Below, piece by piece: positions 1 to 64,000 of a DNA stretch of 64,000 nucleotides. The stretch lies in the NCBI RefSeq assembly GCF_011058255.1, contig NZ_JAALFH010000067.1, positions 59,724-123,723 of the forward strand, written 5' to 3'. The stretch is from Thioalkalivibrio sp. XN8 (lineage in GTDB: Bacteria > Pseudomonadota > Gammaproteobacteria > Steroidobacterales > XN24). Every line of letters begins with the position of its first letter. Position 1 is the first letter of the stretch. The notes beneath the pieces were generated by a model. That model was not told the DNA's origin and ran no database searches. It saw only the letters and a program-made list of their open reading frames with translations. The position numbers were made by a program, and so were the translations under genes.

Positions 1-120
1 GCCGAGGCGACGCCCGTCAGGGCGTCCCATCCCGCCCTCTCCGCCATTCAAGTCCCGGGTTCGAAGCCGAGGCCGCCAGGCCGAGGCGACGCCCGCCAGG
101 GCGTCCCATCCCGCCCTCTC
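1..120. repeat. Two copies of a 41-base hairpin repeat
   Basis: Positions 1-41 and 80-120 are the same 41 bases with a single T to C difference (position 17 against 96), giving a 79-base period. Each copy contains a perfect 7-bp stem, GACGCCC paired with GGGCGTC, around a four-base loop (GTCA or GCCA); the one difference falls in that loop. The sequence carries no obvious coding frame. It could be the right end of a longer array or a scattered REP-like element, which the window edge hides. Confidence 0.6.
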
Positions 121-247
121 GATCGCCTTTCCGGGCGGCGCCAGCCCGAATGCGCTCCCCCGGTACAACTCCAGTTGCTCTAGAATGCCCGGACGGTCCG
201 GTCCGGCTCGCGTGGATCGGAACTTGTGCTTCAGGTGGAAGTGGGGG

Positions 248-2917
248 ATGCCAGAACTCGATTCCCGGCCAACAATCTTGGTCGTCGATGACCCGTCGGC
301 GAGCCCTGAGCTATTGGTCGAGATCCTGGGTCAACATGGCTATCGGGTGGCCCATTGCATGAGCGAGGCGGATGCCCTGGCAGCCGTGGAGCGCAACCCG
401 CCCGACTTCATCATGGTCACTCCCGAGCAGGCTCGCCACATGCTGCGGGACTGGCGGCAGCGGCTCGCGCGCAAGGTCGACCAGCGCACCCGCCAGCTGC
501 TGGAAGCCCAGAATATTGCCGGGCTCGGCGCCTGGCAGATCGATATCGAGCGCGACCGGATCGAGTGGATCGGCGAAACTTACCGGATGTTCGGCTTTGC
601 CAGCGGCGAGCCGCTCAGCTTCCGCGAGTCCCTCAGCCATTTGCGTCCGGAGGACCGCCGGCGCGTGCTCGCGGCGTGGGAGGCGGCGCTCGCCGTGCCC
701 GCCGCCCGCTACGATGTCAGTTACCGGGTCAATGTCGACGGCCGGGAACGCTGGCTCAGGGAACTGGCCCAGATCGAGCGCGCTCCCGACGGTCGGGCGC
801 TGCGGGCGCTCGGGACCGTCCAGGACATCACTGCGAGCAAGTCCTACGAAGCCGCGCTGCAAGACCAGCAGCAGCGCCTCGAGACCGCGCTGGAAGCCGC
901 GAACGCCGGGGCGTGGGAATGGAATATCCGGGAAGGGACGGTGCGCGTCAGCGAGTGGTGGGCCCGGATGCTGGGTTATGCCCCCCGCGAGGTCGCGTGC
1001 CTGACCCTGGCGGAGCGGCAGGCGCTGGCGCATGCGGACGAGCGGGAACATGTGGGCGCCATCCTGGAGGACTGCCTGGCCGGGCGACTGCCGGCCTTCG
1101 AGGCCGAGTACCGGATCCGTCACCAGGATGGACGCTGGATCTGGGTGCGCAGCCTGGGCCGGGTCATCCGCCGGGATGGCGCGGGCAAGCCACTGGCGAT
1201 CGCCGGCATCGACGTCGACATTACCCAGCAAAAAACGCAGCAGGAGCAGCTGGCGTACATCGACAGCCACGACGTGCTGACCGGCCTGCCCAACCGGAAG
1301 GCCTTCGCGCGGCAGCTGGCCGAGCGCATGGAAAACTGCCGCCAGCGGGGCGAGCGCCTGGCCGTCGCCTATGTCGATGTCGACGGCCTGGCCCGGATCA
1401 ACGAGGAGCGCGGGCGCGAGTTCGGCGATCGCCTGATCATGGAAATTACCGCGCGGCTGGTACGGACCTGCGGCAGCGACGATGTTGCCCGCACGGGCGG
1501 GGACGAGTTTGCCTGTATGTTTCATGGTGATGCCGACGACGACGACTTCAGGGCGGCGCTCGAGCGCCTGATGACCCAGGTCTCGGCGCCCGCGGGTGCA
1601 GACGGGTTCATCCCCACGGCCAGCATCGGGGTGGCGACCTACCCGCAACATGCCGCCATCGACGCCGAGCAGCTGCTGCGCCAGGCCGACCAGGCCATGT
1701 ACCAGTCGAAGCTCTCGGGCAAGAATTGCTACACCTTCTTCGATGCCGAACTGGACGAGAGCACGCGGGAGCACCGGGCCCAGCTGGAAGAGATCCGCCG
1801 GGCGATCGCCGACGACCAGCTCCTGCTGTACTACCAGCCGAAAGTGAACATGCGCACCGGCGAAGTGCGCGGTTTCGAGGCCCTGGTGCGGTGGCAGCGG
1901 CCCGGCGCAGGCCTGGTGCCGCCGGCCCAGTTTGTGCCCCTGCTGGAAGGCCACCCGCTCGCCATCGAGCTGGGCGACCACGTGATCTCCATGGCGCTGG
2001 CGCAGTTGCACGCCTGGAAAGCCGAGGGTTTCGAGACCACGGTCAGCGTGAACGTGACCAGCGACCAGCTGCACGACCCCGAGTTCATTCCGCGCCTGGA
2101 GCGCGAGTTCCGGGCTCACCGGGGCGTGCGGCGGGAGCAGCTCAGGATCGAGGTCGTAGAGACCGGGGCGATGCGGGACATGCCGCGGGTCGCCGCGATG
2201 GTGGCGCGCCTGGACGAGATGGGCGTCCAGGTCGCGCTGGACGACTTCGGCACCGGCTTCTCCTCACTGACGTTTCTCAAGCAGCTGGCCGCCCGCATTA
2301 TCAAGATCGACCAGAGTTTCGTGCGCGACCTGCTGGACGACCAGGAGCACGCGGTCATCGTGGACAGTATCTGCCGCCTGGCGGAGAGCTTCAGCCGGCG
2401 GGTGATCGCCGAAGGCGTCGAAACCGAGGTGCACGGCCGGCTCCTGTTGGAACTGGGCTGCGACTTCGGGCAGGGCTATGCCGTGGCCCGGCCGATGCCG
2501 GCGGGCGCGGTCCGGCAGTGGGCCGAAACCTGGCGGCCCCCTGAGAGCTGGGCGGACAGCGACATGCTGGCTCGCGAGCGCGTGCCCGAGCTGCTGGCCG
2601 AGCTGGGGCACCGCGCCTGGCGCAATGCCCTGCGCAAGTTTCTCGTGGGAGAGCGCAAGTCGCCGCCGGAACTCGATTTCTGTTGTTGCAGGCTGGGCCT
2701 CTGGCTCGAGGATGCCGGCACGGCGGCCGCGCTCGGCGGCCATCCCGACTTCGCGCCCGCGCTGGAGCTGCACCGCGCCAGCCACACGGCTGCGCGAGAG
2801 GCCATCGCCGAGATGGCGGCCGAACCGGGGCGGGACGTGGAGGAGGTCCTGGGTGCTTTCCTCGAGATCAGCAACCAGCTGCTGGACCGCCTCAAGTCCC
2901 TGCGCAAGCGCCCCTGA
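248..2917 (+). CDS. Bifunctional GGDEF/EAL c-di-GMP enzyme with PAS and CZB-like domains
   Basis: This protein should make and/or degrade cyclic di-GMP in the cytosol. In order it has a shortened receiver-like segment (about residues 1-60), a helical linker, two PAS domains, GGDEF (intact motif at residues 417-421), EAL (544-546, with the DDFGTGFSSL and EGVET motifs) and a C-terminal segment from about 795 that resembles the zinc-binding CZB domain (CRLGLW and spaced histidines). Both catalytic motifs look intact. The RxxD inhibitory site nine residues before GGDEF reads CGSD, so product inhibition is probably lost. The receiver stops where the phospho-acceptor aspartate should be (DFIMVT), so it is probably not phosphorylated. 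I chose ATG 248, after a GGAAGTGGGGG stretch; ATG 185 is in frame but sits inside a TAGAAT -10-like box (181-186). Confidence 0.9.
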   Translation: MPELDSRPTILVVDDPSASPELLVEILGQHGYRVAHCMSEADALAAVERNPPDFIMVTPEQARHMLRDWRQRLARKVDQRTRQLLEAQNIAGLGAWQIDIERDRIEWIGETYRMFGFASGEPLSFRESLSHLRPEDRRRVLAAWEAALAVPAARYDVSYRVNVDGRERWLRELAQIERAPDGRALRALGTVQDITASKSYEAALQDQQQRLETALEAANAGAWEWNIREGTVRVSEWWARMLGYAPREVACLTLAERQALAHADEREHVGAILEDCLAGRLPAFEAEYRIRHQDGRWIWVRSLGRVIRRDGAGKPLAIAGIDVDITQQKTQQEQLAYIDSHDVLTGLPNRKAFARQLAERMENCRQRGERLAVAYVDVDGLARINEERGREFGDRLIMEITARLVRTCGSDDVARTGGDEFACMFHGDADDDDFRAALERLMTQVSAPAGADGFIPTASIGVATYPQHAAIDAEQLLRQADQAMYQSKLSGKNCYTFFDAELDESTREHRAQLEEIRRAIADDQLLLYYQPKVNMRTGEVRGFEALVRWQRPGAGLVPPAQFVPLLEGHPLAIELGDHVISMALAQLHAWKAEGFETTVSVNVTSDQLHDPEFIPRLEREFRAHRGVRREQLRIEVVETGAMRDMPRVAAMVARLDEMGVQVALDDFGTGFSSLTFLKQLAARIIKIDQSFVRDLLDDQEHAVIVDSICRLAESFSRRVIAEGVETEVHGRLLLELGCDFGQGYAVARPMPAGAVRQWAETWRPPESWADSDMLARERVPELLAELGHRAWRNALRKFLVGERKSPPELDFCCCRLGLWLEDAGTAAALGGHPDFAPALELHRASHTAAREAIAEMAAEPGRDVEEVLGAFLEISNQLLDRLKSLRKRP

Positions 2918-2948
2918 GACCCGCCCAGGCAAGGAAAGACCCGGCTAA

Positions 2949-2962
2949 GTGACACCGGTCAC
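2949..2962. promoter_or_regulatory. Candidate CRP-family binding site
   Basis: GTGA-N6-TCAC is a perfect inverted repeat matching the core of the CRP/Vfr/Clp consensus. Its centre (2955.5) lies 41.5 bases before a start point (about 2997) that a weak TAGTTT -10 element at 2985-2990 would give, which is the class II activator position. The -10 is poor, so this remains an inference. Confidence 0.3.
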
Positions 2963-3022
2963 GGAATCGTCCGCCGCTTCCCACTAGTTTGGCCTGGTCA
3001 ACAAGTCCAGCCGGAGACACCC

Positions 3023-3445
3023 ATGCCGCAGAGGACCAGGAGAGCCGGGGACGCAAAATCCTCTGATCCTGTCTCGCCCGAGTCGCTCGCGATCGCGCGG
3101 CTGGCCGTTCGCGGCAGCGAAGTCGAGGACACACGCAAGACCACCCCCTCGAGGGCTGCCGTCGCCCGCGTGCGGGTCGAGCTCTACCGCCCGGATCTCG
3201 ACGTCGACGACGACGCCATGCATTACCGTCTCAAGATGGCCCTGCTCAAGGGCCTCCGGCGACGCTTTCGCTACTCCCTCATCGATGTCGACGACAGCGA
3301 GACGCGCCTGGCCGGTGAGCAGGGCTTCACGGTAGCGATCGAGCCCGACGACGCGGCGGCCGTCGGGGCCGCCGAGGCCGTGGTGAGCCGGGTGTTGCGG
3401 TGGGGCCGCTGGCGCAAGGAGCAGGCGGGCAGGGGTACCGCTTGA
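3023..3445 (+). CDS. Small protein of unknown function
   Basis: A 140-residue protein that I do not recognise with confidence. The first 45 residues are polar and look disordered. From about residue 47 it has alternating strands and helices (VARVRVELY, then a basic helix LLKGLRRRF, then SLIDVDDSE and GFTVAI). That order and the RRF-S-DVD pattern recall the DUF503/YlxP fold, but the match is by eye only. There is no signal peptide or membrane segment. It is preceded by a possible CRP-family site and sits 32 bases before the MFS gene, with a small CCGAC/GTCGG inverted repeat in that gap. The true start could be a later in-frame codon, because the N-terminus is unconserved in character. Confidence 0.6.
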   Translation: MPQRTRRAGDAKSSDPVSPESLAIARLAVRGSEVEDTRKTTPSRAAVARVRVELYRPDLDVDDDAMHYRLKMALLKGLRRRFRYSLIDVDDSETRLAGEQGFTVAIEPDDAAAVGAAEAVVSRVLRWGRWRKEQAGRGTA

Positions 3446-3477
3446 ACCGACTGTAGGTCGGCCGACAGAATGGCTCC

Positions 3478-4791
3478 ATGCTATCCACCATCGTCCAGCT
3501 GAGCGCGCTGCTCTCGGGCGTCGCCCTGCTGCTGCTCGGCAGCGGCCTGCTCGGCACGCTGCTCGGCGTCCGCGGCTCGCTCGAGGGTTTCAGCGACCAG
3601 GTGCTGGGCCTGGTGATGTCGGGCTACTTTCTCGGCTTTTTCGTCGGCACTTTCCTCGCCCCGCCCGCGATCCGCCGGATGGGTCATATTCGGTCCTTCT
3701 CATTCTTCGGCGCCCTGTTCGCCTGCACCGTCCTGTTGCACGCCATCTGGGTGACGCCATGGGGCTGGGGCCTGCTGCGCATCGGCACGGGCATTGCGGT
3801 CGTCGGCCTGTACACCGTGATCGAGAGCTGGCTCAACGCCACGGTGGAAGGCACACAGCGCGGGCGGGTGTTCGCCGTGTACATGGCGATCAACCTGGTG
3901 GCGCTGGCGCTCGGCCAGCAGCTGCTCCGGCTCGGCTCGCCCGAGTCCTTCGCCCTGTTCTCGATCGTGGCCATGCTGGTCTGCCTGGCCATGTTGCCCG
4001 TCACTGCCACGCGGATGGCCCAGCCCGTCCTGCACGAGGCCGGGCGGCTCGGCCTGGGCCGCATGTTCCGCCTGGCCCCGGCGGCCTCGGTCGGGGCGCT
4101 CGTTTCCGGCCTGGCGGCGGGGAGCTTCTGGGGCCTCGGCCCGGTTTATGCCGGCCGGGTGGGTCTCGACATCGAAGGGGTGGCGATGTTCATGACCGTC
4201 ACGATTCTCGGCGGTGCGCTGCTGCAGTGGCCCATCGGCCGCCTGTCCGACAGTGCCGACCGGCGCCGCACGCTGGCGGCGGCATGCCTGGGTGCAGCGG
4301 TAGCGGCAGGGATTGCCGTGGCCCTGCCGGCGGCGGCCACGGCCGGGCTCTACGGTGTCTTCTTCCTCTACGGGGGGCTGGCCTTCGCGGTCTACCCGGT
4401 GGTGGTCGCGCACCTGCTGGATCACGTCGATCCCGAGGATGTATTGCCGGCCTGCAGCACCGTGCTGCTGCTGCATGGCCTCGGCGCCGCGATCGGCCCT
4501 GCGATGACCGGCGTGGCCATGGCCGAGCTGGGGCCGGCCGCCTTCCCCGGGGTGCTCGCGATCCTGCAGCTGGGTCTCGGTCTCTACGTGCTGGCGCGGA
4601 TGTTCCTGCGCGAGCGCCCGCCGACGCCGGAGAGTCATTTCCATCCCATGGTACGGACGACGCCGACGGCGATGGAACTGCTGCCCGAGGCCGAGCCGGG
4701 ACTGGAAGCAGCGAGCGAGGAGGCGGCGGCTGCGGCGGCAGCAGCGGACGAGGCGAGCGCCGGCTACGGCGCGGCGCGCCAGGACAAGTAG
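3478..4791 (+). CDS. MFS transporter
   Basis: A 437-residue inner-membrane transporter of the major facilitator superfamily. About twelve hydrophobic segments are visible in two halves, with the loop after helix 2 reading APPAIRRMG, the usual basic MFS loop, and a second copy near IGRLSDSADRRR in the C-terminal half. The overall pattern resembles the YcaD-type group, whose substrates are mostly unknown, so I assign no substrate. The last 60 residues are a cytoplasmic tail rich in alanine and glutamate that is longer than in most relatives. The gene converges on the DUF3187 gene and their ends overlap by 28 bases. Confidence 0.85.
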   Translation: MLSTIVQLSALLSGVALLLLGSGLLGTLLGVRGSLEGFSDQVLGLVMSGYFLGFFVGTFLAPPAIRRMGHIRSFSFFGALFACTVLLHAIWVTPWGWGLLRIGTGIAVVGLYTVIESWLNATVEGTQRGRVFAVYMAINLVALALGQQLLRLGSPESFALFSIVAMLVCLAMLPVTATRMAQPVLHEAGRLGLGRMFRLAPAASVGALVSGLAAGSFWGLGPVYAGRVGLDIEGVAMFMTVTILGGALLQWPIGRLSDSADRRRTLAAACLGAAVAAGIAVALPAAATAGLYGVFFLYGGLAFAVYPVVVAHLLDHVDPEDVLPACSTVLLLHGLGAAIGPAMTGVAMAELGPAAFPGVLAILQLGLGLYVLARMFLRERPPTPESHFHPMVRTTPTAMELLPEAEPGLEAASEEAAAAAAAADEASAGYGAARQDK

Positions 4792-5753
4792 AGCCCGAAG
4801 TCCGGCGTAGTATCCGTCCGCAGGTTCTGCATCATCGCCAGTTCGAGCCATTGGCGCTCGCCGCAGCGCCAGTCGAAACCGGTGCTCAGCTGCACGCTGC
4901 CGTTGCCGAGCACGTCGAGTTCCGAGTCGTAAAAGGCCGAATGCACGTCGAGCTGGGCGCGCACGGCCAGTCGTGAACCCAGCGGCCAACGCAACCCCGC
5001 CGAGCCGATGACCACCAGGTCCTCGCGCAGAGCATCCAGCACCTCCGAGTCGCCGAGCCACAGCGTGCCGACCGACCAGGCCAGCGAGGCGCCCCAGCGC
5101 TCCAGCGTGCGGTGATCGCTGCCGAGCAGCTGCAGCGCGATGTCGGTGCCGCCGCTGCCGAGCAGGCGGCTGCTTGAGCCCGTCGGCAGCTTGAGCCCTG
5201 CCCGCAGTGCCAGGCCGCGCCGCTCCGCCCCGGCCGCGCGCAGCTCCCAGTCCCAGTCGAGGCGCACGTCGCCCAGCCCGCGCTGCCGTTCCTGCAGGCT
5301 CAGCAGCTCAATGCCATCCCGGGAGTAGCTGAAGTCCAGGCGGTTGTTCTCGAATGCGTTCCGCCGCCGGTTGGACAGCCCCCACAGGTCGTGCCAGTCG
5401 ATGATGAAGCTGTCGAGCATCCCGGTGCTGTGCGCCACCAGCGGGATGGTGGCCGACAAGGCCATGGCGGGACGCAGCCCGTAACGCAGCACCAGGTGGC
5501 TGCGATAGCTTTCGCCGTCCAGGACGATGCGCTCCCCGGCCGCGCTTTCCTCGGCAATGGCATGGTTGCTCAGGCGCGTGTCCGCCCGCCAGGACCATTG
5601 GCCCGGCGCGGGCAAGGATTCGAGCCCGGGATTGGGCAGGCTGTAAACCTGGACCAGCGGGTGCTGGTTGCTGAGGTCGAGCAGCGCCGGCTGCGCCGCG
5701 GCGTCGGCTGTGCACAACAGGATCGTCGCCAGCAGGTACAATCGCCGGGTCAT
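4764..5753 (-). CDS. DUF3187 family outer-membrane-like protein
   Basis: A 329-residue protein with an N-terminal signal peptide (MTRRLYLLATILLC, cleavage likely after AAAQ) followed by a run of short amphipathic strands typical of a beta-barrel. It matches the DUF3187 family pattern, including the NP-LPAPG and GLKLPTGSS stretches; the function of the family is unknown. I chose ATG 5753 because the signal peptide begins there; the upstream in-frame extension has no such character. The start lies only 16 bases from that of the divergent DUF3943 gene, so the two promoters must lie inside each other's reading frames or upstream of them. Confidence 0.75.
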   Translation of the reverse strand: MTRRLYLLATILLCTADAAAQPALLDLSNQHPLVQVYSLPNPGLESLPAPGQWSWRADTRLSNHAIAEESAAGERIVLDGESYRSHLVLRYGLRPAMALSATIPLVAHSTGMLDSFIIDWHDLWGLSNRRRNAFENNRLDFSYSRDGIELLSLQERQRGLGDVRLDWDWELRAAGAERRGLALRAGLKLPTGSSSRLLGSGGTDIALQLLGSDHRTLERWGASLAWSVGTLWLGDSEVLDALREDLVVIGSAGLRWPLGSRLAVRAQLDVHSAFYDSELDVLGNGSVQLSTGFDWRCGERQWLELAMMQNLRTDTTPDFGLYLSWRAAP

Positions 5754-5769
5754 ACGGGGGGGAGCCTGG

Positions 5770-6579
5770 ATGATGAGGTCGACGTTTTGTAGCGCATCGA
5801 GGCGCCGAAAGCCATTTTCGCCTGGTTGCCTGGCGGCGCTGCTGCTCGGGCTCACGCTGCTGTCGCCGTCGCCGTCGCACGCCGCCCAGGAGCCGGCGCT
5901 GGCGACGAACGGCGAGGTGCTCAGCGCCGGACCGGATCGCCAGGGGCTGCGCCGCGACTCGGCATTCCTGTTGTCCTACCAGGTGGGAACGGTCGCTTTC
6001 CTCTACGTGTTGCCCGAGAGCGTGACGAACTGGACGGACGAGGACAGGTCCGAATACGGGCTCGGCAAATGGTGGGACAACATCCGAAACCCGCAGTGGG
6101 ACAGCGACGACTTCTACCTGAACTATGTGCTCCATCCGTACTGGGGCGCCGCGTATTACGTGCGGGCCCGGGAACGGGGTTTCGACGAGTATGCTTCCTT
6201 CTGGTATTCCTTCGCCATGTCCTCGGCCTTCGAGTTCGGCGTCGAGGCGCTGTTCGAAGAGCCTTCCCTGCAGGACATCGTCGTCACGCCGGTCGGCGGC
6301 ATCATCCTGGGCGAGTATTTCATGGACCTGCGCGACCGTACCGAAGCACTCTACGATCCCGGCGAGGAAATGGCCTGGCGCCACCGGGCAATGCTGGTGC
6401 TCACCGATCCGATCGGCGCCCTCAATCGCCAGGTCCAGTCCTGGGTCGGGATGGAAGAAACGGAAGCCTCGCTCCGGCTGTACACCACCGGGCTCCAGCC
6501 AGGCTTCACGCCGCGGTTCGCGGGCGATGCCGGCCTGGATGACCGGGTCTACGGCTTGCGGTTCGACTTCCGCTGGTAG
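5770..6579 (+). CDS. DUF3943 family exported protein
   Basis: A 269-residue protein with an N-terminal hydrophobic export signal (CLAALLLGLTLL, cleavage likely after SHAA). The body has the DUF3943 signatures: an early LPESVTNW segment, NYVLHPYWGAAYY, then SSAFEFGVEALFEEPSLQDI and a glycine-rich VGGIILGEYF helix. The family is found in proteobacterial envelopes without a known activity. ATG 5770 is followed directly by a second ATG; a GGGGGGAG purine run (5757-5764) sits before it. The pairing head-to-head with a DUF3187 protein suggests the two may act together in the outer membrane. A short inverted repeat, TAGGAG-CGC-CTCCTA at 6577-6591, spans the stop codon but lacks a T tract. Confidence 0.75.
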   Translation: MMRSTFCSASRRRKPFSPGCLAALLLGLTLLSPSPSHAAQEPALATNGEVLSAGPDRQGLRRDSAFLLSYQVGTVAFLYVLPESVTNWTDEDRSEYGLGKWWDNIRNPQWDSDDFYLNYVLHPYWGAAYYVRARERGFDEYASFWYSFAMSSAFEFGVEALFEEPSLQDIVVTPVGGIILGEYFMDLRDRTEALYDPGEEMAWRHRAMLVLTDPIGALNRQVQSWVGMEETEASLRLYTTGLQPGFTPRFAGDAGLDDRVYGLRFDFRW

Positions 6580-6647
6580 GAGCGCCTCCTAATTTAGCGA
6601 TCACTCAGCTGCTGCCGCTGGCATCGCGCGCGCATCCGTGAGCATAA

Positions 6648-7993
<1,346 letters not shown>

Positions 7994-7994
<1 letters not shown>

Positions 7995-9058
7995 TGAGCG
8001 CGACGGATCTCGTCACCGCGGCGCCGGTGGGCCGCGATACGCAAGTATGGCGGCCCGGCCGGCCCTTTCGGCTCGAGAGCGGGGCGGAGCTGGCCGAGGT
8101 GCAGGTGGCTTACCGCAGCTGGGGCCGGCTCGCGCCCGACCGCAGCAATGCCGTGCTGGTCTGCCACGCGCTGACGGGCTCCGCCGACGCGGATGTGTGG
8201 TGGGCCGGGCTGTTCGGTCCCGGCAAGGCGCTCGATCCCGCGCGGGACTTCATCGTCTGCAGCAACGTGCTGGCCGGCTGCTACGGCAGCAGCGGGCCGA
8301 TCCAGCCGCACCCGGGCGACGGCGAGCCCTGGGGCAGCCGGTTCCCCCTGGTCACCATTCGCGACATGGTGCGCCTGCAGGCGCTTCTCCTGGAGCACCT
8401 GGGCGTGGAGCGCCTGGCCCTGGTGCTCGGGCCTTCGCTGGGCGGCATGCAGGTGCTGGAGTGGGCCGCCACTTATCCCGAACGCGTGGCGGCGATTGCG
8501 CCCATCGGCGTGTCGGGCCGGCATTCCGCCTGGTGCATTGCCATCGGCGAGGCCCAGCGCCGGGCCATCTACCTCGATCCCGAGTGGCGGGACGGCCGCT
8601 ATCCTGCCGACCGCCCGCCGCGCCACGGCCTGGCCGTCGCGCGCATGATGGCGATGGTCAGCTACCGCAGCTGGGAGAACTTCGAGCAGCGTTTCGGCCG
8701 CAAGCTGCAGGACTGGGACGGCCAGTATGCCGCCGCCTCATACCTGAATTACCAGGGCGAGAAGCTGTACCGGCGCTTCGACGCCAACACCTATGTGCGC
8801 CTGACCCAGGCCATGGACAGCCATGACCTGGCGCGCGGGCGGGGCAGCTATGCCGAGGTGCTGGGCGGCATCGGCATCCCGGCGCTGGTGGTGTCGGTCG
8901 ACTCCGATGTGCTGTACCCGCCCCATGAGCAGCACGAGCTGGCGCAGCTGCTGCCGCAGGCGCACTACGAGGTGCTGCACACCCCGGCCGGACACGACGG
9001 CTTCCTGATCGAGACCGACACGCTGAGCGACATGCTCCTGGCCTTCCGGCCGCGCTGA
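7994..9058 (+). CDS. metX: Homoserine O-acyltransferase (MetX family)
   Basis: A 354-residue alpha/beta-hydrolase fold acyltransferase that activates homoserine for MetY. The nucleophile is the serine of GPSLGGMQ; the catalytic aspartate and histidine lie in VDSDVLYPP and AGHDGFLIE, and the early CHALTGSADA segment forms the oxyanion region. MetX homologues can use acetyl-CoA or succinyl-CoA, and some related proteins in the Xanthomonadales acylate serine; the sequence alone does not tell which. Coupling to metY by a TGATG overlap favours homoserine as the substrate. Confidence 0.92.
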
Positions 9059-9121
9059 TTGGCTCCGCGTTGCGTACGCGGTATCTTTCCGTTCTTGTTG
9101 CGTTTCCCTGAGGAGAACCCC

Positions 9122-11155
9122 ATGCGTCTGGTACTCGTCCTCCTGCTGGCGCTAGTCGCCGGCGCTGGCACCCCGGCCCATGCAAGCGAGCTGACGCCGC
9201 TCGATGCCGAGACTCTCTGGCAGCTCAAGCGCCTGTCCAGCCCCGCGATCTCGCCCGATGGCGAGCACGTCGTCGTCGCCGTCACCCGCTACGAGATGGA
9301 GGATGACAAGGGCATCACCAACCTCTGGCTGGTCGCCACCGACGGCAGCGGCGCCCGCCAGTTGACCACGCACGGCGGCAGCGACTCGAGCCCGGCCTGG
9401 AGCCCCGATGGCCGCCACATCGCCTTCATTTCCAAGCGCGGCGACGATGAACAGCCGCAGCTGTACGTGATCCCGACCGGCGGCGGCGAGGCGCGGGCCA
9501 TCACCTCGGTGCCGACGGGCGTGAGCGCGCCCCGGTGGTTCCCGGACTCGGCCGGGCTGGCATTCGTCAGCCAGGTCTACGAGGACACGGCCGACTGGGC
9601 CGAGATGGAGCAGCGGCTCAAGGCGGAGAAAGACAGCAAGGTCTCCGCGCAGGCCTGGGACCGCGCGCCGATTCGCTGGTGGGATCGCTGGCATGGCGAG
9701 CGCAAGCCGCACCTGTACCGGATCGCGCTCGACGGGGGCGACCCGGCGCCGATCACGCCTGGCTCCGGCGTGCACCTGCTGATCACCGGCGCCGGCACGG
9801 GGACCTGGGACATTTCCCCGGACGGCGAACAGGTCGCGGTGGTGGCCGACTCGGACCTGACGGGCACGGCCTCGAACCCGGACGTGTACGTGCTGCCGGC
9901 CGCGGGCGGGGAAGCGGTCAACCTGACCGCCTACAACCCGGCGCCCGACTTTGCCCCCGCCTACAGCCCGGACGGGAAGTGGCTGGCCTTTTCACAGCGC
10001 CAGATTCCCGGCTTTTACGCCGACCGCGCGCGGCTGGTGTTGCACAACCGCCGGGATGACAGCCAGCGGGTGCTCACCGAGGACTTCGATCGCACCGTCA
10101 GCGGCGTCACCTGGGCGCCGGACAGCCGGAAGGTCTACAGCGCCATCGACGATGCCGCCCACAACCGCGTGTACGTCATCGACGTGCGCAGCGGCGAGCC
10201 GACGGCGCTGACCCGGGAGCACAGCTTCGGCAGCCTGGAGCTCTCCGACGACGGGCGCACGCTGGTGGCGCTGCGCCAGAGCTTTGTCGAACCGCCCACG
10301 CTGGTGCGCATCGACCCGCGCCGCGGCACGGTGACCAAGCTCTCCGACTTCAATGACGAGGTCCTGGCCGGCGTCGACTTCGGGCGCTACGAGAGCGTTA
10401 CCTACGCCGGCGCCAACGGCGACCCGGTGCAGATGTGGGTGGTCTATCCGCCGGGCTTCGATCCGGAGCAGAAGTACCCGCTTTACCTGCTGCTGCACGG
10501 CGGCCCGCACAACGGCATTACCGACAGCTTCCACTTCCGCTGGAACGCCCAGATCTTTTCGGGCTGGGGCTACGTGACGGGCTGGCACAACTTCCACGGC
10601 TCCAGCGGCTTCGGCCAGGACTTCACCGACTCGATCAATCCCTACCAGTCCGAACTGCCGTATATCGACACCATCAAGGCGGCGGAATGGTTTGCCGAGA
10701 AGCCCTGGATCGACAGCGAGCGGATGGGGGCGGGCGGCGGCAGCTACGGCGGCTACCTGGCCTCGATCCTGCTGGGACGCGAGCATCCCTTCCAGACCCT
10801 GGTGGCGCATGCGGCGGTGTTCAACTGGCTGACGCAGTACGCGGCCGATTACGGCGCCTCGCAGCGGCGCCACGGGGAGTTCTGGGAGAAGCCGGGCCAC
10901 TACGAGAAGTCGTCGCCGCACATGGGTGCGGCCAACTTCGATACGCCGACCCTGGTGATTCACGGGCAACTCGACTATCGCGTGCCGCTGAACCACGGCA
11001 TCGAGTTGTTCAACATCCTGCAGAACCGCGGGGTGCGCAGCCGGCTGGTGTATTACCCGGACGAGAACCACTGGATTCTCAAGCCGAACAACTCGCTGCG
11101 CTGGTACCAGGAGAAGAAGGACTGGCTGGCGGAGTTCCTGCAGCCCGCCGACTGA
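9122..11155 (+). CDS. Secreted S9 family prolyl oligopeptidase (acylaminoacyl-peptidase type)
   Basis: A 677-residue exported serine peptidase. A signal peptide (MRLVLVLLLALVAG, cleavage likely after AHA) leads into a WD40-like beta-propeller (about 30-390, with repeated SPDG motifs) and a C-terminal alpha/beta-hydrolase domain. The catalytic triad is visible: Ser541 in GGSYGG, Asp618 in LDYRVP and His650 in ENHW. It should cleave short peptides in the periplasm. ATG 9122 is chosen because it follows GAGGAG and opens the signal peptide; the frame is open 63 bases further up without one. Confidence 0.93.
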   Translation: MRLVLVLLLALVAGAGTPAHASELTPLDAETLWQLKRLSSPAISPDGEHVVVAVTRYEMEDDKGITNLWLVATDGSGARQLTTHGGSDSSPAWSPDGRHIAFISKRGDDEQPQLYVIPTGGGEARAITSVPTGVSAPRWFPDSAGLAFVSQVYEDTADWAEMEQRLKAEKDSKVSAQAWDRAPIRWWDRWHGERKPHLYRIALDGGDPAPITPGSGVHLLITGAGTGTWDISPDGEQVAVVADSDLTGTASNPDVYVLPAAGGEAVNLTAYNPAPDFAPAYSPDGKWLAFSQRQIPGFYADRARLVLHNRRDDSQRVLTEDFDRTVSGVTWAPDSRKVYSAIDDAAHNRVYVIDVRSGEPTALTREHSFGSLELSDDGRTLVALRQSFVEPPTLVRIDPRRGTVTKLSDFNDEVLAGVDFGRYESVTYAGANGDPVQMWVVYPPGFDPEQKYPLYLLLHGGPHNGITDSFHFRWNAQIFSGWGYVTGWHNFHGSSGFGQDFTDSINPYQSELPYIDTIKAAEWFAEKPWIDSERMGAGGGSYGGYLASILLGREHPFQTLVAHAAVFNWLTQYAADYGASQRRHGEFWEKPGHYEKSSPHMGAANFDTPTLVIHGQLDYRVPLNHGIELFNILQNRGVRSRLVYYPDENHWILKPNNSLRWYQEKKDWLAEFLQPAD

Positions 11156-11202
11156 ACAGGCCTTGTCGACGGGACGTCATCGGCGTGCAATGATCAACGC
11201 CG

Positions 11203-12972
11203 ATGGCGTCCCGCCCCCCGATGTCCGCTTTCCGCATGCCGCGCGTCGCGGCCGGCCTCCTCGACGCGTGGCGCGCCGGCTACGGCGCGGGCGAGCTTCG
11301 CCGCGATGTCCTGGCCGGGCTGACGGTCGGCATCGTGGCGGTGCCGCTGGCCATGGCGCTGGCCATCGCCACCGGCGTGCCGCCCCAGCATGGGCTCTAT
11401 ACGGCCATCATCGCGGGCATCTGCATCGCCCTGACCGGGGGCTCGAGATTCAATGTGTCGGGGCCCACGGCCGCCTTCGTCGTGGTGCTGCTGCCGGTCG
11501 TGCAGCTGTACGGTCTCGGCGGGCTGCTCGTCGCCACCATCATGGCAGGCTGCATCCTCGTGGCCATGGGGCTCGGGCGGATGGGAGCGCTGATCCAGTT
11601 CGTCCCGTATCCCGTGGTGCTCGGCTTCACGGCCGGCATCGGCGTGGTGATCGCGACGCTGCAAGTCCCGGATTTCATGGGGCTGCCGATGCCTGCCGGC
11701 GGCGCGGGGCGCGACTACCTGGCCAGGCTGGCCGAGATCGCCAGGGCGCTGCCTGGCCTGCAGCTGCCCGAGCTGGCGCTGGGCCTGGCAACGCTGGGCG
11801 TGCTGCTCGCCTGGCCGCGCCTGAAGCTGCCCATGCCCGCCCCCCTGGTGGCGTTGATGATTGCCACACTGATAGCTTGGATTTTCAATAACCTGGGCTG
11901 GGGTATTGAGACGGTTTCTGATCGTTTCAGCTGGCGTGTCGGTGACCTTGACGGTCGCGGCATTCCGCCGTTCCCGCCGTTGCCGGCCTGGCCGTGGGCA
12001 TTTCCGGGCGCCGACGGGCGCCCGCTGCAACTCGATTTCGGGCTGGTTCGAGCCTTGCTGGGACCGGCCATCACCATCGCGCTGCTGGCGGCAATCGAGT
12101 CGCTATTGTGCGCCGTGATGGCGAACGGGCTGACGCGCACCCGGCATGATCCGAACAGCGAGCTGATCGGGCAGGGCATCGGGAACATCGTGGCGCCGTT
12201 TTTCGGCGGCATCACGGCCACCGCCGCCATCGCCCGCACCGCGACCGGCATCCGCAGCGGCGCTTTCTCGCCGATCGCCGCGGTCGTGCACAGCTTGGTC
12301 GTCCTGCTGGCGGTCGTTGCGCTGGCCGGGCTTCTCGGCCTGGTCCCGATGGCGGCGCTGGCGGCGCTGTTGTTCGTGGTTGCGTGGAACATGAGCGAGC
12401 CCCGCCTGTTCCTGCGCACCCTGCGCTCCGCCCCACGCGGCGACGCGGCGATCCTCCTCGTCTGTTTCCTGCTTACCGTGCTGTTCGACATGGTGCTCGC
12501 GGTGGGCGTCGGCGTCGGCCTGGCGGCGATGCTGTTCATCCGCCGCATGGCGGGCCTCACCCACAGCAGCCGCGTCCAGGTTCCGCCCGGCCCGGGCGGC
12601 GGTGGCCTGCCGCCAGAGGTGGCGGTCTACGACGTCAACGGGCCGCTATTTTTCGCCGCGGCGGAGAAGGCGGTGACGTCGCTGCAGGTCGTCGACCCGG
12701 GCGTGCGCGTGATCGTGCTGGACATGACGGATGTGCCCAGCATGGACGCCACGGCCGTGTTCGCGGTGCATGCCCTGGCGGAGGAGATGCGCCGCCAGGG
12801 CGTCGGCATCGTGATGGCCGGGCTGCAACCGCGCATGGTCCTGAAGCTGTTGCGCGCGGGCCTGCGGCGCCGCGCCGGCGAGCTCGCCTTCTGCCGCAGC
12901 CTGCCGCAGGGCGTGACGCGCGCGACCCGCTGGGCGGCAGGGACAGGGCCGGGCGAGCCGCCGCCCGGCTAG
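11203..12972 (+). CDS. SulP family anion permease with STAS domain
   Basis: A 589-residue inner-membrane transporter of the SulP (SLC26) family. The membrane part (about 30-440) begins with DVLAGLTVGIVAVPLAMA and contains GLYTAIIAG and SGPTAAFVV, the family's signature stretches. The C-terminal 120 residues form a STAS domain (VIVLDMTDVPSMDATAV). Members carry sulfate, bicarbonate or dicarboxylates, and the closest pattern I recall is the DauA/YchM type; the substrate cannot be fixed here. ATG 11221 is an alternative start. The end overlaps the convergent DUF3300 gene by four bases. Confidence 0.9.
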   Translation: MASRPPMSAFRMPRVAAGLLDAWRAGYGAGELRRDVLAGLTVGIVAVPLAMALAIATGVPPQHGLYTAIIAGICIALTGGSRFNVSGPTAAFVVVLLPVVQLYGLGGLLVATIMAGCILVAMGLGRMGALIQFVPYPVVLGFTAGIGVVIATLQVPDFMGLPMPAGGAGRDYLARLAEIARALPGLQLPELALGLATLGVLLAWPRLKLPMPAPLVALMIATLIAWIFNNLGWGIETVSDRFSWRVGDLDGRGIPPFPPLPAWPWAFPGADGRPLQLDFGLVRALLGPAITIALLAAIESLLCAVMANGLTRTRHDPNSELIGQGIGNIVAPFFGGITATAAIARTATGIRSGAFSPIAAVVHSLVVLLAVVALAGLLGLVPMAALAALLFVVAWNMSEPRLFLRTLRSAPRGDAAILLVCFLLTVLFDMVLAVGVGVGLAAMLFIRRMAGLTHSSRVQVPPGPGGGGLPPEVAVYDVNGPLFFAAAEKAVTSLQVVDPGVRVIVLDMTDVPSMDATAVFAVHALAEEMRRQGVGIVMAGLQPRMVLKLLRAGLRRRAGELAFCRSLPQGVTRATRWAAGTGPGEPPPG

Positions 12973-14429
12973 TTGGCCTGGCGCCGCTCGGAGCGGCTGT
13001 TCCCCGCCGGCCGCCCGCGCGAACCCTGGGGCTCCGCACGCGACCGGCTGGGTGCGCGCTGCTCTCGCGTCGGGGCTGACTGGCGGGCTGGCGCCGCCTG
13101 GCGCGGAGGCGCAGCCTGGCGGGCGGGTGCGGCCTGGCGCGGAGGCGCAGCCTGGCGGGCCGGTGCGGCCTGGCGCGGAGGTTGGGCCTGCCGTGCCGGC
13201 GCTGCCTGGCGCGTGTCGATCCGCGCCGGGGCTGTGAAGCGCTGGCGCGATTCGGTCCGCAGCGAACGCTCGACGCGCTGTGCCTGGTCGGCCGGCTGCC
13301 GGGTCTCGACCCGTTCTCGCGGCGCGGCCCGCGCCCCGCGCTCGGCGGGCGCGGATTGGGCAAGGCGCTGGGTGCGGCTTGCGGAGGGCGGCGTCGCGGT
13401 CCCCAGCTCGTCGGGCGGCTCGGCGCCGCGGACTCGCTGGGTGCTGCGCACGGTGGCGCTGCCGCGGTCGAACTCGCGGTAGTTCCGCGGCTGGGCGCGG
13501 TGCTCGACCCGCTGCTCGCTGCGGCCCGCACCCGGCGACCGGTAGTTGTAGCGCTGGCGCAGCTCGGGGTGGCGGTACTTCACGTGGCGGCGGTGCCAGG
13601 GGTCGTGGCGCCAGCGTTCGCCGGGGACGTAGTGATAACGGCCCGGGTAGTAGTAGCGCGGATAGTAGTAGCGCGGGGTGTTCACGACCACGACGCTGCG
13701 GTGCGGCCAGTAGAAATCGGTGAGGAAGAAGCCGACCGGCACGTAGACGCCCGTGCTCCAGTAGATGCCCGAGGCGGCGTAGCTGTAGTACGCCGGCCGC
13801 GGCCAGTAAATGGGCGGGTAGGCCGGGCGCCACCAGGGTCCGTAGACGACGCGGGTGTCGTAATAAGGCACGTAGACCACGCGCTCCCGGGCCGGCTCGA
13901 TGATGATGGTGCGCTCCTCCCGCACCACGCGCACCTGTTCCGTGTCCGCCAGGGTGCCGGCTTCCTCGGCCTTGGCCCGCAGGAACTGGATCGAGGCCAT
14001 CACGTCGCTTTCCTGCAGCAGCATCGCCTCGCCGAGGCGTTGCGTCCACTCGAGGTCCGCGTCCATGCGCGCCAGCAGGTCGGGGAACGCCACCAGGGAC
14101 TTCACGCTCGGGTCCCAGTCACGGTCGGCGACGGCGGCGACTGCGGCCTCGCCCTCGAGTGTGGGATTCGCGCGCGACCAGCGCGCGGCCGCCACCACCT
14201 CCAGCGGGTAGGTCGCGGCGACCAATACCTGGGACAACAGGGCGTCCGGATACAGGGCGATGGGCGCCAGCAGCTGGTCGAGCTCGGCTTCAGTGAACGG
14301 CTGCTGGACGGCCGCCGCACCGTCGTCGATCGGCTCGACGATATATTCCTGGGCGCCGGCGGGCGACAGCAGGACGGCCGCGCCGCACAGGGCGGCGAGG
14401 GCGAGCATCCGGCGGGCTGTCGTAATCAT
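12969..14429 (-). CDS. DUF3300 family exported protein with a repetitive tail
   Basis: A 486-residue protein with a signal peptide (cleavage likely after SPAGA) and the DUF3300 domain (about residues 40-250: LDQLLAPIALYPD, QVLVAATYPLE, VVYVPYYDTRVVYGPWW). A tyrosine/tryptophan-rich stretch follows, then a 180-residue basic tail of Gln, Ala, Pro and Arg that includes 12-residue repeats. The family is found in the proteobacterial envelope with no settled function. The start at 14429 is preceded by AGGAG; longer in-frame starts lack a good site. Confidence 0.85.
   Translation of the reverse strand: MITTARRMLALAALCGAAVLLSPAGAQEYIVEPIDDGAAAVQQPFTEAELDQLLAPIALYPDALLSQVLVAATYPLEVVAAARWSRANPTLEGEAAVAAVADRDWDPSVKSLVAFPDLLARMDADLEWTQRLGEAMLLQESDVMASIQFLRAKAEEAGTLADTEQVRVVREERTIIIEPARERVVYVPYYDTRVVYGPWWRPAYPPIYWPRPAYYSYAASGIYWSTGVYVPVGFFLTDFYWPHRSVVVVNTPRYYYPRYYYPGRYHYVPGERWRHDPWHRRHVKYRHPELRQRYNYRSPGAGRSEQRVEHRAQPRNYREFDRGSATVRSTQRVRGAEPPDELGTATPPSASRTQRLAQSAPAERGARAAPRERVETRQPADQAQRVERSLRTESRQRFTAPARIDTRQAAPARQAQPPRQAAPARQAAPPRQAAPARQAAPPRQAAPARQSAPTREQRAPSRSRAEPQGSRGRPAGNSRSERRQAN
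13081..13213 (-). repeat. 36-base tandem repeats inside the DUF3300 gene
   Basis: Three consecutive 36-base units (13081-13116, 13117-13152, 13153-13188) and a partial fourth encode a 12-residue unit of the form QAAPARQAAPPR. The units differ by a few bases only, so copy number may vary between strains. The reading frame is kept because the unit is a multiple of three. Confidence 0.8.
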
Positions 14430-14550
14430 GGCGGACTCCTGGTTCATCCCATGGCTGCAAACTACCACGCCGAACCTGAACGTGCGGCAACGAGAGCGCC
14501 TTTCCGGTTACCATAGGCGCCCCCCGGTACCACGCCGGGAACTCGTCAAT

Positions 14551-14665
<115 letters not shown>

Positions 14666-14669
14666 CTCT

Positions 14670-14687
14670 CCGGCGGAATCCCGCCGG
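14670..14687 (+). terminator. ffs: Terminator-like hairpin after the SRP RNA
   Basis: A perfect 7-bp stem, CCGGCGG-AATC-CCGCCGG, begins four bases after the SRP RNA. There is no T tract behind it, so it may be a processing or partial termination site. A TAAACT box with an upstream TG (14693-14701) lies directly after it and could serve dnaX. Confidence 0.4.
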
Positions 14688-14740
14688 CGGGATGATAAAC
14701 TCTCGCCCTTCCTGTATCGGAACGGTGCACCGCCCAGTCC

Positions 14741-16297
14741 ATGAGTTACCAAGCGCTTGCCCGCAAGTGGCGTCCCCGCGTATTCGCCGACCTGGTGGGC
14801 CAGGAGCATGTACTGCGCGCGCTGGTGCACGCGCTGGACCACGACCGGCTGCACCACGCCTACCTGTTCACCGGCACCCGGGGCGTGGGCAAGACCACCA
14901 TCGCGCGGATCCTGGCCAAGGCCCTGAACTGCGAGCAGGGCGTGTCGTCCACTCCCTGCGGGCAGTGTTCCGCGTGCCGCGACATCGACGACGGCCGGTT
15001 CGTCGACCTGATCGAGGTCGACGCCGCCTCGCGCACCAAGGTCGAGGATACGCGCGACCTGCTGGACAACGTGCAGTACAGCCCGGCCCGCGGCCGCTAC
15101 AAGGTGTACCTCATCGACGAGGTCCACATGCTGTCCAAGCACTCCTTCAACGCGCTCTTGAAGACCCTGGAGGAACCCCCGCCGCACGTGAAGTTCCTGC
15201 TGGCCACGACGGACCCCCAGAACCTGCCGATGACGGTGCTCTCGCGCTGCCTCCAGTTCAACCTCAAGCGCCTGCCGGTCGCCATGATCCGGGAGCGGCT
15301 CAAGCTGGTCGCGGAGAACGAGGGGCTGGAGTTCGAACCGCCGGCGCTGGACCTGCTGGCGCGCGCGGCCGACGGCAGCCTGCGGGACGCGCTCAGCCTG
15401 CTCGACCAGGCCGCTTCCCACGGCGGCGGCCGGCTGGCGGAGGCAGACGTGGCCGCGATGCTGGGCACGGTCGATCGCGAATGCGCGGTGCGCGTGCTGG
15501 AGGCCGTGGTCGCGGGGGACGCGCCGGGGCTGCTGGCCGAGGTGGCCGGGCTCGACGAACGGGTCCCGGACTACTTCGAGCTGCTGGGGACGCTGGCCGC
15601 CTTGCTGCAGCGGGCGGCGGTGCTGCAGGCGGTTCCCGATCTCGAGGACGACGAGGACGGGCTGACGCCGCGGGCCCGGCCCATCGCCAACCAGGCGGCG
15701 CCCGAGGACCTGCAGCTGTGGTACCAGATCGCCGTATCCGGCCGCCGCGACCTGCCGCTCGCACCGTCGCCGCGGGCCGGCTGCGAAATGGTACTGCTGC
15801 GCATGCTGGCCTTCCGCTATGCCGAAGCGGGTACCGCCCCGCCTGCCCGGGCGGCGCCGGCTGCGCCGGAGCAGGCCGCCCCGCCGCAGCCCGACGGCCC
15901 CGCCCGAAAGGCGAGCGCGGACGAATCGTGGGAGGAGACGATCGAGCGCATGGGCCTGGCGGGCGCGACCCGCCAGCTCGCGCGGCACTGCAGCCTGGTG
16001 GCGCGCGACGGCGCGCTGGTCCGGCTGGAGATCGACCGCGTCCATGAGATCCTCGCGACGCCCGCGCAGCAGGAACGGCTGCGGGAAGCCATGGCCGGCT
16101 ATTTCGGCACCGAGCTGCGGCTCCAGCTGGAGTTTTCCCGCCCCGGCGAGGAAACGCCGGCCGACCGTGAGCGGCGCCTGGCGGCCGAGCGCCAGCGCCA
16201 GGCTGAGCAGGCGATCGCTACCGATCCGCTGCTGAAGGAACTGGAGCAGGTGTTCGATGCCACGGTGGACGGCGGCAGTATCCGGCCGGCGGATTAA
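14741..16297 (+). CDS. dnaX: DNA polymerase III subunit gamma/tau
   Basis: The clamp-loader ATPase of the replisome, 518 residues. It starts with SYQALARKWRPRVFADLVGQ, has the Walker A motif GTRGVGKTT, four zinc cysteines (CEQG-C-GQC-SAC), the Walker B VYLIDEVHML and the sensor stretch LLATTDPQ. The C-terminal 120 residues (SWEETIERMGL onward) are the tau-type domain that contacts the alpha subunit. It is shorter than the 643-residue E. coli protein because the proline-rich linker is brief. I found no A-rich slippery site, so a gamma product by frameshifting is not evident. Confidence 0.96.
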   Translation: MSYQALARKWRPRVFADLVGQEHVLRALVHALDHDRLHHAYLFTGTRGVGKTTIARILAKALNCEQGVSSTPCGQCSACRDIDDGRFVDLIEVDAASRTKVEDTRDLLDNVQYSPARGRYKVYLIDEVHMLSKHSFNALLKTLEEPPPHVKFLLATTDPQNLPMTVLSRCLQFNLKRLPVAMIRERLKLVAENEGLEFEPPALDLLARAADGSLRDALSLLDQAASHGGGRLAEADVAAMLGTVDRECAVRVLEAVVAGDAPGLLAEVAGLDERVPDYFELLGTLAALLQRAAVLQAVPDLEDDEDGLTPRARPIANQAAPEDLQLWYQIAVSGRRDLPLAPSPRAGCEMVLLRMLAFRYAEAGTAPPARAAPAAPEQAAPPQPDGPARKASADESWEETIERMGLAGATRQLARHCSLVARDGALVRLEIDRVHEILATPAQQERLREAMAGYFGTELRLQLEFSRPGEETPADRERRLAAERQRQAEQAIATDPLLKELEQVFDATVDGGSIRPAD

Positions 16298-16324
16298 AGC
16301 AACGAGACCAGAGGAGCCAGATTG

Positions 16325-16648
16325 ATGAAAGGCCAGATGGGACAGCTGATGCGCCAGGCCCAGCAGATGCAGGACAACCTCAAGAAGGCCCAGGCGGAGC
16401 TGGAGGCGCTGGAAGTCACGGGTGAAGCCGGCGGCGGCATGGTGAAGGTCACCATGAGCTGCAAGCACGAGGTGCGCGGGATCAAGATCGATCCGGAACT
16501 GCTCAGCGATGACCGGGAGATGCTGGAGGACCTCGTGGCGGCGGCGGTCAACGACGCGCTGCGCAAGGTCGAGCGGACGGTGCAGGAGAAATATTCCGGG
16601 ATGACGGCCGGGCTGGGGCTCCCGCCGGGCATGAAACTCCCGTTCTGA
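16325..16648 (+). CDS. ebfC: YbaB/EbfC nucleoid-associated protein
   Basis: A 107-residue DNA-binding protein of the YbaB/EbfC family. It begins with a methionine- and glutamine-rich helix ([14 protein letters not shown]), then a [18 protein letters not shown] beta region and a C-terminal helix, ending with the usual glycine/proline tail ([11 protein letters not shown]). ATG 16325 is eight bases after GAGGAG; a TTG directly before it is also possible. It sits between dnaX (27-base gap) and recR (7-base gap), the standard dnaX-ebfC-recR order. Confidence 0.95.
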
Positions 16649-16655
16649 CGCCGCG

Positions 16656-17252
16656 ATGCGGTATCCCCCCCGCCTGGCGGACCTGATCGAGACCCTGCGG
16701 CGGCTGCCCGGCGTAGGTCCGCGTTCGGCCCAGCGCATGGCTTTCCACCTGCTGGAGAAGGATCGCGCCGGCGCCACCGCGCTGGCCGGCGCCCTGACAG
16801 CCGCGGTGGAGCATATCGGGCGCTGCCGGCGCTGCCGCATGTTCACCGAGACGGAGCTGTGTGAAACCTGTCGGTCTCCGTCGCGCGACGGCGCGCTGCT
16901 GTGCGTGGTGGAGACGCCGGCAGACGTGGTAGCGGTGGAGACCGGTTCGGGCTTCGGCGGCCGCTACTTCGTGCTGATGGGACACCTTTCGCCGCTCGAC
17001 GGCATCGGGCCGGCGGAACTCGGCCTGGACGCCCTGGCAGCGATCCTGGATGAGGGCGGAGTGCAAGAAGTGATCCTGGCGACCAATCCGACGGTGGAGG
17101 GCGAGGCGACGGCGCACTACATCGCCGAGCTGTGCGCGCGCCGCGGGATCGGGGCCAGCCGCATCGCTCACGGCGTGCCGATGGGCGGCGAGCTGGAGTA
17201 CGTGGACAGCGGCACCCTGGCGCATGCCTTCGCGGGGCGCCAGAAGCTCTAG
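16656..17252 (+). CDS. recR: Recombination protein RecR
   Basis: A 198-residue protein of the RecFOR pathway that helps load RecA at gaps. It shows the helix-hairpin-helix [18 protein letters not shown], a four-cysteine zinc finger (CRRC and CETC) and a Toprim domain ([12 protein letters not shown], then [14 protein letters not shown]). The length is standard. The end overlaps the convergent rsgA by four bases. Confidence 0.97.
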
Positions 17253-18184
17253 CCGCGCTGCTGCAGGTCCTCGGTCAGCCGCAGCAGCCGCCGGTAGCTC
17301 TCGTAGCGCCGCGGCGAAATCCGGCCTGTCTCGACCCCGGCCTTCACGGCGCAGCCAGGCTCCTTCATGTGGCGGCAATTGGCAAAGCGGCACTCCTGGG
17401 CTGCCGCCACGATCTCGCGGAAGCCGGCCGCTGCAAGGCGCGGATCGTCCAGGGCCGGCGCGAAATCGCGCACCCCGGGGGAATCGAGCAGTTCGCCGCC
17501 GCAGGACAGCCGATGCAGGGTGGTCGCAGTCGTGCGGTGCCGGCCTTCGCCCGTGGCGGCGGAGATGCCGGCCGTCGCCGCCTCGATGCCCGGCACCAGG
17601 GCGTTGAGCAGCGACGACTTGCCGACACCCGACTGCCCGGCCAGCAGGCTGCGTTGTTCGCGCAGCAGCAGCGCGAGCGCGTCCAGTCCCGTTCCGGTCG
17701 CAGCGCTGACACGCAGCACCGGATAGCCCAGCGACTCGTATTCTTCCAGCAGGCCGGCCGGCAGTGCCGCCGCCAGGTCAGTCTTGTTGGCTACGATGGC
17801 CGCGTCCGCGCCCATCACTTCGGCAGCGGCCAGGTAGCGGTCGATGATGAACGGGTCAGGGGCGGGGCTGGGCGCGCAGACCACGACCAGCTGCGTGATG
17901 TTGGCGGCGAGCACCTCGCCCCGGCCGCGTGAATCCGGCCGGCGCAGCTCCGAGCTGCGTGGCAGTTGCTCCACCACCGCCCGGTCTGCGGTGTCGCCGG
18001 CCAGCCAGCGCACGCGGTCGCCGCAGACCACCCTGAGGCCGCGCCGTGCGATGAAAGCGGGGTACCGGCGACCCTCGTCGTCCTCCACCAGCAGGCGCTG
18101 CCCGTAGGCGGCCACGACCTGGCCCTCGATGCTGTCCGCTGCCGGGCCGGCGGCGGCGCCTCTGCTAGAATTCCCCGACTGCAA
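17249..18184 (-). CDS. rsgA: Ribosome small-subunit-dependent GTPase A
   Basis: A 311-residue circularly permuted GTPase that assists late 30S assembly. An OB-fold (about 18-85) is followed by the permuted motifs G4 (NKTD), G1 (GQSGVGKSS) and G3 (DSPG), and then by a zinc site (C-ANC-H-EPGC) in the C-terminal helical domain. The start is TTG, five bases after GGGAG; no ATG gives the OB-fold an intact N-terminus. It runs convergently to recR and divergently from orn. Confidence 0.95.
18163..18171 (+). promoter_or_regulatory. orn: Extended -10 promoter candidate for orn
   Basis: TG-C-TAGAAT fits the extended -10 element (five of six bases in the hexamer). No good -35 is present, as expected for this class. 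Transcription would start near 18178, 27 bases before the orn start codon. Confidence 0.4.
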
Positions 18185-18204
18185 AGAAGCTCCCTGGCGG
18201 AACC

Positions 18205-18750
18205 ATGAAAGACGCCGAAAACCTGGTCTGGATCGACCTGGAGATGACCGGACTGGACCCGGGCCGGGACCACGTGATCGAGATTGCCACCGTGGTTACG
18301 GACAAGCAACTCAACGTGCTGGCCGAGGGGCCCGTGATCGCCGTGCACCAGGACGACGCCATCCTGGCGGGCATGGACGAGTGGAATACGCGCCAGCACG
18401 GGTCCTCCGGCCTGGTGGAGCGCGTGCGCCGCAGCGGCGCCAGCGAGCGTGACGCCGAGCTCGCGACCCTGGCGTTCCTCGCTCGCTACGCCGAGCCCGG
18501 CGCCTCGCCGATGTGCGGCAACAGCATCTGCCAGGACCGGCGCTTCCTGGCCCGCTGGATGCCGGAGCTGGAGCGCTTTTTCCATTACCGCAACCTCGAT
18601 GTCAGCACCCTGAAAGAACTGGCCCGGCGCTGGGCGCCGGCCGTGGCCGACGGCTTCCGCAAGCAGTCCAGCCACCTCGCGCTGCAGGACATCCGTGACT
18701 CCATCGAGGAGTTGCGTTACTACCGTGAACAGCTGTTCCGGCTGCCATGA
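18205..18750 (+). CDS. orn: Oligoribonuclease
   Basis: A 181-residue 3'-5' exonuclease of the DEDDh group that degrades di- and short oligoribonucleotides, including pGpG from c-di-GMP breakdown. The acidic residues are in [10 protein letters not shown]; the later histidine and aspartate are in [13 protein letters not shown]. Length and C-terminus ([11 protein letters not shown]) are typical. Its product links to the c-di-GMP enzyme at 248-2917 through pGpG. It overlaps the following methyltransferase gene by four bases. Confidence 0.97.
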
Positions 18751-19343
18751 GGGAGCTGCCGTGCTCGCCGGCCTGCGAGCGCAATCGTGAGCCGATTCTC
18801 GATGCCCTGCGGCCCCTGCTGGCGGGGCGGGAGCGCGTGGTGGAGATCGGCAGCGGCACCGGCCAGCATGCCGCCTGGTTCGCGCCCCGCCTGCCGCACC
18901 TCAGCTGGGTCGCCACCGATGTGCCGGCGAACCACGGCGCCATCGCGGCCTGGCTGGCGGCCAGCGGCGCCGGCAACGTGGAAGGCCCGGTGGAACTCGA
19001 CGTGACGGGTGCCTGGCCGGACCTGGGCCCGGTGGACGCCGCCTTCAGCGCGAACACGGCCCACATCATGCCGGAAGCCGCGGTGGCGGCGATGTTCGCG
19101 GGGCTCGGCGAGCGGCTGCCCGCCGGCGCGCCGTTCTGCCTCTACGGCCCGTTCCTGGAGCAGGGCCGGCATACCAGCGCCAGCAACGCCGCCTTCGACC
19201 AGGGCCTGCGCGCGCGCGGCGGCGGCATGGGCGTGCGCGACCTCGGCTGGCTGCTGCAGGTGGCTGCAGTCGCCGGCTTCGAACTCGAGGCCGTGCTGCC
19301 GATGCCGGCCAACAACCGGATCCTGGCATGGCGTCGGAGCTGA
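18747..19343 (+). CDS. DUF938 class I SAM-dependent methyltransferase
   Basis: A 198-residue protein with the SAM-binding motif [16 protein letters not shown] and the DUF938 pattern: [12 protein letters not shown] at the N-terminus, [10 protein letters not shown] in the middle and a final PANNRILAW. The substrate of the family is unknown. It is translationally coupled to orn (ATGA overlap) and to the next gene (16-base overlap), which suggests one transcript. Confidence 0.85.
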
Positions 19344-20317
19344 GCCAGGTCGACGCCGCCGCGGTGCGGGCGGCGGCGGACCGCATCGCCCCGTTCGTCC
19401 ACCGCACCCCCGTCCACACCTCGCGCCGCTGGGACGACCATCTCGGGGCCCGGCTGTTCTTCAAGTGCGAGAACTTCCAGGTCGGCGGCGCCTTCAAGGC
19501 CCGCGGAGCCTTCAACGCCGTCTGGTCGCTCGGCGAGCAAGAGGCGGCCCGCGGCGTGGCCACGCATTCCTCCGGCAACCATGGCGCGGCCCTGGCGCTC
19601 GCGGCGGCCCGTCGGGGCATCCCGGCCTGGGTTGTCGTGCCGCGCGACGCCTCCGGCTTCAAGCGGCGCGCCATCGAGCGCTACGGGGCCCGCGTGGTGG
19701 CTTGCGAGCCGGGCATCAGCAACCGGGAGGCGCGCCTGGCGGCGCTGGTCGAGGACTGCGGTGCGACGGTCGTGCATCCCTACGACGACGATCGCGTGAT
19801 CGCGGGGCAGGGGACCACGGCGCTCGAGCTGCTGGCGCAGGCACCGGGGATCGACCTGCTGCTGGCGCCGGTGGGCGGCGGCGGATTGATCGCCGGCTGC
19901 GCGGTCATGGCACGCGACCTGCGGCCGGATATCGCCGTGGTGGCGGCGGAACCGGCGGGGGCGGACGACTGCTGGCAGTCGATGCAGCGCGGCGAGCGGG
20001 TGCGCCTGGAGCAGGTCGATACCGTGGCCGACGGCCTGCGGGCCTCCATCGGCAGCCGGAACTGGAGCCTGATCTCGCGGCTGGTCGATGAGGTCGTGCG
20101 GGTCGAGGAAGAGGAGATCATCGCCGCGACCCGGCTGGCCTGGGAAGTGCTGAAGGTCGTCATCGAGCCCTCCTCGGCGGTGCCGCTGGCGGCACTGCTC
20201 AGCGGCCGGCTCCCGGTCCGGGGCCGGCGGGTCGGAGTCGTCCTGTCCGGCGGCAATGTCGAGGTCGAGGGCCTGGCCGGCCGCCTCTCGACGTGCGGGC
20301 TGGAGTTTCGGTTATGA
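19328..20317 (+). CDS. PLP-dependent threonine/serine dehydratase family protein
   Basis: A 329-residue fold-type II PLP enzyme. The PLP lysine is in GGAFKARGAF, the phosphate loop is VGGGGLIAG and the substrate loop SSGNHG is intact. The length, without a regulatory ACT domain, fits serine/threonine dehydratases, serine racemases and threo-3-hydroxyaspartate ammonia-lyases; these cannot be separated by eye. One odd point is Gly where most relatives have Ser in GSFKxRGA (here GAFKARGA). It overlaps the methyltransferase gene by 16 bases. Confidence 0.88.
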   Translation: MASELSQVDAAAVRAAADRIAPFVHRTPVHTSRRWDDHLGARLFFKCENFQVGGAFKARGAFNAVWSLGEQEAARGVATHSSGNHGAALALAAARRGIPAWVVVPRDASGFKRRAIERYGARVVACEPGISNREARLAALVEDCGATVVHPYDDDRVIAGQGTTALELLAQAPGIDLLLAPVGGGGLIAGCAVMARDLRPDIAVVAAEPAGADDCWQSMQRGERVRLEQVDTVADGLRASIGSRNWSLISRLVDEVVRVEEEEIIAATRLAWEVLKVVIEPSSAVPLAALLSGRLPVRGRRVGVVLSGGNVEVEGLAGRLSTCGLEFRL

Positions 20318-20351
20318 TTCGGCTCCGCCCCTCGCCGAGCCGCTCCGCGCC

Positions 20352-21020
20352 ATGATTTCGCGACTTTTCGTCTTCCTGCTGCTGGTGTCCGCCGGCCATC
20401 TCGCCCTGGCGGAAACCGCCTACGTTTCCGATCGCCTCGAGGTCACGCTGCGTACCGGGACATCCACCCAGCACTCGATCGTGCGCATGCTGCCCAGCGG
20501 CGTGCGCCTCGAAGTGCTCGAGACGGACGCCGCCAGCGGCTACAGCCGGGTCCGGACCGCGGACGGCACCGAGGGCTGGGTGCTCTCGCGCTACCTGATG
20601 GAGCGGCCGGCCGCGCGGGACCAGCTCGGGACGGCTACCGAGCGGGCCGCCAACATGGAGCTGCGGGCCACCGACCTCGCCGCCCAGGTGGAGGCACTGA
20701 CCGGGGAGCGGAACGAGCTGCAGGCCCAGCGGGACGGGCTGGAGGCGGAAGTGGCGGAGTTGCGCGCCGAGCTCGACAACGTGCGCCGGGTTTCGGCGTC
20801 GGCGCTCGAACTTGACCAGGCCAACCGGGAGTTGCGCACGCGCGTGGCCGCGACGGACCAGGAGAATGCCCGGCTGCGGGGGGAAATCGTGGAGCTCGAG
20901 CGCAACACCCAGCGCAACTGGTTCCTGGCCGGTGCCGGCGTGCTGCTGCTCGGCCTGGTGCTGGGCCTGGTGCTGCCGCGGATTCGCTGGCGGCGGCGCT
21001 CGGGCTGGGGCGACCTCTAG
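20352..21020 (+). CDS. SH3-domain membrane protein, TIGR04211/YgiM type
   Basis: A 222-residue envelope protein. A signal peptide (cleavage likely after LALA) leads into a bacterial SH3 domain (YVSDRLEVTLRTGTSTQHS to GWVLSRYL), then a coiled coil of about 100 residues and one C-terminal membrane helix (FLAGAGVLLLGLVLGLVLP) with a basic tail. This is the TIGR04211/YgiM layout. It is 34 bases behind the dehydratase and may share its transcript. ATG 20352 is chosen because it opens the signal peptide. Confidence 0.88.
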   Translation: MISRLFVFLLLVSAGHLALAETAYVSDRLEVTLRTGTSTQHSIVRMLPSGVRLEVLETDAASGYSRVRTADGTEGWVLSRYLMERPAARDQLGTATERAANMELRATDLAAQVEALTGERNELQAQRDGLEAEVAELRAELDNVRRVSASALELDQANRELRTRVAATDQENARLRGEIVELERNTQRNWFLAGAGVLLLGLVLGLVLPRIRWRRRSGWGDL

Positions 21021-21038
21021 GCGCGCGGGCCGGGTCGC

Positions 21039-23396
21039 TCAGCCGACCTTCTCGCCGGCCAGGAACATCCAGGTCTCGACCACGGTGTCGGGATTGAGCG
21101 AGATGCTCTCGATGCCCTCGTCCAGCAGCCACTGGGCGAAATCGGCGTGGTCCGAGGGCCCCTGGCCGCAGATGCCGATGTACTTGCCGCGCTCGCGGCA
21201 GGCCGAGATCGCCATGTGCAGCAGGGCCTTCACGGCGCCGTCGCGCTCGTCGAACAGATCCGCGATGATGCTGGAGTCCCGGTCGAGCCCGAGCGTCAGC
21301 TGGGTCATGTCGTTGGAGCCGATCGACATGCCGTCGAAATACTCCAGGAACTCGCCGGCCAGCAGGGCGTTGGACGGGATTTCGCACATCATGATGAGTT
21401 TCAGGCCGTGCTTGCCGCGCTCCAGGCCGTTGGCGGCGAGCAGTTCGACTACCTTGCGCGCCTCGGCCACGGTGCGCACGAAAGGCACCATGACCTGCAC
21501 GTTCTCGAGCCCCATCTCTTCGCGCACGCGCCGCAGCGCCCGGCATTCCAGCTCAAAGCACGGCCGGAAGCTCTCGGCCACGTAGCGCGAGGCGCCACGG
21601 AAGCCCAGCATCGGGTTTTCCTCGTGGGGCTCGTATTCGCGGCCGCCGATGAGATTGGCGTATTCGTTGGACTTGAAGTCGGACAGCCGCACGATGACCG
21701 GGTGCGGCGCGAAGGCCGCGCCGATGGTGCTGATGCCCTCGGCCAGCTTCTCGACGAAGAACTCCACCGGGTCGTCGTAGCCCGCCATCTGCTGCGAGAT
21801 GGTGTGCTTGAGGTCGTCGGAGAGCGAGTCGAACTCGAGCAGGGCGCGCGGATGCACGCCGATCATGCGGTTGATGATGAACTCGAGGCGCGCCAGGCCG
21901 ACGCCCCGATGCGGGATGCCGGCAAAGGCGAAGGCCCGGTCGGGATTGCCGACGTTCATCATGATCTTGACCGGGATCTCGGGCATCCGGTCCAGCTCGA
22001 TGGTCTGCTCTTCGTAGTCGAGCCGGCCGTCGAAGATATAACCCGCGTCGCCCTCGGCGCAGGACACGGTGACGGGCTTGCCGTCCGTGATTCTGTCAGT
22101 GGCGTCGCCGCAGCCGACCACCGCCGGAATGCCGAGCTCACGGGCGATGATCGCCGCGTGGCAGGTGCGACCGCCGCGGTTGGTGACGATCGCCGCGGCC
22201 CGCTTCATCACCGGCTCCCAGTCCGGATCGGTCATGTCGGCCACCAGCACGTCGCCCGGCTGCACGCGATTCATTTCCTTGACGTTGCTGATGATGCGCG
22301 CCGTGCCGGCGCCGATGCGCTGGCCGATGCTGCGGCCCGTGGCGATCACCTCGGAGCGGTCTTTCAGCTTGAAGCGCAGGATGGAGCGGCCCTGGCGGCT
22401 CTGCACCGTCTCGGGCCGCGCCTGCAGGATGTAGAGCTTGCCGTCGCTGCCGTCCTTGCCCCACTCGATGTCCATCGGCGCGCCGTAGTGCTGCTCGATG
22501 GCGACGGCATGGCGGGCGAGCGTCTGGATGTCCTCGTCATCGAGGCAGAAACGCGTGCGCTCGGCGGCCGGGACGTCGACGATGCGCGTGCCGTGGCCGT
22601 CATCGCCGTGGACCATCTTGATGGCCTTGCTGCCCAGCGTCTTGCGCAGCACGGCGCGCTTGCCGGCCCCCAGGGCCGGCTTGTAGACGTAGAACTCGTC
22701 GGGGTTGACGGCCCCCTGGACGACCATCTCGCCCAGGCCCCAGGAGGCGGTGATGAATACCACGTCGCGGAAGCCGGACTCGGTGTCGAGGGTGAACATC
22801 ACGCCGCTGGCGCCGGTGTCGCTGCGGACCATGTGCTGGATACCGGCGGACAGGGCCACCTGGGAATGGTCGAAGCCGTGGTGGACCCGGTAGGCGATGG
22901 CACGGTCGTTGAACAGCGAGGCGAAAACGTCGTGGATCCTCTCGATCACCTGGCCGATGCCGCGCACGTTGAGGTAGGTCTCCTGCTGGCCCGCGAAGCT
23001 GGCCTCGGGGAGGTCTTCGGCGGTGGCGGAGGAGCGCACGGCGACGGCGATGTCACGCCCGCCCGCCATCTCGTCCCAGGCCTTGCGAATCTCCTCGTTC
23101 AGCCGCGGCTGGAGCGGCGTCTCCTTGATCCAGCCGCGTATCGCGGCGCCGGTCTCGACCAGCTTGTCGACGTCGTCCACGTCGAGGTCCTGCAGGACCT
23201 CGCGGATCCTGTCGGCGAGGCCTTGCTGGGTCATGAAGTCGCGGTAGGCGGCCGCGGTGGTGGCGAAGCCGTCCGGCACCGTCACGCCCAGGCCTTCGAG
23301 ATTGGCGAGCATCTCGCCGAGGGAAGCGTTCTTGCCGCCGACACGCTCGACGTCGCCCATGCCGAGCTCGTCGAGCTTGAGAATGTACTGTTCCAA
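21039..23396 (-). CDS. ppsA: Phosphoenolpyruvate synthase (pyruvate, water dikinase)
   Basis: A 785-residue gluconeogenic enzyme converting pyruvate and ATP to PEP, AMP and phosphate. The N-terminal ATP-grasp domain starts with [11 protein letters not shown]; the phosphohistidine is His413 in GGRTCHAA; the C-terminal PEP-binding barrel has [10 protein letters not shown] and ends with SISLNPDTV. The best start is TTG (23394-23396), behind AAGGGGGCGAAG; no ATG gives a family-like N-terminus ([16 protein letters not shown]). It is divergent from ppsR, its regulator, with a perfect inverted repeat between them. Confidence 0.96.
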
Positions 23397-23411
23397 CTTC
23401 GCCCCCTTGAG

Positions 23412-23429
23412 TTTCCCGTCGCTGGGAAA
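23412..23429. promoter_or_regulatory. Inverted repeat between ppsA and ppsR
   Basis: TTTCCC-N6-GGGAAA is perfect and lies 15 bases before the ppsA start codon and 36 bases before that of ppsR. It could be an operator shared by both genes or a small hairpin in the ppsA leader. I do not recognise the binding protein. Confidence 0.35.
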
Positions 23430-23465
23430 GGACAATGCGCGTTGCCCCGCCGAAGGGATCAACTG

Positions 23466-24299
23466 ATGAATCATCGCACCGTTTTCTTCGTCTCGGACCA
23501 GACCGGCGTCACATCCGAGACTCTTGGCCACAGCCTGCTGACGCAGTTCGACGGGCTCAAATTTCGCGGCGTGACTGTGCCATTTATCAATACCCCTGAC
23601 AAGGCGAAGGAATGCGTACGGCGCATCAATCTCACCGCCGAAGTGGAGGGCAGCAAGCCGATCGTCTTCGCCACCATGGTGCAGGATGATCTTCGAGAAA
23701 TAATAGAAGAAAGTCAGGGGCTTGTGCTTGACTTCTTTGGTGCTTTCATAGGTCCGATGGAGCGGGAGCTGGGCCGCGTTTCGAGTCATGCCACCGGCAA
23801 GGCGCACGGTGTTGCGGACCAGCGTTCCTACACCCGCCGGATCGACGCCATGAACTATGCGCTGGAGCATGACGACGGCTCGACGACTCGCGACTACTCC
23901 AAGGCCGACATCATCCTGGTCGGCGTGTCCCGCTCGGGCAAGACGCCGACCTGCCTGTACATGGCGCTGCGTTACGGGGTCTATGCGGCGAACTATCCGC
24001 TGACCGAGGAGGAGTTCGAGCAGGGCAAGCTGCCGCCGGCACTGGCGCGGTACCAGGACCGCCTGTTCGGGCTCACCATCACCTCCCGGCGGTTGCAGCA
24101 GATCCGGCAGGAGCGGCGGCCGGAGAGCCGCTATGCCTCGGCGCGCCAGGTGAGTTTCGAGCTGCGCTCGGCGGAGGCCCTGTTCGCCCGCTACGGCATC
24201 CCGTACTTCGACACCACGGAAAGCTCGGTGGAGGAGATCGCCAGCACCGTGCTGGACCGCACCGGTCTCCTGAACCGGCTGCAGGAAGGCGGCGGCTAG
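23466..24299 (+). CDS. ppsR: PEP synthase regulatory protein (bifunctional kinase/pyrophosphorylase)
   Basis: A 277-residue protein of the DUF299 family that inactivates PpsA by ADP-dependent phosphorylation and reactivates it with phosphate. The P-loop GVSRSGKT spans residues 153-160, and [16 protein letters not shown] opens the protein as usual. ATG 23466 follows AAGGGATC. Its divergent pairing with ppsA supports the substrate assignment over PPDK. It overlaps the convergent pgm by four bases. Confidence 0.95.
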
Positions 24300-25930
24300 A
24301 TGACGCCGGCCGGCTCGTGCACGCCCGCCAGCTCCCCGATCCTGGCGAGCTCGGCCGCGGCGTGGCCGAGACTGGCCGTCAGGGCCGGGCCGTCGCCGGC
24401 GTGGGAGGCGTCCGGCGCGAGGTAGCGCTCGAGGTAGATTCGCAGCGTGGCGCCCTCCGTCCCGGTGCCCGAGAGCCGGTAGACGAGCCGCGCCCCGTCC
24501 TCGAGAAAAACCCTGATCCCCTGGCCCGCAGAGGCGCTGCCGTCCACCGGGTCCAGGTAGGTGAAGCTGTCGGCTGTCGTCACGCGCGTGCCGGCGATTT
24601 CCTGTCCGGCCAGGGTGGCCAGGCGCTCTTCGAGCCCGGCCATCACCCGCGCGGCCGCCTCGCCGTCCGGGATGAACCAGTCGTGGCGGCAGAAGGCGTG
24701 GCGGCCGAAGCGCCGCCAGTGATCCTCGACCAGCCGGGTGACCGGGCGTCCCGTCGCGGCCACGAGGTTCAGCCAGAACAGCACTGCCCAGAGCCCGTCC
24801 TTCTCGCGGGCATGGCTCGAGCTCGTGCCGAAGCTTTCCTCGCCGCAGAGGTCGATCAGGCCGGCGTCCAGCAGGTTGCAAAAGTAGCGCCAGCCGGTGG
24901 GCGTCTCGTAGCAGGGAATGCCCAGGTCCGCTGCCACCCGGTCGACCGCCCGCGTGGTCGGCATGGAGCGCGCGACGCCGGCCAGCCCGGCGGCATAGCC
25001 GGGCACCTTCCCGGCGTGCTCGGCCAGCACCGCGAGACTGTCGCCGGGACTGACGACCATGCCGCGGCCCACGATCATGTTGCGGTCGCCGTCGCCGTCG
25101 GAGGCCGCCGCCAGGTCCCCCGCGTCGGGGCCGTTCATCCAGTCGACCAGGTGTGCGGCATCCACCGGGTTGGGGTCCGGGTGCAGGCCGCCGAAATCAG
25201 GCAGCGGCACCGCGTTGACGACGCTGCCGGGGGGGGCACCCAGGCGCCGCTCGAGGATCTCCACCGCATAGGGGCCGGTGACCGCATTGAGGGCGTCGAA
25301 GCGCAGCCGGAAGCCGGGGCTGGCAAGCAGGCTGCGGATGCGGTCGAAGTCGAACAGGCGCTCCATCAGGGCCGCGTAATCCGCGACCGGGTCCACGATC
25401 TCCACCTCCATCGGCCCGGCCTGCTGGACGCCGGGCCGGTCGAGGTCGAGCCGGCCGACCTCCGCCACGCGGTATTCGCGCAGTTCGAGCGTGCGTCGCC
25501 AGACGGCGTCCGTCAGCGACTCGGGCGCCTGGCCGCCGTTCGCGGTGTCGAACTTGACGCCGAAGTCGCCGTCCGGGCCGCCCGGGTTGTGGCTGGCCGT
25601 CAGCAGGAAACCACCGGCGGCCCCCCGCGTGCGGATCAGGTGCGAGGCAGCCGGCGTCGACAGCATCCCGCCGCGGCCGACGATCATGCGACGCACGCCG
25701 TTGCCGGCGGCGACCCGGAACAGCACGGCCAGCGCCTCGGCATTCCAGAACCGCCCGTCGCCGCCGGCCACCAGGACCTGGCCGCGAAAATCGCCGGCCG
25801 CGTCGAAGACGGCCTGCAGGAAGTTCTCGAGGTAGTGCGGCTGCCGGAAGCGGCGCACCTTCCGGCGTAACCCGGCGGTGCCGGGACGCTGGTCGTCGAA
25901 GGGCTCGGTAGGGATGCGGCGCACGTCCAT
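24296..25930 (-). CDS. pgm: Phosphoglucomutase, alpha-D-glucose phosphate-specific
   Basis: A 544-residue enzyme interconverting glucose 1-phosphate and glucose 6-phosphate. The phosphoserine is Ser113 in TASHNP; the metal loop is DGDGDR, the sugar loop [11 protein letters not shown] and the phosphate loop [13 protein letters not shown]. These and the length match the PGM1-type enzyme rather than the shorter ManB/AlgC type. ATG 25930 follows AGGAAAA. It should feed glycogen and cell-surface sugar synthesis; no such cluster is nearby. Confidence 0.93.
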
Positions 25931-25971
25931 TTTTCCTGTCCCCGGGGGCTGCAAGGGGCACGAATTCCCTG

Positions 25972-25980
25972 TGCTATATT
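25972..25980 (+). promoter_or_regulatory. Extended -10 promoter at the DUF1249 start
   Basis: TG-C-TATATT is a good extended -10 element. Its last base is eight before the ATG at 25988, so transcription would begin at about 25987, right at the start codon. This predicts a leaderless message. Confidence 0.4.
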
Positions 25981-25987
25981 GCCGCGC

Positions 25988-26467
25988 ATGATAGCAGACG
26001 GCACCATCGCGCTGCCCCGTCTCACGGAGCCCGGAAGCTTCACGGCGCTCATGCATCTGTACGAGAGCAATTACCTCCGGCTGCAATGGCTGCTGCTCGA
26101 CCGGCTCGAGGCGCTGCCGCCGCGCCAGTGCTCCCGGGCGGCGCGCGACCTGCCGCTGTACCTGGAGGTCCTCGAGCGAAGCCCGTACACGACCACGCTG
26201 CGGCTCACCTACTACTTCGCGGAGGACGGCACCCAGGTCGCGGATCCGGACCTCACGATCCGCGTCTATCACGACGCCGGCGTGGCTGAGGCGATGGCCT
26301 GCCGGTGGCAGCACCTGCACCATGCCCTGCGGCAGTTCGACACCGCGCCGGGCGACGAGCTGAACCGGCGCTGGGCGCGCAACAACATGCTGAACAAGTG
26401 GCTCGAGTATTGCTACGATCACGGCCATCGTTTCAGGGCGGCGCAGGGCCTTGCCGCCGCCTGCTGA
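25988..26467 (+). CDS. DUF1249 family protein (YqiB-like)
   Basis: A 159-residue soluble protein of the DUF1249 family, found in gammaproteobacteria and often near cpdA or nudF. The family pattern is seen in LMHLYESNYLRLQWLL, then YLEVLERSPYTTTLRLTYYF and PDLTIRVYHDAGVAEAM. Its function is unknown. The start is ATG 25988; the frame is open for three more codons from a TTG. No ribosome binding site is seen, in keeping with the promoter placed directly before it. Confidence 0.85.
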   Translation: MIADGTIALPRLTEPGSFTALMHLYESNYLRLQWLLLDRLEALPPRQCSRAARDLPLYLEVLERSPYTTTLRLTYYFAEDGTQVADPDLTIRVYHDAGVAEAMACRWQHLHHALRQFDTAPGDELNRRWARNNMLNKWLEYCYDHGHRFRAAQGLAAAC

Positions 26468-26497
26468 CATGGCGGCGACCGTCCCGGGGAGGAGCGG

Positions 26498-27562
26498 GTG
26501 AGCGAGGACGGCGAAAGTCTGGCCAAGCGTGCGCTGAAACGCGCGGCTGGCGAGGAGGAGAGCGACGACGAGCGCCTGCTCAACCTGTTCCGCAACCGGG
26601 CGGAGCTGAAGAAGGCTTTCGGTGACCTGCAGAAGGCGCTGCGGCTGGCCGAGGAACGGCTGGCCAGCCAGGAAGCGGCCACGCGCCGGGCGGAGGAGCG
26701 CTTCCAGGCGATCGAGCAGCTGCTCTCGCGGCCCGACACCGGCTATACGGCCCTGGTCTATTTCCAGCTGCGCGCCCTCTGGCGCGCCTGTCACGAGCGT
26801 CTCCAGACGATCTCCGCCGAGCTGCGCGGGCGCCATGAGGAGCGGCAGCGGCGCGAAGAGCTGATGCGCTTCAACCAGCAGAAGCAGCGGCAGCTGGCGA
26901 GCCTGGACCAGCAGCTGGCGCAGGCCCAGGACGAGCTCGAGGACCGCCGGCAGCGCCGCAATGCCGCCCGCAAGGAGCTGGCAGAAGCGAGCCAGTTCTG
27001 GGCCTATTTCCGGCGGCGGCAGCTGCAGCAGGTCCTGGCGCAACGCGAGGGAGAGCTCGAGGCGGCGCGGCTTCGCCTGGCCGAGCTGCAAGACCGCCGG
27101 GCCGCGGTCAACGCCGAGCCGTGGCCTGAATTCCAGGGCCTGAACGTCGCCGGGAAGCGGGAGATCAACCTGCACCTGGTAGCGGCCGCACAGGAACTTT
27201 ACCTGTATTTCTCCGCCGACGACCTGGCCCGCAAGGCCCGCGACGCCAACGTCAACACCGTGCAGGAAATGCGCTACGGCTCGGAGCAGGACTGCAAGAC
27301 GCTGATCGCGAAGGTGCGCCACGCCCTGGCCGGCCTCGGCCCGGCGCTGCCCTCGCCGGAAGCGCTGGCGGCGCGCGTGCCGCTGGTTGCGGCGGATGCC
27401 GAGTATCGCAGCGAACGGGAGACGGTGCCGATGGCCGCCTCGGTGGCGCGCATCCAGTTACCCGCGCTCAACCCCGGCAGCGGGCAGCGCCGGCGCATGC
27501 CGCTAGAGGTGAACGTGCTGGCCGAGGAGTACTGGGGAATCTACGACGCGCTCATTCCCTGA
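26498..27562 (+). CDS. Coiled-coil protein of unknown function
   Basis: A 354-residue protein that I do not recognise. Residues 1-180 are almost entirely charged heptads with few glycines or prolines, predicting a long coiled coil, interrupted by a TGYTALVYFQLRALWRA segment near 85. Residues 200-270 look globular (GLNVAGKREINLHLVAAAQELYLYF and a following lysine-rich helix), and the tail carries conserved-looking short strands. No signal or membrane segment is present. The start is GTG 26498 behind GGGGAGGAGC. It overlaps the convergent RND gene by 22 bases. Confidence 0.7.
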   Translation: MSEDGESLAKRALKRAAGEEESDDERLLNLFRNRAELKKAFGDLQKALRLAEERLASQEAATRRAEERFQAIEQLLSRPDTGYTALVYFQLRALWRACHERLQTISAELRGRHEERQRREELMRFNQQKQRQLASLDQQLAQAQDELEDRRQRRNAARKELAEASQFWAYFRRRQLQQVLAQREGELEAARLRLAELQDRRAAVNAEPWPEFQGLNVAGKREINLHLVAAAQELYLYFSADDLARKARDANVNTVQEMRYGSEQDCKTLIAKVRHALAGLGPALPSPEALAARVPLVAADAEYRSERETVPMAASVARIQLPALNPGSGQRRRMPLEVNVLAEEYWGIYDALIP

Positions 27563-30500
27563 GGGCGGGACTTGCGCGGGGTCCCCGCGGCCCGCCCCAG
27601 CTGGCGCAGCCAACGCCCGGCGTCGTCGATCAGGGCATACGTCCAGGGGACCAGGAGCAGCGAAGTCAGGGTCGAGAAGCCCAGCCCGCCGATGATCGCC
27701 CGCGCCATCGGGAAGTAGGAGGGCGCGCCGATCTCGTCGCCGCCGACCTTGGTGGCGCTCAGCGCCAGCGGCAGCAGGCCGAGAATCGTGGTGGCGACCG
27801 TCATCAGAATCGGCCGCAGGCGGTCACGGCCGGCCTGGACCAGCGCCGCGTCGCGCGCCAGGCCGTCGCGCCGCAGGTTGTTGACATGGTCCACCAGCAC
27901 GATGCCGTTGTTCACGACCACGCCGACCAGGATCATGATGCCGATCGTCGCCATGAAGGTGAAGGTCGTCCCCGTCAGCAGGAAGAACCAGAACACCCCG
28001 ATCACCGAGAAGCCGATCGAGGTGATGATCGCCAGGGGATAGGCGGTGGACTCGAACAGCGCGGCCATCACCAGGAAGATCAGGGCGATCGCGAGCAGGA
28101 TGTTCTGCATCATGATCTGCTGGGTCTGGTCGGCCTGCTGGAAACCGCGGCCGAACTTCCAGCTGTAGCCCGGGGGCAGCTGGTAGGCATCCATCAGGGA
28201 CTCGATCTGCGGTCGCAGTTCGTCCAGTGACGTGTCCTCGAGATTCGCGGTGATCACGACGGCCGTGACCCGATCGATGCGGCGGATCTGCTCGTAGCCG
28301 CGCGCGATATCGAAGTCCGCCACCGTGCCCAGGGCCACCCGCCGCCCGTCGGGCGTGTACAGCGGCAGGTTGGCGAGCTGTTCGATGCTCTGGCGATCGT
28401 CCTCGCGGAAGGCGATGCGCACCTTGATCTCGCCATCCCGCCCGCGGAAGTCGCGCAGCTGCTGGCCGCGCAGGGCCACCGCCACGGACGAGGCTACGGT
28501 CTGCGGGCTGAGGCCCAGCTGCACCGCCTTCTCACGGTCGACGCGGATCTGTACCTCCCGGTCGCCGCTGCCGAGGTCGGCCCGTACGTCTACGAGTCCC
28601 GCCACGCTCTCGAGCAGGCGGACGACGTCGGGGCTCAGGCGCGCCAGCACTTCGGTGGATTCGCCGGCGAGCTGCAGGCTGAAGCTTTCGTCGCCGCCCT
28701 GGGCCTCGAACTCGAAGGAGGGGCGACCGATGATGATTTCCGGCAGCTCGGCCATCACGCGCTCGATCACCTCGCCGGTCGCCAGTGTCGCCTCGTCGCC
28801 GTCATGCAGCAGCAGCGTGCTCTGGGCCCGGCCCTCGTCGTAGTAGCTGTAGACGGAGCGGATGTCGAAGGCTTCCTGGTTGGCGTAGAGATACTCCTCG
28901 ATGGTGTCGACCGCGACCTTGACCTGCTCCAGCGGGTACTTGTCCTTGACGTGGTACTGCAGCAGCAGGGTGCGTCCGGCTTCCTGGGGGAACGTGTCGA
29001 ACTTCACTTTCTGCAGCGGGATGTACACGCTGGCCACCACCAGCACCACGATCAGCGCCGTCCACCAGCGGTGCCGCAGGGTCCACTGCAGGGCGCGGGC
29101 GTAGCGCGCGGTCAGGCGCGCCATCCAAGAACTGGTGGCGGGGGCGGGCGGCGGCGGGATGCGCGCCGCGAGCATCGGCACCACTGTCTGGGCCATCAGC
29201 AGCGAGGCCACCATCGCCACCACGATACTCACCGCGACATGGGTGAGGAACACCGTGATGTTGGTCTTGACGCCGAACAGGATCGGCACGAAGACGATAA
29301 TCGAGGTCAGCGTGCCGGCCGTCACCGCCAGCCACACTTCCCTGACGCCCTTGAGCGTCGCCTCCCGGGGCTTGTCGGGTTGCAGCTGGCGCTGGCGGAA
29401 AATGCTTTCCGTGACCACTACGGCGTTGTCGACCAGCATGCCGATGGCCAGCATCAGCCCCATCATCGAGAGGATGTTCAGGCTGATGCCCAGGAAGTAC
29501 ATCACCCCGAGCGTGATGAGAATGGAGAAGGGTACGCAGATGATCACGATCAGCGTCGTCGCCGCCTGGCGCAGGAAAAGGTACAGCACGGCGAAGGCGA
29601 ACAACGCGCCCAGCGCACCCGCGCTCAGCAGGTCCGAGAGCGAGGAGGTCACGCCGTCGGCCTGGTCGCCCAGCGCGAACACCTGGATGCCGCGCATCTG
29701 CGGGTTTTCCGCCACCGCCTCGATCTCCGCCTTGACTCGCCGGGAGACGTCCACGAGGTTGGCACCCGGCTGCTTGTACACGTCGAGGCCGATGGAATAG
29801 CGCCGGTCGAGGTGGCGTGCGTTGAAGCGCTCGGGGCTGCGCAGCTCGATGTCGGCGATGTCGCCCAGGCGCAGGTTGTCGCGTACCAGGAGATCGCGCA
29901 GCTGGGACACCGAGGACAGCTCCCCTACGGGTCGCACGCTGAAGCGCTGGTCGCCGGCGGTCAGCTGCCCGGCGCTGACGGAGAAGTTGGCCCGCTGCAG
30001 CAGCCGCTGCAACTCGTTCAGGTCGACCCCGTGGGCCGCGACCCGGTCCGCGTTGAGCAGGATGCGGATTTCGCGCTGGTCGACGCCGTAAAGCGTCACC
30101 CGCGAGACGCCCTCGAGCCGCTCGATGCGGCGCTTCAGCTGTCGGTCCAGCATGGTGTAAGCGTCGGAGAGGTCGCGCTCGCTGCTGATGCGCAGGTTCA
30201 GGATCGGCTGGTCGCCGAAGGAGCCGGTGTAGATCAGGACGCGCCGCACGTCGTCCGGCAGCTGGTGGCGGATGGCGTCTACCTTGGCGCGCGCCTCGAT
30301 GCCCTTGGCCGCCATGTCCTGGTCCCAGTCGAACTGGAGGAAAATCTGCGCGCCGTCCTGGCGGGAGGTCGACTGCATCCGTTCCACGCTGCTGAGGGTC
30401 GCGAGGGCTTCTTCCACCGGCCGGGTAATCAGGCGCTCGACCTCCTCGGGCGTGGAGCCCTCGTAGGGCACGTTGATGAAGATGCCCGGGAACTCGATGT

Positions 30501-30611
30501 CCGGGAACTTCTCGAGCGGCAGCAGGCGCGACGAGATCGCGCCGATCAGGGCGAAGGCGACGAAGATCATCACCGTGGTGACCGGGCGGTTGATGGCGGT
30601 GCGGGTCAGGA

Positions 30612-30615
<4 letters not shown>
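27541..30615 (-). CDS. RND efflux permease (HAE1-like), second of two
   Basis: A 1024-residue inner-membrane proton-driven efflux pump subunit. It begins with TRTAINRPVTTVMIF, has two large periplasmic loops and twelve membrane helices in two halves. Helix 4 reads GMLVDNAVVVTES, so the AcrB Asp-Asp pair is Asp-Asn here, and the helix 10 lysine position reads Asn. These substitutions are seen in many non-AcrB RND proteins. It overlaps the upstream permease gene by four bases, so the two are co-translated and may form a heteromeric pump as in MdtBC. No outer-membrane channel gene lies nearby. Confidence 0.93.
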
Positions 30616-33821
<3,206 letters not shown>

Positions 33822-33843
33822 GGCCCGGGCGCTCCGCGGCGGC

Positions 33844-34947
33844 TCAGCGGGCGTCGCCGGCGAGCCGCGAGCCCGACCGCCGCACGACCTCGACCGGGCT
33901 GCCGTCGCGCAGCCCGGACTGGCCCACGACCACGATGTCTTCGTCGCCTTCGAGGCCCTCCACCACCTCGACCTGCTCGCCGCGGGCATAGCCGGTCAGG
34001 ATCGGGCGCCGCTCCACCTTGCCGTTGATGATCACGAAGACCGCCTCGGATACGTCGTCGTCGACAATGGCGACGCGGGGCACCAGCAGCACGTCGCGGC
34101 GCGAGTCCCAGACGATATTGAACCGGCCGAACATGCCGGGCTTGAGGCGGCCGTCTGGATCCGGCACCTCGAGCGTGACCTTGAAGGTCCCCGTCGCCGG
34201 GTCCACCACCGGGCTGATGCGCTGGACCCGGGCCGCGAACTGCTCCGCCGGGATGGCGTCGACCGCGAGCTGGGCCGTCTGGCCGGGCTCGAGCCGGCGA
34301 AACTCCCGCTCCGGGATGTGCAGGTAGGCGATGAGCGGGTCGAGCGCCGTGACCCGGAAGGCCGGGGTGTTGGCGGTGATGGTGTTGCCGAGCTTGATTT
34401 CGCGCTGTGCCACCACCCCGGCGATCGGCGCCCGGATTCGGGTGTAGTCGTACTCCAGCTGGGCCAGCCGGTACGAGGCGCGCAGGGCGTCGAGCTCGAA
34501 CTTCACGTCTTCGAAGGCGCCGGAGCTGACCAGGCCCTTCTCGAACAACTGGATGTTGCGCTGGTATTCCTGCTCCAGCTTGCGCAGGTTGGCCTCGGCC
34601 CGCTGCATCTCGAAGCGGAGCCGGTCCCCGTCCAGGCGGGCCAGCACCTGGCCCTCCTCGACGCGGTCGCCTTCCTCCACCAGGATTTCCACGACCTCCC
34701 CGCCGACCTTGGCCACCACCACGGCGTCGGCATCGGTCTCCAGCGATGCCGTGCCGGTGTAGACCGCCGCTACGTCCCCGCGCTCGAGGCCGCTGACCTC
34801 GACCGGGATCGCGGTCGCTTCCTCCTTTTCTTCTGCTGCGGGCGGGGTTTCGCTCTTGAAGCATCCCTGCAGCAGCAGGGCGGCGCCCAGCCCGAGCAGG
34901 AGCAGGGCGGGCGGGCGCGGAAACTGCGACGCGGGCCGGTCGGTCAT
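33844..34947 (-). CDS. RND periplasmic adaptor lipoprotein
   Basis: A 367-residue membrane fusion protein. The signal peptide ends in a lipobox (LLLQGC), so it is anchored in the inner membrane by lipid. Then come the lipoyl half-motifs (VVVAKVGGEVVEILVEEGDRV and RIRAPIAGVVAQRE) flanking an alpha-hairpin, a beta-barrel and a membrane-proximal domain. It joins the two permeases to an outer-membrane channel encoded elsewhere. The start is ATG 34947. Confidence 0.93.
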   Translation of the reverse strand: MTDRPASQFPRPPALLLLGLGAALLLQGCFKSETPPAAEEKEEATAIPVEVSGLERGDVAAVYTGTASLETDADAVVVAKVGGEVVEILVEEGDRVEEGQVLARLDGDRLRFEMQRAEANLRKLEQEYQRNIQLFEKGLVSSGAFEDVKFELDALRASYRLAQLEYDYTRIRAPIAGVVAQREIKLGNTITANTPAFRVTALDPLIAYLHIPEREFRRLEPGQTAQLAVDAIPAEQFAARVQRISPVVDPATGTFKVTLEVPDPDGRLKPGMFGRFNIVWDSRRDVLLVPRVAIVDDDVSEAVFVIINGKVERRPILTGYARGEQVEVVEGLEGDEDIVVVGQSGLRDGSPVEVVRRSGSRLAGDAR

Positions 34948-34966
34948 GTGAGGCTCCGGATGATGG

Positions 34967-34991
34967 TTCACTACAATAGTGTTGTAGTGAA
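34967..34991. promoter_or_regulatory. Palindromic operator of the RND operon
   Basis: A perfect inverted repeat of 10-base arms (TTCACTACAA and TTGTAGTGAA) around five bases. It overlaps the predicted transcription start of the minus-strand RND operon, so bound protein would block initiation. The shape suits a TetR-, MarR- or BlaI-like dimer, but no regulator gene is adjacent. Confidence 0.7.
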
Positions 34992-35018
34992 GTATAACAC
35001 CGTTATTCCGGCGTGCAA
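34991..35018 (-). promoter_or_regulatory. Promoter of the RND operon
   Basis: On the minus strand, TTGCAC (35018-35013), a 16-base spacer and TATACT (34996-34991) form a sigma70-type promoter pointing at the adaptor gene. The -10 box matches at five of six positions; the -35 is weak. The predicted start falls near 34984, inside the palindrome. Confidence 0.55.
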
Positions 35019-35026
35019 GCCTCTTG

Positions 35027-37120
35027 TCAGCCACCGCTCCCGCTGGCCCGTCCCGCGACCACGGCCGGCGGCAGCTCTGCCAAGTCGAGCACCACGCGCG
35101 CTGCCTCGTCCAGCTGCACGTCGGGGGCATCGTCGTCCTCGAGGTCCGCCAGCGCCTCCAGGGGCGCCAGCCCGAGGGCGGCCCGGCGCTGGTTCTCGCG
35201 CGCCAGCTCCTCGGCCTCGGCGGTCTCGTTCTCGGCGCGTCGCGCCTCGATGTTGAGCGAGACGGACTTGCGGGCGCGGCGGGCCTCGATCGCCTCGATA
35301 TCACCCAGCAGGTGCCGGTAATTGGGGTCGCCAGCGCGGCGCTCGGTGTGCTCGCCGGTCACGATTTCGATGGCCGGGCCCAGGTTGCCCTGGCGCGGAA
35401 ACGGCGTGGGCTTGATCTGGTCCCAGGGGAGGGCCGTGTCACGCGTGCTCTCGCCGACCATGTGGGTGTCGATGGCCGACGGAATCACGATGTCTGGGAT
35501 GACGCCGCGGTGCTGCGTGCTCTCGCCCGTGACCCGGTAGTACTTGCCCACCGTGAGCGTCAGCTGGCCGAAGCGCGGCTCGGCACCCGGCGCATAGCGA
35601 TCGAGCGGGTAGAGGTTCTGCACCGTGCCCTTGCCGTAGGTCTGCTGGCCGATAACGATACCGCGCCCGTAGTCCTGGATGGCCCCGGCAAAGATCTCCG
35701 AGGCGGAGGCGCTGAACCGGTTCACGAGCACCGCCAGCGGGCCGTCGTATACGGGCCCCGCTGAGCGCTCCTCGAGGACTTCGACCCGGCCGCTGGTGTC
35801 GCGCAGCTGGACGATTGGCCCGGACGGCACGAACAGCCCGGTCATCGCAGTGGCCTCCGACAGGTGGCCGCCGCCGTTGTTCCGCAGGTCGAGCAACAGG
35901 GCGTCGATGCCTTCCGCCACCAGCTCCTCGGTCAGCCGGCGCACGTCCGCGGTGGTGCTGGTGTAGTCCTTGGCGCCGGCCACCCGGGCGTTGTAGTCCT
36001 GGTAGAAGGAGGGCACCGTAATCACGCCCACGCGCCGGGGCTGGCCCTCGTACTCGAACTCGAGCAGCTCCTTGCGGGCCGCCTGCGCCTCCAGCTTCAC
36101 CTTGTCGCGCACCAGCGGGACGACCACCGGCGTGCTGCCCGGCGCCGCCCCACCCGGCAACACCTGCAAGCGCACGGTGGAGCCGCTGGGGCCGCGGATC
36201 AGGTCGACCACCTCGTCGAGCCGCCAGCCGACCACGTCCTGGATTTCCCCGTCTTCACCCTGGCCCACGCCGACAATGCGGTCCTTGGGCTTGAGGGTGC
36301 CGTCGAGCGCGGCGGGGCCGCCCTCGATCACGTTGATGACCGCGACGTACTCGTCCTGCAGCTGCAGGGTCGCCCCGATGCCGTCGTAGTTGAGGCTCAT
36401 CTGGATGCGGTATTCCTCGGAATTCCGCGGCGAGTAATAGCTCGTGTGCGGGTCCATGGTGTTGGCGAAGGCGTTCATGAAGGTCTCGAACACGTCGTCG
36501 CTCTTCACCTGGTCGAAGCGCTTCAGCACCTGGCGGTAACGGCTGTCCAGGATCTCGCGCGTCTCCTCCCAGTCCTTGCCGGTGAGCATCAGGCCGATGG
36601 CGTCGTTCTTGACCCGCTTGCGCCAGATGTCGTCGAGCTCGGCGCGGCTGGCCGGCCAGCCTACCTCGCTGCGGTCGAACAGGAACTCCTCGTCGAGGGT
36701 GAAGTCGTGCTCCACCTCGAGCTGGGCGAGGGCATACTCCAGCCGTTCCTCCGTGCGCTCGAGGTAACGCTGGTAGATCTCGAAGACCGGCTCCAGCTGG
36801 CCGCGCTTGACCGCGTCGTCGAGGCCCGTGCGCCAGGTTTCGAATTCCTCGATGTCGCTGGCCAGGAAATACTGGTGGTTGCCGTCGAGCGCCTCGAGGT
36901 AGGCGTCCAGCATGCGGGACGAAGCCACGTCGTCCACCGGCATCCGGCGATAATGCGAGCGCTCGAACAGCGTCGTCACCAGGCGGCTGACCTTGCCGTG
37001 CCGGTCGCTGGGCGCGAGTTCGGGGGCCGCGTCGACCGTGGCGAAGGCGGGTCCTGCCAGGAGCAGGGCTCCCAGGCTCGCGGCTATGCTGATCCAGGTT
37101 GCTGTCTTTACAATACGCAT
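35027..37120 (-). CDS. prc: Carboxy-terminal processing protease (tail-specific protease)
   Basis: A 697-residue periplasmic serine protease of the S41 family that trims lipoproteins and degrades ssrA-like tails. The signal peptide (cleavage likely after AFA) is followed by the N-terminal helical domain with SHYRRMPVDD and ANTMDPHTSYYSPR, a PDZ domain (about 240-320) and the catalytic domain. The Ser-Lys dyad is in RFSASASEIFAGA and YGKGTVQ. The length fits Prc rather than short CtpA. Confidence 0.95.
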   Translation of the reverse strand: MRIVKTATWISIAASLGALLLAGPAFATVDAAPELAPSDRHGKVSRLVTTLFERSHYRRMPVDDVASSRMLDAYLEALDGNHQYFLASDIEEFETWRTGLDDAVKRGQLEPVFEIYQRYLERTEERLEYALAQLEVEHDFTLDEEFLFDRSEVGWPASRAELDDIWRKRVKNDAIGLMLTGKDWEETREILDSRYRQVLKRFDQVKSDDVFETFMNAFANTMDPHTSYYSPRNSEEYRIQMSLNYDGIGATLQLQDEYVAVINVIEGGPAALDGTLKPKDRIVGVGQGEDGEIQDVVGWRLDEVVDLIRGPSGSTVRLQVLPGGAAPGSTPVVVPLVRDKVKLEAQAARKELLEFEYEGQPRRVGVITVPSFYQDYNARVAGAKDYTSTTADVRRLTEELVAEGIDALLLDLRNNGGGHLSEATAMTGLFVPSGPIVQLRDTSGRVEVLEERSAGPVYDGPLAVLVNRFSASASEIFAGAIQDYGRGIVIGQQTYGKGTVQNLYPLDRYAPGAEPRFGQLTLTVGKYYRVTGESTQHRGVIPDIVIPSAIDTHMVGESTRDTALPWDQIKPTPFPRQGNLGPAIEIVTGEHTERRAGDPNYRHLLGDIEAIEARRARKSVSLNIEARRAENETAEAEELARENQRRAALGLAPLEALADLEDDDAPDVQLDEAARVVLDLAELPPAVVAGRASGSGG

Positions 37121-37171
37121 CTTGACTCCGAGCTCGGCGGCTCACCGAAAAGTTCGGCAAATCCGCTGCTT

Positions 37172-37200
37172 AGGCTAGAGGCCCGGGCGGCTCCAATCAA
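37172..37200 (-). promoter_or_regulatory. prc: Candidate promoter of prc
   Basis: On the minus strand TTGATT (37200-37195), a 17-base spacer and TAGCCT (37177-37172) give a plausible sigma70 promoter 51 bases before the prc start. The -10 is weak. Confidence 0.35.
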
Positions 37201-37226
37201 GCACCCCGGAACCCTGGGAAAACTGC

Positions 37227-37514
37227 ATGCATCCACTCACTGTCGTCACCGGAATCCTGCTCGGCTCCGCGGCCTCGATCGCGGCCGGGCTGGCAGTGGT
37301 CATGTTCATGTTCTTCCTGCTGGCCGACGATCACCCGCAGTTGACCGAGGAGATCGGTCCGCTGGTGACGAACGCCGGGCTGTTCCTCGGTATGACAGCC
37401 ATTTGCGCCGCCAGTTTCATCGGTCTGGTGAAAGAGCGCCGCTGGTGGTGGCTGCCCCAGCTGGGCATGTGGGGCGGCCTGGTGCTGCTCGTGCTCTACT
37501 ACCTGCCGTCATGA
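37227..37514 (+). CDS. Small three-helix membrane protein, unknown function
   Basis: A 95-residue protein with three hydrophobic segments (about 6-31, 47-65 and 74-92) separated by short charged turns (DDHPQLTEE and KERRWWW). I do not recognise a family. The stop codon overlaps the start of the next small gene by four bases, so the pair are probably co-translated. Confidence 0.65.
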   Translation: MHPLTVVTGILLGSAASIAAGLAVVMFMFFLLADDHPQLTEEIGPLVTNAGLFLGMTAICAASFIGLVKERRWWWLPQLGMWGGLVLLVLYYLPS

Positions 37515-37750
37515 AACCTTCTTCGCCACGCGAGTTCGAGAAGATGCACGAGACAGCCCCGGTGGCGGCGCGCTGGCGCCGGCGCCTGCGCTGGCTGCTG
37601 GCGCGGGGCTGGCTCGAGCCCACCCTGGCACCGGTCGGCGGCATCCACGGACGGCGCATGTCCCCGGCGCGCATGGAAGTCGAGCCGGCGGCGCCGGCCA
37701 GGTCGTGGGCAGACTGGGAAATCAGCCGCAGCGGTCGCCCTGGGGCCTGA
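37511..37750 (+). CDS. Small basic protein, unknown function
   Basis: A 79-residue, arginine-rich protein with no membrane segment or recognised domain. Its support is the ATGA overlap with the membrane protein before it and the absence of a competing frame. It ends three bases before the end of the convergent YkvA gene. It could still be a spurious frame in GC-rich DNA. Confidence 0.4.
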   Translation: MKPSSPREFEKMHETAPVAARWRRRLRWLLARGWLEPTLAPVGGIHGRRMSPARMEVEPAAPARSWADWEISRSGRPGA

Positions 37751-37753
37751 GGC

Positions 37754-38320
37754 TCAGAACAGCGAGAAGGGCGAGCGACGGCTGCTGGTCCCGCGGCGGC
37801 GCTCACGCTCGCGCCGGCGCCGGTTCCGCATCCGCGACTGCAGGGCCTGGCGCCGCGCGCTGATCCACTCCTGGCGGTCCGCCGGCGTGGCGCCGGAACG
37901 CTCGTGGTCCAGCCGGTAGTTGCAGAAGTCCTCGTAGGCCTCGATCTCGTGGCGCAGCTCGCGCACGACGAGCTCGACCATGATGGCGTCGTCGAGGAGG
38001 CCCAGGCCGGGGACCTCGTCGGGAATGAGGTCTTCGGGATCGCAGAAATAGGCCAGCGCGTTCAACACCCGGCCGCGCTCGGCATCCGGCAGCTGCCACT
38101 CCTCGTCCTGCAGCATGTCCACCAGCACCTTGATGCGCTGCAGGCGATCGCGAATGAACTCCGGCGCCGCATCGGTCTCGACCTTCGCGAGCAGGGCCTG
38201 GCTGGCGGCAATGACCTCGTCCTGGCCACGCTCCTTGGCCACGTCCCGCGCCGAGCGCATTTCGCGCCGGAAGTGATCGAGATCGGTTTTGGACAGCTCG
38301 ATGGTTAACTTGAGGGACAT
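37754..38320 (-). CDS. YkvA/DUF1232 family protein
   Basis: A 188-residue protein with a DUF1232 core: CDPEDLIPDEVPGLGLLDDAIM, the family signature, at about 95-120. A charged helical N-terminus (SLKLTIELSKTDLDHFRREM) precedes it, and the last 40 residues are a basic, arginine-rich tail. The core normally forms a short membrane-associated hairpin; its role is unknown. ATG 38320 lies eight bases after GGAG. Confidence 0.82.
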   Translation of the reverse strand: MSLKLTIELSKTDLDHFRREMRSARDVAKERGQDEVIAASQALLAKVETDAAPEFIRDRLQRIKVLVDMLQDEEWQLPDAERGRVLNALAYFCDPEDLIPDEVPGLGLLDDAIMVELVVRELRHEIEAYEDFCNYRLDHERSGATPADRQEWISARRQALQSRMRNRRRRERERRRGTSSRRSPFSLF

Positions 38321-38375
38321 GGTTTGCGCTCCACGGGCAAGGCCAGCGGGAGAGTACGACGCGGCTGGTAAAGCG

Positions 38376-38711
38376 TCAAATATCGCTGGCTTCGGGGCTG
38401 GCCTCGTTCCCGGGCGAGGCCGGGACCGAGCGCCGCAGCAGGGCGCGGAACGGCAGCCAGAGCAGGCGCAGCCACTGGATGCCGAGCCAGGGGCCGAGCA
38501 CCAGCAGCCAGGCCCAGAGAGCCGGTGCGGCCAGCTCGGCGTAGAGGTCCGCGTAGAAGCTGCCGACGGTTGCGCCGGGGCGGTATTCGCCCAGCAGGAA
38601 CACGCCCACGGCATAGACGAGGGCGGGCAGGACCAGCAGGCCGAAGCCCGCCAGGCAGCCAAAGAGGAGCAGTTCGCGTCGCGGGGTCGTCAAGTCTGCG
38701 GCTTCCACCAT
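38376..38711 (-). CDS. Small membrane protein, unknown function
   Basis: A 111-residue protein with two clear membrane segments (about 14-41 and 62-87) and a charged C-terminal tail. I do not recognise it. It is on the same strand as, and 55 bases ahead of, the YkvA gene, so the two may be transcribed together. Confidence 0.6.
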   Translation of the reverse strand: MVEAADLTTPRRELLLFGCLAGFGLLVLPALVYAVGVFLLGEYRPGATVGSFYADLYAELAAPALWAWLLVLGPWLGIQWLRLLWLPFRALLRRSVPASPGNEASPEASDI

Positions 38712-38817
38712 CCGGGCATCGGGCCGGATTGTCGCACAGACGCCCGCGGCCTGGCGGGACCGAACCGGCCGCGAGCGGCAACTGTTATCCTATGGGCCGG
38801 GTTTCGAGGGTCCATCG

Positions 38818-39894
38818 ATGGAAACGGTCCTTGGTTGGCTGCGCCGGCAGCTGGCTAATCCCCAGGTCGTCGGCCTTGCGCTAATCGTTCTGTTGCTCGG
38901 CGCGTCGGTCTGGCTGTTCGGCCAGACCCTGGCGCCCGTGCTCGCCGCCCTGGTCATCGCCTACCTGCTGGACAGCCTGGCGGACGAGTTGCGCGCCCGG
39001 CGGGTGCCCCACACCGCGGCCGTGCTCATCGTGTTCACGCTGTTTCTCGCCGTGTTGTGGGCCTGCTTCTTCTGGCTGGTGCCGTTGCTCACGCGCCAGA
39101 TGGCCCAGCTGTTCCAGCAGATCCCGCTGATGGTGGCCCAGGTCCAGGCGTCGCTGCTGAAGCTCCCGCAGGAATACCCCAACTTCGTTTCCGAATCCCA
39201 GATCCGCGACATGTTCAGCGGCCTGACCAGCGAACTCATCCGCTACGGGCAGCAGCTGCTGAGCTTCTCCCTCGCCTCGCTGATGACCGTGATCACGATC
39301 CTCGTGTACCTGGTGCTGGTGCCGATCCTGGTGTTCTTCCTGCTCAAGGACAAGCAGATGCTGGCCGGCTGGATCGCGGGTTTCCTGCCGCGCGACCGGC
39401 GCCTGAGCCAGGAGGTATGGCTCGACGTCGACCGGCAGATCGGCAACTACGTCCGCGGCAAGCTGTTCGAAATCCTGATCGTCGGCACCGCGGCGTGGAT
39501 CGCTTTCCGCTTCCTGGACCTGCAGTACGCCCTGCTGCTCGCGGCGGTGACGGGCATCTCCGTGCTCATCCCGTACGTGGGCGCGACCGTGGTGACGCTG
39601 CCGGTGGCGCTGGTGGCGTATTTCCAGTTCGGCCTCGGGGCGCAGTTCTACTGGGTACTGCTGGCCTACGGCGTGATCCAGTTTCTCGACGGCAACGTGC
39701 TGGTCCCGTTGCTCTTCAGCGAAGTCGTCAACCTCCACCCGGTAGCGATCATCGTCGCGATCCTGTTCTTCGGCGGGTTGTGGGGTTTCTGGGGCATTTT
39801 CTTCGCCATTCCGCTGGCCACCGTGATCCAGGCCATACTCCGGGCCTGGCCGCGGGATGAACCAGCCCCCGCTGAACCCGGAGCGGTGACATGA
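38818..39894 (+). CDS. AI-2E transporter family permease (PerM-like)
   Basis: A 358-residue inner-membrane protein with about eight helices and a central periplasmic/coiled segment (about 90-150). It carries the family's late motif, [16 protein letters not shown], and the helix before it with [13 protein letters not shown]. Family members include TqsA, a quorum-signal exporter, and sodium/proton exchangers, so the substrate is open. It overlaps the VOC gene by four bases. The run TTATCCTATGGG before the start may hold a -10. Confidence 0.88.
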
Positions 39895-40310
39895 AATACC
39901 TGCACACCATGGTGCGCGTCAGCGACCTCGAGGTCTCGCTGGACTTCTATTCCAACAAGCTCGGGCTGGTGGAGTTGCGGCGGCACGAAAACGAGACCGG
40001 CCGCTACACGCTGGTGTTCCTGGCCGCGCCAGGGGACGAGTCGGCGCAGGTCGAGCTTACCTGGAACTGGGATCCGGAAGACTACGGCACGGCCCGGAAC
40101 TTCGGCCACCTTGCCTACCAGGTGGATGACATCTACGCTGCCTGTGAGCGGCTGAGGGATGGTGGCGTGGTGATCAACCGGCCGCCACGCGACGGCCGCA
40201 TGGCCTTTGTGCGCTCGCCGGACCTCATTGCCATCGAGTTGCTGCAGAAAGGCGAGGCCTTGCCGCCCAGGGAGCCCTGGGCGAGCATGCCGAATACGGG
40301 GGAGTGGTAG
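39891..40310 (+). CDS. VOC family protein, glyoxalase I-like
   Basis: A 139-residue metal enzyme of the vicinal oxygen chelate fold. The layout matches lactoylglutathione lyase: [22 protein letters not shown], a VELTWNW middle (metal glutamate), [11 protein letters not shown] (metal histidine) and a final [15 protein letters not shown] (glutamate). All four metal positions look present. It is coupled to the AI-2E-type gene by an ATGA overlap. GloA is the likely role, though other VOC enzymes share these motifs. Confidence 0.85.
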
Positions 40311-40360
40311 CACAGCCGTTGCCGGCCGGCAGCGGCAGCGACGAGGGCACCGGGAGACAC

Positions 40361-41548
40361 GTGACAGGTCCAGACGCATACCGTCATTTCGGCATGAGCC
40401 GGAACCCGTTCGTGGACAAGCGCCCGGAGCAGGACTTCTACACGGGTCCACAGCACCGTGACGCCCTGTCCTTCCTCGATCATGCGCTGCATTCCAACGA
40501 CCTGCTGCTCGCGCTGACCGGCGAACCCGGGGCGGGCAAGCGCACCGCGGTCGAAGTGGCGCTGGCGCGCGGGCTGCCGGATGCCGTGGTGGCGCATGTC
40601 GCCGGGCTGCCCGGCGAGCCCGAGGAATTCCTGTCCGCGGTGCTCAGCGGGTTCGGCTTCGGCGGCGTGAGCGCCAGTCGCGACGAGATGCGCGGCCTGC
40701 TGACGGTGTTTCTCAGTCACCAGCGCCAGAAGAAGGTCACCACGGTCATCGTGGCGGCGGGCCTGGAGGCGGTGCCCGGCAGCCTGATGGAGGAACTCGG
40801 CTGGCTGTCGCTGCTCGAGCCGGTCCGGGTCGGGCGCCTCAAGCTGGCGCTGCTCGGCGACGAGCGGCTCGAGCGCCAGATGTACGCACCCCGGATGCAG
40901 GCCCTGCGGCAGATGGTCCGGTGGCAGCACCGGCTGGAGCCCCTCGGCGTCGACGAGACCCGGGACTATCTCGAGTTCCACGCCGAAGGCGCGGGCTGTC
41001 CCGAACCGGGGGCGCTGTTCCTGCCGGATGCGGTGGGACACATTCACGCGTACGCCTCGGGCCTGCCCGGCCGGATCGACGAACTCGCCCAGCAGGCTGT
41101 CGAGGCCGCGGCGGCGGCCGGCGACACCATGGTCCGGCGGCTGCACGTACAGCGCCAGGGCGGCACCGAGGGCGCGGCTGCGGCGCCGCGCCGCCGCAGC
41201 GTCGCTTCGATGGACATCCTGCTCGAGCACGAACCCAAGGCCCGTATCCGGCTCAATGCGCCGCGCCTGCTGCTGGGCCGGCACCCCTGGAACGACGTCC
41301 AGCTCGACCACGACTCGGTCAGCCGCTACCACGCCATGCTGGTGCGCGAGGGCGGCTACTGGACGGTCGTGGACCTCAACAGCACCAACGGTATCCGCGT
41401 GAACGAAAGCGAGGTGCGGCAGCAGCGCCTGCACCACGGCGACGTGGTCCATATCGGGCGCTTCCGCCTGGTGCTGAACGAGGGGGCCGGGCCGAGCCGC
41501 ACGTTGCCGGCGGTCGGCGACGTGTCCGATACCGTCATCCTCGGCTAG
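40361..41548 (+). CDS. ExeA/GspA-like AAA domain fused to FHA, degenerate Walker motifs
   Basis: A 395-residue cytosolic protein. Residues 5-250 resemble ExeA-type AAA modules (YRHFGMSRNPF, then GEPGAGKRT at 54-62). The Walker A has Arg61 where Ser or Thr is needed, and the Walker B position reads VIVAAGLEA without the acidic pair, so ATP hydrolysis is doubtful. Residues 283-378 form a canonical FHA domain (GRHPWND, SRYHAML, NSTNGIRV) that should bind phosphothreonine. The start is GTG 40361, behind GGGAG; a longer ATG frame exists at 40304 without a good site. Confidence 0.82.
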   Translation: MTGPDAYRHFGMSRNPFVDKRPEQDFYTGPQHRDALSFLDHALHSNDLLLALTGEPGAGKRTAVEVALARGLPDAVVAHVAGLPGEPEEFLSAVLSGFGFGGVSASRDEMRGLLTVFLSHQRQKKVTTVIVAAGLEAVPGSLMEELGWLSLLEPVRVGRLKLALLGDERLERQMYAPRMQALRQMVRWQHRLEPLGVDETRDYLEFHAEGAGCPEPGALFLPDAVGHIHAYASGLPGRIDELAQQAVEAAAAAGDTMVRRLHVQRQGGTEGAAAAPRRRSVASMDILLEHEPKARIRLNAPRLLLGRHPWNDVQLDHDSVSRYHAMLVREGGYWTVVDLNSTNGIRVNESEVRQQRLHHGDVVHIGRFRLVLNEGAGPSRTLPAVGDVSDTVILG

Positions 41549-41554
41549 CCGGGC

Positions 41555-42004
41555 TCAGGAGGCCGGCTCGACCCTGGCTTCCAGGTCGCTGTCCGTGTCC
41601 TCGGCTTCGGGCTCGGCGGCTTCCAGCTGTTCCATCAATGCGATGGCGACCCCGAGGAAGTCCGAATCGGTGATGATGCCGCTCAGCTGGCCGTCACGCA
41701 GTACCGGCAGGCAGCTGCGCTTGCGGCGGAACATCAGCATCGCCGCATGCCGCAGGTTGCTGCGCTCGTCGATCGTGTCGACTTCGCGCACCATGATCTC
41801 CGCCAGGGGCCGGGCGGCACCGTCACCGGCGACCAGCAGGTCGGTCTGGGACACCAGTCCCAGCAGCCGGCCGTCGCCGTCCGTGATCGGCAGGTGCCGG
41901 ATCGCATGGGCGGCCATGGTGCGGCGCGCTTCCGCGACGGTGGCGTCCGGCCCGATGATGACCAGGCTGTGGCGCGGCGTCATGATTTCGCTGACATCGA
42001 TCAT
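41555..42004 (-). CDS. CBS-pair domain protein
   Basis: A 149-residue protein made of two CBS motifs (VSEIMTPRHSLVIIGPDATV and VREVDTIDERSNL onward), each with the usual IRHLPITD / KRSCLPVL strand and a following G-I-S/T-D. Such pairs bind adenine nucleotides and sense energy state. The C-terminal acidic tail is short. A perfect FNR-type palindrome lies 55 bases before the start, suggesting anaerobic control. ATG 42004 opens the first CBS motif; the upstream extension is unconserved in character. Confidence 0.88.
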   Translation of the reverse strand: MIDVSEIMTPRHSLVIIGPDATVAEARRTMAAHAIRHLPITDGDGRLLGLVSQTDLLVAGDGAARPLAEIMVREVDTIDERSNLRHAAMLMFRRKRSCLPVLRDGQLSGIITDSDFLGVAIALMEQLEAAEPEAEDTDSDLEARVEPAS

Positions 42005-42046
42005 GGCTGTGACGAGTACTCCCCTGGTTCCATCTTGGCGTCGTGG

Positions 42047-42082
42047 CGCCGCGGCGCATTGACCTGGGTCAACGCCGCGGCG
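42047..42082 (-). promoter_or_regulatory. Stem-loop containing an FNR-type site
   Basis: TTGACCTGGGTCAA (42059-42072) matches TTGA-N6-TCAA exactly, the FNR/ANR/DNR core. It is nested in a longer stem (CGCCGCGGC at 42047-42055 pairing with GCCGCGGCG at 42074-42082), with a two-base imbalance. As DNA the core could bind an FNR-family regulator for the CBS gene; as RNA it would fold just after the EF-G-like stop codon and could end or stabilise that message, though no U tract follows. Confidence 0.5.
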
Positions 42083-42092
42083 TCCTGGCGCG

Positions 42093-44141
42093 CTACTCGA
42101 CCTCTGCCGGCCGGGTGGCGCTGACGAGATCCTGCTGTACCTTCGCCGGGACCGGTTCATAGCGGTCCAGCTGCATCGACCAGGCCCCGGAGCCGCCGGT
42201 GATCGACTTGAGCTGGTTGGCGTAGTCCTGCAGTTCAGCCAGCGGTGCCTCCGCGTTGATCTGGATCCGCTGCCCGGACAGCGAGGTGGAGCCGAGCATG
42301 CGGCCGCGGCGCTGGGAGAGATGCCCGGTCACCGTCCCGAGCGCGTCGATCGGCACCGTCACCTGCAACTGGACGATGGGTTCCAGCACGATCGGTCCGG
42401 CGTCCCGGATCGCCTCGAGGAAGGCCCTGCGGCCGGCGCTGATGAAGGCGACCTCCTTGGAATCGACCGGGTGGGTCTTGCCGTCGTAAACGGCCACCCG
42501 GATGTCCTGCAGCGGGAAGCCCGCAATGGCGCCGCTCTCGAGGGCCTGGCGCACCCCTTTTTCGACTGCGGGGATGAATTGCTGCGGAATGGTGCCGCCG
42601 ACGACCTCGCTGGCGAACTCGAATCCGCTGCCCCGGGGCAGCGGGGCAATGCGCAGGTAGACCTCGCCGAACTGGCCGGCGCCGCCGGTCTGCTTCTTGT
42701 GCCGGTGATGGCCTTCCGCCGGCCTGGTGATGGTCTCGCGGTAGGGGATCGTCGGCAGGTGGGTCTGGACGTCGACGTTGAACCGTTCCTTCATCGCGTC
42801 CAGCACCAGCCTGAGGTGCAGTTCGCCGCTGCACAGCACCACCGTCTCGTTGGTCGAGGGCCGATGCTCCACCCGCAGCGCGGGATCCTCCGCCCGGAGC
42901 TTATGCAGGGCATCCGACAGCTTCTGCTCGTTGCCGCGCTGCGCCGGCTCGATGGCCACGCCCATCATCGGCGGCGCCATCTCGGGCAAGCGAACGTGGA
43001 AGTGGTCCTCGTCGTGGGAGTCGTGCAACACGTCGTTGAAGTCGAGGCTGTCGATGCGAGTCACCGCCACGATGTCGCCGGGGCCGGCGCTGTCGACCTC
43101 GAGGTTCTGCTTGCCCTGCAGCTTGAACAGGTGGTTCAGCTTGATCGGCTTGCGTGCGTCGCCGACGAACAGCTGGCTACCGGCACGGATCGTCCCCTGG
43201 TGGAGTCGCAGCACGGCGGTGCGCCCGACGTAGGGATCCACGACCACCTTGAAGACGTGGGCCACCACGTGGCTGTCCGGTTCCGAGGTGACGACCACGG
43301 GCTCGGCGGCCTCGCCCTCGCCACGCATGAACGGCGGCGGGTTGGCCTCGCGCGGGCTCGGCATCAGCTTGACGATATAGTCCAGCAGCTCGTTCACGCC
43401 GGCGCCGGTCTCCGCCGAGACGAAGAACACGGGTATCAGGTGGCGCTCCCGCAGCGCCTTCTCGAAGGCGTCGTGCAGCTGTTGCGGGTCCAGGTTCTGG
43501 CCCGACTCGAGGTAGGCTTCCATCAGCGCCTCATCGACCTCGACGACCTGGTCGATGATGTGCGTATGCGCCTCCGCGGTGCTGGAGAAATCAGCGTCCT
43601 GGCCGTCGTCGCGGAAGAAGCAGTCGAGCACTTTCCGGCCGTGGTCGCTGGGCAGGTTCACCGGCAGGCAGCGCTTGCCGAAGGCCTCCTGGATCTGCTC
43701 CAGCAGGATCCCGAGCTGGTCGGGCTCGGTATCCATCTTGTTGACGATGATGATCCGGCTCAGCGCCGCGTCGCCGGCAGCCTTCATCATCCGGCGTGCG
43801 CCGGTCTCCAGGCCGCCCGCGGCCGACAGCACCAGCGCCGCGCACTCGACGGCCGGCAACACCGCCACCGCACGCGGCAGGAAGTCGGTAAATCCGGGCG
43901 TGTCGATGAGGTTGATATGGGTGTCTTTCCAGTCCAGGTGGCAGACGGCGGTGTCGAGGGAGTGGGCCATCGCCACTTCGTGCGCGTCGAAGTCGCACAC
44001 GGTATCCCCGCGCTCGATGCGGCCGCGCTGCTTGATCGCCCCGGCGGCGTGCAACAGGGCTTCGGCCAGCGAGGTCTTGCCGGTGCCGGCGGGGCCGATG
44101 AGGGCGAGGTTGCGGATGGCGTCTGTTCTGTCGTTCTGCAT
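42093..44141 (-). CDS. Elongation factor G-like GTPase (paralogue)
   Basis: A 682-residue five-domain protein of the EF-G family. G1 is GPAGTGKT rather than AHVDHGKT; G3 is DTPGF, where the catalytic histidine of DTPGH is Phe; G4 is NKMD and G5 SAETG. Domains II-V follow in order (AGSQLFVG; RVEHRPSTNETVVLCSGELHLRL; GGTIPQQFIPAVEKG). This is the EF-G-like subgroup that exists beside canonical FusA; its role is unsettled (a GTPase on or near the ribosome). No rpsL/rpsG operon surrounds it, as expected for the paralogue. Confidence 0.88.
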   Translation of the reverse strand: MQNDRTDAIRNLALIGPAGTGKTSLAEALLHAAGAIKQRGRIERGDTVCDFDAHEVAMAHSLDTAVCHLDWKDTHINLIDTPGFTDFLPRAVAVLPAVECAALVLSAAGGLETGARRMMKAAGDAALSRIIIVNKMDTEPDQLGILLEQIQEAFGKRCLPVNLPSDHGRKVLDCFFRDDGQDADFSSTAEAHTHIIDQVVEVDEALMEAYLESGQNLDPQQLHDAFEKALRERHLIPVFFVSAETGAGVNELLDYIVKLMPSPREANPPPFMRGEGEAAEPVVVTSEPDSHVVAHVFKVVVDPYVGRTAVLRLHQGTIRAGSQLFVGDARKPIKLNHLFKLQGKQNLEVDSAGPGDIVAVTRIDSLDFNDVLHDSHDEDHFHVRLPEMAPPMMGVAIEPAQRGNEQKLSDALHKLRAEDPALRVEHRPSTNETVVLCSGELHLRLVLDAMKERFNVDVQTHLPTIPYRETITRPAEGHHRHKKQTGGAGQFGEVYLRIAPLPRGSGFEFASEVVGGTIPQQFIPAVEKGVRQALESGAIAGFPLQDIRVAVYDGKTHPVDSKEVAFISAGRRAFLEAIRDAGPIVLEPIVQLQVTVPIDALGTVTGHLSQRRGRMLGSTSLSGQRIQINAEAPLAELQDYANQLKSITGGSGAWSMQLDRYEPVPAKVQQDLVSATRPAEVE

Positions 44142-44178
44142 GGCTCAACCTTTCCGAAAGTACGGCAATGAATCGAGT

Positions 44179-44997
44179 TTACCCTTCTGTGTGGCCGCCG
44201 CAGTTACGGATAACCACGGTGGCGCCCGGGCCGGCGCCGAGAGCATCCAGCGCGCTGCCGTCACGCACTGCGATCTCGACCAGCCCGAAGGCGTTCACTA
44301 CGGCGACCGGCTGGCCCGGGTCAGCGGCCCCGTAGGTTGGCGCCAGGAGCAGGTCGTGCGCCCCGAGCGCAACCCCGGGACTGTCGAGGCCCCGCAGCAG
44401 GCCGGCGTCGATGTTGCTGATCAGGTTGCCGAAACGATCGGCGACGAGGATCTCGCCCTGCACCTGGTCGTCGGTCCGGCATGGGCGGGGCAGGGGCCGT
44501 GGATCGACTGCGCTGGCCCTCGGGCCGAAGTCGGCGGGTTCCAGCTCGCCGGCGGCCAGCAGCGCGGCCAGCGGCGCGAACAGGTCCCGGCCGTGAAAAG
44601 TACGCGACAGCCGGCCCAGCCCGAGCCGGTCGGGCAGTCCGGGATCGAGCGTGCGCCAGGCCACGCCCGCGGAGCCGCGCAGCGCTTCGGGCAGCAGCCC
44701 GTTGTCCGGCGCCAGGAGCAGCTGGCGCCCGCATTCGGCCAGGGTGACGCCGCGGGCCGTGCCGACGCCGGGGTCGACCACGGCAAGGTGCAGCGTCCCG
44801 GCGGGAAAATCGCGCCAGGCCTGGCCCAGCCAGAAACCGGCGAGGTCCGAGCGCCCGGCGGGCAGGCCGTGGCTGAGGTCGACGATGCGCGCACTCGGCA
44901 GGCGACCGAGGATGCGGCCTTTCATGATGCCGACGAAGGGCTCGGCAAGGCCGAAATCAGTCGTCAGCGTAACCAGCCCGGTGGGGGCGAATACCAT
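44179..44997 (-). CDS. SAM hydroxide adenosyltransferase (DUF62) family protein
   Basis: A 272-residue protein of the S-adenosyl-L-methionine hydroxide adenosyltransferase family, which splits SAM to adenosine and methionine. The family's start (VTLTTDFGLAEPFVGIMKG), VVDPGVGT, APDNGLL and FHGRDLFAP are all present, including the two catalytic-region aspartates. The C-terminal domain ends with RFGNLISNID and a short beta stretch. ATG 44997 lies 14 bases after the hypE stop, on the same strand, so it probably belongs to the hyp transcript. Confidence 0.9.
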   Translation of the reverse strand: MVFAPTGLVTLTTDFGLAEPFVGIMKGRILGRLPSARIVDLSHGLPAGRSDLAGFWLGQAWRDFPAGTLHLAVVDPGVGTARGVTLAECGRQLLLAPDNGLLPEALRGSAGVAWRTLDPGLPDRLGLGRLSRTFHGRDLFAPLAALLAAGELEPADFGPRASAVDPRPLPRPCRTDDQVQGEILVADRFGNLISNIDAGLLRGLDSPGVALGAHDLLLAPTYGAADPGQPVAVVNAFGLVEIAVRDGSALDALGAGPGATVVIRNCGGHTEG

Positions 44998-45011
44998 GCA
45001 TGCAGCGCCGT

Positions 45012-46025
45012 TCAGCAGATCCTTGGCAGGGGATCGTCTTCCAGTTCTTCCAGCATCCGGCGGCCCCCGAGTTCGGTCTCGATGACTACCGGGCGGCCCT
45101 CCGCCTCGACCTCGCCGATCAGGGCGGCGTCGGCGCCGCCCGGCAGGGCGCGCCAGGCCGCCAGCGCGGCATCGGCTTCGTCCGGGGCCACAACGGCTAC
45201 GACCCGCCCCTCGCAGGCGAGGTAATAGGGATCGTAGCCCAGCATCTCGCACACGCTGCGCACGGCGTCGCGTACCGGGATGGCCGGTTCCGACAGCCGC
45301 ACCGAGCAGCCGGTGGCGCGGGCGATCTCGTGCGCCACGGTGGCGAGGCCGCCGCGGGTCGGATCGCGCATGAAACGCAGGCCCTCCAGCGCCAGCAGGG
45401 CCCGGGTGTAGGGCAGGACGCTGGCCGCGTCAGAGGCCAGGTCGCCACGCAGGCCGAACTGCTCGCGAGCCAGCATCACGGCGATGCCATGGTCGCCGAC
45501 GGAGCCGCTGACCAGCAGCCGGTCCCCCGGCCGGATGCAGTCCATGCTCAGGCGGGTGTTCGGTGGCCGCACGCCGATGCCGGTGGTCGCCAGGTACAGG
45601 CCGCCCCCTTCGCCGCGCCGCAGCACCTTGGTGTCGCCGGCGGCGACCTGCACGCCGGTGTCCCGGGCCGCGCGCGCCAGGCTGGCGATGACCCGGTCCA
45701 GCAGCTCGACCTCGAGCCCTTCCTCGATGAACACGTTGAGCGACAGGTAGAGGGGTGTGGCGCCGGCGACGGCCAGGTCGTTGGTCGTGCCGTGGACAGC
45801 CAGGGAGCCGATGTCGCCGCCCGGGAACTCCAGCGGCTGCACGGTGAAGCCGTCCGTGGTGAAGACTACTTCGCCCTCCGGCAAGGCCGGCAGGGGGCAG
45901 GCGTCGAGATCGGTATCGAGGACGCCGCCGCCGAGATGGCGGGCAAAGACTTCCTTGATCAGCTCGCGCATGAAGCGACCGCCGTTCCCATGGGCCAGGC
46001 CGATGCGTGCCTCTTCAAGCGCCAT
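45012..46025 (-). CDS. hypE: Hydrogenase expression/formation protein HypE
   Basis: A 337-residue PurM-like enzyme that dehydrates its C-terminal thiocarbamate, delivered by HypF, to a thiocyanate that supplies the cyanide ligands of the NiFe site. The C-terminus is the required PRIC, with the acceptor cysteine last. ATP-site motifs are GNGGRFMRELI, FTTDGFTV and GTTNDLAVAGA. It starts after GAGGAG, 41 bases behind hypF. Confidence 0.97.
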   Translation of the reverse strand: MALEEARIGLAHGNGGRFMRELIKEVFARHLGGGVLDTDLDACPLPALPEGEVVFTTDGFTVQPLEFPGGDIGSLAVHGTTNDLAVAGATPLYLSLNVFIEEGLEVELLDRVIASLARAARDTGVQVAAGDTKVLRRGEGGGLYLATTGIGVRPPNTRLSMDCIRPGDRLLVSGSVGDHGIAVMLAREQFGLRGDLASDAASVLPYTRALLALEGLRFMRDPTRGGLATVAHEIARATGCSVRLSEPAIPVRDAVRSVCEMLGYDPYYLACEGRVVAVVAPDEADAALAAWRALPGGADAALIGEVEAEGRPVVIETELGGRRMLEELEDDPLPRIC

Positions 46026-46066
46026 GCAGTGTCTCCTCGGGCTGGTGGGATGCTCCCGCTGGCATT

Positions 46067-48328
46067 CTACTCCTCCGCGGGCGTCCTTGCGGCGACCTCG
46101 ACCAGCTGGCCGAAGGCGATGACTGCATCGTTGGCCGGCAGCCGCTGCGGCAGGGCGAGCGGGACGCCGTCAGCCTGGAAATGCGTGTGCATGCGCTCGG
46201 CCAGCAGGCGGTTCTGCAGCACGCCGCCGGTGGCGCCGACAGCGCCGACTTCGTGGCTGGCGCTGACTGCGCGATAGATGGCGACAGCCGTCTGCGCCAG
46301 CGCCTCGTGGAAGCCGGCGGCGCGCCGGGCCACTGGTTGGGACCCGTCCAGGAGGGGAGGGAGGAGGGGCGCCCAGTCCGCCCGCAGCAGGCCCGCCTCG
46401 TCCGGTGCCAACGGCAGGGCCCTGGCGGCGCCCGGCGCCATGGAGCCTGCCGCGGCCTCGAAGCGCATCGGTCCCTCGCCCTCGTAGCTGCCGCGCAGGC
46501 AGACCCCGCTCAGCGCGGCGGCGGCGTCGAACAGCCGTCCCGCCGCGGTGCTGGCAGGGGTGTTGAGACCACGGTCCCAGGCTGTGCGGGCCAAGCCATC
46601 GGGATCCGGGCAGCCGGGCCACTCGACCCCCGCCTCCCAGCACAGCGCGGCCCCGCTGCGCCAGGGTTCGCGGCCGGCCAGCTCGCCCCCGGGCAGGCGG
46701 AAGGGGCGGAAGCTGGCTACCCGGCGCCAGTCTCCCGGTCGCCCGAGAAAGGCCTCGCCCCCCCAGAGCGTGCCGTCGCCGCCGTAACCGACGCCGTCCC
46801 AGGTGAATACCAGCAACGGACCGTCGCATTCGATTTCGGCCGCCAGCGCCGCCGCATGGGCGTGGTGATGCAGCACCGTCGTCAGCGGCAGGTCCTGGCG
46901 GCGGGCCCAGCGCGCGGTGGCGTAGCCCGGATGGGCGTCGCAGGCCAGCGCCTCGGCGCGGACGCCGTAGAGCGCCTGGAGGTCGGCGGCGACCTGCTCG
47001 AACACCTCCATGCTGCGTTCGGAGCCCATGTCCCCGATATGCGGCGAGACCACGCAGCGGTCTTCCCAGGCCAGCGCAATGGTGTTCTTCATGTGCGCGC
47101 CCACGGCCAGGGTCGGCCGCGGCATCGGCCGGGCCAGCTCGATCTCGGCCGGCGCGCAGCCCCGGCCGATCCGGAGGGGCCGCAGGCTGCCGGCACTGCG
47201 CCGCCAGACCGGGTCGTCGGCCGGTCGCACGATCGGCCGGTCATGGTGCAGGCAGCCTTCGACGAGGTGGGCGAGCCGCGACTCGACCTCGGCCCCGTCG
47301 GTCAGCACCGGCTCGCCGCTGAGGTTGGCCGAGGTGGCGACCACCGGCCGGCCCAGCGCGCCCAGCAGCAGGGCGTGCAGGGGGCTGTAGGGCAGCATCA
47401 CGCCGAGTTCGGCCAGCCCCGGCGCCAGCGCCTCCGGCAGCGCCCCGGGGCGGCGGGCGACCAGCACGATAGGCCGCTGCGGCGAGCGCAGCAGGGCCGC
47501 TTCCGCTGCGGTCGGGACGGCGGCCGCTCGCACCTGGTCGAGGCCGTCGGCGCCCGCCAGCGGGAACATCACCGCCAGCGGCTTGGAGGGGCGCGGCTTG
47601 AGCCGTCGCAGGCGGGCGATGGCCGGGTCGCTGGCCGCATCACACACCAGGTGGTAGCCGCCGATACCCTTGACGGCGACCAGGCGGCCCGCATCCAGGG
47701 CCGCAATGCAGGCCGCCAGCGCCTCGTCGCCGCCCCGCGGCGGGCTCCCGTCCAGCCCGGACCAGGCCAGTTGCGGGCCGCACTTCGGGCAGGCCACGGG
47801 CTCGGCATGGAAGCGCCGGTCGGCGGGGTCGTCGTACTCGGCGCGGCAGGCGGCGCAGAGCGGGAACCCGGCCATCGATGTGTTGGGGCGGTCGTAGGGC
47901 AGGTCCCGGATGATGGTGTAGCGGGGACCACACTGGGTGCAGTTGATGAAGGGATAGCCGTAACGCCGGTCAGCAGGGTCCGCCAGCTCCGCCAGGCAGT
48001 CGTCGCAGGTGAAATAGTCCGGCGGCACAAAAATCCTGGGATCGGCCCCGGCTGCGCTCGGCAGGATGGTGAAGCCTGCCGGCGGCGTGCCGGACCAGGG
48101 CTCGCTGCGGCGAATGCGCGGCGCCGCGATCGCCGGCGCGCGACTCGACACCTCCCGGGTGAAGCCTTCCACGGCTGCAGGCGGGCCGCAGACCAGCACC
48201 TCGACCTCGCCGACGGTATTGCGAGCCCAGCCGCTCAACTGGTGGCGGGCGGCGAGACGGTAGAGGAACGGGCGAAAGCCGACGCCCTGGACCTGGCCGG
48301 TGATCCAGAGCCGGCGGCCGGCGCTCAG
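46067..48328 (-). CDS. hypF: Carbamoyltransferase HypF
   Basis: A 753-residue enzyme that turns carbamoyl phosphate into the cyanide precursor and loads it on HypE. In order: an acylphosphatase domain (QVQGVGFRPFLYRLA), two zinc fingers (CDDC-CTQC and CAAC-CPKC), a YrdC-like domain (KGIGGYHLVCDA) and a Kae1-like domain with the HHHAH metal motif and GDMGS. No ATG or GTG gives a family-like N-terminus; a CTG at 48326-48328 sits right behind GGGAGGTGG and overlaps the hypD stop as CTGA. A GTG further upstream inside hypD is an alternative. Confidence 0.95.
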   Translation of the reverse strand: MSAGRRLWITGQVQGVGFRPFLYRLAARHQLSGWARNTVGEVEVLVCGPPAAVEGFTREVSSRAPAIAAPRIRRSEPWSGTPPAGFTILPSAAGADPRIFVPPDYFTCDDCLAELADPADRRYGYPFINCTQCGPRYTIIRDLPYDRPNTSMAGFPLCAACRAEYDDPADRRFHAEPVACPKCGPQLAWSGLDGSPPRGGDEALAACIAALDAGRLVAVKGIGGYHLVCDAASDPAIARLRRLKPRPSKPLAVMFPLAGADGLDQVRAAAVPTAAEAALLRSPQRPIVLVARRPGALPEALAPGLAELGVMLPYSPLHALLLGALGRPVVATSANLSGEPVLTDGAEVESRLAHLVEGCLHHDRPIVRPADDPVWRRSAGSLRPLRIGRGCAPAEIELARPMPRPTLAVGAHMKNTIALAWEDRCVVSPHIGDMGSERSMEVFEQVAADLQALYGVRAEALACDAHPGYATARWARRQDLPLTTVLHHHAHAAALAAEIECDGPLLVFTWDGVGYGGDGTLWGGEAFLGRPGDWRRVASFRPFRLPGGELAGREPWRSGAALCWEAGVEWPGCPDPDGLARTAWDRGLNTPASTAAGRLFDAAAALSGVCLRGSYEGEGPMRFEAAAGSMAPGAARALPLAPDEAGLLRADWAPLLPPLLDGSQPVARRAAGFHEALAQTAVAIYRAVSASHEVGAVGATGGVLQNRLLAERMHTHFQADGVPLALPQRLPANDAVIAFGQLVEVAARTPAEE

Positions 48329-49428
48329 GCCACCTCCCGGGTCCGGATGCCGTTCGACCACCAGATCCGGCACGCGCCCTCGTCCGAGACCATGCACGGC
48401 CCGACGGGAGTGCGCGGCGTGCAGGCCGAGCCGTAAATGCGGCACTGGTTGGGGTAGATCTTGCCCAGCACCACGCGGGCGCAGTCGCAGCCCTTGGGCA
48501 TCAGGCCCGCGCGCTTGCGGTCGTGGGCGCCATAGTCCGGGAAGTGGCGCCGGGCGTCGCGCGCCGCCAGGTGTTCCCGGAGCCCGTAGCCGGAAGCCGG
48601 GATGGTGCCGATGCCGCGCCAGCCGGCGTCGATCACGTCCATGGTCTCGTCCAGGAAACGGCGGGCCGTGGCGTTGCCGCCCGGGCGGGCGACCTCCGGG
48701 TAGCAGTTGTCGAGGAAGCACTTGCCCTCGACCAGCTGCCGCAACACGGAGTAGGTGGCGGCGAGCAGGCTCTCCGGGTGGAAGCCGGCCACCGCCGCCG
48801 GCAGGCGGTGCTGCTCGACCACGAAGTCCCATTCTTCCGGGCCCATCACCGTGGCGACGTGCCCGGGGGCAATCAGGGCGTCGAAGCTGCGGTCCTCGGA
48901 CTCCAGCAGCATTGCCACGGCCGGCCAGGTGCGCCGGCCGGCCAGCAGGACGAGGAGATTCTCCGGCGGGTCGCCGGCCAGCATCGCCGCGACCGGTGCC
49001 GTGGTGGTCTCGAACCCGGCGGCGAAGAACACCACGCGGCGCCCGGGGTTGGCGCGGGCGATCTCGACGGCTTCCGTGGGGGAGGCCACGGGCCGGACGT
49101 CGCCGCCGGCGGCCTTGGCCTGCTCCAGGCTGCGGGTTTCCTTCAGCGGCAGGTTCACCGGCACCCGCAGCATGTCGCCGAAACTGACCACGATCACCTC
49201 GGGGTCCTGCAGGGCGATCTGCATGGCGTGGTAGACGTCTTCCTCGGGGCAGACGCAGACCGGGCAACCCGGGCCGGGGATCAGCTCGACCTGGGGCGGC
49301 AGGGTGCCGCGCAGGCCGGCCATGCTGATCGAGCGTTCGTGCCCGCCGCAGACGTTCATGATCCGCACCCGGTCGGGCAGCGGCAGGGCGCGGATGCGCT
49401 CCAGCCATTGCCGCGCCGTGGCGCTCAT
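48325..49428 (-). CDS. hypD: Hydrogenase formation protein HypD
   Basis: A 367-residue iron-sulfur protein that, with HypC, holds the iron while cyanide and CO ligands are added. The conserved stretches are all here: NVCGGHERSI, PGPGCPVCV, FFAAGFETTTAP, GFHPESLLA and the C-terminal KGCDCARVVLGKI-PNQCRIYGSACTP cysteine region. It is coupled to hypB (ATGA overlap) and to hypF. Confidence 0.97.
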   Translation of the reverse strand: MSATARQWLERIRALPLPDRVRIMNVCGGHERSISMAGLRGTLPPQVELIPGPGCPVCVCPEEDVYHAMQIALQDPEVIVVSFGDMLRVPVNLPLKETRSLEQAKAAGGDVRPVASPTEAVEIARANPGRRVVFFAAGFETTTAPVAAMLAGDPPENLLVLLAGRRTWPAVAMLLESEDRSFDALIAPGHVATVMGPEEWDFVVEQHRLPAAVAGFHPESLLAATYSVLRQLVEGKCFLDNCYPEVARPGGNATARRFLDETMDVIDAGWRGIGTIPASGYGLREHLAARDARRHFPDYGAHDRKRAGLMPKGCDCARVVLGKIYPNQCRIYGSACTPRTPVGPCMVSDEGACRIWWSNGIRTREVA

Positions 49429-50351
49429 GACCGCGCGCCCCCGGTCCGTTCGTGGCGGTGTTCGTGGGCGTGCTCGTGCTCGTGATGATGCTCATGGGCA
49501 TGGCCGTGCGCATGGCCGTGCCCGCCGCCCGCCGGTTCCGCCGCATGCAGCCGGGCGCCCTCGGCCTGGATCGCCGGGCGGCGGGTCTGGCCGGCGGCGA
49601 TGCGGGCACGCTGCGCTGCGAGTTCGCTGTCGAGCCAGTCCAGCCAGGCCTCGAGCCCAAGTCCCTTGCGGGGCGACAGCCGGATCACGGGTGCCTGGGA
49701 GCCCACCAGGCGCAGGGCGCGTTCCGCCTTGCCGGGGTCGAAATCGTCCAGCACGGCCAGCAGGTCGGTCTTGGTGAGCAGCATCAGGTCGGCCGCGCGG
49801 AACATGACGGGGTACTTGGCCGGCTTGTCGTCGCCCTCGGTGACCGAGAGGAGGGTGATGTTCAGGTGCTGGCCGAGATCGAAGCTGGCCGGGCAGACGA
49901 GGTTGCCGACATTCTCGATGAAGACGAGATCCACGCCGTCGAGGTCAAGCCGGTGCAGGGCGTCGTGGACCATGTGGGCGTCGAGGTGGCAGGCGCTGCC
50001 GGTGGCGATCTGCACCGCCTCCACGCCCTTGGCCCGGATGCGCGCGGCGTCGTTCTCGGTCTCCAGGTCGCCCTCGATCACCACGATGCGGTGGCGCCCG
50101 CCCAGCGCGTCGATGGTCGCCTCCAGCAGGGCCGTCTTGCCGGCGCCGGGGGACGACATCAGGTTGACGGCGAGAATCCCGCGCGCGTCGAAGTGGGCGC
50201 GGTTGTGCGCCGCCTGGTGGTCATTCTCGCTCAGCAGGCTCTGCAGCACGGTGACGGCGGCCCGGCCGTCCTCGGTCTGCGCCAGGCGGCCGCCCGGGGT
50301 CACGAGATGACGGTTGCCGTCGGTGATGTTGCAGCCGCAGGTGTCACACAT
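49425..50351 (-). CDS. hypB: Nickel-handling GTPase HypB with C-terminal His tail
   Basis: A 308-residue GTPase that delivers nickel to the hydrogenase large subunit with HypA. It starts with the metal motif MCDTCGC, then SSPGAGKT (G1), EGDLETENDA and the metal-site ATGSACHLDAHMV, and ends the G domain with TKTD. The histidine-rich stretch, normally just after the N-terminal motif, is instead at the C-terminus (13 His in residues 278-300). The hypD start overlaps its stop by four bases. Confidence 0.96.
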   Translation of the reverse strand: MCDTCGCNITDGNRHLVTPGGRLAQTEDGRAAVTVLQSLLSENDHQAAHNRAHFDARGILAVNLMSSPGAGKTALLEATIDALGGRHRIVVIEGDLETENDAARIRAKGVEAVQIATGSACHLDAHMVHDALHRLDLDGVDLVFIENVGNLVCPASFDLGQHLNITLLSVTEGDDKPAKYPVMFRAADLMLLTKTDLLAVLDDFDPGKAERALRLVGSQAPVIRLSPRKGLGLEAWLDWLDSELAAQRARIAAGQTRRPAIQAEGARLHAAEPAGGGHGHAHGHAHEHHHEHEHAHEHRHERTGGARS

Positions 50352-50389
50352 GGGGCACTCCGGTAATGAAACGGAAGCGAAACGAGACT

Positions 50390-50752
50390 CTATAACATTT
50401 CGGCGGCCGGGGCCGAGAGTTCGACGGACTCGAGCAGCATCTCCGTGCCGGAGACCGTGCGAACCCGGAAGCCCCCGCAAGCCGGGCAGAGCATGCGGTT
50501 GGGTGCGGCCTCGCCGCTGGCGCCGCAGGCCTGGCACTGCACGACGACGGGTGCGGCGTCGATCTGGAGTTCCGCGCCTTCGGCCACGGAGCCGGCGGCG
50601 GCGAGGGGGAAAGCCTGCCGCAGCAGCGCGGCCTCAACCCCGGAGAGGGGCCCGATCCGCAGCTTCACCAGTTCCACGCGGCCGCCGCCGTGCTGCGCGG
50701 CAACCGCCTCCAGCTGGCTGACCAGGGCCTGGCAGACCGAGAGCTCGTGCAC
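50390..50752 (-). CDS. hypA: Hydrogenase maturation nickel chaperone HypA
   Basis: A 120-residue protein. The N-terminal MHEL provides the nickel ligand His2; two CxxC pairs (CQACG and CPACGG) form the zinc site. It passes nickel to HypB. The gene lies three bases after hypC and 38 before hypB on the same strand. Confidence 0.96.
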   Translation of the reverse strand: MHELSVCQALVSQLEAVAAQHGGGRVELVKLRIGPLSGVEAALLRQAFPLAAAGSVAEGAELQIDAAPVVVQCQACGASGEAAPNRMLCPACGGFRVRTVSGTEMLLESVELSAPAAEML

Positions 50753-50755
50753 GGC

Positions 50756-50989
50756 TCAGGCCTCCGCCACGTCACCCAGCATTTCGTCGTAGATCTCCCA
50801 GGCCGAGCGGGCTTCCTGCTCGGTCATCTTCTGGATCGCGTAGCCGACATGGACCATCACGTACTCGCCGACCGCGACCGGCTCGTCCTGCATCATGAAC
50901 AGGCTGACGTCGCGCTCGACGCCCTTGGCCTCACAACGGGCCATGAAGCCGTCGACCGCCACCACTTGCATAGGTATGCCGAGGCACAT
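50756..50989 (-). CDS. hypC: Hydrogenase assembly chaperone HypC
   Basis: A 77-residue HypC/HybG protein that holds the immature large subunit and partners HypD. It begins with MCLGIPMQV, where Cys2 is the essential residue, and has the VGEYVMVHVGYAI beta-barrel core. It heads the minus-strand hyp operon. The 151 bases between it and the divergent protease gene hold both promoters, but I found no convincing boxes there. Confidence 0.96.
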   Translation of the reverse strand: MCLGIPMQVVAVDGFMARCEAKGVERDVSLFMMQDEPVAVGEYVMVHVGYAIQKMTEQEARSAWEIYDEMLGDVAEA

Positions 50990-51140
50990 TGGGACTCTCC
51001 TCCCGATTCTGTCTCTTCAGAGTCGCACGCTGCCATCCGCGGCGCCGCCGCGCAAGCTGGTAAATATCCTGATGCGTCTGATTCTCATCCCAGTATGCTC
51101 CGTCCGGGGCCCGCTCCTGCGCCCCCCGGGAGGAACGCAG

Positions 51141-51647
51141 ATGTCAGACCAGGATCATCCCAAGAGCGGCACGCTGGTGCTCGGTGTCGGCAACACCATC
51201 CTGACGGACGAGGGCGTCGGTCCCTGGGTCGTCAACGGCCTGTATGAACTTAACCCCGAGGTCCCCGGCATCACGTGGATGGACGGCGGCACCCTCAGTT
51301 TCTCCATCGCCGCCTTCGTCGAGGACGCGGAGCAGCTGATCGTGGTGGACGCGACCAACCTGAAGGCCGAACCGGGGACGGTGCAGGTGTTCGAGGATGC
51401 GGACATGGACCGGATTCTCGGCCAGCACGGTCGCAGCGTCCATGAAGTCGGCCTGATGGACCTCATGAACATGGCCCGGTTCGCCGACCTCATGCCGCGC
51501 CGCCGCGCCCTGGTGGGGATTCAGCCGGAAATCGTCGACTGGGGCACGGCCCCGAGCCCGCGGGTGGCCCTGGCCATGCCGGAGGCCGCGCGGGCCGTGG
51601 CGGCGCTGATCAAGGCCTGGACCGGCCAGCACATCCGCGTGTCCTGA
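51141..51647 (+). CDS. [NiFe]-hydrogenase maturation protease
   Basis: A 168-residue endopeptidase of the HyaD/HupD/HybD family that removes the C-terminal peptide of the large subunit once nickel is in. The nickel-sensing residues are visible: Glu in LTDEGVG, Asp in IVVDATN and His in SVHEVGL, and GVGNTIL opens the fold. ATG 51141 follows GGGAGGAAC. It stands first in the plus-strand cluster and should act on the large subunit at 55393-57126. Confidence 0.95.
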   Translation: MSDQDHPKSGTLVLGVGNTILTDEGVGPWVVNGLYELNPEVPGITWMDGGTLSFSIAAFVEDAEQLIVVDATNLKAEPGTVQVFEDADMDRILGQHGRSVHEVGLMDLMNMARFADLMPRRRALVGIQPEIVDWGTAPSPRVALAMPEAARAVAALIKAWTGQHIRVS

Positions 51648-51678
51648 CCGCATTCATTAGGGCTGCGTGAATTGCGTA

Positions 51679-51707
51679 TTGTTGGCGCCGGTCTGCAGGC
51701 ATAGATT
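51679..51707 (+). promoter_or_regulatory. Weak promoter candidate ahead of the HupH-like gene
   Basis: TTGTTG, a 17-base spacer and TAGATT (51702-51707) could form a sigma70 promoter for the structural operon. Each box matches only in part. A GC-rich hairpin (CCCGGGG with CCCCGGG) lies between it and the start codon. Confidence 0.25.
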
Positions 51708-51795
51708 GCCGGGTAAGGTATTGAACTCACAGTCAAGACCGGCGCACCCGGGGCGAGCGGGGAAAGCACCCCGGGGAACAGTCGGCGGAGAAAAC

Positions 51796-52221
51796 ATGAG
51801 CGGCCTATCCGGGATCGGGGTCAAGGTCGAGTCGGGTGCAGCAGCGCCCGACGAGATTTACGCCAATACGCTGCCCCTGCTGCATGAAATTCGCCACGCG
51901 CTGGCGCGCCTGGTCGAGTCGGGCGAACCCACCGTAATCGACATCCAGAGCATCCCCATGGGGCCCGGTGACATGAACCGCCTCATGGACGCCCTCGGCG
52001 AGGGTGAAGTCCGGGCCGAGTTCGAGGCCCTGGGCAAGACCGTCATTCGCGAATCCCGGTACGGCGGGGTCTGGATCATCGAGCACTTGAACGGGTCCGG
52101 CGGGGTCGCCGGCCGGTTCATTGAGATCACCTGGGTACCTTCCCTGCTGCAAGCGCAGCGGGAGGACGTCGAGGCCGGTCTCGAGGCACTTGCCGACGCC
52201 CTGGCGGCGGCGGGTAATTGA
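51796..52221 (+). CDS. HupH/HyaF-type hydrogenase accessory protein
   Basis: A 141-residue protein resembling the C-terminal domain of HupH/HyaF, a chaperone-like factor for the small subunit. Supporting stretches are LPLLHEIRHALARLVESGEPTVID, GEGEVRAE and a final ITWVPSLLQAQREDV. HyaF of E. coli has two domains in about 285 residues; only one is present here. It lies 55 bases before the small-subunit gene, which agrees with that job. ATG 51796 follows GGAG. Confidence 0.82.
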   Translation: MSGLSGIGVKVESGAAAPDEIYANTLPLLHEIRHALARLVESGEPTVIDIQSIPMGPGDMNRLMDALGEGEVRAEFEALGKTVIRESRYGGVWIIEHLNGSGGVAGRFIEITWVPSLLQAQREDVEAGLEALADALAAAGN

Positions 52222-52276
52222 AGCCAACCGAAGGGCCCTGCGCGCCTCGCGCCAGGGCAGTGCGGAGGAGCACAGC

Positions 52277-53341
52277 ATGGCAGCAAGCAAAACCGTAGGC
52301 GACGTTCTCCGAGCGCACGGAGTCAGCCGTCGCGGATTCATGAAATTCTGCGCGGCCACTGCGTCCATGATGGCGTTACCGCCCAGCATGGTCAGCACCG
52401 TGGCGGCGGCAATCGAGAACGCGAGGCGGCCGTCGGTCATCTGGCTCCCGTTCCAGGAATGCACCGGGTGCACCGAGGCGATTACGCGCTCGCACACGCC
52501 GACCCTCGAGGGCCTGATCTTCGACTCGATCTCCCTCGACTATCACCATACGCTGATGGCGGCGTCCGGCCAGCGGGCCGAGGATGCCATGATGCAGGCG
52601 ATGGAAGAGAACTACGGCAACTACCTGTTGCTGGTGGACGGCTCCATTCCGACGGAGGAGTTCGAGTCGCATTCCTGCACCAATGGCCACACCCACCTGT
52701 CGATGCTGAAAGATGCGGCGACTGGCGCGGCCGCCATCGTCAGCGTCGGGACCTGCGCGGCTTATGGCGGCATCCCGAAGGCGAATCCGAACCCGACCAA
52801 GGCACGGTCGGTACAGGACCTGATCACCGACAAGCCGATCATCAACGTGCCCGGCTGCCCGCCGGTTCCCACCGTGTTGACCGGCGTGCTGGCGCACTAC
52901 CTGGTCTTCGGCACCATTCCGGAGCTCGATCCCTACGGGCGCCCGATGGCCTTCTTCGGCCAGAACATCCATGACCGGTGCTATCGCCGGCCGTTCTACG
53001 AGCGCGGCCAGTTCGCCGAGACCTTCGACGACGAAGGAGCGAAAAAGGGCTATTGCCTGTACAAGCTGGGCTGCAAGGGCCCGATCACCTACAACGCCTG
53101 CGCCACCGTCCGTTGGAACGAGGGCACCAGCTGGCCGGTCCAGTCCGGTCACGGCTGCCTCGGCTGCTCGGAGCCGGATTTCTGGGACAAGGGCAGCTTC
53201 TACCGGCCGCTCTCCGCCGCCTACTGGGGCGACGCCAGGACGGTCGGCATCGGTGCTGCGGCAGGCGCCGCGGCAGGCCTGGCCGCCGCCGCTCTCGCGC
53301 GCGGCAAGCAAAAGAAGGCGCAGCAGGAGGAAAAGGCATGA
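52277..53341 (+). CDS. hynS: [NiFe]-hydrogenase small subunit
   Basis: A 354-residue precursor carrying electrons from the NiFe site through three iron-sulfur clusters. A Tat signal (SRRGFMKFC) sends the folded dimer across the membrane. The proximal cluster cysteines are in ECTGCTEA (62 and 65), GTCAAYGG and PGCPP; the distal His/Cys set is HDRC with GYCLYKLGCKG; the medial three are in NACATVRW and HGCLGCSE. The extra cysteines of oxygen-tolerant enzymes are glycines here. A C-terminal hydrophobic, alanine-rich helix (about 315-340) anchors it. ATG 52277 follows GGAGGAG. Confidence 0.95.
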   Translation: MAASKTVGDVLRAHGVSRRGFMKFCAATASMMALPPSMVSTVAAAIENARRPSVIWLPFQECTGCTEAITRSHTPTLEGLIFDSISLDYHHTLMAASGQRAEDAMMQAMEENYGNYLLLVDGSIPTEEFESHSCTNGHTHLSMLKDAATGAAAIVSVGTCAAYGGIPKANPNPTKARSVQDLITDKPIINVPGCPPVPTVLTGVLAHYLVFGTIPELDPYGRPMAFFGQNIHDRCYRRPFYERGQFAETFDDEGAKKGYCLYKLGCKGPITYNACATVRWNEGTSWPVQSGHGCLGCSEPDFWDKGSFYRPLSAAYWGDARTVGIGAAAGAAAGLAAAALARGKQKKAQQEEKA

Positions 53342-54018
53342 ACGAAGGACTGTATTGGGAGGGCATGTCGCTGCTCGACTTTGCCCGGGGTCCCGCGCTC
53401 CGCTGGGCCGTGATCATCTTTGTCATCGGAATCGTGTGGCGCCTCACCGCGCTGCTGCTGGCCTCGCGCAAGCAGCTGGAGCCCGCCAAGGGCTCGGCGA
53501 CGTCGGGCGGCATGAAGACGCTGCTGACGCGCTCGGCGCCGGCGCATGAGCTGGAGAAGAACATCGTCTTCCAGCATTACTCGGGCTATGCCTGGCACAT
53601 CGGCATGTTCGTGGTGCTGCTCTTCTTCGCCCCGCACATGCTGTTCTTCAAGGACATCCTCGGCTTCGGCTGGCCGACGCTGCCTAACTTGTTCATCACG
53701 TTCTTCACCGTGGTGACCATGGGTATCCTGCTGGTGCTGCTGGCACGCCGTCTGATGAACCCGGTGCTGCGTCAACTCACGACCTGGGACGACTACATCA
53801 GCTGGCTGATTGCTTTCCTGCCGTTCCTGACCGGCATCATGGCATTCACGCACATCACCTTCGGGATGCGCTACGAGACGGTACTGGCCCTGCATTTCCT
53901 GAGCGTCAGTGCGCTGCTGATCTGGTTCCCGTTCGGCAAGCTGATGCATGCCATCTTTATCTGGCCGTCCCGCTACAAGGTCGGGGCCGCCTTCGCACGG
54001 AGAGGGGTACGGGCATGA
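53338..54018 (+). CDS. isp1: Isp1 cytochrome b-type membrane subunit
   Basis: A 226-residue inner-membrane protein related to the gamma subunit of respiratory nitrate reductase (NarI), which binds haem b. About five membrane helices are seen, with histidines well placed in them (QHYSGYAWHIGMF, FTHITFGM, LALHFLSV). In Isp-type hydrogenases it links the small subunit to the quinone pool with Isp2. Its start overlaps the small-subunit stop (ATGA), and its end overlaps isp2 by four bases. Confidence 0.9.
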   Translation: MNEGLYWEGMSLLDFARGPALRWAVIIFVIGIVWRLTALLLASRKQLEPAKGSATSGGMKTLLTRSAPAHELEKNIVFQHYSGYAWHIGMFVVLLFFAPHMLFFKDILGFGWPTLPNLFITFFTVVTMGILLVLLARRLMNPVLRQLTTWDDYISWLIAFLPFLTGIMAFTHITFGMRYETVLALHFLSVSALLIWFPFGKLMHAIFIWPSRYKVGAAFARRGVRA

Positions 54019-55343
54019 GCGCGACGACTATTCCTGACTACGGCACCCTGGGCGAGCGCGCCGCTGCCGGCCTGAAGCCCAAGGGTCTGTCCGACGAGCA
54101 GAAGATCGCCAAGGCCAAGGAAGCTTTCCTGGCCGGCATGACGGCCGACATGGCGACCTACCTCGAGTCGTGCATCCACTGCGGCATGTGCGCGGAGGCC
54201 TGTCATTTCTACATCTCGACTGGCGACGCCAAGTACACGCCGATCTACAAGACGGAACCACTGAAGAAGGTCTACCGGCGCGAGCTGTCGTCGATGCGCC
54301 TGTTCAACCGGATCACCACCCGTGACATCACGGTGCAGGACCTCGAAGACTGGAAGGAGCTGGCTTACGACTCCTGCACCCAGTGCGGGCGCTGCAGCCT
54401 GCTGTGCCCGATGGGCATTCACATCCAGAGCATGATCCAGGTCGTCCGCAACGGCCTCGCGGCCGCCGGCCTGGCGCCGGCCGAACTGCAGGCGGTGTCG
54501 GACGAGCAGAAGGACAAGGGCAGCATCCTCGGCGCGGGCAGCGACAAGCTGCGCGAGGTCGTGGAGCGGGTTCGCGCCAAGGGCGTGGACGTGCCGCTGG
54601 ACAAGGAAAAGGCCGACGTGCTGGTCCTGTCGTCGGCGCTCGACTTCCTCAACGACGAGAGCGTCCTCGAGGCAACTGCGAAGGTGATGAACAAGCTGGG
54701 CGTCAACTGGACCATCCGCAGCGACGGTTTCGAGTCCGCCAACTTTGGCGCGCTCTCCGGCGACCGCGTGGCCCAGAAGCGGATCAGCAAGCGCATCATC
54801 GACGCCGCCCTCGCCAGTGGGGCCAAGAAGGTGATCGTGGCCGAGTGCGGGCATGCCTACCCGGTCCTGCGCTGGGAAGCTGCGACGAACTACGGCAAGG
54901 AGCTCCCCTTCGAGATCCTGTCGGTGGCCGAGTATTTCGGGCAGGAGCTGAAGGCCGGACGCCTGAAGCTGAAGAAGGCCGGCAACGGTGCCAGCCATGT
55001 CACTTTCCACGACCCCTGCAAGCTGGGCCGGATGGGTGGCTCTTTCAGCGAGGCGCGCGACATCCTGAACGCACTGGGCGTAAAGCTCACCGAGATGGAG
55101 TCGCACGGCCGCACCAACCTCTGCTGCGGCGGCGGTGGCGGCGTGTCCATGCTGAAGAGCGCGCTGCCGCTGCGCCAGAAGGCCTTCGAGCTGAAGCGCC
55201 AGGAGGTCGAGCGGACCGGCGCGCCGACGGTGGTGACCGCCTGCAACACCTGCTTCCAGACACTGGAGGCGGGCAAGGCCTGGCTGAACTGGGACAAGGA
55301 CATCGTGAACCTTGTGCAGCTCGTCAGCGATAACCTCGCTTGA
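54015..55343 (+). CDS. isp2: Isp2 iron-sulfur subunit, heterodisulfide-reductase-like
   Basis: A 442-residue cytosol-facing protein resembling HdrD/GlpC-type subunits. Two [4Fe-4S] motifs (CIHCGMCAEAC and CTQCGRCSLLC) are followed by two CCG domains, the second with HDPCKLGRMGG, LCCGGGGG and TACNTC; the first is less regular (AECGHAYP). With Isp1 it forms an electron-transfer module. Whether it works on quinone or a thiol acceptor is not known. Confidence 0.92.
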   Translation: MSATTIPDYGTLGERAAAGLKPKGLSDEQKIAKAKEAFLAGMTADMATYLESCIHCGMCAEACHFYISTGDAKYTPIYKTEPLKKVYRRELSSMRLFNRITTRDITVQDLEDWKELAYDSCTQCGRCSLLCPMGIHIQSMIQVVRNGLAAAGLAPAELQAVSDEQKDKGSILGAGSDKLREVVERVRAKGVDVPLDKEKADVLVLSSALDFLNDESVLEATAKVMNKLGVNWTIRSDGFESANFGALSGDRVAQKRISKRIIDAALASGAKKVIVAECGHAYPVLRWEAATNYGKELPFEILSVAEYFGQELKAGRLKLKKAGNGASHVTFHDPCKLGRMGGSFSEARDILNALGVKLTEMESHGRTNLCCGGGGGVSMLKSALPLRQKAFELKRQEVERTGAPTVVTACNTCFQTLEAGKAWLNWDKDIVNLVQLVSDNLA

Positions 55344-55392
55344 GCCCGGCACGCCGGTAGCGAACGACTTACAAGGATCGGGGTAACAAACT

Positions 55393-57126
55393 ATGAGCAA
55401 CAGAGTCGTCGTCGACCCGATCACCCGCATCGAAGGGCATCTCCGTATCGAGGTGCAGATGCAGGGCGATCGAATCCAGCAGGCGTACTCCTCGGGCACC
55501 ATGGTGCGCGGCATCGAGATCATCATGCGCGGGCGTGACCCCCGCGATGCCTGGGCCTTCGTCCAGCGTATCTGCGGCGTCTGCACGCTGGTGCATGCCA
55601 TGGCCTCCATCCGCGCCGTCGAGGACGCGCTGAACTACGACATTCCGCCGAACGCGCAGCTGATCCGGAACCTGATGATCGGCCAGCAGTATGTCCACGA
55701 CCATGTCATGCACTTCTATCACCTGCATGCCCTGGACTGGGTGGACGTGGTTTCGGCGCTGAGCGCGGACCCGGCGGAGACCGCGGCCCTGGCGAAGGCG
55801 GTCTCGCCGAGCTGGCCGAAGTCCTCCGAGGGCTACTTCCGCGACGTGAAGAAGAAGCTGCAGACCTTCGTCGAAGGCGGCCAGCTGGGCATCTTCGCCA
55901 ACGCCTACTGGGGCCATCCTGCCTACAAGCTGCCGCCCGCAGCCAACCTGATGGCGGTGGCGCACTATCTCGAGGCCCTGGCCTGGCAGCGCGACGTGGT
56001 CAAGCTGCACGCGGTCTTCGGCGGCCGCAACCCGCACCCCAACTTCGTCGTGGGCGGCGTGCCGTGCCCGATCGACCTGGATTCGGATTCGGCCATCAAC
56101 GCCGAGCGTCTGCAGATCGTGCAGGAATCCATCAACCAGATGAAGACCTTCGTCGACCAGGTATACCTGCCGGACACGCTCGCCATCGCCGGCTTCTACA
56201 AGGACTGGGGCGGTCGTGGCGAAGGCCTCGGCAATTTCATGTCCTTCGGCGACTTCCCTTCGAAGACCATGAATGACGTGGACAGCTTCCTGTTCCCGCG
56301 CGGCGCGATCCTCAATCGCAACATCAACGCGATCGAGGAGATCGACTTCTCGGATCCGAACGGCGTGCAGGAGTTCACCTCGCATTCTTGGTACGACTAC
56401 TCCGGCGGCAAGGACCAGGGACTGCATCCCTGGGAGGGCGAGACCAAGTTCGACTACGAGGGCCGTGGCGGTCCTACGCCGCCCTACAAGCAGCTCAACG
56501 TGGACGACGGTTACAGCTGGCTGAAGTCGCCGCGCTGGAAGGGTCACTCCATGGAAGTGGGCCCGCTGGCCCGCGTCCTGTTGATGTACGCCACCGGCCA
56601 CGACCAGACCCGCGAGCTGGTCGACTACACCCTCCGCACCCTCGACGTGCCGGTGGACGCCCTGTTCTCGACCCTGGGCCGCACCGCGGCCCGCACGCTC
56701 GAGTCCAAGGTCGTCGCCGACGCCATGCAGGGCTGGATGGACCAGCTGCTCACCAACATCCGTGCTGGCGACACCAAGACCTTCAACGAGATCAAGTGGG
56801 ACCCGTCCACCTGGCCGTCAGAGGCCAAGGGCGTGGGCGCGCACGAGGCGCCGCGCGGCGGCCTGTCGCACTGGATCGTCATCAAGGACCGCCTGATCGA
56901 CAACTACCAGTGTGTGGTGCCCAGCACCTGGAACGCCGGCCCGCGCGACTCCAAGGGCGTCCCCGGCGCCTACGAGGCGGCGTTGCAGGACAACCACCAG
57001 ATGTACGATCCGCAGCAGCCGATCGAGATCCTGCGCACCGTCCACAGCTTCGATCCCTGCCTGGCCTGCGCCGTCCATGTGGCGGACGAGGACGGCAAGG
57101 AGCTCATCCAGGTGAAGGCCGTCTGA
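55393..57126 (+). CDS. hynL: [NiFe]-hydrogenase large subunit
   Basis: A 577-residue catalytic subunit. The NiFe ligands are Cys61 and Cys64 in RICGVC and Cys556 and Cys559 in DPCLAC. The C-terminal sequence ends CLACAVHV, so the protease should cut after His562 and remove 15 residues. Separation from the small-subunit gene by isp1-isp2 is the mark of group 1e enzymes. The start is ATG 55393, 49 bases after isp2. Confidence 0.96.
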   Translation: MSNRVVVDPITRIEGHLRIEVQMQGDRIQQAYSSGTMVRGIEIIMRGRDPRDAWAFVQRICGVCTLVHAMASIRAVEDALNYDIPPNAQLIRNLMIGQQYVHDHVMHFYHLHALDWVDVVSALSADPAETAALAKAVSPSWPKSSEGYFRDVKKKLQTFVEGGQLGIFANAYWGHPAYKLPPAANLMAVAHYLEALAWQRDVVKLHAVFGGRNPHPNFVVGGVPCPIDLDSDSAINAERLQIVQESINQMKTFVDQVYLPDTLAIAGFYKDWGGRGEGLGNFMSFGDFPSKTMNDVDSFLFPRGAILNRNINAIEEIDFSDPNGVQEFTSHSWYDYSGGKDQGLHPWEGETKFDYEGRGGPTPPYKQLNVDDGYSWLKSPRWKGHSMEVGPLARVLLMYATGHDQTRELVDYTLRTLDVPVDALFSTLGRTAARTLESKVVADAMQGWMDQLLTNIRAGDTKTFNEIKWDPSTWPSEAKGVGAHEAPRGGLSHWIVIKDRLIDNYQCVVPSTWNAGPRDSKGVPGAYEAALQDNHQMYDPQQPIEILRTVHSFDPCLACAVHVADEDGKELIQVKAV

Positions 57127-57165
57127 GGCTCGCCTGAAGAAGCTGCGCGGGTTTGCGCCCGCGGG

Positions 57166-57197
57166 AAAGCCCGGCTCCGGCCGGGCTTTTCTTTTTT
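57166..57197 (+). terminator. Rho-independent terminator of the hydrogenase operon
   Basis: A perfect 10-bp stem (AAAGCCCGGC with GCCGGGCTTT) with a four-base loop is followed by TCTTTTTT. It lies 40 bases after the large-subunit stop and ends the cluster. A second stem, CGCGGG with CCCGCG, precedes it. Confidence 0.9.
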
Positions 57198-57207
57198 GTG
57201 ACGATGG

Positions 57208-57213
57208 TATTCT
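57208..57213 (+). promoter_or_regulatory. Extended -10 candidate for the MscS gene
   Basis: TATTCT, with TG two bases before it (TG-G-TATTCT), is an extended -10 element just past the terminator. The start of transcription would be near 57220. The hexamer matches at four of six positions. Confidence 0.3.
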
Positions 57214-57246
57214 GCGCAGCTGAAGGCCGCGGCAACCGAGGCAACG

Positions 57247-58566
57247 ATGGAGGAGTGGTACAACCCGGAGCAGCTCTCCCAGTGGGTGGGGACGGCCTGG
57301 GCCTGGGTGCGCGCGGAGGTCATCGTCTGGCCGAGCCTGCTCCAGCTGCTCGCCGTTCTTTCGACCTTGCTGCTGGCGGCCGTGGTCGGGCCGCGGCTGC
57401 GGCGCTTCCTCGGCAAGATCGGAGGCACCGGGCGCGGCCAGCGCATCGTGGCCGCCTCGGGCCCCCTGTTGCTGCCGCTGCTCTGGCTGCTGCTGGTGGG
57501 GCTGGCCTGGCAGGTAGCGGTACTGCAAGCATGGCCCGCGCGAATTCTCGAGATCGCCGTCAGCCTGTTGTCGGCCTGGGTGGTGATCCACCTGGCTTCG
57601 ATGGTGATCCGCAACCCGGTCTGGTCGCGCGCCGTGGCGATCAGCGCCTGGACCGTCGCCGCGCTGAACATCCTGCGGCTGCTCGAGCCGACGGTGACCC
57701 TCCTCGACGGCGTGGCGATGCAGCTCGGCGGGGTGCGGATCTCCCTGCTGTCGCTGGTGAAGTCGGTGTTCGCGCTGGCAGTGCTGCTGTGGGTCGCCAC
57801 GGCGCTGTCGGAGCTGCTCGAGACCCGTCTCAGGCACAGCCCGAATCTCACGCCTTCGGTGAAGGCGCTGTTCGGCAAGTTGCTGAAGTTCAGCCTGGTC
57901 ACTCTCGCCGTGCTGGCGGCGATCACCACTACGGGGATCGACCTGACGGCGCTCGCCGTGTTCGGCGGCGCGCTGGGCGTCGGCATCGGCCTCGGCCTGC
58001 AGCGCGTCGTGGCGAACCTGGTTTCGGGCATCATCCTGCTCGTGGACAAGTCGATCAAGCCCGGCGACGTTGTCGCCGTCGCGGGCACCTACGGCTGGGT
58101 CAACACGCTCGGCGGCCGCTACGTGTCGGTCATCACCCGGGACGGCATCGAGCACCTGATTCCGAACGAGGAGTTCATCGCGACCACGGTCGAGAACTGG
58201 ACCCACTCGGACACCAAGATCCGGGTCAAGATTCCGATCGGGGTCCACTACAAGTCGGACGTGGAGCGGGCGATCGCGGTCTGCGAGGAATGCGCCGGGG
58301 AGGTCGATCGGGTCATCGCCGATCCCGGGCCCGTCTGCCAGTTGCGCAACTTCGGCGACAGCGCGGTGGAACTGGAACTGAGAATCTGGATTGCGGATCC
58401 GATGAACGGGGTCAACAACGTGCGCAGTGAAACCCTGCGCCGCATCTGGCGGGCCTTCCACGAGGAGGGGATCGAGATTCCCTATCCGCAGCGGGATCTG
58501 CACCTGGCCAGCGCCGTGCCGCTCGAGGTCAGGCTCGGACAGGGACAAGGAGAAGAAGCGAAATGA
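57247..58566 (+). CDS. MscS family mechanosensitive channel
   Basis: A 439-residue inner-membrane protein. About five membrane helices precede the MscS pore helix, FGGALGVGIGLGLQRVVANLVSG, with its alternating Gly/Ala packing, then the beta domain (IKPGDVVAV, GGRYVSVITRDGIEHLIPNEEF) and the C-terminal vestibule domain. The two extra N-terminal helices are a common extension. It should release solutes on hypo-osmotic shock. It overlaps the next gene by four bases. Confidence 0.92.
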   Translation: MEEWYNPEQLSQWVGTAWAWVRAEVIVWPSLLQLLAVLSTLLLAAVVGPRLRRFLGKIGGTGRGQRIVAASGPLLLPLLWLLLVGLAWQVAVLQAWPARILEIAVSLLSAWVVIHLASMVIRNPVWSRAVAISAWTVAALNILRLLEPTVTLLDGVAMQLGGVRISLLSLVKSVFALAVLLWVATALSELLETRLRHSPNLTPSVKALFGKLLKFSLVTLAVLAAITTTGIDLTALAVFGGALGVGIGLGLQRVVANLVSGIILLVDKSIKPGDVVAVAGTYGWVNTLGGRYVSVITRDGIEHLIPNEEFIATTVENWTHSDTKIRVKIPIGVHYKSDVERAIAVCEECAGEVDRVIADPGPVCQLRNFGDSAVELELRIWIADPMNGVNNVRSETLRRIWRAFHEEGIEIPYPQRDLHLASAVPLEVRLGQGQGEEAK

Positions 58567-60530
58567 GCGCGCGCAAGGGACTGGGGCCCGGCGCCTTCGA
58601 GCCGCCGCCGCCCGGCCGCTCGTACGAGCCTTACGTACCCGCGGCGGCAGGGCTGGCCGAGTTCACCTTCAAGGCGATCGGCCTGGGCATCGTGTTCGGC
58701 ATCGTGTTTGGCGCCGCCAACGCCTACCTCGGCCTGCGGGCCGGGTTGACCATCAGCACCTCCATCCCGGTCGCGGTGATGACCGTGGCCGTGTTCAAGG
58801 CGCTGCAGGCGGCGGGCCGCAAGGGCACCATTCTCGAGGCCAATCTCTCGCAGACGGTCGGCTCGGCCTCGAGCTCGCTGGCCAGCGGCATCATCTTCAC
58901 GCTGCCGGCCCTGTTCCTTTGGGGACTGTCCCCAAGCCTGCTGCAGATGACCATGCTGGCCATGTGCGGCGGGCTGCTCGGCATCCTCTTCATGGTGCCG
59001 CTGCGCCAGTTCCTCATCCACCGGGAGCACGGCAAGCTGCCCTATCCCGAGGGCACGGCCTGTGCCGAAGTGCTGGTGGCGAACGAGACCGGCGGCGGCA
59101 ACGCGCGTTTCGTGTTCATCGGCCTCGCCGCCGGCGCCGCCTTCAAGGCCCTGACCTCGTGGGCACGGGCGATTCCGGACTCGGTCCACGCGGCCCTGCC
59201 CTGGCCGCGCAAGGCCGAACTCGGCATGGACCTGTCGCCGGCCCTGTTCGGCGTGGGCTATATCCTCGGCATCCGCATCGCTGCAGTGATGGTGGGCGGC
59301 GGGCTGCTTTCCTGGCTGGTGATCATCCCGCTGCTCGACTGGTGGGGCGCCGGCCGGACGCTGCCGCTCTACCCGGAGACCCAGCTGCTCATGACCGACA
59401 TGAGCCCGGCACAACTCTGGACCCGCTACGTGCGCTACATCGGCGCCGGCGCCGTCGCTGCAGCGGGCATCATCACCCTGGTGCGCAGCCTGCCGGTCAT
59501 GCTCGACAGTTTCCGCATCGGGTTCGACCAGCTGCGCGACCGCCGGGACCAGGTCCCGGTCGCCGTGCCCCGGACGGCCCGCGACCTGCCGCTGCGCTTC
59601 GTCGGCATCGGCGTGGTGACCATCGTGGCCGTGCTCGCGGTCGTGCCGGTGGCGTTCGGCGAGGTGGGCGGGGTCGGCATCCGGCTGGTGGCGGCGGTGT
59701 GCGTGGCGGTGTTTGCCTTCTTTTTCGTCACCGTCGCCTCGCGCATCGTCGGGCTGGTCGGCGTGACCAGCAATCCCACCAGCGGCATGACCATCGCCGC
59801 CCTGCTGGGCACGGCCGGCATCTTCCTGGCCTTCGGCTGGACCGATCTCAGCGGCAAGGCGGCGGCGATTACGGTCGGTTGCGTGGTGGCGATCGCGGCC
59901 TCGATCTCGGGCGACACCTCCCAGGACCTGAAGACCGGTTACCTGCTGGGCGCGACACCGCGCCACCAGCAGGTCGGCGAGCTGGTGGGCGTGCTGACCT
60001 CGGCGGTGTTCGTCTGCCTGGCCGTGCTCCTCCTGGCCGAGACCTTCGGCTTCGGCAGCACCGAGCTCCCCGCGCCGCAGGCCACCCTGATGAAACTGGT
60101 GATCGACGGCGTGCTGGACCAGTCGCTGCCGTGGGGGCTGGTCGCGGTTGGCATTGGGATTGCGGTGGCCTGCGAGTTGCTGAAGATCCCGTCGCTGCCC
60201 TTCGCTGTCGGGGTCTACCTGCCGGTCTCAACCATGACGCCGATTTTTCTCGGCGGGCTGATCCGCTGGTGGGCGGAGCGCAGTGCGCAGGGTGCGGTGG
60301 AGGCCGGCGAGCGGCGCGAGCGCGGCATCCTGCTCGGCAGCGGTTTCGTCGGCGGCGAAGGGCTGCTGGGCGTGGCGATCGCCGGCGCGGCGTTCGTGCT
60401 GGGCCGGCGGCCCCTCGGGCTGGGCACGGGCTGGCTGGGCAGCGACCTGCTGGCCACGCTGGTGGGCCTGACGGCTTTTACCGCTTTCGCGGCCTGGTTC
60501 GTGCTGCAGGTATACCGCAGTGGGCGTTGA
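58563..60530 (+). CDS. OPT family oligopeptide transporter
   Basis: A 655-residue inner-membrane transporter with about 14-16 helices. OPT signatures are the AYLGLRAGLTISTSIPVAVM stretch near residue 60, NLSQTVGSASSSLASG and SNPTSGMTIAALLG. The bacterial members are proposed to carry peptides or metal chelates; the substrate here is unknown. It is coupled to the MscS gene by ATGA and overlaps the next gene by 11 bases. Confidence 0.9.
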   Translation: MSARKGLGPGAFEPPPPGRSYEPYVPAAAGLAEFTFKAIGLGIVFGIVFGAANAYLGLRAGLTISTSIPVAVMTVAVFKALQAAGRKGTILEANLSQTVGSASSSLASGIIFTLPALFLWGLSPSLLQMTMLAMCGGLLGILFMVPLRQFLIHREHGKLPYPEGTACAEVLVANETGGGNARFVFIGLAAGAAFKALTSWARAIPDSVHAALPWPRKAELGMDLSPALFGVGYILGIRIAAVMVGGGLLSWLVIIPLLDWWGAGRTLPLYPETQLLMTDMSPAQLWTRYVRYIGAGAVAAAGIITLVRSLPVMLDSFRIGFDQLRDRRDQVPVAVPRTARDLPLRFVGIGVVTIVAVLAVVPVAFGEVGGVGIRLVAAVCVAVFAFFFVTVASRIVGLVGVTSNPTSGMTIAALLGTAGIFLAFGWTDLSGKAAAITVGCVVAIAASISGDTSQDLKTGYLLGATPRHQQVGELVGVLTSAVFVCLAVLLLAETFGFGSTELPAPQATLMKLVIDGVLDQSLPWGLVAVGIGIAVACELLKIPSLPFAVGVYLPVSTMTPIFLGGLIRWWAERSAQGAVEAGERRERGILLGSGFVGGEGLLGVAIAGAAFVLGRRPLGLGTGWLGSDLLATLVGLTAFTAFAAWFVLQVYRSGR

Positions 60531-62157
60531 GGGCGCGCGCGGCCTGGCTAGGGGCGCCCGGCTCGCGGCCTTGCTGGTCCTGGTCGCCTGCCTCGGCGCC
60601 TGGGGCCCGGTGGCCCGGGCCGCCCCGGAGCCGGCGCAGATGGCCGAGCTGCTCCGCCGGGCGGCGGAGCAGTTGCGCAGCACCGGCCGCATGGAGGTTG
60701 CCGGACAGCCGGTGTTGTCGGCCGCCACGCTGCCCCAGCTCTACGAGCAGCGCGGTTTCACGCTGCTGTGGACCGTGCCCGCGAACCGGGAGGCCATGCT
60801 GGGAGAGATCGCGGCGGCCAGCGGCGACGGGCTGGACCCGGCTGACTACCACTTCCAGGTCCTGCGCCGGATGCAGACGGCGCGCGAGCAGGCCCCGGAC
60901 GACCCGGCGCTGGCCGTGGCCGCGGACCTCTTGTTCAGCGATGCCCTGGTGCGCCTCGCCGCCCACCTGGCGCACGGCAAGCTCGACGCCGAGACGCTGG
61001 CGCCGCGCTGGGACGCGGACCGGCCGCTGCGTGGCGAGCCGGCGGCCACGGTCCTGACGCGCATCGCCACCGGCAACGCGCTCGCCGTCCAGCTGGCCGA
61101 ACTGCGGCCGGTCCAGCCGCTGTACGGGCGCCTGAAGTCCATGCTGGCGCGCTACCGGCTGGCGGAAGAGCAGGGCGGGTGGCCCGAGATCGGCTCCGGG
61201 CCGGTGCTGCAGGAAGGCATGGAGGATCCCCGGGTCCCGTTGCTGCGCCGGCGACTGGCGGAAACCGGGGATTTCGACGGGGTGGTCGTGGATTCGCCGC
61301 GCTTCGAACCGGCCCTGGCTGCCGCCCTGCGCAGCTTCCAGGCGCGGCGCGGCCTGGAGGCGGACGGCATGTTCGGCCCGGCGACCCGACGGGCCATCAA
61401 CCTCCCGGCCGCAGAGATGGTCAACCGGCTGCGGGTCAACCTGGAGCGTGCGCGCTGGCTGCTCAGCGAGGTGCGCGGGCGCTTCCTCGTAGTAGACCCC
61501 GCGGGCGCGCGCGTCCTGCTGCTGGACAACAGTGAGCCGACGGTTTCCCTGGCTGCTGAATTCGCGCCCGCCCTGGCGGCACTGCCTGCGCTGCGCGGCG
61601 AGTTACGATATTTCGTCGTGAACCCCGACTGGGTGCTGCCGCCGGCCCTGGTGCGCGGCCAGGTCGGGCCGCTGGCCCGACGTTCGCCCGCCCGGCTGGA
61701 GGCCATGGGCATCCGGCTGCTGAACCGCGACGGCACGGCGCGGGCGCCGGCCGCAGTGAACTGGACGGCAGGGGACATGGTGGTGCAGCAGCTGCCCGGA
61801 CCCGGCAGTTTCCTCGGCGGCTTCCGCTTTCCTGCCGGTCCGCGGCCGGAAGTTTTCCTGCACGGCGCGGCGACGGCGTCGGGAGAATCCCTGCCCGGCT
61901 CGGTGCGGCTGGATGATCCGGGGTCGCTGGCTTTCGGGCTGGCCTCGCCGGAGGCAGCGTGGGATGCGAGCGAGGTCCGAGCGGCGCTGGAATCCGGCAG
62001 CCCGCGTACCTTTGTCCTGCCGCGGCCGGTGCCCGTGCTGTTTGCGCCCTGGACGGCCTGGGCGGACAACGCAGGGCAACTGTTCCTCCGGCCCGGCTAC
62101 GAGGAGCGGGATGCAGCGATCGCGGCCGGTCTTGCCCGGCGCGCTGCGCAGGACTGA
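60520..62157 (+). CDS. L,D-transpeptidase-like (YcbB family) protein, catalytic Cys replaced by Ser
   Basis: A 545-residue periplasmic protein. A signal peptide (cleavage likely after ARAA) leads to the scaffold domain (about 55-215), a peptidoglycan-binding domain (FQARRGLEADGMFGPATRRAI) and a YkuD-like C-terminal region (NPDWVLPPALVRG). The catalytic Ser-His-Gly-Cys-x-Arg motif reads LPGSVRLDD: Ser461 takes the place of the cysteine, and the loop from His448 is short (13 residues). It is therefore probably not an active transpeptidase, perhaps a peptidoglycan-binding pseudoenzyme. The start GTG 60520 lies within the OPT gene's end. Confidence 0.8.
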   Translation: MGVEGARGLARGARLAALLVLVACLGAWGPVARAAPEPAQMAELLRRAAEQLRSTGRMEVAGQPVLSAATLPQLYEQRGFTLLWTVPANREAMLGEIAAASGDGLDPADYHFQVLRRMQTAREQAPDDPALAVAADLLFSDALVRLAAHLAHGKLDAETLAPRWDADRPLRGEPAATVLTRIATGNALAVQLAELRPVQPLYGRLKSMLARYRLAEEQGGWPEIGSGPVLQEGMEDPRVPLLRRRLAETGDFDGVVVDSPRFEPALAAALRSFQARRGLEADGMFGPATRRAINLPAAEMVNRLRVNLERARWLLSEVRGRFLVVDPAGARVLLLDNSEPTVSLAAEFAPALAALPALRGELRYFVVNPDWVLPPALVRGQVGPLARRSPARLEAMGIRLLNRDGTARAPAAVNWTAGDMVVQQLPGPGSFLGGFRFPAGPRPEVFLHGAATASGESLPGSVRLDDPGSLAFGLASPEAAWDASEVRAALESGSPRTFVLPRPVPVLFAPWTAWADNAGQLFLRPGYEERDAAIAAGLARRAAQD

Positions 62158-62183
62158 GCGCTCCGGCATGGTCTGCACTGCGC

Positions 62184-62211
62184 TTGCTTGCCGCCCGGGG
62201 CGGCGCATAAT
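62184..62211 (+). promoter_or_regulatory. Promoter candidate for the wax ester synthase gene
   Basis: TTGCTT (62184-62189), a 16-base spacer and CATAAT (62206-62211) resemble a sigma70 promoter; the -10 matches at five of six positions. Transcription would start near 62218, 15 bases before the start codon. Confidence 0.35.
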
Positions 62212-62232
62212 CAGGGGTTGACCCGGACGAAA

Positions 62233-63699
62233 ATGAGCCCCATGGAGCAGCTTTCCGGCCTCGACGCCGCTTTCGTTTATCTTGACGCTCGCAACGCGCC
62301 CATGCATGTGGGCGGCCTGCACGTTTACCAGCCGTCGCAGGGCCGCTTCGGTTTCGAGGAATTCCGCGCCCACATCGCCGCCTGTATCGACCGGTCGCCC
62401 ATCTTCCGGCGCCGGCTGCAGCAAGTGCCGCTGCGGCTGGGCCGTCCCTTCTGGATCGACGACCCGCATTTCGACCTCGACCTGCACCTGCAGCATTCCG
62501 CGCTCCCCGCGCCGGGCAACTGGGAGGCGCTGCGCGAGCTCGCGGCCCGGATGTTCTCCCGCCCGCTCGATCCTGAGCGGCCGCTCTGGCACCTGACCTT
62601 CGTCGCGGGCCTCGAGCATTGCGGCAGTTTCCCGCCGGGCAGCTTCGCGGTGATCTCCCGAGTTCATCATGCGGCTGCGGACGGGCTGGGCACGCTGGAC
62701 ATGTTCAACGCTATCTGGAGCCACCAGCCGCAGCGCCTCAAGGCCCGCCGTCATCGTGCGCGGCCCCGGCCGCCGCGTCCGCCCGGCGCGCTCAAGCTGC
62801 TGCGGAAGAGCCTCGGCGGCGTGTTCCGTGAGCCGGGCGACACGCTCGGCTGGGCGGCCGGCGTGCTGCGCGGCGGCCTCGGCGTCGGGCGGGAGTTCAT
62901 CGCCCGCGAGCACCATGCGCCGCCGATGCTGTTCCAGGCGCCGCGCAGCCCTTTCAACGTGCCGATCAGTTCACGGCGGGTGTTCGACGCGGCCAACCTG
63001 CCGCTGGAGCAGGTGCGCGCGATCCGGGCGGCCGTGCCGGGCGCCACCGTCAACGACGTGGTGCTGGCGGCCTGCAGCGGCGGCTTGCAGCGGTACCTGG
63101 GGGACTACGGCAACCTGCCGGAGCGGGATCTGATCGCGATGGCGCCGATTTCCGTCCGCAACCAGGTCAACAAGGGCGGCAACCGGGTGTCGGCCATGCT
63201 GGTGCCGCTGGAGCTCAAGGCAAAGGACCCGCTGGAGCGCCTGCGCCGGATTCACGAGCACGCCGTCGACAGCAAGGCCTACACCGAGGCCATCGGCGCG
63301 GCGACGCTCGCCGACACTTCCCGGTTCGTGCCGTACTCACTGGCGACTGCGGCGGCGGGGCTGTACTCGGGCCTGCACCTGGCGCGCTACCACCGGCCGC
63401 CGTTCAATCTGGTCATCACCAATGTCCCTGGGCCGCGCGAACCGCTCTATCTCGGGACTGCGAAGCTGCTGGAGGGCTACGGGACCGCCCCGGTCCTCGA
63501 CGGCCTCGGCCTCATCCTGGTGGTCACCAGCTATCTCGATACCCTGACGGTCAGCGCCACCGCCGCGAATGAAGCCGTGCCCGACGTCGAGCGGCTGATC
63601 GAAGGCGTCCGGGCGAGCTTCGCCGAGTTGCACGCCGCCATCGGCAAGCGGAAACCGGTGCCGAGGGCGAAGAGGAGGCGCGCCGATGCCGCCGGCTGA
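62233..63699 (+). CDS. Wax ester synthase/diacylglycerol acyltransferase
   Basis: A 488-residue WS/DGAT enzyme that esterifies fatty alcohols or diacylglycerol with acyl-CoA to make storage wax or triacylglycerol. The active-site HHxxxDG is VHHAAADG; the N-terminal LSGLDAAFVYLD, the PLWH stretch (PLDPERPLWHL) and the ND motif (GATVNDVVLAA) are in place. ATG 62233 or 62242 may be the start. It overlaps the next gene by 14 bases. Confidence 0.93.
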   Translation: MSPMEQLSGLDAAFVYLDARNAPMHVGGLHVYQPSQGRFGFEEFRAHIAACIDRSPIFRRRLQQVPLRLGRPFWIDDPHFDLDLHLQHSALPAPGNWEALRELAARMFSRPLDPERPLWHLTFVAGLEHCGSFPPGSFAVISRVHHAAADGLGTLDMFNAIWSHQPQRLKARRHRARPRPPRPPGALKLLRKSLGGVFREPGDTLGWAAGVLRGGLGVGREFIAREHHAPPMLFQAPRSPFNVPISSRRVFDAANLPLEQVRAIRAAVPGATVNDVVLAACSGGLQRYLGDYGNLPERDLIAMAPISVRNQVNKGGNRVSAMLVPLELKAKDPLERLRRIHEHAVDSKAYTEAIGAATLADTSRFVPYSLATAAAGLYSGLHLARYHRPPFNLVITNVPGPREPLYLGTAKLLEGYGTAPVLDGLGLILVVTSYLDTLTVSATAANEAVPDVERLIEGVRASFAELHAAIGKRKPVPRAKRRRADAAG

Positions 63700-64000
63700 A
63701 GAACGGGTCGGCCCGCCGCCGCTGCTGTGGCAGTTCCTGGAAGGCCGGGCGATGCTCGAGCTCGGCGCCATGGCCTGGCTCTACCCGCTGCTGCGGCAGG
63801 CGCCCCGGGGCGACGGCCATCCCGTGCTGGTGATTCCGGGCTTCCTCGCCAGTGGCAGCTCCACCTTTCCGTTGCGCCATTTCCTCAAGACGCTCGGCTA
63901 TGCCGCGCACCGCTGGAAGCAGGGGCGCAACCTCGGCGGGGTAGGAGAGACCGAGGAACGCCTGGTCGGCCGATTGAAAGAGCTGCGGGAGCGCTACGGG
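63686..64000 (+). CDS. Alpha/beta hydrolase, N-terminal part (cut by window end)
   Basis: The first 105 residues of a protein that runs off the window. After a short N-terminal helix comes a strand and oxyanion loop (HPVLVIPGFLASGSSTFPLR), followed by a helix and LGYAAHRWKQGRNLGGVGE, which resembles lipase/PGAP1-like hydrolases. The catalytic serine would lie beyond the edge. Its coupling to the wax ester synthase suggests lipid turnover, though this is inference. Confidence 0.7.
   Translation, partial: MPPAEERVGPPPLLWQFLEGRAMLELGAMAWLYPLLRQAPRGDGHPVLVIPGFLASGSSTFPLRHFLKTLGYAAHRWKQGRNLGGVGETEERLVGRLKELRERYG

Follow-up and report, generated by a model that had tools for sequence, protein, structure and literature searches.

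An AAA+-FHA protein with degenerate Walker motifs and a conserved C-terminal threonine tail in Thioalkalivibrio sp. XN8

The gene, its domains and the predicted fold

The window, the whole stretch of 64,000 nucleotides of Thioalkalivibrio sp. XN8 DNA that was analysed, carries a gene for a protein in which an AAA+ module is followed by an FHA domain (Table 1). We refer to its product as the window protein, to its genome as G000, and to six other genomes of the same family as G001 to G006. The GTG start is found at the matching place also in the orthologues from two other genomes of the genus. The AAA module comprises the core and the lid and spans residues 8–258; the Pfam family AAA_22 matches it at residues 46–173 with 29.9 bits (cut-off 27), and the FHA family (PF00498) matches residues 304–366 with 71.4 bits (cut-off 20.7).

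Table 1. Coordinates of the gene and its features within the window
Feature	Position	Strand	Basis and remarks
AAA+-FHA protein gene (window protein)	40361..41548	+	395 aa; GTG start, TAG stop
AAA+ core, residues 8–180	40382..40900	+	Cdc6/TnsC/MuB-like fold in the AlphaFold2 model
Walker A GEPGAGKR, G54 to R61	40520..40543	+	Sequence; Arg61 replaces Ser/Thr
Walker B VIVAAG, V129 to G134	40745..40762	+	Sequence; both acids gone; relatives have Asp-Glu at 133–134
AAA+ helical lid, residues 181–258	40901..41134	+	Model; Gly where group A has Arg after Pro236
Linker, residues 259–280	41135..41200	+	Low confidence: pLDDT 75 and 53 in blocks of 10 across 261–280
FHA domain, residues 281–374	41201..41482	+	Pfam 71.4 bits; match to GarA 6i2r_B
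C-terminal tail motif D390-T391-V-I-L394, predicted FHA ligand	41528..41542	+	Conserved Thr; 392–394 modelled as a strand

The translated reading frame bore out what an initial annotation, made from the DNA letters, had said of the motifs. Where a catalytic AAA+ protein is expected to have GxxxxGK[ST] as Walker A and hhhhD[DE] as Walker B, the window protein has GEPGAGKR and VIVAAG, so that the Ser/Thr of Walker A is Arg61 and the acidic pair of Walker B is Ala133-Gly134. The FHA motifs are complete, as had been claimed: Arg307, Ser321, Arg322, His324, Thr342, Asn343 and Gly344 are all kept, of which we take Arg307, Ser321 and Asn343 to be the phosphothreonine-binding Arg, Ser and Asn. The roles of the FHA Arg and Ser residues in phosphothreonine binding are described in PMC3953482.

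Structure prediction of the N-terminal half had been proposed as a check. The AlphaFold2 model, built from a 52-row alignment with a mean pLDDT of 89.7, contains a complete AAA+ fold with its helical lid and a complete FHA fold. Residues 9–272 of the model superpose on Cdc6 (1fnn_A) with a Z-score of 20.1 and 3.0 Å over 249 residues (VIA-align 2, as for the other superpositions), and much the same part is matched by TnsC (7plh_A, Z 18.6) and MuB (8xvb_A, Z 18.5). Residues 281–374 superpose on GarA (6i2r_B) with a Z-score of 17.4 and 1.5 Å over 94 residues, at 40% identity. The window protein thus shares the AAA+ fold with Cdc6/Orc1, TnsC and MuB but differs from them in that the identity is 13–21% over the aligned residues (for these and adjacent matches), the catalytic residues are missing and no DNA-binding part was seen. 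Judging from the model, the motor fold of the window protein is intact despite the missing catalytic residues.

Recent loss of Walker motifs within a constrained family

The orthologues of G001 to G006 are 79, 59, 41, 38, 39 and 35% identical to the window copy. The orthologue of G001, a member of the same genus, has GEPGAGKST and VIVVDE, with both Walker motifs intact. At the DNA level, CGC (Arg61) in G000 stands against AGC (Ser) in G001, and GCG GGC (Ala133-Gly134) against GAC GAG (Asp-Glu). Of the seven orthologues, those of G001, G003 and G004 retain Walker A; it is lost in the other four, which have Arg (G000, G005 and G006) or Gln (G002). Only the G001 orthologue retains the Asp-Glu of Walker B. 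Because the closest relative is intact and the state of the motifs varies among the orthologues, the loss is recent and recurrent. The initial annotation had named homologues with intact Walker motifs in close relatives as evidence against its reading of the protein as a scaffold that no longer hydrolyses ATP, and, taken literally, the 79% identical orthologue of G001 is such a homologue. From the sequences it follows that the loss is young and has been repeated, which does not mean that the window protein hydrolyses ATP. The claim of lost hydrolysis therefore stands in part: hydrolysis by the window protein is very unlikely with the Walker B acids and the Walker A Ser/Thr absent, but the loss is not a settled feature of the gene, given the intact closest relative and the variable orthologues.

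Between G000 and G001, dN/dS is 0.205 for the AAA core, 0.127 for the lid and 0.062 for the FHA domain. The gene is under purifying selection, and on these values the motif losses are not chance or a sequencing accident. The half that was proposed to read phosphothreonine is intact and is the most constrained part of the protein. The open reading frame is intact in all seven orthologues, and the three genomes of the genus share the gene order around it. Genes for EF-G-like, CBS and SAM-hydrolase-like proteins, named from their sequences, recur beside the orthologue within the genus as well as in two or three other members of the family. A functional tie to the upstream VOC and PerM genes was considered and rejected. 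These genes are direct neighbours in the genus (three genomes) but separate from the AAA-FHA gene in G003, and the parts of G004 to G006 that were read did not contain them, so that the link looks like inherited gene order.

The AAA-FHA architecture, for which a search of other genomes had been suggested, turned out to be widespread and multi-copy in the order, and the neighbourhoods that were read gave it no connection to secretion genes. Matches to the window protein at E <= 0.001 were obtained in 55 of the 59 genomes searched, its own included, many of them to one half only. We collected 82 full-length AAA-FHA frames and placed 81 of them in a tree, leaving a frame of 1073 residues (L054_-_4104) out of the tree and the counts. 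In this tree, which was made by a quick method with long-branch warnings and an arbitrary root, and in which a profile search has oversampled group A, a slow clade of 47 rows (group A) can be set apart from the remaining 34 rows (group B), which include the window protein and are not necessarily one clade. Both Walker motifs are kept in 45 of the 47 group A rows, the other two having Glu-Glu in Walker B, against 3 of the 34 group B rows. Group B evolves fast, and Walker A is kept in 21 of its 34 rows in the tree. Despite the intact closest relative of the window protein, the wider pattern across group B is one of erosion of the ATPase motifs.

A further 70 proteins were assigned to the groups by their Walker state, which makes Walker counts that include them circular and leaves tail counts unaffected; with this reservation, all 65 group A rows have Thr or Ser at Walker A position 61. 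Arginine follows Pro236 in all 65 of them, whereas the window protein has Gly there. The FHA residues Arg307, Ser321 and Asn343 are identical in all 151 proteins compared. In each of the seven family genomes, a group B copy is accompanied by an intact group A copy of full length. Group A proteins such as that at G000:C22:56143-57276 are like the window protein in domain order and FHA residues, at about 27% identity, and unlike it in their intact GEIGxGKTT and DEAQ and in a tail motif that does not exceed chance. The window protein belongs to an order-wide set of eroding paralogues beside an intact one. Outside the order, AAA-FHA frames were seen at nine of ten fetched loci, and D[ED] is kept in Walker B in eight of the nine (by eye).

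Several further observations concern individual members. Five AAA-FHA proteins of one family (L112, L114, L118, L119 and L120) have no recognisable Walker residues, yet their FHA residues are present, as is an STE[LMVF]L tail. Two group A paralogues, L021:6078-7286 (G000:C22) and L025, adjoin purK/purE-like genes (two neighbourhoods, read from N-terminal sequences), and in G000 genes for an amidoligase and a class I glutamine amidotransferase follow. The neighbours of other group B genes offer only loose leads; one such gene is flanked by genes for HEAT and TPR proteins and a glycosyltransferase, and others by small lipoprotein-like genes. Next to a second group B paralogue (L106:6048-8110 and L111:2450-4512) lie a lipoprotein-like gene whose product contains VYMLLDTSGTY and a membrane-protein-like gene of about 475 residues with no Pfam family over the cut-off.

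The C-terminal threonine tail and the FHA proteins of the genome

A conserved C-terminal Thr-x-x-hydrophobic tail is a feature that the initial annotation did not contain. Thr391 and a hydrophobic residue at +3 are kept in all seven orthologues, in a tail that is otherwise poorly conserved (67% identity between the window protein and its nearest orthologue). The motif of the window protein, DTVIL, is of the kind accepted by FHA domains as a ligand, a threonine with a hydrophobic residue at +3. According to PMC5549992, the residue at pT+3 steers FHA binding. Residues 392–394 form a strand both in the model of the full protein and in that of a 115-residue construct of FHA domain and tail; in the latter, the last five residues have a mean pLDDT of 74, compared with 58 for the preceding ten.

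We counted the pattern [DESQ]T..[LIMF], which was written after about a dozen tails were known, in the 60 residues past the FHA domain and obtained expectations by shuffling each tail. In the tree set, it occurs in 24 of 34 group B proteins (4.3 expected) and 4 of 47 group A proteins (3.4 expected). The 70 held-out proteins, drawn largely from two families and hence not independent, exclude frames of more than 900 residues; here the pattern is present in 51 of the 52 from group B, where shuffling gives 12.0, and in 1 of the 18 from group A, where it gives 3.1. Four of the seven orthologues in the clade of the window protein escape this strict pattern, as Gly, Arg, Thr or Ala precedes their T..[LFI]. 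The rows of alignment A4 were picked for the T..hydrophobic motif, and the near-invariance of its Thr is partly by construction. Outside the order, four of the nine AAA-FHA proteins also match the loose tail pattern, as judged by eye and without a chance level. A link between Walker loss and tail gain was not supported by an independent-pairs test, which had too few pairs (4; median p 1), and the two may both simply mark old subclades. A different Thr motif, a stretch of the [NS]DT[LV]P type, ends most group A proteins of one family (L132-L134, L138-L143, L145 and L148).

By analogy, the conserved tail resembles the self-binding switch of GarA and OdhI. In GarA, according to PMC5448819, an ETTS motif lies outside the FHA domain and becomes its ligand on phosphorylation. 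The window protein shares with GarA and OdhI the FHA fold and a Thr motif outside it as a possible self-ligand, but the motif is N-terminal in GarA and C-terminal here, and GarA is without an AAA+ module. With the NCBIfam model for OdhI the window protein scores 59.2 bits, under the cut-off of 200. Type VI secretion Fha proteins are not known to have an AAA+ module, unlike the window protein, which scores 34.6 bits with the TagH model, under the cut-off of 120.25. They are like it in being FHA readers in a bacterial Ser/Thr kinase pathway, exemplified by Agrobacterium Fha-TssL in PMC3953482, which also reports a measured phosphothreonine interaction in this proteobacterial kinase-FHA pathway.

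No Ser/Thr kinase gene lies near the gene of the window protein, in agreement with the initial annotation, which had suggested looking for a Hanks kinase elsewhere in the genome. Eight PF00069 kinase matches over the cut-off were found in G000, together with five FHA matches and three PP2C_2 matches. On the same contig and beyond the window, an FHA protein of 230 residues is encoded directly downstream of a PP2C gene (G000:C33:22678-24219; L213:679-2220) and has EKTLVL just after its FHA domain. Among 20 FHA loci in 18 genomes, most of them picked from the matches of an earlier search, a T-[ML]-[VI]-[IL] stretch like EKTMVI or EKTLVL follows the FHA domain directly in 18 (by eye). The stricter [DESQ]T pattern is found at none of the 20, as Lys or Arg precedes the Thr. 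This separate FHA family lends independent support to the suggestion that these bacteria habitually place a Thr-x-x-hydrophobic ligand next to an FHA domain.

A possible phosphothreonine-dependent adaptor

We propose, with a probability of roughly one half, that the window protein is a phosphothreonine-dependent adaptor derived from an AAA+ ATPase, with a predicted built-in switch at Thr391 and a group A paralogue that keeps the ATPase role. The AAA+ half, whose fold is kept in the model, has lost the residues for hydrolysis and probably also those for the binding of Mg-ATP, and would most likely serve as a platform for binding or oligomerisation. The FHA domain, with its complete set of binding residues, would read phosphothreonine on a partner. 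By analogy with GarA and OdhI, one of the Ser/Thr kinases of the genome might phosphorylate Thr391, and the phosphorylated tail might then bind, in cis or in trans, to the FHA domain of the same protein or of another copy, thereby turning partner binding off or leading to self-assembly. The ATPase role would stay with the intact paralogue elsewhere in the genome.

The AAA+ half might instead still be a nucleotide switch, binding ATP or ADP without hydrolysis, or hydrolysing ATP in some species, so that the nucleotide state controls partner binding. The P-loop lysine is kept in the window protein (Lys60) and in 76 of the 86 group B rows, GxxxxGK[ST] in 72 of the 86 (both counts circular for rows assigned by Walker state), and the nearest orthologue is intact at both motifs. 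The commonest change of Walker B in group B is from D-E to E-N (E in 60 and N in 60 of the 86), a change that, going by Walker B mutants, would spare binding more than hydrolysis. Walker A is retained by many group B proteins, and for these at least a switch that binds nucleotide without hydrolysing it is a serious alternative. Against it, the window protein has Arg61 and lacks both Walker B acids, and the Ser/Thr at 61 is lost in three further orthologues as well; we consider such a switch rather unlikely.

Another possibility is a mixed AAA+ ring in which the window protein would sit, itself inactive, next to the intact paralogue from group A, in the way that inactive ORC subunits sit beside active ones. 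Copies of both groups in seven of seven family genomes and a fold closest to Cdc6/Orc-type AAA+ proteins would fit such a ring, but the genes of the two groups are unlinked, and AAA+ positions that are fixed in group A, among them the Arg that follows Pro236, are in several cases not kept, which makes it a somewhat weaker candidate again. As for the tail, it might be a plain docking strand that works without phosphorylation.

Decay of the gene, with the missing motifs as early damage, could be imagined from the recent losses within the genus and the fast evolution of the group, but we reject it on the dN/dS values, which stay far below 1 throughout (0.205 for the AAA core, lower for lid and FHA domain), and intact frames in seven of seven orthologues with shared synteny in the genus (three genomes) make it very improbable.

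A type II secretion assembly factor of the ExeA/GspA kind, with an FHA domain exchanged for the peptidoglycan-binding part, deserves equally little credence. ExeA/GspA has a peptidoglycan-binding domain after the ATPase. The resemblance to ExeA stated in the initial annotation holds only for the AAA half, an AAA_22-type ATPase module as in ExeA/GspA and in the XrtA-associated ATPase, and the best NCBIfam match of this half is the XrtA/PEP-CTERM ATPase model TIGR03015, which we take to be a relative of ExeA. The score of 99.5 bits is, however, far under the cut-off of 324.5, and Pfam finds FHA-type and AAA domains only, with an FHA domain instead of the peptidoglycan-binding part. No type II secretion gene was seen around the window copy, as already stated in the initial annotation, or around the orthologues, and no ExeB/GspB partner gene was recognised around the window copy and its six orthologues with a crude gene caller and N-terminal sequences. 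With no support from the domains or from the neighbours so read, the ExeA and type II secretion role was rejected.

Returning to the phosphothreonine-dependent adaptor, inactive AAA+ proteins and FHA self-switches are each already known; in the literature searched we found no paper that joins the two or that deals with AAA-FHA proteins, although three papers mention both terms. More tentatively, the Ser/Thr kinases of the order might act in a network whose recurring unit is an FHA domain with its own Thr-x-x-hydrophobic ligand, placed on eroded AAA+ proteins and on the PP2C-adjacent FHA protein. The eroded AAA+ proteins would then form a family of pseudo-ATPases that act as phospho-switched adaptors beside an active paralogue. 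If this is true, these proteins would show, as a natural series, how an ATPase is stripped stepwise of its catalytic residues while the phosphothreonine reader and its own ligand stay. The series includes a pair of species whose AAA-FHA proteins are 79% identical, one intact and one not, which would allow a direct test of what is left of a motor when it turns into a scaffold. It would also point to a network of kinases, phosphatases and FHA proteins in bacteria that have been little studied.
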